Notes under the pieces: generated by a model
The model's database searches: none
Told to the model about the DNA's origin: nothing
Seen by the model: the letters and a program-made list of their open reading frames with translations, nothing else
Position numbers and translations under genes: made by a program
Shown: positions 1-33,641 of the stretch, in pieces
How positions within the stretch are numbered: the first letter of the stretch is position 1
Layout: each line of letters opens with the position of its first letter
DNA from: Planctomycetota bacterium
GTDB taxonomy: Bacteria > Planctomycetota > Phycisphaerae > Phycisphaerales > SM1A02
DNA length: 33,641 bases
Assembly: GCA_022563315.1 (NCBI GenBank)
Contig: JADFNO010000020.1
Span: 1 to 33,641, forward strand
Reading direction: 5' to 3'

Positions 1-126
1 AACGACGCCGTCCACGACGAGGTCCGCGGGACAATCTTCCTTCTTCGGGCACGGCCCCCAGGTACCGAGCAAGAAGAGCAGATCCTTCACGCCAACGACG
101 CCGTCCACGACGAGGTCCGCCGGGCA
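1..126 (-). repeat. 93-bp tandem repeat encoding dockerin-like 31-residue units
   Basis: Bases 1-31 and 94-124 are almost identical, a period of 93 bp (31 codons). They encode a CPADLVVDGVVGVKDLL-type unit ending in WGPCP; the second copy is cut by the edge. Such WGPCP units are common at the C-termini of planctomycete exported proteins and look like relatives of the dockerin/EF-hand calcium loop. Here the usual DxDGDG acidic run reads DLVVDG, so calcium ligands appear to be lost. Confidence 0.7.
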
Positions 127-1998
127 GCTTGGCGCGCACGGGCTCTTCACGACTTCCTGACAAATGACCTTGCAGTCGCCGGGGCCCACAGGGGGTCCGA
201 AGCCACCCGGAGTGGCAACCGTCCCGTCCTGGTTCTCGATGCCGACCGTCGGCGAGTCGAAGAACAGTATCTCGCCGTACCGGAACTCGATGCAGTTGGT
301 GCCCTCGAACAGGATCGCCTGGAAGGTCGCAAGCTCGCCGACATCGCCGCCGAAGTGCTCGACGCCGTCCCACTGGGCGATGAACCTGCGGTTCGGGGCC
401 GCGCCCTTGGTCTCGTAGTAGACGGTGCCAGCCTGGTTCGGGCTCCAGTCGTCCCAGTACGGATAGATCCCATCGTTGGGATCGATCGGATCCGGGATCG
501 CGTCGTTGCTAAAGTCGCTGAGATCAGCGCCGAACGTCAGGTAACCGTTGGAGGTCACTCCAATGTCCGTGTGGTCGTCACCGTAGAAGTTGAAGGTGAA
601 TCCGATCGGAACGACGTCGCCGGCATCATCGTTGTTGCTGGCAATCGGGGCCACGATGCCGGTGCCGGAGATATCGTCGAACGGATTGCCGCAGTCGTCG
701 ATCGAGGGGTAAACGGCGCCGCCGCAGCCAATGTCGTCGCCCTGATAGACCCCGCCTTGCGCGGCGCAATCCTCTTCGGTCGTGATGAAGCACACGTCCT
801 CGATCAGGCAGCAGGCGCCCATCGTCGGGAAGCACAGGTCGCCGCAGAAATCCTCGGCCTCGCCGGCGCAGATGCCGTCCCAGGTCACCTCGCAGCAAAA
901 CGGGTCGATCGCGCAGACGATCGCGCAGCAGTCAGGATCCTCACAGCCGGGGGTGCCGTTGGCCTCGCAGCAGTCGCCCGCCGCGTCGTCGCAGGGGCCG
1001 GGCGGTAACTCGCAGGGCACGTTACACGTCAGCGTGGCCACGTAGTCCGGACCGCAGAGGAACGTCGGCCCCGCAAAGTCGGGGGCCACGAAGAACCAAT
1101 GGATCCCAGGCGGCAGACAATCCGTGATGATACTTATTTGCTCGCCAGCAAAGCCTACGGCGAAGGGATCCAGGACAGATATCGTGTCGCAATCACCGGA
1201 CCCCAGCGGGACCGTCGGCACATACCCAATCACGAAGGCAAATGACGCCGTGACCGTCCAGGTGAACTCCGTGTTCTCGACCGTAATGATCTCGTACCAA
1301 TCGGTGTCACGGAGAGCCCCGTCCCACGCGGCCGTCCCGCAGTAGGTATCACCGCAGGCGATCGGCGAGAAGATCGGCGGAAGGGAGTTGCAGCCACCGT
1401 TGACCGTATCGGTCGGCAGACCGCAATTCGGCTCGTCCTCCGGTATTTCCGTGCCGTCGCACAACCCACCAGCGGCGAGAATGCCGCCGGAAGCATCACC
1501 TGTAACGAGGATGCTCGGAGCCTGAGCGCTGAGGTCCGCTTTGCCCGCTCCGCCCCCTCCGGGAGCGAGGCGCTTGTCGGCCTCGATAATCACGGCCACC
1601 GGATTCGCCTTACCCAGGATCACCTCCACCTGAACCATCGGCTGGTCCGGCAGGGTCAGCTCGAACGAGCCGGGAACAAACGAGGGATGATCCACTTCAA
1701 GCGTGGTCTTGGCCCACACCCCCTCAATGACGTAGACGCCATCGGGTCGTTCCGTCGCCTTGACGTTGAGACCCTCAGCATCGGTCGCCGCCACTATCGC
1801 TCCAGGAAGCAGATTGCCGGCAGCATCCATGACCGTGACTCGTAGCGTCTGAGCCGAGCCGTCACTAACAGCGGCGACCGCTGGGACCTTCAAGACGCTG
1901 CCGGCCAACGCCACCACAAACAGCAAGGCCAGACTCGGGATGATTGATCGTAATGGGCGCACACACACCGCGCCCGCCTCCTCAGTTCGGTTTCGCAT
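1..1998 (-). CDS. Secreted cysteine-rich multidomain protein, C-terminus cut by window edge
   Basis: The frame is open from an ATG at 1998 to base 1 (666 codons, no stop), so the C-terminus lies outside. The ATG has an AAGGAG ribosome site six bases upstream. Residues about 17-45 are a hydrophobic export signal after a basic N-terminus. A carboxypeptidase-regulatory/Ig-like beta domain follows (about 50-115), then a beta-rich part. About 343-390 is a cysteine module (CC..GTPGC..DCC..VC..FCC...WD..C), 394-425 is a GACC...C...C...YQGDD..C module, and about 430-600 resembles the nidogen-like beta-sandwich of bacterial surface proteins (FTFNFYGD...SNGYLTFG...YWDDW). From 625 a dockerin-like 31-residue repeat begins (CPADL..DG.VGV.DLL.LLG.WGPCP). 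Probably an exported or surface protein; no catalytic site was seen. The same two cysteine modules recur in the subtilase at 11740-15111. Confidence 0.85.
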   Translation of the reverse strand, partial: MRNRTEEAGAVCVRPLRSIIPSLALLFVVALAGSVLKVPAVAAVSDGSAQTLRVTVMDAAGNLLPGAIVAATDAEGLNVKATERPDGVYVIEGVWAKTTLEVDHPSFVPGSFELTLPDQPMVQVEVILGKANPVAVIIEADKRLAPGGGGAGKADLSAQAPSILVTGDASGGILAAGGLCDGTEIPEDEPNCGLPTDTVNGGCNSLPPIFSPIACGDTYCGTAAWDGALRDTDWYEIITVENTEFTWTVTASFAFVIGYVPTVPLGSGDCDTISVLDPFAVGFAGEQISIITDCLPPGIHWFFVAPDFAGPTFLCGPDYVATLTCNVPCELPPGPCDDAAGDCCEANGTPGCEDPDCCAIVCAIDPFCCEVTWDGICAGEAEDFCGDLCFPTMGACCLIEDVCFITTEEDCAAQGGVYQGDDIGCGGAVYPSIDDCGNPFDDISGTGIVAPIASNNDDAGDVVPIGFTFNFYGDDHTDIGVTSNGYLTFGADLSDFSNDAIPDPIDPNDGIYPYWDDWSPNQAGTVYYETKGAAPNRRFIAQWDGVEHFGGDVGELATFQAILFEGTNCIEFRYGEILFFDSPTVGIENQDGTVATPGGFGPPVGPGDCKVICQEVVKSPCAPSCPADLVVDGVVGVKDLLFLLGTWGPCPKKEDCPADLVVDGVV

Positions 1999-2446
1999 CA
2001 CTGACTCCTTCTATGCAAAGTGGGGGTTCGATCTTGCCTCCGTCCCCCGGCAAGCCATCGGTGATGCCTCATCTCGCAGCATCACAGGTCCGATAGACGA
2101 CCGCGAGGCTACCCCCCGCGGGCTCACAACGCAAGACTCCTCACAATTTTGGCCGGATGACCGCCGCGGGCAGACGCCACGGCTCTGAACCCTGCTTGCC
2201 AGCTGGCACTGACGGTGAATCCCGATGGAATCGGGACGGCTTTGTGTTGCGCGGAAAGAGGTGGCGAATGAAGCGTCGTCGAGACCGCCGAGGCTGGCCA
2301 AGGCGGGGGACGTGGGGTATGATCCGGGCCTGATTTTCCAGACCGCACGCTGGCCGGGTCGCGAGGCGACAGGACCAGGCGGTCGCGAGGTTGATCGACC
2401 CGAGGGTCAACATCGGCCAAGAGCCTCTCGGGTGCGGAAGCGGATG
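1999..2446. other. Intergenic region between divergent genes
   Basis: No convincing gene is present; the short frames here lack family features. The stretch must carry the promoters for the secreted protein on the left and the RRM gene on the right. Visible structure is a perfect 7-bp hairpin at 2220-2236 (TCCCGAT, 3-base loop, ATCGGGA) without a T tract, two copies of GGTCGCGAGG between 2357 and 2392, and a candidate promoter reading right. Confidence 0.5.
2295..2323 (+). promoter_or_regulatory. Candidate housekeeping promoter for the RRM gene
   Basis: TGGCCA at 2295-2300 (four of six matches to TTGACA) and TATGAT at 2318-2323 (five of six matches to TATAAT) are separated by 17 bp. This would give a leader of about 115 bases before the RRM start. 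It is a consensus match by eye only. Confidence 0.35.
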
Positions 2447-2749
2447 ATGTTTAAGATCTATGTTGGGAACCTCTCGTTTGACGCGACGGAATCAGAGGTG
2501 GAGCAGCTTTTCGGGCAGCACGGTGAGGTCCAGAGCGTGGCGATCGTGACGGACCGCGATACGGGTCGATCCCGGGGCTTTGGATTCGTCGAGATGACGG
2601 ACGATGCCCAAGGCCAGGCCGCGATCGACGCCATCGACGGGTCTGAACTTGGCGGGCGATCCTTGAAAGTGAACAAGGCGAGGCCGCGCGAGCGAGACCA
2701 GCGTGGCGGCGGCGGTGGCGGGGGCGGCAGTCAACGGGATCGGTGGTAG
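2447..2749 (+). CDS. Glycine-tailed single-RRM RNA-binding protein
   Basis: A 100-residue protein with one RNA recognition motif: RNP2 is IYVGNL at residues 4-9 and RNP1 is RGFGFVEM at 43-50, with the aromatic residues that stack on RNA bases. Residues 86-94 are a run of glycines followed by a short basic tail, as in cyanobacterial and planctomycete Rbp proteins thought to act as RNA chaperones or in cold response. ATG codons occur at 2444 and 2447; GGAAG six bases before 2447 and the usual M-x-IYVGNLS start favour 2447. The frame stays open upstream to 2225, but that part has no family features. It lies about 400 bp before rpoB on the same strand; co-transcription is not shown. Confidence 0.88.
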   Translation: MFKIYVGNLSFDATESEVEQLFGQHGEVQSVAIVTDRDTGRSRGFGFVEMTDDAQGQAAIDAIDGSELGGRSLKVNKARPRERDQRGGGGGGGGSQRDRW

Positions 2750-2810
2750 CCCGGATGGGGGATCCTCGCAGGAGGAACCCTACCTACAGCAGTCAAAAGC
2801 ACGGCAGGCT

Positions 2811-2948
2811 CACGGGCAGGATCGCTGAATCGGCGGGCTCACACCCGCGGAACGAGCGGGGTTCAGGGCCCGTGGCTTGGGCGACCGGATAGAGGGTGTA
2901 AGGCGGGCGATGCGTCAGGCCGAGAGCGGTCGGACTGGGCATCACCGC
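2811..2948 (+). other. Structured leader or unannotated RNA upstream of rpoB
   Basis: The 400-bp gap before rpoB has no convincing gene but two foldable elements. The first (2811-2874) has nested stems: CACGGGC with GCCCGTG, CTGAAT with GTTCAG (one G-T pair), and an inner GCGGG/CCCGC hairpin. The second (2903-2948) pairs GCGG..GATGC with GCATC.CCGC across a small internal loop. An A-rich stretch (2968-2993) follows. It did not match the conserved cores of SRP RNA, tmRNA or RNase P RNA as I remember them. In GC-rich DNA such stems can arise by chance, so this is only a candidate. Confidence 0.3.
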
Positions 2949-3009
2949 AAGAGCCATGCCGGGGCAGAAGAAAATCTCAAAAAAACCCAAAAATGACCGT
3001 GGATGCCCG

Positions 3010-3038
3010 TTGTGCGTGTGCGAGAGGCGTGCTAGGAT
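3010..3038 (+). promoter_or_regulatory. Candidate extended -10 promoter for rpoB
   Basis: TTGTGC at 3010-3015 lies 17 bp before TAGGAT at 3033-3038, which is preceded by TGC (an extended -10). Transcription would begin near 3045, leaving a leader of about 105 bases before the rpoB ATG. The A-rich stretch just upstream may help as an UP-like element. Judged by eye. Confidence 0.4.
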
Positions 3039-3149
3039 ACGCGACTTGGCGGAGCCGACATAAACCAGCCCCTTTTTCTAACGTGACCTGAGCCACTAGG
3101 ACCCCGGACTACGGCATGCGCCCTTGGTGTCGACTTTCGAGGTGAATTG

Positions 3150-6100
3150 ATGGTTGCAAAGAACGTGCGCGATTTCTCGAAGCGCGGCGATGCGATTGCT
3201 GTGCCGACGCTGACGGAGGTCCAATCGGGATCGTACAAGCGGTACCTTCAGCAGCATTTGTCTCCGGACGAGCGAGACGAGAAGGTCGGCCTGGCGGCGT
3301 TGCTGCGCGAGGTATTCCCGATCGAATCCTACGACGGGACGATGCGCCTTGAATACCTTTATTACAAGTTGGATGAGGCGCGGTACACGCCGGACGAATG
3401 CCGCGAGCTTCGTCTGACGTACGGGATGCCGTTTCGGATCGCGGTGCGGCTGATCCGCGAGGGGATTGACGAGATCGCGGAGGAGGAGATCTACCTCGGC
3501 GAGATTCCGATCATGATGGGCGGGGGCGAGTTCATCGTCAACGGTGCGGAACGGGTGATCGTCAGCCAATTGCATCGGAGCCCGGGCGTGGACTTCGGGA
3601 TCGTCTCGTCGGTCGGCGATCGACCGCTGCACTCAGCTCGGATCATCCCGGAGCGTGGCTCGTGGATCGAGCTGGAGGTGACGAAGAAGGACGTGCTGAT
3701 GATGCGGATCGATCAGTCGACGAAGATCGCCGCCACGACGTTCCTGCGGGCGTTGGACGAGCAGTACAGCGCGACGGACAAGCTGCTGGAGCTTTTTTTC
3801 AAGGTGAAGGCGGTCAAGGTCGAGAAGCTCAAGCCCGAGCACTACTCGGCGGAGATGATCATCGACACGGAGACGGGTGAAGAGTTGTGCCGGATCGGCG
3901 TCCAGCTCGGGGACGCCATTGAGGCAATTCAGTCCTCGGATCTCAAGAGCGTAAACGTGATCGCGGACGCGGGGGACCCGCTGCTCCTGAACACGCTGGC
4001 CGAGGAGCGGCTGGACTTCCTGGCCGAGGTCACCGAACACGAGGCGGCGCTGTTGCGGATCTACGGGCGACTTCGGCCGGGCAATCCGCCGCAGGTGGAG
4101 AAGGCTCGCTCGTTGTTTCGGGAGAAGTTCTTCGACGACAAGCGATACCGGCTCGGGAAGGTGGGGCGATTCCGGATCAACCGGAAGTTCGAGACGGACA
4201 AGATTTACGAGGCCGCCCCGGAAGATGTGCAGCACATTCGGGCTGAGGACTTCCTCGCGGTGATCCGTTACATCCTGGACCTGCGGGCTAAGCGGAACAA
4301 GGCGCATATAGACGACATCGACCACCTTGGGAACCGTCGGCTGCGAACGCTGGACGAGTTGGCGGTCGAGGAGATGCGCAAGGGCTTCCTCAAGCTGAGG
4401 CGGACCGTCCAGGAGCGGATGAGCGTTCGAGACCCGGATGAGCTGAGCAAAGTCGCTGACCTCGTCAACTCCAAGTCGATCAGTAGTGCGATCGAGTTCT
4501 TCTTCGGGCGCAGCGAGCTGTCACAGGTCGTCGATCAGACGAATCCGCTGTCGATGCTGGTGCACGAGCGGCGGCTGTCGGCGCTGGGCCCGGGCGGGCT
4601 GAACCGTAAACGAGCGGGATTCGAGGTCCGCGACGTACACATCAGCCACTACGGCCGAATCTGCCCGATCGAGACGCCGGAAGGGACGAACATCGGCCTG
4701 ATCGCGTCACTGGGCATCTACGCCAAGATCGACAGCTACGGGTTCCTGCTCACGCCATACCGGAAGGTGAAGCGGGGCAAGGTGACGGGCGAGGTGGAGT
4801 TCCTGCGGGCCGACCAGGAGATGAAGAGCGTCCTGGCGACATCGGACATTCTGGACGAAACGGGACGAATCACCAGCGGGCAGGTCTTGGCTCGGGTGAG
4901 CGGCGATCTGTCCCAGGTTCAGGCCGCCGACGTGCAGTACGTCGATATCTCACCGAAGCAGATCGTGGGGGTGTCGGCAGCGCTGATCCCGTTCCTGGAA
5001 CACGACGACGCCAACCGCGCGCTGATGGGTTCGAACATGCAGCGCCAAGCGGTGCCGTTGATCAAGAGCGAACCGCCGCTGGTGGCAACGGGCATGGAGG
5101 AGGAGGTCGGCGAGCACTCGGGGATGATCGTGAAGTCGAGACGCTCCGGCACGGTGACCTACGTGGATTCGCAGCGCATCATCATCGATAACGCTGACGA
5201 GTATGAGCTGCGCACGTTCGTCGGGCTGAACGAGCGCACCTGTCAGCATCAGCAGCCGCTGGTTCGGATGAACGAAACGGTAGAGAAGGGGCAGATCATC
5301 GCCGACGGGGCGTCGACGGTTCACGGCGAGCTGGCGATCGGCAAGAACGTGCTCGTGTCGTTTTCTACGTTTGACGGCTATAACTTCGAGGACGCGATTG
5401 TCATCTCGGAACGACTCGTCAAGGACGACGTGTTTACGTCGATCCACATCGAGAACTTCGACGTCGAGATCCGCGAGACGAAGCTGGGACGAGAGGAGTT
5501 CACGCGCGACATCCCCAACGTCTCGGAGAAGGCGCTGCGGAACCTGGACGAGCACGGCGTGATTCGGGTCGGCGCGCGGGTAGGTCCCGGCGACATTCTG
5601 GTCGGGAAAGTCAGCCCCAAGAGCAAGTCCGAGCTCACCCCCGAGGAGAAGCTGCTGCATGCGATCTTCGGACGAGCCGGCGAGGACGTGAAGAACGATT
5701 CGCTGGAGGTGCCGGCGGGCACGGCGGGCATCGTCATCTCCGCCCGTCGCTTCAATCGCCGAATGCACCTCACCGATGATCAGAAGCGGCAGGTCAAGAA
5801 GGAGATCGCTGAATACGAGGGTCTGATGAACGCGAAGGCGATCGCGCTGTTCCGTCAGATGATCGATCAGATGATCGAGGTGCTGGGGACGCCGATTGTT
5901 GATCCTTCGACCCGCCAGAAGGTCGGCGCATCGGATATTCCGGAGGTGATCCTCGAGCAGATCGAGAACTTCCACGAGAAGTGGATCAAGGGGAACAAGG
6001 ACGCCAAGGCGGCGGCCCTGAAGATCCGGAGCCAGTTCTGGCCACGGATCGAGGCGGTGGAGAAGGAGCGTGAGCGGAAGTTGGCGCACATGAAGCGCGG

Positions 6101-6953
6101 GGACGAGCTTCCCTCGGGCGTGCTCGAGATGGTCAAGGTCTATTTGGCCACGCGGCGGCAACTGTCGGTCGGGGACAAGATGGCTGGTCGGCACGGCAAC
6201 AAGGGCGTGATTGCCCGCATCGTTCCTGAGGAGGACATGCCGTTCCTCGCCGACGGAATTGCGGTGGACGTGCTGCTGAACCCGTTGGGCGTACCGTCGC
6301 GCATGAACGTCGGCCAAATCCTCGAGACACACCTGGGGTGGGCGGCAGCGGTGCTGGGCTTTCAGGCGAGAACGCCTGTGTTTGATGGCGCGACCGAGGA
6401 CGAAGTGCTCGCAGCGATCGACGAGGCGAATCTCCACGTCGAACAGCGGCTGAAGGAGTTTGAGCAGACAGGCAAGAATCCCGGCGCGAGGCGCGAGCAT
6501 CTCGTGACGGTTCCCTTCGGCGGCAAGGTGCAGCTTTACGACGGCCGCACCGGCGAACCGTTCCATCAGAAGTCGAGCGTGGGGTACATGTACCTGTTGA
6601 AGCTGCACCATCTGGTGGACGACAAGATTCACGCCCGCGCGACGGGCCCCTACAGCCTGATCACCCAACAGCCGCTGGGCGGGAAGGCCCGCACCGGTGG
6701 TCAACGCTTCGGCGAGATGGAGGTCTGGGCCCTGGAGGGCTACGGCGCGGCATATATGCTGCAGGAGTTATTGACGGTCAAGAGCGACGACGTTGAAGGC
6801 CGGACCAAAATCTACGACTCCATGGTCAAGGGCACCAACGTCCTGGAAGCTGGGATGCCGGTCGTGTTTGATGTGTTGTGCTTCGAGATTCGAGGGTTGG
6901 GATTGAACATCAGTTTGGAAAAGCAGCAATTGGAAGCGGCCAGCCTCTTGTGA
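3150..6953 (+). CDS. rpoB: DNA-directed RNA polymerase subunit beta
   Basis: A 1267-residue beta subunit, full length for the family. Family blocks are unmistakable: the rifampicin-pocket segment (SELSQ at 455-459 through [13 protein letters not shown]), the [14 protein letters not shown] block, the [13 protein letters not shown] block that contacts the active site, and the C-terminal [10 protein letters not shown]...[14 protein letters not shown]. It forms the catalytic core with RpoC. The ATG at 3150 is chosen over the TTG at 3147 because GAGGTGA at 3139-3145 sits at proper distance only from the ATG. Rifampicin-pocket residues equivalent to E. coli Gln513, Asp516, His526 and Ser531 are kept (459, 462, 472, 477), but the Phe514 equivalent is Val460. 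rpoC follows after 104 bp. The rplKAJL genes that usually precede rpoB are not in the window. Confidence 0.98.
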
Positions 6954-6970
6954 AGGAACTCTTGCAGCGA

Positions 6971-7053
6971 TCAGCCGTCAGCCATCAGTCTGGCGGACGA
7001 TCGCTGTTCAGCAACTTCATGAGCTGAAAGCTGAACGCTGAAAGCTGAGAGCT
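6971..7053. repeat. Inverted arrays of a 7-bp repeat in the rpoB-rpoC spacer
   Basis: The spacer holds two arrays of a heptamer. At 6971-6990 it reads TCAGCCG TCAGCCA TCAGTC; at 7021-7053 it reads GAGCTGA AAGCTGA ACGCTGA AAGCTGA GAGCT, the reverse complement of the same TCAGCNN unit. The arrays can pair in the transcript to form a stem just before rpoC. The second array ends five bases before the rpoC ATG and takes the place of a normal ribosome site. It resembles the short tandem heptamer repeats reported in cyanobacteria and other bacteria. Confidence 0.7.
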
Positions 7054-7057
7054 ACTT

Positions 7058-10000
7058 ATGACTGACAACGTCTACGATCGCGTCAACGATTTCGGGTCGG
7101 TAAAGATCTCGCTGGCCAGCCCCAACGACATCCGCAGTTGGAGCTTCGGCGAAGTGAAGAAACCCGAGACGATCAATTACCGCACGTATCGTCCGGAGAA
7201 GGACGGGCTCTTTTGCGAGCGCATCTTCGGGCCCGAGCGCGACTACGAGTGCGCCTGCGGCAAGTACAAAGGCACGAAGTACAAGGGCATCATCTGCGAT
7301 CGCTGCGGCGTGAAGGTGACCCACTCTCGGGTCCGCCGCAAGCGCATGGGGCACATCAATTTGGCGGCCCCGATCGTGCATATCTGGTTCTTCAAGGCGC
7401 TGCCCAGCCGGCTCGGGACACTGCTGGGGATGAAGACCGCGGACCTGGAAAAGATCATCTACTTCCAGGATTACGTGACGACCGAGCCGGGAACGAGCGA
7501 GCTGCAACTGCGGCAGGTGCTGACTGAAGATGATTACCGGGAAGCGGTCGAGAAGTTCGGCCCGACGGCTTTCACCGCCCTGATGGGGGCGGAGGCGGTC
7601 CGCGAACTGTTGTATCAGCTGAACCTCAATGACCTGTCCGACCAGCTTCGCGAGGGTCTGAACAACACCCGCAGCAAGCAGAAGATCAAGGACCTGTCCA
7701 AACGGCTCAAGCTCGTGGAGCAGCTTCGCCTCAGCGCCAACGATCCAACCTGGATGGTGATGGACGTGATCCCGGTCATCCCGCCGGACCTCCGCCCCCT
7801 CGTGCTGCTGGAGAGCGGCAACTTCGCCACCAGCGACCTGAACGATCTGTACCGGCGGATTATCAACCGCAACAATCGCCTCAAAAAGCTGATGGACCTC
7901 AACGCGCCGGAAGTGATTATTCGCAACGAGAAGCGGATGCTTCAGCAGGCCGTGGACGCGCTGTTCGACAACGGCCGGTGCCGGCGTCCGGTGCTCGGCT
8001 CGAGCAACCGTCCGCTGAAGTCGCTCACCGACATGATCAAGGGCAAGCAGGGTCGCTTCCGCGAAAACCTGCTGGGCAAGCGGGTGGACTACTCGGCTCG
8101 TTCGGTGATCGTGGTCGGTCCGGAGCTGAAGCTGCACCAATGCGGCCTGCCCAAGAAGATCGCGTTGGAGCTGTACCAGCCGTTCATCATTCGCAAGCTC
8201 AAGGAGCACGGCCTGGCGGACACGATCAAGAGCGCCAAGCGCATGCTGGAGCGACGGGACCCGGAAGTGTGGGACATCCTGGAGCAAGTGATTTACCAGC
8301 ACCCGGTGCTGCTGAACCGTGCCCCGACGCTGCACCGGATGGGAATTCAGGCGTTCGAGCCGGTGCTGGTCGAGGGCAACGCGATCATGATCCACCCGCT
8401 GGTCTGCGCCGGGTATAACGCCGACTTCGACGGCGATCAGATGGCGGTGCATCTTCCGCTCTCGGTTGAGGCCCAGGCTGAGGCCCACGTGCTGATGCTC
8501 TCGACGCACCAGATTTTCTCGCCGGCGAACGGCGAGCCGATCGTCTCGCCCAGTCAAGACATCGTGATGGGCGTGTACTTCCTGACGGTGGCGCCCGCCA
8601 CCGACAGCGACGTTCCGGAGGAGAAGCTGCCCCGATTCAAGGACCCCCACGAGGCGATCCTGGCCCTGGAGCTGGGCAAGATCGACCTCCAGCAGCGGAT
8701 CGTGGTCCGACTGGCGCGCTTCGGCGAGGTGGTCCAGGCCGAAACCGGGCTGGTCGAACCGCTCCCCCGGCATCGCCGCCTCGTGACCTCGGTGGGACGG
8801 GTCCTGTTCAGCGACGTGCTGGCCGACGGCATGCCGTTCTACAACTGCGCGCTGGGCAAAGTCGGGTGCAGCCGGGTCATTGACGACACCTACGCCCGGT
8901 TGGGGCGACCCGCGACGTTGCAGATCCTCGACGACATGAAGGAGCTCGGATTCAAGAGCGCGACCCTCTCGGGCTTGTCGATCGGGATCACCGACATCCG
9001 CATCCCCGCCGACAAGGGGCATCTGATCGACCTGACGCAGAAGAAAGTGGATCGGGTGGAGAAGAACTACCAAGCCGGGGCGATTACCGAGCGTGAGCGT
9101 CACAACCAGTTGCTGGACCTGTGGGCTCACTGCCGTGAGCAAGTGACCAAGAGCATGGTGCAGACGCTCGAGAACGATCGGCGCGACCCGACAAACCATA
9201 AGGAGGTGCCGATCGACTCCACGGAGGGAGAGCCCTACCTCAACCCGGTCTTTTTGATGTCCACGTCCGGTGCCCGAGGCAACATCAGCCAGATGCAACA
9301 ACTGGCGGGCATGCGCGGCCTGATGGCCAAGCCCTCTGGCGAGATCATCGAAACCCCGATTCGGGCGAACTTCCGCGAGGGGCTGAACGTCCTTGAATAC
9401 TTCTCCTCGACACACGGCGCCCGTAAGGGCCTGGCCGACACTGCCCTCAAGACCGCGGACTCCGGCTATCTGACCCGCAAGCTCTACGACGTGGCCCAGG
9501 CCGTGGTCGTCACCGAGCTCGACTGCGGGACGAAGATGGGCATTCCCAAGCGGGCGATCTACAAGGGCGAGCAGATCGATGTCCCGCTTCGCGAGGCGAT
9601 CCTCGGTCGAACCAGCCGTCAGACAATCCGCAACCCGATTACCGACAAGCTGATCGTCGAGGAGAACCAGCTCATCACCTCGGCGGTGGCAGCCGAGATC
9701 GAAGCCTTGGGCATCGACTCCGTGCGGGTCCGCAGCAGCCTGACCTGCGGAACCTCTCGCGGCGTGTGCGCCCGCTGCTATGGCATGGACATGTCGACGG
9801 GGCAGGCGGTTGAGGTCGGACTTGCCGTGGGCACGATCGCCGCCCAATCCATCGGCGAGCCGGGCACGCAGCTCACGATGCGGACCTTCCACACTGGCGG
9901 CATTGCCGCCCGCGGAATCGTCGAGACCAGCTACCGGGCCGGGCACAGCGGCATGGTTGAGCTTCGCGACTGCAACGAGGTCGAGGTCAGCTCGCCTTCG

Positions 10001-11443
10001 GGGGACGTCTGGTTGGCGCTGAAGCGAAACGGCGAGCTCGCCCTGCTTGACGACAAGGGTCGCGAACTCGAGAAATACAAGGTCCCGTACGGTGCGTCGC
10101 TGAACGTCCGGCAGGGCGACCAGATCAAGCGAGGGCAAGTCCTCGTCGAATGGGACCCGCATCGAACTCCCATTTTGGCCGAGAAGTCCGGCATCGTGCG
10201 CTTCAAGGACATCATCGACGGTGAAACCATCCGGATCGAGGCAACTCGAGGTGAGGGCAAGAGCGAGCTGATCGTCATTGAGCACACCGGCGAAAAACAC
10301 CCGCAGGTCATCATTGAGAACAAGCAAGGAACGATCCTGGACTTTCACCATCTGCCCGCCAAAGCCAGGATCGAGGTGACCGAGGGTCAGCAGATCAAGA
10401 TCGGGCAGATGCTGGCCCGCCAACCCAAGGAGGTGGCGGGATCGGCCGACATCGTCGGCGGCCTGCCGCGCGTGACCGAGATCTTTGAGGCCCGAACCCC
10501 CAAGGATCCAGCGGTAACCGCCGAGATCTCCGGGCGCGTGGAGCTGTACTCCGACAAGCGCAAGGGCAAGATGACGATCCGAGTCATCTCCGACGGTGAG
10601 GTGGAGCACGACCACCATGTTCCGCAGGGCAAGCACCTGCTGGTGCATACCGCAGACGTCGTACACGCCGGTGACTCGTTGACGGAAGGGCCGCTGATTC
10701 CCCATGACATCCTGCGGATTCGGGGCGAAGAGGCGCTGTATTTCTACATGCTCGACGAGGTGCAGAACGTCTACCGGGCCCAAGGCGTGCCGATCTCGGA
10801 CAAGCACATCGAGATCATCCTGCGGCAGATGCTGGGCAAGGTCCGGATCCAGTCGCCGGGTGACACGGAGCTACTGCCCAACGAGGTCGTGGACAAGTTC
10901 TTGTTCCGGGAGCGCAACGACCAAATCGGGTCCAAGCTCCGGATCGTCGACGCGGGCGGGACGAGCCTTCCCGTCGCCTCGCTGGTCGACAAGGAGGAGG
11001 TCAAGGAAGCCAACGCCCTGGCCGAGGCCGAGGGCGAGGAACCGGCCAAGACCAAACGTGCCCGGCCAGCCACGGCCCAAACACTGCTGCTTGGGATCAC
11101 CAAGGCGTCGCTGCAGGCTGAATCATTCCTCTCAGGCGCGAGCTTCCAGGAGACGACCAAGGTGCTGACGGAGGCCGCACTGCGCGGAGCGGTGGACACC
11201 CTCCAGGGCCTCAAGGAGAACGTGCTTCTGGGACACCTGATCCCGGCCGGCACCGGGTTCGATCCCTACCTCAACATGCGGGTGAAGAAGCTGGTCGAGC
11301 CGCCCGTCTCGGAGCTTCAGGACGAGCAAGCCATGCTGGCCGAGGCCGTAGAGGCCGCCGAGGCCCTGGGGGCTGAGCGGGCGCCTGCGGTGGTCGAGGT
11401 GGTCGGCCAGCCGGGCCAGGAAACGCCGATGGTTGACTCCTGA
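7058..11443 (+). CDS. rpoC: DNA-directed RNA polymerase subunit beta'
   Basis: A 1461-residue beta' subunit. The N-terminal zinc ribbon has Cys65, Cys67, Cys80 and Cys83; the magnesium-binding active-site loop NADFDGD is at residues 454-460; the second zinc site has Cys897, Cys904 and Cys907 with an earlier Cys in ELDCGTKMG; and the trigger-loop region [19 protein letters not shown] follows directly. The C-terminal jaw ends in an Ala/Glu-rich tail of about 50 residues ([14 protein letters not shown]...), longer than in E. coli. It is in an operon with rpoB. The start is the ATG at 7058; no Shine-Dalgarno is visible because the heptamer array occupies that position, so translation may depend on an unpaired leader. 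Confidence 0.98.
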
Positions 11444-11486
11444 CGTACGGACCCCCGGCTCTTGTCTGAAAGCGCTCTGTGCGTCT

Positions 11487-11532
11487 GGGCGTCCCCCCCG
11501 GGGGGCTCTCGGCCGGGGGGCCTCTCGCGCCC
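11487..11532 (+). terminator. GC-rich hairpin after rpoC, possible terminator without T tract
   Basis: GGGCG at 11487-11491 pairs with CGCCC at 11528-11532, and inside it CCCCCC (11493-11498) can pair with GGGGGG (11515-11520). It lies about 45 bases after the rpoC stop. No T run follows, so it is not a classic intrinsic terminator. The two runs of six G could also support a quadruplex. Confidence 0.35.
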
Positions 11533-11601
11533 GTCCTACCGACCCGTCAGACACGCCCCAGGTAAAAATAACTAAATTGGGGTTGGGAGAATTGAATAGT
11601 T

Positions 11602-11631
11602 TTGACGTTCCGGTAGGATTCATGATATGAA
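11602..11631 (+). promoter_or_regulatory. Candidate promoter for the secreted subtilase
   Basis: TTGACG (11602-11607) and TATGAA (11626-11631) are 18 bp apart within a locally AT-rich stretch (about 11564-11635) of the 296-bp gap after rpoC. The leader would be about 100 bases. The rest of the gap shows no gene. Confidence 0.4.
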
Positions 11632-11739
11632 GGGGTAGACTGGTGCGTCCTTGTGCTGAGGGTAGGATAATCCCGCCAAAGGAACACTACGTTCACAGTC
11701 CCGCTGGCGCCCGCCGGATCTGACTCTGGAGACCTAAGG

Positions 11740-14700
11740 ATGTTACGATCACAATTGGCTCTCTTCGGGATGCTGGCTATCGCTGGGCTTAGTCTGGGGC
11801 AATCCGACGTCCGGCTGGCAACAACCCCGGCCCGCGATCGGGCCGTCACAGCGTTGCCGGAGTCGGCCTTGCGGGTTAGTTCTGAAACCAACCGAGCCCT
11901 GCAGGAGGAGAGGAGGAGGGCGACGCCCATGGCTTTCCCATTCCCTGCGCCGGTCCCGCCTGGAGCCGAAGACGGTCAGCTGGTGCCGCGTGCACCGCTG
12001 ACCAAGCTCCCAAACGGTGAGCTTGAAGCGTTCGGCGGGGGTTCGGGCCGGCTGGTGGTGAAGTTCATGGACGCCGTCAAGGCGCGGGCCACGCCGGATG
12101 GCTCGGTGTTCTCGCTCGTCAACCGGGATCTGAGGGCGATCGCCGATATTGCCTTGGGGGCCGAACTGAAGTTCGCGCCAACGATCAAGCTGCCGCAGGA
12201 ATCGCTGTCAGCCATCGAAGGCAAGGCGGCGGCCTACAGCAAACGGGCGCAACCGGACCTTGGGGGCATGATGTACGTAGCCACGCCGGATGGCGGACCC
12301 GTGCCCCTGGAGGCCGCGCAGGCCCTCAACGATCTGGACTTCGTCGAGTTCGTGTACTTCGAGCCGACGTACGTCGTGGACGAGGGGCCAACTGGTGCCT
12401 GCTGCCTGTCGGACGGATCGTGCGCGGACATAAGCGAGGCCGCCTGCGATGCCGCCGAGGGCGATTACCATGGCGACGGCACCACTTGCGCTAATGTTTG
12501 CGAAGCCTGCTCCGGCAGTTGCTTTGATCTCGACGGCAACGGCACGCCGGGGTGTTTCAACCAATGGGATACAGCGTGCTGCCAGACAGTGTGCGACTTC
12601 ACTCCGGAACTGGCCGCCTGCTGTACCGTTGAGTGGGACGAGCTCTGCGCCGCGGTTGCACAGTTCATCTGCAACCCGGTGTGCGGCCAGGAGGATGCCG
12701 GCGACTGCTTCGGCGACAACGGCACCCCCTATTGCGAAGATGAAGACTGTTGCAACACCGTATGCGAGATCGAGCCCCTGTGCTGCGATGTCGCGAACGT
12801 GGACGGCTGGGACGACTTTTGCGCCGACCTGGCCGGGTTGTTCTGTGGACAGCCAGGGTGCGGCGAGAATTCCGGCGGCTGCTTCGAAATCAACGGAATC
12901 CTCGGCTGCCAGGACGAGGACTGCTGCAACTTAGTCTGCGACCTCGATCCGTTCTGCTGCAACGAGGACGCACTGTGGCCGGGACGAGGCCCGCCGAGAT
13001 GGGACCCCTGGTGCGTGGAGCACGCCCAGATTCTCTGCGGGGCCGACGATCCCGCCGCGCTGTGCTCAAGCGCCGATACCGGACCCTGCTTCGAGCCGCA
13101 TGAGCAACCCGGGTGCACCGATGCGGCGTGCTGCATAGCGGTGTGCGAGGTCGAGCCGTTCTGCTGCAACGTCATCTGGGACGGCATGTGCGCGTCGCTC
13201 GCGTTGCAATTGTGCCTTTCCTCAGATCCGGACGGGGCGACACCGAGCTTCGCCTCCGCCCAGGGCTATCTGAGCCCATTCAGCTACATTCAGGACAACG
13301 GCGAACTGCCCCCGGCGATCGTGCCCGGGCTCCAGTTCGACGTGGACGGAATCCTGCTGGACGGCTACCAGGGCCAGGGATACAACATGCAAGGCCTCTG
13401 GGAGCTTGCCGACCAGTTCCTCCCCAATTTTCCCGGCACCGAGAACCTCACGCGCGGCAAGACCATCAAGGTCGGCATCATAGAGCACTCGGCCTTCATC
13501 GAAACGGCCAAAGGCCCGGACGCGCCGTACCGGCACGAGGACTTGCACGGCAAAGTGATCCCAGAGCCCGGGCAGACCATCATCATCGTCCCCGGGAACA
13601 TAAACCTCTCTGGGCACCATGGCACCGCCACCCTCGGCATCGTCGGGGCCATCGATCACGATGACGACGGCAACGAGGTCCCCGACGGTCTGAGCCCCGA
13701 TGAATCACGGGCGCAGGAACGCGGCATCGTCGGACTTGCCCCCGAAGCCGAGTTGTACTTCTTCCCGATCGTGTCGCTTGAGGAGGGCGGTCGATTACTG
13801 TCTGCGATCGCCAGCGCCATACTGGCCTTCGACCAAGGCGACGTGCTGTCATTCTCCATCGGGCCCAGCGGCTGCGGCACGCTCGCCAGCAGCCAAGGCG
13901 CGTGGCTGATGCTGCGGCTGGCCGCCGACGCCGGCATCACCTGCTGCATCTCGGCGGGAAACGACTGCTGCAATCTCGGGACGGCGCCCCAGTTCGGCGG
14001 TGAGGACTCCGGAGTCATCATCGTCGGCGCCGTGTTCCCCGGCCGCGGCGGTTTCAATAGGTATTGCCGACTCAGCTTCAGCAACTACTGTCAAAGCTGC
14101 GATCCCGAAGTTGACGCCGTGCACATCTCCGCTTGGGGCACCTCCGTGGCCACCCTCGGCTACGGGACGATGTTCTTCCCTGATGGCGACCTGAACCGCT
14201 CATACGCCAACGCCTTCAACGGCACCAGCGCGGCCGCACCGCAGGTGGCGGCGCTGGTGGCTTCTCTGCAAGGTTTTTCCAAGGTCTTCTACGGCCTGCC
14301 CTTGCGTCCCGAGGATATCCGCGACATCGTCCGAAGCAATGGATGGAACCAATGTGGCTTCCATGACCCGGACGATCTGCCGGGCAATAGTGACGACCCG
14401 CCCTGCCTGGCCGACTGGGATTTCGGCGATGCGGCCAATCGGATCGGTATTCGAGTTGACGGGCATACCATCGCCTACACCGATCCCCTTACGGCTGCCA
14501 AAGCCATAGTCCAGAGCGGCGTCTTCGATTGCGACTCACTCATCGAGTCGTTTGAGATCTACCGCGGCACCCGAATCTCTGGCAACATCAACTCCCTGCG
14601 CTGCCCGGACGGCATCTTCCTCACCGTCAAGTCGCAGTACACCGAGCCGACGGACAACATCGACCTGGGGATCGTGTACCTCGGGCCCGGCCACATCACC

Positions 14701-15111
14701 GACGTAATGGTCGTCGCCCGCTCCGACGTAGACAACCCGGCGAACTTGACGATGAACATTCAGACAACGATCGTCCCGCAAGGACAGTTCACCTCGCTCT
14801 TCCTGATCTTCGGTGAGCTATACGACTTCAACCAGAACCGCTGGGTACTTGTTGGCTTCAACCTCGTCGACATCATCCTCAACGGCACCGGCCCATTCTT
14901 ATTCAACTACAGCGTCCCCGACGGCAGCGCGTCGAGTTTCCTCCGGGAGGGCGACAACCTCGTGCTCATGCGGGTCTGGACGCTGACGCTGGGCGGAGCG
15001 TTCGGCGGCGGCTTCGGCGGCGGCACACCCAACACAGCGCATGTGATGCACCACGACTGGATCGGACTAGATACCTCCGGTGGTGACGGCGGCGTCGTCA
15101 TTCCGCCGTAA
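11740..15111 (+). CDS. Secreted cysteine-rich subtilisin-like protein (S8 fold), Glu at the Asp site
   Basis: A 1123-residue exported protein. Residues 1-20 are a signal peptide; about 100-213 look like an inhibitor-I9-like propeptide ending in FVEFVYFEPTYV. A GACC module (219-257) and four cysteine modules (261-311, 323-369, 381-433, 450-492) follow, then the subtilase domain (about 570-870). His627 lies in HHGTATLG, oxyanion Asn741 in SAGND, and Ser830 in NGTSAAAPQVA. The first triad position, normally Asp in a V-x-[IV]-D-[ST]-G motif, reads KVGIIEHSA, putting Glu582 there. About 240 residues of beta-rich sequence with a Gly-rich stretch end the protein. The ATG at 11740 has GGAG eight bases upstream. 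It may be a modified protease or a non-catalytic relative; the Ser and His sites argue against simple decay. Confidence 0.88.
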   Translation: MLRSQLALFGMLAIAGLSLGQSDVRLATTPARDRAVTALPESALRVSSETNRALQEERRRATPMAFPFPAPVPPGAEDGQLVPRAPLTKLPNGELEAFGGGSGRLVVKFMDAVKARATPDGSVFSLVNRDLRAIADIALGAELKFAPTIKLPQESLSAIEGKAAAYSKRAQPDLGGMMYVATPDGGPVPLEAAQALNDLDFVEFVYFEPTYVVDEGPTGACCLSDGSCADISEAACDAAEGDYHGDGTTCANVCEACSGSCFDLDGNGTPGCFNQWDTACCQTVCDFTPELAACCTVEWDELCAAVAQFICNPVCGQEDAGDCFGDNGTPYCEDEDCCNTVCEIEPLCCDVANVDGWDDFCADLAGLFCGQPGCGENSGGCFEINGILGCQDEDCCNLVCDLDPFCCNEDALWPGRGPPRWDPWCVEHAQILCGADDPAALCSSADTGPCFEPHEQPGCTDAACCIAVCEVEPFCCNVIWDGMCASLALQLCLSSDPDGATPSFASAQGYLSPFSYIQDNGELPPAIVPGLQFDVDGILLDGYQGQGYNMQGLWELADQFLPNFPGTENLTRGKTIKVGIIEHSAFIETAKGPDAPYRHEDLHGKVIPEPGQTIIIVPGNINLSGHHGTATLGIVGAIDHDDDGNEVPDGLSPDESRAQERGIVGLAPEAELYFFPIVSLEEGGRLLSAIASAILAFDQGDVLSFSIGPSGCGTLASSQGAWLMLRLAADAGITCCISAGNDCCNLGTAPQFGGEDSGVIIVGAVFPGRGGFNRYCRLSFSNYCQSCDPEVDAVHISAWGTSVATLGYGTMFFPDGDLNRSYANAFNGTSAAAPQVAALVASLQGFSKVFYGLPLRPEDIRDIVRSNGWNQCGFHDPDDLPGNSDDPPCLADWDFGDAANRIGIRVDGHTIAYTDPLTAAKAIVQSGVFDCDSLIESFEIYRGTRISGNINSLRCPDGIFLTVKSQYTEPTDNIDLGIVYLGPGHITDVMVVARSDVDNPANLTMNIQTTIVPQGQFTSLFLIFGELYDFNQNRWVLVGFNLVDIILNGTGPFLFNYSVPDGSASSFLREGDNLVLMRVWTLTLGGAFGGGFGGGTPNTAHVMHHDWIGLDTSGGDGGVVIPP
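12394..13215 (+). repeat. Cysteine-module repeat block within the subtilase gene
   Basis: One GACC module (C-C, C, C, YHGDGTTC) and four tandem modules of 43-53 residues follow the pattern C-F...GC...CC-xx-VC...P-x-CC...WD-x-x-C...C. Each has several vicinal Cys pairs and an Asp/Glu-rich surface. The last three are most alike. The pattern suggests disulfide-bonded or metal-binding domains outside the cytoplasm; which of these is not decided by the sequence. Confidence 0.8.
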
Positions 15112-15169
15112 TCGCGCAACCGCAACTATAGAGGCCGGGGCGCTCGGCCCCACCATCTCAAACTCCTAC

Positions 15170-15197
15170 CACTCCCCGGCCACGGGGAGTGTTCTTT
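15170..15197 (+). terminator. Intrinsic terminator of the subtilase gene
   Basis: CACTCCCC (15170-15177) pairs perfectly with GGGGAGTG (15184-15191); the inner G-C pair makes a 9-bp stem with a GCCA loop. TTCTTT follows at once. It lies 59 bases after the subtilase stop codon. Confidence 0.75.
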
Positions 15198-15307
15198 GCG
15201 CCTCGAGGCGTCGGATAACGTGGATCATGCACCCTGCCCGGTGCGCCATGCGATCCCTCTCTCGAGCTCCCATCTCGGCCTCAAATTGCTGATCCTGAAT
15301 CGAATAC

Positions 15308-15324
15308 GCCTGCAAAGTGCAGGC
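15308..15324. promoter_or_regulatory. Perfect 7-bp inverted repeat upstream of the kinase remnant
   Basis: GCCTGCA and TGCAGGC flank AAG. A TATGCT hexamer (15335-15340) that could be a -10 site follows 10 bases later. The position fits an operator or a leader hairpin of the former kinase gene; no regulator is identified. Confidence 0.3.
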
Positions 15325-15365
15325 CGACATGCTGTATGCTGGCGCCGACCCGAGAGGAGGGCAAA

Positions 15366-15820
15366 ATGCCGGAGAACGACCGCACGGCTCCTGAGGACGC
15401 AAGCCGTAACGTCGAGCCTACGGGTCCTACGAGACCCAAGACCGTCAGCACAACTCACTTCAGGGCAACAAATAGGGCGATACACCATCCGGGAAATTCT
15501 CAGTGAAGACGGCTTCGCCGGCGTGTATCTGGCCGAGCAAACCGAGCCTGTCCGCCGGCGCGTCGCGCTGAAGGTGATAAAGCTCGGCATGGATACGAAG
15601 CAAGTCCTCGCTCGCTTCGAAGCCGAACGCCAAGCCCTGGCCATGATGGATCACCCCAACGTGGCCAAGGTATTCGACGCGGGAGTGAGCGACGCGGGCC
15701 GGCCGTACTTCGTCATGGCGCATAGTCCCGGAATCCACATTACCGAGCACGGCGATCGCCAGCGACTGTGCATCGAGCAACGTCTGCAACTCTTCATAAG
15801 CGTGTGCGATGCCCTGATCC
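15366..15820 (+). pseudogene. Frameshifted, truncated PknB-type Ser/Thr kinase remnant
   Basis: An ATG at 15366 with a strong AGGAGG five bases upstream opens a frame of about 36 residues (MPENDRTAPEDAS...). The kinase sequence continues in another frame from about 15466, so an indel lies near 15455-15475. The kinase part matches the N-lobe of planctomycete PknB-type kinases: IGRYTIREIL, then VALKVIKLGMDTKQV with the ATP-binding Lys, then the helix C segment RFEAERQAL, MDHPNVAKVFDAG and GRPYFVM. The glycine loop is damaged (SEDGFAG instead of GxGxxG). Similarity stops at LFISVCDAL, before the catalytic HRDxKxxN loop, DFG and everything after, so it cannot be an active kinase. The break is close to the end of the inverted DUF4177-like remnant. 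Confidence 0.75.
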
Positions 15821-16056
15821 TGTCTTGGGTTTCTTTCGAGGCGCCACCAATTGCCAACCTCGCTCAGATGCCAACTCACACAGGGCATTGGAAAAACATA
15901 GACCTCTTATGGACATCCTGTCCAACTGATGGATTTCGGGATACAGTTTCCGTAAGAGTTCGTCCTCCATGACTCGCACCTGATACGTTTTGAAGGCGTT
16001 TTCAGTAGCCTCGGGTGGGCGAACTCTTTCTCAATTCAATACTTATCGCGCATCAT
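15794..16056 (-). pseudogene. DUF4177-like small protein remnant
   Basis: The minus strand is open from 16030 to the stop at 15794 and encodes FKTYQVRVMEDELL...ALCELASERGWQLVAPRKK, which resembles the small DUF4177 fold (a YxV strand and an L-x-x-L-x-x-x-GW-x-LV motif). An ATG pair at 16056/16053 has AGGAGA five bases upstream but stops after six codons (MMRDKY), while the DUF-like sequence lies in another frame. This fits a single frameshift. Its last 11 codons run into antisense kinase sequence, so the natural C-terminus may also be lost. The function of DUF4177 is unknown. A start at GTG 15979 would give an intact 61-residue protein instead. The rest of the gap up to 16134 shows no gene. 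Confidence 0.4.
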
Positions 16057-16134
16057 GCAATCTCCTACAAGGGGAGAGGGAGTTTAAAGAAGGCATCGAG
16101 GAAGATGTGTAGGCTCGGTGACTAGTGCGGAGAC

Positions 16135-16686
16135 TCATTCCTCGGCGAGGGCGTAGAACCCTTGACCGAAAGACTTGAGTTGACCCTCGGCGACGAGCGC
16201 TTCCCACACCTGCGTTGCGTACTCGTGGGGCGGGAGGATGGCGTCCACATCCGCCTTGCGCCCACTGGTCATCGGTCCGACGCCGAGTTTTGATTCATGG
16301 TCGAGGCGCGTGAGCTTGAGGCGCTTGCGGAAGGCGCGCATCGCCATCTTGCGGGTTTCGTGGGGGATGTCGAAACGCACCGCCTTGGGTTCTTCCGGTG
16401 CGTCGATCGATTCCGCCTCGCCTCGCGCCACCGCGCCGACGATCGCAGTAAGCCCAGCCGTATCACGAGCGATGATGATCCGGCTGATCGCGGCCGGGGC
16501 GCACGCCGTCTTGAGCAGCAGTTTGTGGGTGGCCCCCCAGATCGCGCCCGCTTGGCCGGCGTCGGTCGCTTCGAGCTCGGCCAGGCGTTGCTGGAGTTCG
16601 GCGATGATCATCTCGTCGGTCGATCCCTCCGGCGCATGGTGTCCTCCGGGACGTTTGCGCTTCCGCTTGGGCTTGTGCTTCGACAT
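16135..16686 (-). CDS. Conserved hypothetical protein with basic N-terminus
   Basis: A 183-residue protein starting at the ATG at 16686; a TTG at 16713 would add nine residues. It begins with a strongly basic tail (SKHKPKRKRKRPGG), then a helix with leucines (IIAELQQRLAELEA), a helical middle (LLKTACAPAAISRIIIARDTAGLTAIVGAVARGE), and a C-terminal part that looks like a small helix-turn-helix or wing (DAILPPHEYATQVWEALVAEGQLKSFGQGFYAL). No catalytic motif was recognised. A nucleic-acid-binding role is suggested only by the basic tail and the C-terminal pattern. Divergent from priA with about 200 bp between starts. No clear ribosome site. Confidence 0.65.
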   Translation of the reverse strand: MSKHKPKRKRKRPGGHHAPEGSTDEMIIAELQQRLAELEATDAGQAGAIWGATHKLLLKTACAPAAISRIIIARDTAGLTAIVGAVARGEAESIDAPEEPKAVRFDIPHETRKMAMRAFRKRLKLTRLDHESKLGVGPMTSGRKADVDAILPPHEYATQVWEALVAEGQLKSFGQGFYALAEE

Positions 16687-16889
16687 CGCCAAAGCATAGT
16701 CCCGTGCGCCCAAACAAGCCGCCAGCGCGACGTTTTTGCACGATAACGGCCGCTTGGTTGGATGCGGTCGGCGATCCCGGGCGGTCCCGGCACGGTGGCG
16801 GTGACGAGCAGAAGGATTTTCATCCAGTGCTCGATCAAGTTCAGCGGACCGAATCTGACGACGTGCGAATCCTCCTACACTGTAGGCGA

Positions 16890-19187
16890 ATGACCACGCT
16901 GTTCACGTCACAGCTTGCGACGGTTGGCTACGCTCGGGTGGCGGTTCAGCGCGGCGTCGATCGATACCCGGACGGGCTCACCTACGCGGTTCCAGTGGAG
17001 CTGGGCGACCTGGCCGTCGGGGAGCCGGTGATCGTGCCGCTGGGCGCCGGCGACACGCCAACCGCCGGCTACGTGATCGAGCGCTTTGACGAGACCGATC
17101 TCGACCCGGGCCGGATCAAGCTGATCGACTGCCGGGCAAACGAACCGCCGATGCCCCGTCAACTGATCGACCTGGCCAAATGGATCAGTAGCTACTACTG
17201 CGCCCCGATCGGGATGACGCTGGCGGCGATGATGCCGGCGGCGGTGAAACGGCGCGTGGGGCTGGTCGGCCGAACGATGATCGATCTCGCCGGCGGCGCA
17301 GCTGCGGACGTGAAGCTTGCACCCAAACAGCGTCACGTCCTCGATGTGTTGGGCGCGATTCCGGCTGATCGCCGGCCAGTCGAAATCCGCCAACTCAGAG
17401 ACCTTAGCGACTTGGCAACGACATCACCGATCAAGCAGTTAATTTCCAAGGAATTGCTGGTCGTCCGCTCACGAACGGCCGTCGAAGCAGCATGGATCGA
17501 ACACGCACTGGACGCCACCGTTCCCGAACGACTCACTGAACCGCAGAAACAGATCATCCACGACATTCAAGCGACGCTCAAAGGTGGTTTTTCAACGCAT
17601 TTACTGTTCGGCGTGACGGGGTCAGGCAAGACCGAAGTGTACATTCGACTGATCGAGAAGGTCGTCGAGGCGGGCAAGGTCGCGATTCTTCTCGTGCCGG
17701 AGATTGCGCTGACGCCCCAGACGGGCGGCCGGCTGATCGCGCGCTTCCCCAAGCATCGCGTCGCGGTGCTTCATTCGGGTCTGACCGCGGCGCAACGCCA
17801 CCAGCAGTGGATGCTCGCGGCGAGCGGGGCCGCGGACATCGTGCTCGGCGCGCGCTCGGCGGTCTTCGCCCCGGTTCCCGAGGGTCGTCTCGGACTGATC
17901 GTTGTTGATGAAGAACACGACGGCTCGTACAAGCAGGATCAGATTCCGCGCTACCACGGCCGAGACGTCGCGCTGCGCCGCGCGCAGCTGGCCAGTTGCC
18001 CGGTCGTGCTCGGCAGCGCCACGCCTTCATTGGAATCCTGGCATAACGCGACGATCAAGGGCAGCTATCGACTGCATCGGATCGAAAATCGCGTGCCCGG
18101 CATGCGCCTGCCGATCGTCCAGATCGTTGACTTCGTCGCCGAGCGCAAGCGGCGGCACGATCGGCGGGTACACCTGATCGGTCCGCGGATGGAGTCCGCC
18201 ATCGGCGAGACACTGGACCGGGGCGGTCAGGTGCTACTGCTTCTGAATCGGCGCGGCTATGCGAATTACATCGCCTGCCCGGACTTCCGCTGCGGCTGGA
18301 TGATGAACTGCGACGACTGCGACGCGACGATGGTGTTCCACCTGAACCGCCGGCTCCCCGCGGGCGGGTTCGTGCGCTGCCATCACTGCGAAGCCGAGCA
18401 ACGATTGCCGCAGCGCTGCCCGCTGTGTGACCGGCACGTGACGACGTTCGGCCTGGGCACGCAGCGTGTCGAGGAAGAGTTGGCCCGCAAGTTCCCGCAA
18501 CTCGTCGAGGGCAAGACGATGCTGCGCATCGATTCCGATTCCATGCGCGGGTCGAAGGATTTTCATCACGCGTTGGGGAAGTTCGGCGCCGGCGAGGTGC
18601 AACTACTCGTGGGAACGCAGATGATCGCCAAGGGGTTGGATTTTCCCAACGTCCAGTTCGTAGGTGTGATCAACGCCGACACCGCGATCAATCTGCCGGA
18701 CTTCCGCGCTTCGGAGCGCACGTTCCAATTGGTGAATCAGGTCGCCGGTCGTTGCGGCCGCGGTAAAGACCTGGGGCTGGTGATTGTGCAGACGTTCCAG
18801 CCGCAGGCCTCGGCGATCCGCTTGGCGGCGGCGCACGACTATGAGGGATTCGCCAAGCTGGAACTGGCGGACCGGCAACGCTGCAAGTTGCCGCCATACA
18901 CTCGGCTCGCTCGTATTGTCGTGCGCGATGTGGACTACACGCGCTGTGTGAATACGGCCCGCACGATCGCACGGCGGCTGGGCGAGTTGGCGGACGAGTC
19001 GATGCGGCTGCGCGGCCCGGCCCCGTGCCCGATCTCGCGCATCGCCGGGAAACATCGACAGCAGATCGAGCTGCTGGCGGAGTCGGCCCAGCGGTTGCAA
19101 AAAGTCCTGGTCGCCGGCCGAAACGAGGGCCTGCTCCACGCCGGGGCCGGGCTCGTCATCGACGTCGATCCGATCGCCCTGCTCTAA
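16890..19187 (+). CDS. priA: Primosomal protein N', replication-restart helicase PriA
   Basis: A 765-residue superfamily-2 helicase that recognises stalled forks and reloads the replisome. Walker A (GVTGSGKT) is at about 240-247 and the DEEH box is at 340-343, followed by the PriA aromatic-rich loop SYKQDQIPRYHGRD. Two zinc clusters interrupt the second helicase lobe (CPDFRCGW, CDDCDA, CHHCEAEQ, CPLCDRH), followed by GLGTQRVEEEL, NADTAINLPDFRASERTFQL and QVAGRCGRG. The N-terminal 3'-end-binding domain (YARVAVQRGVDRYPDGLTY) is present. The frame is open upstream to 16704, but the ATG at 16890 matches the normal N-terminus and has a weak AGGCGA site. A 5-bp hairpin (CCTAC/GTAGG) sits just before the start. 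Confidence 0.96.
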   Translation: MTTLFTSQLATVGYARVAVQRGVDRYPDGLTYAVPVELGDLAVGEPVIVPLGAGDTPTAGYVIERFDETDLDPGRIKLIDCRANEPPMPRQLIDLAKWISSYYCAPIGMTLAAMMPAAVKRRVGLVGRTMIDLAGGAAADVKLAPKQRHVLDVLGAIPADRRPVEIRQLRDLSDLATTSPIKQLISKELLVVRSRTAVEAAWIEHALDATVPERLTEPQKQIIHDIQATLKGGFSTHLLFGVTGSGKTEVYIRLIEKVVEAGKVAILLVPEIALTPQTGGRLIARFPKHRVAVLHSGLTAAQRHQQWMLAASGAADIVLGARSAVFAPVPEGRLGLIVVDEEHDGSYKQDQIPRYHGRDVALRRAQLASCPVVLGSATPSLESWHNATIKGSYRLHRIENRVPGMRLPIVQIVDFVAERKRRHDRRVHLIGPRMESAIGETLDRGGQVLLLLNRRGYANYIACPDFRCGWMMNCDDCDATMVFHLNRRLPAGGFVRCHHCEAEQRLPQRCPLCDRHVTTFGLGTQRVEEELARKFPQLVEGKTMLRIDSDSMRGSKDFHHALGKFGAGEVQLLVGTQMIAKGLDFPNVQFVGVINADTAINLPDFRASERTFQLVNQVAGRCGRGKDLGLVIVQTFQPQASAIRLAAAHDYEGFAKLELADRQRCKLPPYTRLARIVVRDVDYTRCVNTARTIARRLGELADESMRLRGPAPCPISRIAGKHRQQIELLAESAQRLQKVLVAGRNEGLLHAGAGLVIDVDPIALL

Positions 19188-19333
19188 GCGGCCGACCGTT
19201 GGGGCATCAGCTCGGGCCGCCGTAGACGAGCGGGCGATCGGCCCAAAGCCGTCCACAGTGTCGGCCGATGCAGTGATAGAACCAGGGGTTTCACGAACTG
19301 CCTCACCGCCCGATAATTAGCGGGCTCGGACGC

Positions 19334-19339
19334 TAGAAT
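19334..19339 (+). promoter_or_regulatory. Possible -10 element upstream of sucA
   Basis: TAGAAT matches five of six positions of TATAAT and lies about 85 bases before the sucA start, after the 237-bp gap that follows priA. No convincing -35 box is present at 16-18 bp. Confidence 0.22.
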
Positions 19340-19424
19340 ACGACGGCACAAAGCGCTTGAGGCGGCGCGGCAGATTGAGTCGCCCCAACGGAAGGATTCT
19401 TTCACCCGCCTCAGGGAAGCATTG

Positions 19425-22247
19425 ATGGCTATAGAACCGGCAGAGGGCTCTGTGAACGGATGGAACGCCCAGTACATCGAGGCGATGTACGAGCGATGGT
19501 CCGCCCGCGCCGAATCGGTCGAGCCGCAGTGGCGTCAATTCTTCGCCGGCTTTGATCTCGGGGCTCGGCAGATCACGGAGGATCAAGCAGCGCTACCGGC
19601 AGCGCGGACCGAGGGCGTGGACCTGGCTCAGACCAAGCAGGGGCATGTCGATGATCTGATCTACGCCTATCGAGACACCGGTCACCTCGCGGCGGCACTC
19701 GACCCGCTGGGAACCGAGCGCCCCGCACCCGACAGTCTGAAGCTTCAAGCACACGAGTTGTCCGAGTCGGATCTCGACGGACAATTCGATCCCTGCGATC
19801 TGCCGTTGGAGAACCCGACGAAGTTGCGCGACATCGTCCAGTTGCTCGACGACACCTACTGCCGGCACGTCGGCGTCGAGTTCATGCACATTCAGGACCC
19901 CCAGCAGCGACACTGGCTTGCCCAGCGCATGGAAACGGTGCGCAATCGCCCGACGATCGACCGCGACCAGAAGATGCACATCCTCGGTGAGCTCGGCGAA
20001 GCAGATGCCTTCGAGACTTTTCTCCACACGCGCTACACGGCGAAGAAGCGGTTCGGCCTTGACGGCAGCGAATCGCTCATTCCGCTGCTCGACGAGTTGA
20101 TCGAGCAAGGCCCGGCCAACAACGTGAAGGAGTTCACCTTCGGCATGGCCCATCGCGGTCGGCTGAACGTCTTGGTGAACATCCTGCACAAGACGTACGA
20201 CCAGATCTTCACGGAGTTTGCTGAGGCATGGACGGAGGACTTTCTCCGCGGCGGCGGCGACGTCAAATATCACCGCGGATATAGCTCAGATCACGTCACC
20301 GTGTCCGGCGAGACGGTTCGGCTGACGCTTTCGCCCAATCCATCGCACTTGGAGTTTGTCGGGCCGGTGGTCTTGGGTCGAGCGCGCGCCAAGCAGCGCA
20401 TTCGCCACGACACAAAACGCGAACAGTGCGTACCGATCCTGCTTCACGGCGACGCGTCGTTTCCGGGGCAGGGCGTCGTCGCTGAATGCTTGAACATGGT
20501 CGATCTCGACGGTTACACAGTCGGCGGAGCGATACACGTCGTCATCAACAACCAGATCGGTTTCACGACGAATCCTCGAGACGCGCACAGCGGGACGTAC
20601 TGCACCGACATCGCCAAGATGACCGAAGCGCCGATCTTCCACGTGAACGGCGACGATCCGGAAGCGTGCGTGTTCGTCGCCAAGCTCGCGCTGGAGTATC
20701 GCCAGGCGTTCAAGAACGACGTGGTCATCGATCTGTGGTGTTACCGTGAGTTTGGACACAACGAGGGCGACGAGCCCACGTTCACGCAGCCGCTGCTGTA
20801 TGCCAGGATCAAGAAGCAGCCGCCGGTTCTTCGCACCTACGCCCAGCAGTTGATCGGCGAAGGCGTCATCAGCGAGCAGGCGTTCGATGAACTCTACGAG
20901 AAGCTGAAAGCGCAGCTCGATGAAGCGCAGACACGGTCCGCGGAGAAACCGGTGGGATCGACGGTCGCTGCGTTCAGTTCAGTTTGGGCGGACCTCACCG
21001 AGAAGTATTCATCCGACCCTGTGGAAACCGGAGCGCCGCGCGAACAACTTCAAGCTGTCGCGCACGCGCTCGGTACGGTGCCCGATGACTTCACTGCGCA
21101 TCGCAAACTGAAGAAGTTGCTGGAGAATCGTCGCCAAGCGATCGAAAAGGACCAGCTCCTGGATTGGGCGATGGGCGAGCTGCTCGCGTACGGCACACTG
21201 CTGTTGGACGGCCATGCGGTGCGCCTCACCGGCCAGGATGTCGAGCGCGGGACGTTCAGCCACCGTCACGCCGTGCTCTTCGATCAAATCACGGGTCAAG
21301 CGTATGACGCGCTCAATCATCTCCAACCGGACCAAGCGCGGTTTTGCATTCACAACAGTCCGCTCTCTGAAGCGGCCTGCGTCGGATTTGAGTACGGCTA
21401 TTCGCTCGGCGATCCACAGATGCTCGTGATCTGGGAAGCGCAGTTCGGCGATTTCGCCAACGGTGCGCAAGTGATATTCGATCAGTTCCTGGCGTCCGCG
21501 GAGGCGAAGTGGAATCGTTACAGCGGGCTCACGCTTTTTCTGCCGCACGGATACGAAGGTCAGGGGCCGGAACACTCATCCGCCCGCCCCGAGCGGTTCC
21601 TGCAATTGTGCGCCAACAATAACATGCAGGTGGTGTACCCCACTTCGCCGGCCCAAATGTTCCATCTGCTCCGCCGGCAGATGAAGCGCAGTTTCCGCAA
21701 GCCGCTGATTGTGCTCACCCCAAAGAGCCTGTTGCGACATCCCAAGGTCGTCAGCACCGTTGATCAATTCGTGACCGGCCGTTTCGAGCTGGTCCTTGAT
21801 GATCCGCACGTGGGCGATCCAAGCAAGATCAAACGACTACTCCTTTGTTCGGGCAAGGTGTATTATGATCTTGTCGCGCATCGTGAGAAGATCGAACGCG
21901 ATGATGTGGCGGTGGTTCGAATCGAGCAGCTTTACCCGCTGCCGGAGCGCGAACTGGCCGAGATCATCCAACGGTACGCGAACGTCCATGAGACGGTGTG
22001 GGTTCAGGAGGAGCCGAAGAACATGGGCGCGTATCGCTTCCTCAAGACCACGCTTTGGGAACGGATCGATCTGGATCTGGCCTATGTCGGCCGCGACGAG
22101 AGCGCGTCGCCGGCGGTGGCGTCGATGAAAATGCACAACCAGGAGCAGGAAAAGATTATGATCAACGCCGTCGGGCTACCCACTAACGCTGCCGACGCAG
22201 CCCGCGATCAAACGAACCACACGGCGCCGCGGCTCGCTGCGTCCTGA
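19425..22247 (+). CDS. sucA: 2-oxoglutarate dehydrogenase E1 component
   Basis: A 940-residue thiamine-diphosphate enzyme of the TCA cycle that decarboxylates 2-oxoglutarate and passes the succinyl group to the lipoyl arm of E2; E. coli SucA has 933 residues. The N-terminal recognition part (NAQYIEAMYERW...WRQFF), the AHRGRLNVLVNI block, the cofactor segment GDASFPGQGVVAE, the INNQIGFTTNP block, YRQAFKNDVVIDLWCYREFGHNEGDEP, and the late HGYEGQGPEHSSARPERFLQ block are all seen. The ATG at 19425 is preferred to the TTG at 19422 because AGGGA lies seven bases upstream. sucB follows after 35 bp, which indicates an operon. No dihydrolipoamide dehydrogenase gene is in view. Confidence 0.97.
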   Translation: MAIEPAEGSVNGWNAQYIEAMYERWSARAESVEPQWRQFFAGFDLGARQITEDQAALPAARTEGVDLAQTKQGHVDDLIYAYRDTGHLAAALDPLGTERPAPDSLKLQAHELSESDLDGQFDPCDLPLENPTKLRDIVQLLDDTYCRHVGVEFMHIQDPQQRHWLAQRMETVRNRPTIDRDQKMHILGELGEADAFETFLHTRYTAKKRFGLDGSESLIPLLDELIEQGPANNVKEFTFGMAHRGRLNVLVNILHKTYDQIFTEFAEAWTEDFLRGGGDVKYHRGYSSDHVTVSGETVRLTLSPNPSHLEFVGPVVLGRARAKQRIRHDTKREQCVPILLHGDASFPGQGVVAECLNMVDLDGYTVGGAIHVVINNQIGFTTNPRDAHSGTYCTDIAKMTEAPIFHVNGDDPEACVFVAKLALEYRQAFKNDVVIDLWCYREFGHNEGDEPTFTQPLLYARIKKQPPVLRTYAQQLIGEGVISEQAFDELYEKLKAQLDEAQTRSAEKPVGSTVAAFSSVWADLTEKYSSDPVETGAPREQLQAVAHALGTVPDDFTAHRKLKKLLENRRQAIEKDQLLDWAMGELLAYGTLLLDGHAVRLTGQDVERGTFSHRHAVLFDQITGQAYDALNHLQPDQARFCIHNSPLSEAACVGFEYGYSLGDPQMLVIWEAQFGDFANGAQVIFDQFLASAEAKWNRYSGLTLFLPHGYEGQGPEHSSARPERFLQLCANNNMQVVYPTSPAQMFHLLRRQMKRSFRKPLIVLTPKSLLRHPKVVSTVDQFVTGRFELVLDDPHVGDPSKIKRLLLCSGKVYYDLVAHREKIERDDVAVVRIEQLYPLPERELAEIIQRYANVHETVWVQEEPKNMGAYRFLKTTLWERIDLDLAYVGRDESASPAVASMKMHNQEQEKIMINAVGLPTNAADAARDQTNHTAPRLAAS

Positions 22248-22282
22248 TTACCCCCACTCCCCTTGTTCAAGGTCTACTTGCC

Positions 22283-23527
22283 ATGCCCGTCCAGATCAGC
22301 ATCCCAAGCCCCGGCGAATCGATTACCGAAGTCGTGATCGGGCCGTGGCAGAAATCCTCCGGGGACTGGGTGGAAAAGGACGAGATCATCGTCGAGATCG
22401 AGTCGGACAAAGTCACGCTGGAAGTTCCCGCCCCCGAGTCCGGCGTGTTGCAGGTGCTGGCGGAAGAGGGCGCCGAGAAGCAGGTCGGAGAGGTGATTGC
22501 GACGGTCGACCCAAATGCCGAGCGTCCCGCCGGGGTTGCCGCAATAGCAACGGCCTCGGCTCCGGCACCGGCACCGGCCCCGGAAGCCGTGGTGGCGGTA
22601 AGTGGCGATGGGGACAGCAAGGTTACTTCGGTGGCGCGCAAGCTCGCAGCTGATAAGGGTGTGGATCTGGCGCGCATTGACGGGTCCGGTCCTTCGGGTC
22701 GAATCACGAAATCTGACGTCTTGGCCGCGGCACAGATGCCGACGCCCACGCCCACGCCGCCTTCAGCCGTCTCGATTGATACGGCCAGCCCGATCGTCGG
22801 CACCGTGCCCGCCGGTTCGCGCGAGGTTCAACGGCAGCGCATGAGCAAGCTGCGGCAGCGCATTGCCGAGCGCCTGGTGGCGGCGCAACACACCGCCGCC
22901 ATGCTCACGACCTTCAACGAAGCGGATCTGTCCGCCGTGATCCGCTTGCGAAAGCGTCACAAGGAAGAGTTCGAGAAGAAGCACGGCGTCGGCCTGGGAT
23001 TCATGTCGTTCTTCGTTCACGCCAGCGCCGCAGCCCTGCAACAATTTCCGCGCGTCAATGCGTACATCGACGGCAATGAAGTTGAATACCACGATTACGT
23101 CGATATCTCCGTCGCCATCGGAACCGACAAGGGGCTCGTGGTGCCCGTGCTCCGCAACGCCGAGGCGATGTCGTTTGCCGATGTCGAGCGAACGATCAAG
23201 GAACTCGCCGGCCGCGCACGGGATAGGAAACTCACGCTCGAGGAAATGACCGGCGGGACGTTTACCATCTCCAACGGCGGCGTGTACGGATCGCTGCTGT
23301 CAACGCCGATTCTGAATCCGCCGCAGTCAGCCATCCTCGGCATGCACAAAATCATGAAACGCCCGATCGAAGATCCCGACAATCCGGGGCAGATCGTCTT
23401 GCGGCCCATGATGTATCTGGCGATAAGTTACGACCATCGAATCGTGGACGGCGAGCAAGCGGTGAAGTTCCTCGTCCACATCAAGGATTCGATCGAAAGC
23501 CCGCAGCGCATGCTACTGGGGTTGTAA
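22283..23527 (+). CDS. sucB: Dihydrolipoyllysine-residue succinyltransferase, E2 of 2-oxoglutarate dehydrogenase
   Basis: A 414-residue E2 subunit. The lipoyl domain (1-75) carries the target Lys43 in IESDKVTLEVPA. An Ala/Pro-rich linker follows (about 84-105), then a peripheral-subunit-binding domain (about 114-150: VARKLAADKGVDLARIDGSGPSGRITKSDV), a second Pro/Thr linker, and the catalytic acetyltransferase-fold domain with His385 and Asp389 in SYDHRIVDGE. The MSKLRQRIAERLV motif opens the catalytic domain. The pairing with sucA identifies it as the succinyltransferase rather than a pyruvate dehydrogenase E2. The ribosome site is weak (AAGG ten bases upstream). Confidence 0.97.
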   Translation: MPVQISIPSPGESITEVVIGPWQKSSGDWVEKDEIIVEIESDKVTLEVPAPESGVLQVLAEEGAEKQVGEVIATVDPNAERPAGVAAIATASAPAPAPAPEAVVAVSGDGDSKVTSVARKLAADKGVDLARIDGSGPSGRITKSDVLAAAQMPTPTPTPPSAVSIDTASPIVGTVPAGSREVQRQRMSKLRQRIAERLVAAQHTAAMLTTFNEADLSAVIRLRKRHKEEFEKKHGVGLGFMSFFVHASAAALQQFPRVNAYIDGNEVEYHDYVDISVAIGTDKGLVVPVLRNAEAMSFADVERTIKELAGRARDRKLTLEEMTGGTFTISNGGVYGSLLSTPILNPPQSAILGMHKIMKRPIEDPDNPGQIVLRPMMYLAISYDHRIVDGEQAVKFLVHIKDSIESPQRMLLGL

Positions 23528-23566
23528 TGCGCGCATCAAGAGTGATCCAATTTGAGCATCGCTGAC

Positions 23567-23595
23567 GCCCACGGACCCGAGTCCGTGGGCTTCTT
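23567..23595 (+). terminator. Intrinsic terminator of the sucAB operon
   Basis: GCCCACGGAC (23567-23576) pairs perfectly with GTCCGTGGGC (23581-23590) around a CCGA loop, and TTCTT follows. It lies 40 bases after the sucB stop codon. Confidence 0.8.
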
Positions 23596-23641
23596 GATTG
23601 TGAGACACCTTGGTTATTCCTTCGTTGTGGCGGCAATCAGC

Positions 23642-23717
23642 CGTAGGGTCCGCTGTGCGGACCGCTTGCACACGGACATCGTCGCCAATACCGATGGTCC
23701 GCACCGCGGACCCTACG
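23642..23717 (+). repeat. Palindromic dispersed repeat, copy A
   Basis: The element begins with CGTAGGGTCCGC and ends with GCGGACCCTACG, exact reverse complements, so it can form a long imperfect hairpin. Its last 61 bases match copy B (24671-24731) at 51 of 61 positions in the same orientation. Translations of such elements give the AVRTADPT-like peptides seen in spurious frames. It resembles a non-autonomous REP- or MITE-like element. Confidence 0.7.
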
Positions 23718-23738
23718 GCGACATGTAGATTCCTGCTG

Positions 23739-24593
23739 TCACCGGCGGCGCCACCCACACTCAGGACATCCTGGTTCGAGGTCGCCACGTAGGTCGTAAC
23801 CGCACTGGGGACATTTCGTGTGCGCTGGATAGAGCCTGATTTGACGGCGGGCGCGACGAAGCATCATAAAGCCGAAGCCAAGCCAAATGAGTAGAGGCAG
23901 CGCCCACAACAGCCCGTACGCGGTAAAGGAATGGATGATCGCTTGTGATGAAAGCTCGTCAATCCAGCCCCAAACTCCCGAGGAAGCCAAGCCACGGTAG
24001 GCGAGAGGCTCGATATACCCAAGCAGTAGAATAATCAGACCGATCCCAAAGAATACGTGGAGTGTGCGCCGCTTCCAAAGCGTGCCGCCAAATCGGTTGT
24101 TGAGGGCCTGGGCAACACCATAACCCGCAACGAGTCCCACTACAGGAAGACCGTTGACCAGCAACCAACTCAATACTCTGCCCGGCCAAACGGAGATCAG
24201 AATCTCTCGGCCGGTCGTAAACGCGATCAGATCATTGACGCGGTATGCGAGATGGAGCACAAACCAGATGAGGAAAACGTTGAATAGACCCCAGCACGCA
24301 GCCCACGCGACCACGGATCGCTCTCGGCGCTTCACCGGCCAGGTGATTTGAACAACGCCGACCAGCAAAAGAGCAAGGGCACACAGCGTGATGACATTGT
24401 CTACACGCACCAGCCAGCCGGGAAGCCAAATCCCAAGGATGTTGCCGATCGACTCACGCGAAATCCATAGAACTCGCCTGACGGCTACAACCGCAATGGC
24501 AACCTGAACGAGCACGAACGCACGGCTGAACCAACGACGGTCGCGCTCGCCCTCACCACTGCTTCTTGTGCTCACTGTGCGGGAAGATGACAT
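23739..24593 (-). CDS. Multi-pass membrane protein with C-terminal zinc ribbon
   Basis: A 284-residue protein. After a polar Ser/Arg-rich N-terminus there are about six hydrophobic segments, including AFVLVQVAIAVVAV, VITLCALALLLVGVVQI, a segment around WGLFNVFLIWFVL, one around GLPVVGLVAGYGVAQ, one around FFGIGLIILLLGYI, and one around LLWALPLLIWLGFGFMML. A cytosolic tail carries a four-Cys ribbon, CPQCGYDLRG...CPECGW. That CGYDLRG ribbon is common on planctomycete membrane proteins of unknown role. The ATG at 24593 is chosen because the frame upstream is made of repeat B sequence. It lies on the opposite strand to sucAB and is bracketed by two copies of a dispersed repeat. Confidence 0.75.
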   Translation of the reverse strand: MSSSRTVSTRSSGEGERDRRWFSRAFVLVQVAIAVVAVRRVLWISRESIGNILGIWLPGWLVRVDNVITLCALALLLVGVVQITWPVKRRERSVVAWAACWGLFNVFLIWFVLHLAYRVNDLIAFTTGREILISVWPGRVLSWLLVNGLPVVGLVAGYGVAQALNNRFGGTLWKRRTLHVFFGIGLIILLLGYIEPLAYRGLASSGVWGWIDELSSQAIIHSFTAYGLLWALPLLIWLGFGFMMLRRARRQIRLYPAHTKCPQCGYDLRGDLEPGCPECGWRRR

Positions 24594-24670
24594 CGCAGCT
24601 TCACAACACAATTGGTACCTAGTCTCATCCCTCGTGGGCATCCGCCCGCGGCTAACCGTCGTGCCGTTTC

Positions 24671-24731
24671 GCGGACCGCTTCGACCCAGACATCGTCCGC
24701 ACCACCAATGGTCCGCACAGCGGACCCTACG
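24671..24731 (+). repeat. Palindromic dispersed repeat, copy B
   Basis: This copy matches copy A at 51 of 61 bases in direct orientation and ends in the same GCGGACCCTACG. Its left arm has decayed (CCGTCGTGCCGTTTC), so the outer palindrome is incomplete. It sits between the starts and ends of two minus-strand genes, 15 bases from the stop codon of the nucleotidyltransferase gene. Confidence 0.7.
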
Positions 24732-24746
24732 CATTGTGGTACGGAC

Positions 24747-25337
24747 CTAGATCGAATCATCGATAGAGCCTTCGACCTCAACGAGTCGACGCTCAAGCTC
24801 GGTTGGTAATCCGGCACGGACTGCTGCATCAATCATATTCAACTTCAGCAGGTCTTCGATGTGCACCTGGTCGATACGCCGAAACGATGTGAGCTTCATG
24901 CGGACCAGCGCCGGCAGGTCAATCACATTGAATCCTTGCGGATCGCGCACTGACTCCTCCACCGAAGGCGCGGGCAGGTTGTACTGCGGCCGAACCTTCT
25001 GCTGGGCCCATACAAGGTGAATACTCGCACGGACGCTGGGCTCGTCCGGCTCCTTAAACAGCGTGACTCCCAGCACATCTTCGCGCGTGAAGCCGGCTTC
25101 CCCGAGAACCGATTCGATACGATCGATATCAGACTGGTCGACGAGCAGATCGACATCCTTAGTTGATCGAGTTGCGCCTGGGTCAACTCGGCTGACCCAC
25201 GCGGCCACCGCGTTGCCACCGATCACGGCGTACTTGATACCCGCCTCATCGAGCGCGGCGGTTACGCGCCTCAGTCGTTTCTCGACGCGATCCACCGCCA
25301 TTACGAATGCTCGGTAATCTGTTCCACGCATTGACAT
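24747..25337 (-). CDS. Nucleotidyltransferase-fold protein (AbiEii/DUF6036-like)
   Basis: A 196-residue protein with a minimal nucleotidyltransferase core: YAVIGGNAVAAWV (about 36-48) supplies the GG motif, and TKDVDLLVD supplies the paired acidic residues that would bind metal. The rest is helical, with an LVRMKLTSFRRIDQVHIEDLL segment typical of AbiEii- and MNT-type proteins, where such genes act as toxins, antitoxins or of unknown role. No partner gene adjoins it. ATG codons at 25337 and 25331 are both possible; neither has a ribosome site, and a TACAAT hexamer only four bases upstream suggests a leaderless transcript. A second protein of this fold lies at 30630-31085. Confidence 0.7.
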   Translation of the reverse strand: MSMRGTDYRAFVMAVDRVEKRLRRVTAALDEAGIKYAVIGGNAVAAWVSRVDPGATRSTKDVDLLVDQSDIDRIESVLGEAGFTREDVLGVTLFKEPDEPSVRASIHLVWAQQKVRPQYNLPAPSVEESVRDPQGFNVIDLPALVRMKLTSFRRIDQVHIEDLLKLNMIDAAVRAGLPTELERRLVEVEGSIDDSI

Positions 25338-25340
25338 CGA

Positions 25341-25346
25341 ATTGTA
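25341..25346 (-). promoter_or_regulatory. Possible -10 element giving a leaderless nucleotidyltransferase transcript
   Basis: On the minus strand TACAAT (five of six matches to TATAAT) ends four bases before the ATG at 25337. Initiation six to eight bases downstream would fall at or inside the start codon. There is no good -35 box. Confidence 0.25.
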
Positions 25347-25381
25347 GTCACACCACAAGTTTACCGCAGATCGGAGGGCGC

Positions 25382-26368
25382 TTACCACGCCGCGGGATCC
25401 CACAGATAATAGAACCCGCTTTGTTCGAGCAGTGGACCGGCGTTGAGGTTGAGCTGGAGCAGGTTGATCTGCGGATTGGCGGCGGGCGATCGAGCGTAGG
25501 CGCTGCCGACATATTCCAACGGCCGGTGGTACTTCACAAGCTTGGCTGCGGTCAGACCCGCGCGTCGCTTGGCGGCTTCGAACGCATCGCGCAAATCACC
25601 GGTGCTGTCAATCAGGCCGACCTCGGCGGCGCGCCTGCCCGTGACAACCCGGCCGTCCGTGATCCACTTCAGATCGGCGGGCGACAGGTTCGGGCGACTT
25701 TCGGTAACGATCGCGACGAAGTTGTCGTAGAACTCATCAACAAGTCCTTGCAACAGAGCGCGGTGCTCCGGCGGCATGGGCTCAAACGGAGAGCCCGCCG
25801 CCTTGTTCGGCCCAGACGTAATCGCATCGGCCTTGATCCCGATTCGGCGCATGCCTTCGGAGAAGTTGAAGGTCTGTATGATGACGCCGATGGACCCGGT
25901 GATCGTCGTGGGATGAGCGATGATCTCATCGCCGGCACACGCGATGTAGTACCCGCCGGACGTGGCCAAGTCACTCATCAACACGACGACCGGCTTCTTT
26001 GTCGTCCGCTTGAAGTGTTGAATCTCGCGGTAGACGACATCGCTGGCGGTGACGGTCCCGCCGGGCGAGTTGATGCGCAAGACGATCGCCTTGATCTTGG
26101 AGTCTTTGGCAGCCTTATGCAGCGACTCGACGAGCCGGCTGACCGGATTCTCGCCCTTCGTGAGCAAGCCGGGGCGATCGGCATCGGCGATCATGCCCGT
26201 GATCTGAATCAGCGCAATCTTGTCCGAGGACTCGGCCCCAGGGTCTTCAAGCACGACGGTCTCGGTCAAACCGTCCACCGCGGGCACGACATCAATGATC
26301 AACCGCATGCCCCCGCAGCCGCTGAGACACGACATCAAACCGAACAAAACCAGTATTCGAATGCTCAT
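25382..26368 (-). CDS. sppA: SppA-type signal peptide peptidase lipoprotein (S49)
   Basis: A 328-residue protein with a lipoprotein signal (lipobox LSGC, Cys18), so it is probably anchored to a membrane facing the periplasm. It has the single-domain S49 serine/lysine dyad: Ser137 in DLATSGGYYIA and Lys189 in SGPNKAAGSPFEPM. The RINSPGGTVTASD block (98-110), the TGSIGVI block and the GRVVTGRRAAEVGLID segment are as in SppA, which degrades signal peptides left in the membrane after export. The lipobox is unusual for the typical transmembrane SppA. The ATG at 26368 has GGGAG nine bases upstream. It diverges from rsmH with 53 bp between starts, so the promoters overlap or share the gap. Confidence 0.9.
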   Translation of the reverse strand: MSIRILVLFGLMSCLSGCGGMRLIIDVVPAVDGLTETVVLEDPGAESSDKIALIQITGMIADADRPGLLTKGENPVSRLVESLHKAAKDSKIKAIVLRINSPGGTVTASDVVYREIQHFKRTTKKPVVVLMSDLATSGGYYIACAGDEIIAHPTTITGSIGVIIQTFNFSEGMRRIGIKADAITSGPNKAAGSPFEPMPPEHRALLQGLVDEFYDNFVAIVTESRPNLSPADLKWITDGRVVTGRRAAEVGLIDSTGDLRDAFEAAKRRAGLTAAKLVKYHRPLEYVGSAYARSPAANPQINLLQLNLNAGPLLEQSGFYYLWDPAAW

Positions 26369-26421
26369 AGTGGCGAACTCCCGTTATCGGCCGCTCCAAA
26401 CGCACCGCTACGGCATATCTT

Positions 26422-27408
26422 ATGGGCGCTATGACGCACGATGTTACCGGCCATACGGCAGGACATGTTCCGGTGCTGCTGGGGGAAGCGCTGGGTCTGC
26501 TCGATCCGCGCCCAGGCGATGTCGCGGTGGACTGCACAGCCGGTGGCGGTGGGCACAGTGCGGCGCTGGCACGGGCGATCGGGCCCGGCGGGCATCTGAT
26601 CAGTATCGACCTTGACCCGCAGAGCCTTGCCTCGACCGCGCAACACATGCAGGGTTGGGCAGGACAGTTTGTATCCATACGCGATAGTTTCGTGCGCGTG
26701 GCCCAACATCTTGTGCAGCGGCAGCTTCGCGCGGATGTGGTGCTGGCGGACCTGGGGTTCAGCTCAGGTCAGATGCACGAGGCCGGGAGGGGATTCAGCT
26801 TCCAAGCCGACGGGCCGCTGGACATGCGCTACGACCCCGATGGTCCGGTGACCGCAGCCGATCTTCTTCGCTCCTGTACGGAGGAAGAACTTGCCGATTT
26901 GATCCGCCGGTATGGCGAGGAACCGCTCGCACCGAAGATCGCGCGAAAACTTGTACAAACTCGCAAGGACCAGCCGATCCAAACCACGGCACAGCTCGTG
27001 CAGGTGGTTCAAGAGGCGTACGGCTCACGGCGGGCGCGGAAGTCACGATTGCATCCCGCCACGCGGACCTTCATGGCCCTTCGCATCGCGGTCAACGACG
27101 AGTTGGCTGCGCTTGAAGCGCTGATGGATCAGGTGATCGACGGCGCGGCGAAGGTTGGTGAAGGCGGCTGGCTCAACTCCGGGGCAAGGGTGGCGGTCAT
27201 CAGCTTCCACAGCCTGGAGGACCGGATCGTCAAACGGGCCTTTGTGCGCCTGGCCGAAGGCGGTCTGGGCACGCGGCTCACAAAGCGGCCGATCACGGCC
27301 GGTGCAGATGAGGTCGCCGCCAATCCGCGTGCACGTTCGGCAAAACTTCGGGTCGCCACGGTGGGCGGACCGAAAGCAATGATGAAGGTCGCGCCCGCCG
27401 GGTGCTGA
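26422..27408 (+). CDS. rsmH: 16S rRNA (cytosine(1402)-N4)-methyltransferase RsmH
   Basis: A 328-residue enzyme that methylates N4 of C1402 in the 16S rRNA decoding centre using S-adenosylmethionine. Family marks are HVPVLLGEAL at 15-24, the cofactor loop DCTAGGGGHSAALA, ADLGFSSGQ, GFSFQADGPLDMRYD, the HPATRTFMALRIAVNDEL block and VISFHSLEDRIVKRAF. It is the first gene of the usual division and cell-wall cluster, and FtsL-like and FtsI genes follow here too, but mraZ is absent. ATG codons occur at 26422 and 26431; neither has a strong ribosome site. Confidence 0.96.
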   Translation: MGAMTHDVTGHTAGHVPVLLGEALGLLDPRPGDVAVDCTAGGGGHSAALARAIGPGGHLISIDLDPQSLASTAQHMQGWAGQFVSIRDSFVRVAQHLVQRQLRADVVLADLGFSSGQMHEAGRGFSFQADGPLDMRYDPDGPVTAADLLRSCTEEELADLIRRYGEEPLAPKIARKLVQTRKDQPIQTTAQLVQVVQEAYGSRRARKSRLHPATRTFMALRIAVNDELAALEALMDQVIDGAAKVGEGGWLNSGARVAVISFHSLEDRIVKRAFVRLAEGGLGTRLTKRPITAGADEVAANPRARSAKLRVATVGGPKAMMKVAPAGC

Positions 27409-27445
27409 ACCCCGGTGAGGCCAAAGCAGGGAAGCTCAAAGGCCT

Positions 27446-28201
27446 ATGACAAGGGAAAACAAGTTGGCGTTGGTGGTCGGATTCGCCCTGATTGTGTTCG
27501 TGGGCGTGTTGGTCTCGGACCACTTCTCTGCGGCGCGACTCAACGAGCCGGCCGATCTCACGCTCGGCCAAGGCTCGTCCGACAACACCGCGCAAAACGA
27601 TCAGGCTCTCATCGATCTGCAGGTATCCGAGCCGGCGCCTGACGATCGGGTACGTGCCGGCCGTCCCGCGCTGGTGCCGACGCAGTACCTGGCAAACCAC
27701 GGCGGCGCGAACGAACAACCCAAACCCAACGAAGTTCAGACGATCCGGCTCCCGGATTTGCAGGCGCTTCCACCGGCCTCGCCGAAACGCAACGCCGCTG
27801 AGATTGCCGATCATCGCGTTCGGTTCGTCGAGGTTCGCGCGGGCGAATCACTCAGCAGCATCTGCGGACGTGAATACGGCGATCAATCGCTCGCATCGGC
27901 CTTGGCCGACTACAACGGCATCACCGATCCGGATCTGGTGCAACAAGGCCGGCGACTGCGCCTGCCCGATCCGATCGTGCTCGGGGCAAAACCAGCCAAG
28001 CCACGACCGTCCTCAACCGAGCCGCGCTACGCCAGGTACACCGTGAAGCCGGGCGAGTCGTTGTCTGAGATCGCGAACCGATTGTTGAAGTCAGCCGAAC
28101 GATGGCGGGAGTTGTACGACTTGAACCGAGACGTGATCCGCGATCCGGATTCGGTCGAGGCCGGCACGACGATCAAGGTGCCCGTCACCGGGAGCGGCTG
28201 A
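27446..28201 (+). CDS. Membrane-anchored protein with two LysM domains
   Basis: A 251-residue protein. Residues 7-25 form one transmembrane segment, followed by a long polar linker (about 30-125) and two peptidoglycan-binding LysM domains, at about 127-176 (VEVRAGESLSSICGREYGD...) and 199-248 (YTVKPGESLSEIANRL...LNRDVI...IKVP). It is probably held in the cytoplasmic membrane with the LysM part on the wall side. Its place between rsmH and the FtsL-like gene, with gaps of 37 and 89 bp, suggests a role at the septum. A LysM protein in this position is not part of the usual cluster. Confidence 0.85.
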   Translation: MTRENKLALVVGFALIVFVGVLVSDHFSAARLNEPADLTLGQGSSDNTAQNDQALIDLQVSEPAPDDRVRAGRPALVPTQYLANHGGANEQPKPNEVQTIRLPDLQALPPASPKRNAAEIADHRVRFVEVRAGESLSSICGREYGDQSLASALADYNGITDPDLVQQGRRLRLPDPIVLGAKPAKPRPSSTEPRYARYTVKPGESLSEIANRLLKSAERWRELYDLNRDVIRDPDSVEAGTTIKVPVTGSG

Positions 28202-28290
28202 CGGGCGGTCGGAATAGTCGCACACTCGGTTTGGTGGCTCAGCCTCGGTATCGCGCCGCCGGCGCCGTAGCAAAAGGGAGCATCGAAGAA

Positions 28291-28611
28291 ATGTTTGCCA
28301 AGCTTCTGCTGATCATCTTGATTACCGGTGCGACCGCTTGCATCTTGCTGGTCAATCGACAGCAGCGCATCGAGACCGCCAACGAGATTGCGCACATCCA
28401 CCGGTGTTTGCTTGAGCATGATCAGGCGCTGTGGACGATGCGAAACGAGGTTGCTGCGCGATGTCAGCCGGACGAAGTGCGCCTCGCCATCGCCAAGCTG
28501 GCCGGTGGGTGGCGTCCGATTCCGTCGCCGCCGCGCCGAGAGACGCGATCGGCGACGCAGGTCGCTGCGCGCGATCCGGAGTCGAACAACAAGCACGATC
28601 TGAGCGGATAA
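28291..28611 (+). CDS. FtsL-like small bitopic division protein
   Basis: A 106-residue protein with one N-terminal transmembrane helix (residues 3-21), then a helical stretch (RQQRIETANEIAHIHRCLLEHDQALWTMRNEVAARC) that could form a coiled coil, and a polar tail. Size, topology and place directly before the FtsI-type gene match FtsL, which joins FtsB and FtsQ to recruit and activate FtsW-FtsI; FtsL is poorly conserved, so the call rests on topology and position. AGGGAG lies ten bases upstream. Its stop is five bases before the next ATG, consistent with coupled translation. The open frame extends upstream to 28102, but that part overlaps the LysM gene. Confidence 0.65.
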   Translation: MFAKLLLIILITGATACILLVNRQQRIETANEIAHIHRCLLEHDQALWTMRNEVAARCQPDEVRLAIAKLAGGWRPIPSPPRRETRSATQVAARDPESNNKHDLSG

Positions 28612-28616
28612 CGCGC

Positions 28617-30401
28617 ATGCGACACGAGGATCAACTGCGATCACACCAATCGGATCGCGCGATGGCGTGGACGAAGCTTGTCGTCTTCGCCATGATCGTC
28701 GGTTTCGGGTTGCTGCTCGTCCGTGTAGGTCAAATGAAGCTGCGACCGGATGCGCAACTTGCCCAGGCTGTGTCGCCACGCCTGTCGAGCCTTTCGGAAC
28801 TGGCCAAGCGAGGCGACCTGTTGGACGCACGTCACCGCGTCCTGGCCACGAGCACCGTCGCCTATCGTCTGTTCGTCGATCCGACGGTCGTGAGCGATGC
28901 ACAGACGATCGCGGTGGACATTGCCGAGGTGATCGACGCTGATCCGGTTGAGATCGATCAAAGGATTCTCGCACGGCCCGGGCGACGGTACGTCGTCATC
29001 GACCACGAGTTGGACGACTGGCAGGCGCACGCGATCCGCCAAGCGAACCTGACGGGCGTCGGGTTGCAGGCACACCTGGTGCGACACTATCCGCACGGCG
29101 AGACCGGAGCTGGGGTGATCGGGATGGTTGGCTTCGAGCACACCGGCCTCGGCGGAATGGAACACCTGTTTGAGGCGACGCTGGCGCCGCGCGACGGACG
29201 GTTGACGTATCTGCGCGACGCCAATCGCCGTGCGCTGTGGATCGACCCCGAGGCGCATCGTCCGGCTGAAGACGGCGGCAACGTGCAGCTGAGCATCGAC
29301 TTGGTTATCCAACAATTCATCGAACAACGGCTCGAGGAAGCTGTCAAGGAGTTCAACGCCGGGGGCGGGCGTGCGATCGTGCTCGATTGCCGCACGGGCG
29401 AAATCCGGGCCATGTGCGATGTGCTGAATCCCCGGCCGGACTGGGACGAAGTCACCACCGACCCGGGCCGGGACATTCACCGTGCTCTGGGGCGCAACCG
29501 GTGTGTGACTGACCCCTATGAACCGGGCTCGACGTTCAAACCGTTCGTGTGGGCGGTTGCCACTGAGTTGGGTAGGGCGGACCCGGAGGAGATATTACCC
29601 ACACCGAGCGCACCGGCGTACCGCACAAGCCAGGGTCGACGGATCCGCGACTCCCATTACCACGGGCCGGTCAGTTGGCGGACGGTGCTCATCAAGTCGA
29701 TCAACAGCGGGATGGCCATCGTGGCTGAACGCTTGACCCACGATGAGCTGCAAGGGGCGGTTGCGAGGTTCGGATTCGGGCGCAAGACGGGCTGCGGCCT
29801 GGGGGGTGAGTCGCCCGGGTTGGTGACGAGCAGCGCGAACTGGAATCATTACACGCAGACGTCGGTGGCGGTCGGGCACGAAATCGCGGTTACGCCGATG
29901 CAGATGGTTCGGGCGTTCAGTGTGTTTGCCCGGGACGGGACACTGCCGGCAATTCGCATCACCGCCGCGACCACCGAGGATGAGACATACCCCGTGCGCC
30001 ACCAGGTGATTCCTCCTGAGATTGCGAAGCTGGTGCGCGAAGTCCTGCGGGATGTGATGCTCGAAGGAACCGGTCGCAACGCACAGTCCGATCGCTACCG
30101 GATTTTCGCGAAATCCGGGACGGCCCAGTTACCCAAACCCCAAGGCGGCGGGTACTTCGAGGATCGTTACGTATCGAGCTTCATCGGCGGCGCGCCGCTT
30201 GACGATCCGCGCATCGTCGTGCTGTGCGTGATCGACGATCCGGACAAATCGCGAGGCCACTACGGCGGAGCGATCGCCGGACCCGTCGTGCGCGACATCA
30301 TCGATTACACGCTGACCTACCTCGGCGTGGAGCCGGATGTTGATCAGGCACTCGTGCTGCATGATTCGCTCCGGCTGGACGATCTCAGTGTTCGCGAGTA
30401 G
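28617..30401 (+). CDS. ftsI: FtsI/PBP2-type class B penicillin-binding protein
   Basis: A 594-residue transpeptidase that cross-links septal peptidoglycan. One transmembrane helix (about 17-37) is followed by the class B dimerisation domain (RGDLLDARHRVLATSTVAYRL, with the family's R-G-x-x-x-D-R-x-G/x-L-A pattern), then the transpeptidase domain with Ser305 and Lys308 in GSTFKP, Ser361 and Asn363 in SINSGMA, and Lys499 in KSGTAQ. The GGxGxRAIVLD-like segment leads into it. The start at 28617 is preferred to the open frame from 28431 because it lies five bases after the FtsL-like stop and gives the normal short cytosolic N-terminus. No PASTA domain. The usual murE, murF and mraY do not follow. 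Confidence 0.93.
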   Translation: MRHEDQLRSHQSDRAMAWTKLVVFAMIVGFGLLLVRVGQMKLRPDAQLAQAVSPRLSSLSELAKRGDLLDARHRVLATSTVAYRLFVDPTVVSDAQTIAVDIAEVIDADPVEIDQRILARPGRRYVVIDHELDDWQAHAIRQANLTGVGLQAHLVRHYPHGETGAGVIGMVGFEHTGLGGMEHLFEATLAPRDGRLTYLRDANRRALWIDPEAHRPAEDGGNVQLSIDLVIQQFIEQRLEEAVKEFNAGGGRAIVLDCRTGEIRAMCDVLNPRPDWDEVTTDPGRDIHRALGRNRCVTDPYEPGSTFKPFVWAVATELGRADPEEILPTPSAPAYRTSQGRRIRDSHYHGPVSWRTVLIKSINSGMAIVAERLTHDELQGAVARFGFGRKTGCGLGGESPGLVTSSANWNHYTQTSVAVGHEIAVTPMQMVRAFSVFARDGTLPAIRITAATTEDETYPVRHQVIPPEIAKLVREVLRDVMLEGTGRNAQSDRYRIFAKSGTAQLPKPQGGGYFEDRYVSSFIGGAPLDDPRIVVLCVIDDPDKSRGHYGGAIAGPVVRDIIDYTLTYLGVEPDVDQALVLHDSLRLDDLSVRE

Positions 30402-30475
30402 AAACACGTCCGTTCGCCCATTTCGGTCGCTTCGTTCGCCCCAACTGCACTGTTTTGGTAAACTGGGCCTTGATC

Positions 30476-30676
30476 ATGAACGAGCGCATTTCATTTGACA
30501 GGAGCGAAGAGTCTCCGGAGGCGAAGGCCCGCTGGTTTCGATCGCTCTCGCTTGCCGAGCGGATGGACTACCTTTGCGCCGTGACCGATCTGATACTCCA
30601 AAACAATCCGCAAATCCCCAGCAGGAAACATGCTCAATCGATTACAGGGCGTATTCGAGTCCTTTCAATCTCATGA
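30476..30676 (+). CDS. Small conserved protein upstream of a nucleotidyltransferase
   Basis: A 66-residue acidic/helical protein (MNERISFDRSEESPEAKARWFRSLSLAERMDYL... written here in part). The region around AKARWF.SLSLAERM resembles, from memory, small proteins found directly upstream of nucleotidyltransferase-fold genes; no domain name is certain. It overlaps the next gene by 47 bp, which implies coupled translation and a shared role, perhaps as antitoxin or cofactor. No strong ribosome site before the ATG; a longer start at 30455 is possible. TAAACT at 30459-30464 is a weak -10 candidate. Confidence 0.55.
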   Translation: MNERISFDRSEESPEAKARWFRSLSLAERMDYLCAVTDLILQNNPQIPSRKHAQSITGRIRVLSIS

Positions 30677-31085
30677 TGTGAGATACGTCGTGATCGGCGG
30701 CATCGCCGCCGCTTTGCACGGTGTCCCGCGCGCGACGTTCGATCTCGACATCCTCATCGAGGCTTCGCCCGCCAATGCCAAGAAGCTGCTGGACGCCCTG
30801 TTGGAAGCAGGACTCGCCACGGCCGCACTCACTACGGCTGAGGAACTGCTCGCCCGGGAGATCACCGTCTTCAACGACCGTGTGCGAATCGATGTACAAA
30901 CCTCCACGCCCGGTTTGACCTTCGAGCAGGCGTGGCGGCAACGCGAGACCATGACGTACAACGAGCAGCAATTCTATGTTGCCTCGCGCGAGGATCTGAT
31001 CGCATCGAAGCGCGCTGCCGGCCGACCGGTTGATCTCGACGACGTGCGACTATTGCAGCTGGATATGGACGACGATGACCGTTGA
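30630..31085 (+). CDS. Nucleotidyltransferase-fold protein, MNT/DUF6036-like
   Basis: A 151-residue protein with a clear minimal nucleotidyltransferase core: YVVIGGIAAALHGVPRATFDLDILIEA (about 19-45) has the GG motif, the HG..R.T signature and the D-x-D metal pair (D37, D39 region). A second acidic strand, RVRIDVQTS, can give the third carboxylate, and a helical C-terminus with EDLIASKRAAGRPVDLDDV follows as in related proteins. These are small enzymes that transfer nucleotides to RNA or protein, often in toxin-antitoxin or phage-defence pairs; here the partner would be the overlapping small protein. AGGA is only six bases before the ATG. Confidence 0.75.
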   Translation: MLNRLQGVFESFQSHDVRYVVIGGIAAALHGVPRATFDLDILIEASPANAKKLLDALLEAGLATAALTTAEELLAREITVFNDRVRIDVQTSTPGLTFEQAWRQRETMTYNEQQFYVASREDLIASKRAAGRPVDLDDVRLLQLDMDDDDR

Positions 31086-31136
31086 CGTCGGTGATGTACG
31101 GCATGCATATCGCGGCGAACCCTGGAGTAAATAGCC

Positions 31137-31418
31137 ATGCCTTACATACCGCAAGAAGATCGGACCGCGTACGACCCGCTGATCGAGCCGCTGGCCGAGG
31201 CGTTGCGGGCTCAACAACCCGATCGTCGCAAGGGACACGCGAACTACGTCATCACGCAGATCATGCGCAAAGCATGGGGCGTCGATTGTGCTGAGAACGA
31301 GTCGTACTCGAACTACGCCGACATCATCGGCACACTCGAATGCGCCAAGCAAGAGCTCTACCGCCGCTGGGTCGCGGATTACGAAGACAAAGCGATCGCC
31401 AAGCACGGCGATCTGTGA
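31137..31418 (+). CDS. DUF6899-like small protein
   Basis: A 93-residue protein starting MPYIPQEDRTAYDP and containing NYVITQIM, SYSNYADIIGTLECAKQELYRRWV and YEDKAIAKHGDL. This pattern (MPYI...R..Y...I, GxLECAK-x-E-x-YRR, YED-K...GD) fits the DUF6899 family, whose function is unknown and which occurs in phage and bacterial genomes. GGAG lies nine bases upstream of the ATG. It follows the nucleotidyltransferase gene by 51 bp on the same strand. Confidence 0.65.
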   Translation: MPYIPQEDRTAYDPLIEPLAEALRAQQPDRRKGHANYVITQIMRKAWGVDCAENESYSNYADIIGTLECAKQELYRRWVADYEDKAIAKHGDL

Positions 31419-31480
31419 GCAAACCGGCCCTTGAGGGATTTATGAGGGTCAAGCTCCAGGACATCATCGCCGCGACAACA

Positions 31481-31506
31481 CTGGGGCGAGCTTCGCTCAG
31501 CCCCAG
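31481..31506. repeat. Strong imperfect palindrome between DUF6899 and the toxin-antitoxin pair
   Basis: CTGGGGCGAGC, a TTC loop, and GCTC-A-GCCCCAG form an 11-bp stem with one bulged A. No T tract follows on either strand, so it is not a standard terminator. It could be a REP-like element or an operator for the downstream genes. Confidence 0.5.
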
Positions 31507-31581
31507 CCACCCGCCGCTGAACCAGCGTGCATATACTCAGCGTTCAACTCGACACACCTGGGCCGCGCAAGGAGCCGGACC

Positions 31582-31785
31582 GTGACACAACAGAAGAATC
31601 CTCCCCAGATCGTAGTAAAAGACGGCAAGGCCACGGCGGTAATCCTCGACATTGACGAGTATGAGCAGATGCTCGAACGCTTGGAAGAGCTCGACGATCT
31701 GGCCGCTCTGCAAAGTATGCGGCAGGCGCCCCTGGAGTTTCGCAAGCTCGATGAGTTTCTAAACGAACGTAGCCCCGGTGTATGA
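31582..31785 (+). CDS. Phd/YefM- or RelB-like antitoxin
   Basis: A 67-residue protein with the PQIVVKDGKATAVILDIDEYEQMLERLEELDDL segment typical of Phd/YefM- and RelB-type antitoxins: a short DNA-binding N-terminal sheet and helix, then an acidic helical C-terminus that would wrap the toxin. It starts with GTG at 31582, seven bases after AAGGAG. It overlaps the toxin by eight bases. Antitoxins of this kind usually repress their own operon; TATACT at 31532-31537 is a possible -10 site and the palindrome at 31481 a possible operator. Confidence 0.8.
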   Translation: MTQQKNPPQIVVKDGKATAVILDIDEYEQMLERLEELDDLAALQSMRQAPLEFRKLDEFLNERSPGV

Positions 31786-32032
31786 GGTCCTGGTCGAGCG
31801 CCGGGCCGAACGCGACCTGAACCGTCTGCCACACGACCTGTTCGATCGTGTGATCCGTGCCGTGAAGTCGTTGGCCGACAACCCAAGACCTCAGGGCTCC
31901 CGCAAGCTCACCGCTTCGGAAAATGACTGGCGAATTCGTGTCGGCGACTACCGCGTGCTCTACGAGATCGACGATCCATCCCAAGCCGTGCGCGTGATGC
32001 GGGTTCGTCACCGGCGCGAAGCCTATCGCTGA
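31778..32032 (+). CDS. RelE/ParE-family toxin
   Basis: An 84-residue protein with the RelE/ParE pattern: MYEVLVERRAERDLNRLP, then a helix (DRVIRAVKSLADNPRP), GSRKLTASENDWRIRVGDYRVLYEID, and a C-terminal VRVMRVRHRREAYR. The R-x-G-D-Y-R-V-x-Y and HRREAY motifs match RelE-type mRNA interferases; the Arg residues and final Tyr are the expected active-site residues. The start is GTG at 31778, overlapping the antitoxin stop by eight bases, which keeps synthesis coupled. ParE-type gyrase inhibition cannot be excluded from sequence alone. Confidence 0.85.
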   Translation: MYEVLVERRAERDLNRLPHDLFDRVIRAVKSLADNPRPQGSRKLTASENDWRIRVGDYRVLYEIDDPSQAVRVMRVRHRREAYR

Positions 32033-32164
32033 TGCCCCGCCCATCGCGTTGCTCGACCGCACGCAATCTCTCTGCACGGACCGTCTGCAGCACTTGAAGG
32101 ACGATGTGTAGGCCGGGGTTTCACCGTACCGGACCAGTTGGCTGATGGAGAGGAAACGCTACGC

Positions 32165-32356
32165 ATGAAAAGACAGGCTAGCCAGGAACTACAAGCTCGC
32201 GTCCAATACCTGGAATCTAATAAAGCCCAACTGGAACGGGAAACACAGGAAATAGAAGAAAAGCTCCGTGCGCGGGGGCGCCCCAGTGACTTTGTGCGAC
32301 TACCCCGGTGGACCCGCGTGGCTGTCATGGGGCGACGATGGCTACATCTATTTTAG
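32165..32356 (+). pseudogene. Coiled-coil gene fragment running into propeller DNA
   Basis: An ATG at 32165 with GAGAGGA ten bases upstream starts a charged helical stretch (about residues 1-34, RQASQELQARVQYLESN...IEEKL) likely to form a coiled coil. After about 32256 the same reading frame is simply an out-of-frame reading of the beta-propeller gene (RARGRPSDFVRLPRW...), and it stops at 32356. This looks like the 5' part of one gene joined to the 3' part of another. It may not be expressed as a functional protein. Confidence 0.35.
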
Positions 32357-33641
32357 CCGGGGCGAGGGCCGCGGAGGGGGTATCTCTCGCGTCGCGGAAG
32401 CGGGAGGCGAGACGGAAGCACTGACTTCCATGACAGACGAAGAACTATGGCACGCCTCTCCTTATGCTTTGCCGGGTGGGCATTTTGTCCTGTTCACCGC
32501 CGTAGGGAGCCTCTCTGGGGAAGGGGTCGCGATTGCCGCGTATTCCCACGAGTCCGGCGAAACGACGACTATCCTGGAGGGCGCTTGGAACCCGAAGTAC
32601 GTGCCAACGGGCCATCTCGTCTACGAGATACCGGGCGGACTGATGGCGGCGCCCTTCGATATCGACCGCCTCGAGTTCACCGGGCCCGTAGTCCCCGTAG
32701 GCGAGGACCGCATGGTCAAGTTTAATACGATAATACCGGCTGAGTTCGCCATTTCGGCGAGCGGATCCTTCGCCCATGTAGTGGGCAGCGGCGATACTAT
32801 CAATTTTTTAGGACGCTTGAGATCTTTGGTGTGGGTGGACAGAAACGGTAATGAGACCCTGCTCGACACGCCTCCTAAGTTCTACGATTCGCCCCGGTTG
32901 TCACCCGACGGAGGCTATCTCGCGATTTCCATCGAGGACTTCGACTCAGACAGCTTCGACCCTTTCGGCAGGTCCGATATTTCGGTCTACGACTTGGAGC
33001 GAAACACGTGGTCGCTACTCACCTTCGATAATGAAATCAAAACCGCACCTGTCTGGACGCCTGACGGCGCACGCGTCGTCTTTGCGTCCGGCGGATCGGC
33101 TGTTGGGCCTAGTCTCCTCAAGTGGAAATCCGCAGACGGCACAGGCGTGGCAGAACGGCTCGTGACGAATTCTTCGACGCCGCTGGAGAATTCGATTCCC
33201 AATGCATGGACACCCGACGGCCAGGGACTCGTCATCCAAGAATTCGGCAGTGGCGGCAATACAGATCTGCTCCTCTTCGCGCCGGAATCAGGCGAGGAAC
33301 CCCGCAAGCTCACGGATACGCCCCACAGTGAGCGGCGCGCCCGCATTTCTCCGGACGGCCGCTGGATCGCTTATGTCTCCAACTCCTCCAACCAGGACGA
33401 AGTCTACGTGCAGCGCTTCCCGCAAATGGATGGTATGTGGCAGATATCGACCGACGGCGGCAAAGACCCGATCTGGTCGCCCGACGGCTCGGAACTGTTC
33501 TATCGCAAGCGCGAGGCCGTCATAGCGGTTCCCGTCGAGACGGAACCCGTATTTCGTGCGGGCACGCCCGAGGTGCTGTTTGAAGGCAAGTACCTGGGAT
33601 TCGACAGAAATATTCGCCCCAGTTACGACCTCGCGCCCGAC
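32268..33641 (+). CDS. PD40/TolB-type beta-propeller protein, N-terminally truncated, cut by right edge
   Basis: The frame is open from 32256 to the last base; the first usable start is GTG 32268, without a good ribosome site. The protein matches the propeller part of planctomycete and acidobacterial TolB-like proteins, often fused to a Ser/Thr kinase: GGAPVTLCDYPGGP..SWGDDGYIYF opens the match, then GHLVYE..GGLMAAPFDIDRLEFTGP and LVWVDRNG. PD40 blades follow with SPDGGY (about 212), TPDGAR (about 261), TPDGQG (about 312), SPDGRWIAYVSN (about 360) and SPDGSE (about 405). The normal N-terminal kinase and membrane segment are missing, replaced by the coiled-coil fragment. Codon use looks less GC-rich than in neighbouring genes. 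It is probably a broken or rearranged gene. Confidence 0.6.
   Translation, partial: MRGGAPVTLCDYPGGPAWLSWGDDGYIYFSRGEGRGGGISRVAEAGGETEALTSMTDEELWHASPYALPGGHFVLFTAVGSLSGEGVAIAAYSHESGETTTILEGAWNPKYVPTGHLVYEIPGGLMAAPFDIDRLEFTGPVVPVGEDRMVKFNTIIPAEFAISASGSFAHVVGSGDTINFLGRLRSLVWVDRNGNETLLDTPPKFYDSPRLSPDGGYLAISIEDFDSDSFDPFGRSDISVYDLERNTWSLLTFDNEIKTAPVWTPDGARVVFASGGSAVGPSLLKWKSADGTGVAERLVTNSSTPLENSIPNAWTPDGQGLVIQEFGSGGNTDLLLFAPESGEEPRKLTDTPHSERRARISPDGRWIAYVSNSSNQDEVYVQRFPQMDGMWQISTDGGKDPIWSPDGSELFYRKREAVIAVPVETEPVFRAGTPEVLFEGKYLGFDRNIRPSYDLAPD

Follow-up and report, generated by a model that had tools for sequence, protein, structure and literature searches.

The subtilase gene described here lies in a 33,641-nucleotide stretch of DNA from a Planctomycetota bacterium (the window), and it probably encodes an S8 serine protease with predicted activity and a catalytic triad Ser830-His627-Glu582, in place of Asp-His-Ser, the textbook subtilisin triad. 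The first-pass annotation had put Glu582 at the catalytic Asp site and had described His627, Asn741 and Ser830 as kept, and our analysis bears out both statements: the acid motif of the ORF reads KVGIIEHSA (13468-13494), the codon is GAG and the Glu is aligned to the Asp32 column of subtilisin, while the other three residues are found under the same numbering in the motifs GHHGTA, SAGND and NGTSAAAP. With Glu582 at the first triad position, where classical S8 enzymes have Asp, the window protein is not a classical Asp-His-Ser subtilase; it still belongs within the S8 superfamily because of its homology and fold.

The Pfam Peptidase_S8 profile matches the window protein with 65.2 bits against a curated cut-off of 21.8 (residues 622-865), and, since the match begins at profile position 51, the acid motif lies outside of it. 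NCBIfam gave sub-cut-off matches only, and the flanking parts of the protein, the propeptide and Cys-rich regions included, matched no Pfam family at E values up to 1. The catalytic domain is preceded by Cys-rich repeats, CCxxVCxxxPxCCxxxWDxxC, three of which fit the search pattern and one of which, that at residue 395, was recognised by eye; among the 114 open frames of the window gene's bacterial family (the window family), 82 contain the pattern. The enzyme is probably secreted and would act outside the cytoplasm, and it is probably made as a zymogen. Positions of the features are collected in Table 1.

Table 1. Features of the subtilase gene and its upstream neighbour in the window
Feature	Position	Strand	Basis
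Subtilase gene, 1123 aa	11740..15111	+	ORF and Pfam PF00082, residues 622-865, E 8e-18
Probable signal peptide, residues 1-20	11740..11799	+	Inferred by reading the sequence
Possible propeptide region, about residues 101-220	12040..12399	+	Position and length alone
Cys-rich repeat region, residues 221-490	12400..13209	+	Repeats near residues 280, 337, 395 and 464
Catalytic domain as modelled, residues 540-950	13357..14589	+	AlphaFold pTM 0.79; VIA Z 29.9 to StmPr1
Glu582, codon GAG, subtilisin Asp32 position	13483..13485	+	Profile/PDB alignment, 62-row alignment, codon, model
HEDL motif, His599-Leu602, counterpart of subtilisin HPDL	13534..13545	+	His599 invariant in 62/62 rows
His627, catalytic His, in GHHGTA	13618..13620	+	Invariant in 62/62 rows
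Asn741, oxyanion-hole Asn, in SAGND	13960..13962	+	Invariant in 62/62 rows
Ser830, nucleophile, in NGTSAAAP	14227..14229	+	Invariant in 62/62 rows
Pro834, counterpart of subtilisin Pro225	14239..14241	+	Family and joint alignments
rpoC	7058..11443	+	Named from its own sequence

An alignment of close homologues had been proposed earlier as a check of the Glu, and it bears the Glu out. We searched 392 genomes of the window's phylum, where 37 had a match at E 1e-8, and 400 genomes of its order, where 130 had a match; the 54 distinct domains from the phylum, counting that of the window, divide at the acid site into 53 with Glu and one (L048) with Asp. A scan of GTDB, with one genome per species, used a profile of 12 relatives and peptide patterns around Ser and Asn, with none around the acid, and confirmed 340 relatives. 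Glu, His, Asn and Ser are all present in 80/80 of the named loci, which are the best 80 of these 340 as ranked against a Glu-type query, and which share five proteins with the 54-domain set. These best 80 span at least 11 phyla: Planctomycetota (17), Myxococcota (10), Bacteroidota (10), Pseudomonadota (9), Zixiibacteriota (6), Actinomycetota (6), Krumholzibacteriota (4), Acidobacteriota (3), Verrucomicrobiota (3), Schekmaniibacteriota (1) and Lentisphaerota (1), with 10 loci assigned to no phylum. When the window domain is aligned with 61 relatives, no variation is seen at Glu582, His599, His627, Asn741 or Ser830 (62/62 rows). A private mutation or a sequencing slip at Glu582 is ruled out by the phylum domains and the best 80 of 340 relatives, and Asp is not the state of the homologues for the subfamily as a whole, the window family itself being mixed (66 Glu and 37 Asp of 114). 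Because a single change of the third base turns a Glu codon into an Asp codon, it would be logical to suggest that such conservation of Glu points to selection. When viruses were scanned with the full window protein no copy was confirmed; with the 12-relative profile two viral loci were obtained, one with Glu and one with an unreadable acid site. Plasmids gave no match at E 1e-10.

Structural comparison places the Glu at the same point. Searched against the subtilisins of the PDB, the 12-relative profile gave a best match of 9e-20, with Glu in the Asp32 column in three printed alignments. The window domain was modelled with AlphaFold (mean pLDDT 73, pTM 0.79); with Foldseek the model finds PDB subtilases at a best E of 9e-15, and it agrees with StmPr1 (VIA) over 279 aligned residues with Z 29.9 and rmsd 3.0, which corresponds to the subtilisin fold. 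Strand 38-43 of this model ends at Glu582, helix 85-97 has His627 near its start, and helix 290-312 begins just before Ser830. A member of the main clade, L065, which comes from the cultured Planctomycetes bacterium Pla86, was modelled with pLDDT 92.5 and pTM 0.90; its strand 29-34 ends at Glu34, and an extra Asp is within the strand. Thus the Glu of both AlphaFold models, whose folding alignments drew on 61 of 82 loci, ends the first predicted strand, as expected for subtilisin Asp32. The best 60 of 115 and the best 60 of 144 matches of the PDB searches were known subtilases, as judged by name rather than by acid residue.

We propose that the Glu582 carboxylate most likely accepts a hydrogen bond from His627, as Asp32 does in subtilisin. 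The extra methylene of Glu would be accommodated by the altered acid loop, which has no D-[ST]-G, and the change of HGTH to HGTA, with Ala where a His follows the catalytic one by three positions, may also make room for it. Otherwise catalysis would be ordinary, with an acyl-enzyme formed on Ser830 and the oxyanion held by Asn741. Sedolisins (S53), too, combine a subtilisin-like fold with a Glu in the active site, and the first-pass annotation had pointed to them as a parallel. This comparison finds no support: in sedolisins the place of the catalytic His is taken by Glu, and an Asp contributes to the oxyanion hole, whereas the window protein retains both His and Asn. An acid pH preference, which the first-pass annotation had also suggested, would be conjecture. 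Its membership in S53 is ruled out, His627 being present and invariant.

The suggestion of the first-pass annotation that Glu may mark a clade agrees with the conservation counts and with a tree calculated without the acid columns. At the acid site of a joint alignment of 230 S8 domains (L069 is absent from it) there are 137 Glu, 84 Asp, 6 gaps and 3 other residues. In the tree of 86 of such domains a branch with SH-aLRT 100 separates 47 rows (45 Glu, 2 Asp) from 39 (38 Asp, 1 Glu); this tree, like that of the window family considered below, is a quick one in which long branches meet. For comparison of the neighbouring residues the Glu-type and Asp-type groups were formed by the acid residue itself, so that the Glu and Asp counts outside the window family are given by construction; the 77 Asp-type rows include two with Gly or Leu at the acid site, and the 108 Glu rows include an outsider, L206. 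Asp-type rows have Thr or Ser at +1 in 69/77, Gly at +2 in 69/77 and HGTH in 58/77. Glu rows outside the window family show an aromatic residue at +3 in 101/108 and HGTA in 101/108, and in 107/108 of them the His of HEDL follows the Glu at +7, which is the spacing of subtilisin; in the window protein this interval is 10 residues longer than in its relatives. Window-family rows have Phe, Trp or His at +1 in 29/32 and HGTA in 30/32. Such differences may provide space for the longer Glu side chain. The outsider L206, from the Pla86 genome, carries an acid-site Glu (IVEGGRPC) in an Asp-type lineage and on a long branch, and this Glu is apparently of a second, separate origin.

The window family is where Glu has been replaced. 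For this family 80 further regions were fetched and 114 domains aligned. Of these, 66 carry Glu at the acid site and 37 carry Asp, Ala and Gly occur in three each, and five have a gap, hence an unread site; D-[ST]-G is absent from all 37 Asp rows. The full set of His, Asn and Ser is present in 62/66 Glu rows (two have lost Asn and two end before Ser), in 26/37 Asp rows and in 0/6 Ala/Gly rows, and the Asp rows that keep them suggest that this scaffold may function with Asp as well. The Pro at the fourth position after Ser, which corresponds to subtilisin Pro225, is retained by 45 of the 64 Glu rows that can be read there, leaving 19 without it, versus 1 of the 43 in which Asp, Ala or Gly stands at the acid site. 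A tree of the family made without the acid and active-site columns has 11 changes of acid state, and both the outgroup (3 of the 12 profile relatives were left out of it) and the early branches carry Glu, which suggests several losses of Glu within the family. The association of Glu with Pro has a Fisher p of 1e-13, a value that ignores relatedness and is descriptive only; in a pair test allowing for relatedness it was not significant (six pairs, 3.3 in the same direction, 0 opposite and 2.7 with no difference; median p 0.25). Mean root-to-tip paths are 2.58 for Glu rows without Pro, 2.32 for Asp rows without Pro and 1.54 for Glu rows with Pro (p 3e-8, again ignoring relatedness and descriptive only), and, since Glu rows without Pro have the longest paths, speed appears to track the loss of Pro more than the loss of Glu. 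Our reading of this pattern of residues is that Glu persists as long as the active site does, and gives way upon its change or decay. Against this reading stand the 26 Asp rows that keep His, Asn and Ser and may be active, the 19 Glu rows without Pro and the non-significant pair test. Nine members (L240, L241, L299, L303, L304, L307, L309, L318 and L319), with open frames as long as about 1800 aa, have other residues in place of the catalytic His, Asn and Ser alike, and by their sequences these are likely pseudoproteases descended from the same enzyme.

Could the Glu-type domain of the window itself be a pseudoprotease that has given up cleavage for a binding or structural role? We consider it unlikely. 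The window family does hold clear pseudoproteases, as 6/6 Ala/Gly rows have lost His, Asn and Ser and 11/37 Asp rows have a broken set, and its broken or Pro-less rows sit on longer paths; against this, the window protein and nearly all Glu rows of its family (62/66) keep the three residues, and across the wider clade none of them is missing from any row (62/62), which would be needless for a dead enzyme. Tolerated drift, where the acid is only partly needed and Glu carries no functional meaning, is highly improbable in our opinion. Asp, Ala and Gly indeed replaced Glu several times in the window family, as the 11 acid-state changes on its tree indicate, but Asp is found in none of the 80 named loci (best 80 of 340) from at least 11 phyla, and 42 of the 43 window-family rows with a replaced Glu have also lost the Pro.

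It is very unlikely as well, though a little less so than drift, that another residue is the catalytic acid, namely the Asp that most members have at -2 or, in the window protein, the Asp601 of HEDL, so that Glu582 would be secondary. Asp stands at -2 in 103/108 Glu rows outside the window family, so it could share the acid role there; the region reads D-x-E, and D-x-E-x-[GAN] in the main clade, and a fungal survey gives it as DxExG (PMC5567314). However, this motif is absent from the window, which reads IIEHS, and the window family has Val or Ile at -2 in 30/32 rows, the acid site of the same 32 rows being Glu in 29 and Asp in 3. The strand of the L065 model, too, ends at Glu and not at the Asp at -2. 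As to Asp601, which the first-pass annotation had raised as a possible stand-in, its position is acidic in 44 of 45 intact window-family rows, but the same Asp occurs in 46/77 Asp-type rows and its position is that of a calcium ligand in subtilisin, and because of both we judge it an unlikely substitute.

Siezen and colleagues reportedly named a Glu-His-Ser family in 2007. PMC2827410, citing Siezen 2007 (doi 10.1002/prot.21290), states that the Asp-to-Glu exchange was observed in prokaryotic subtilases, and adds its occurrence in a peptidase subfamily of lactic acid bacteria; the title of the work of Siezen, Renckens and Boekhorst, as given in the reference list there, speaks of novel subfamilies with different catalytic residues. 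The first-pass annotation was justified in calling a Glu triad unusual in S8, but PMC2827410 already mentions prokaryotic subtilases of this Glu type, which rules out novelty as a new triad. Like this Glu subset, the window protein has Glu for the catalytic Asp with the S8-type His and Ser regions kept, and it belongs with it, matched by description only. Our analysis contributes the distribution over taxa, a family that lacks the Asp at -2 and, within this family, the recurrent exchange of Glu for Asp, Ala or Gly, nearly always together with loss of the conserved Pro near Ser and often with disruption of the triad; the phylum spread and the replacement may or may not go beyond Siezen 2007. 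According to the fungal survey (PMC5567314), a fungal S8 subgroup with DxExG instead of DTG, described as having a unique Asp residue region, maps to CDD cd04843, and an entry in PMC3188533 lists a Paenibacillus larvae protein under the same cd04843. Through this DxExG description, which resembles the D-x-E-x-[GAN] of the main clade while the window family is without the first Asp, the Glu clade is probably cd04843, Peptidases_S8_11 (uncharacterised subfamily 11).

With subtilisin BPN' and other S8A subtilisins the window protein shares the fold, the His, Asn and Ser motifs, the HxDL motif and the order of the triad, and it differs from them in Glu for Asp32, in the lack of the D-[ST]-G turn, in HGTA for HGTH and in the Cys-rich region before the catalytic domain. 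Glu is the third triad member also in acetylcholinesterase, Geotrichum lipase and PepR, as PMC6490906 and PMC2827410 mention; these Ser-His-Glu alpha/beta hydrolases have a fold unrelated to that of the window protein and can serve as an analogy of mechanism only. For subtiligase (the S221C/P225A subtilisin) it is stated in PMC7921005 that P225A restores the activity of the Cys221 enzyme. A natural Ala occurs likewise at the Pro225 position in many window-family relatives, among them L237, L262 and L284, and many of these keep Ser; L237 and L262 combine the Ala with Asp at the acid site. Unlike subtiligase, most of the Ala relatives have Ser at the nucleophile site, Cys is there in 0/114 window-family rows, and the window protein keeps Pro834. 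Ligase activity does not follow from an Ala at this position, and the likeness to subtiligase is to be taken, by analogy, as a lead only. We may even imagine, as a quite improbable scenario for the window family, that a working Ser-His-Glu enzyme, with its gene next to rpoC in many members, lost its Pro225 counterpart and then its Glu, passing through transferases or ligase-like forms to peptide-binding pseudoproteases.

A clade that keeps Glu over at least 11 phyla indicates that the subtilisin fold can carry the longer acid. The window family in its turn offers matched sets (Glu, natural Asp and natural dead types, partly at the same locus) for probing of the third triad residue. Annotation based on D-[ST]-G would miss the acid site of Glu-type enzymes.

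The subtilase start is 296 bases downstream of rpoC (7058-11443), an arrangement common to some relatives. The C-terminal part of rpoC was found upstream in 12 of 20 fetched upstream stretches, before 11 Glu genes and one Asp gene, one of these matches (L327) spanning 83 residues only, and in 9 of the 80 window-family regions, all nine with Asp. The same rpoC-adjacent locus thus carries both Glu and Asp types. As many loci have short flanks, absence of rpoC beside the gene means little.

Some other genes of the window and of its genome deserve mentioning. The ORF at 15196-15972 (258 aa) is kinase-like, with a score under the Pfam cut-off and a similarity that ends at about residue 207 and covers less than half of the profile; it may be truncated or frameshifted. 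A small RNA-recognition-motif protein (RRM_1, E 1.9e-21) is encoded at 2225-2749, upstream of an rpoB-like ORF. The genome of the window has four other S8 matches, of which L005 is a weak partial match and three (L001-L003) carry the normal Asp motif.
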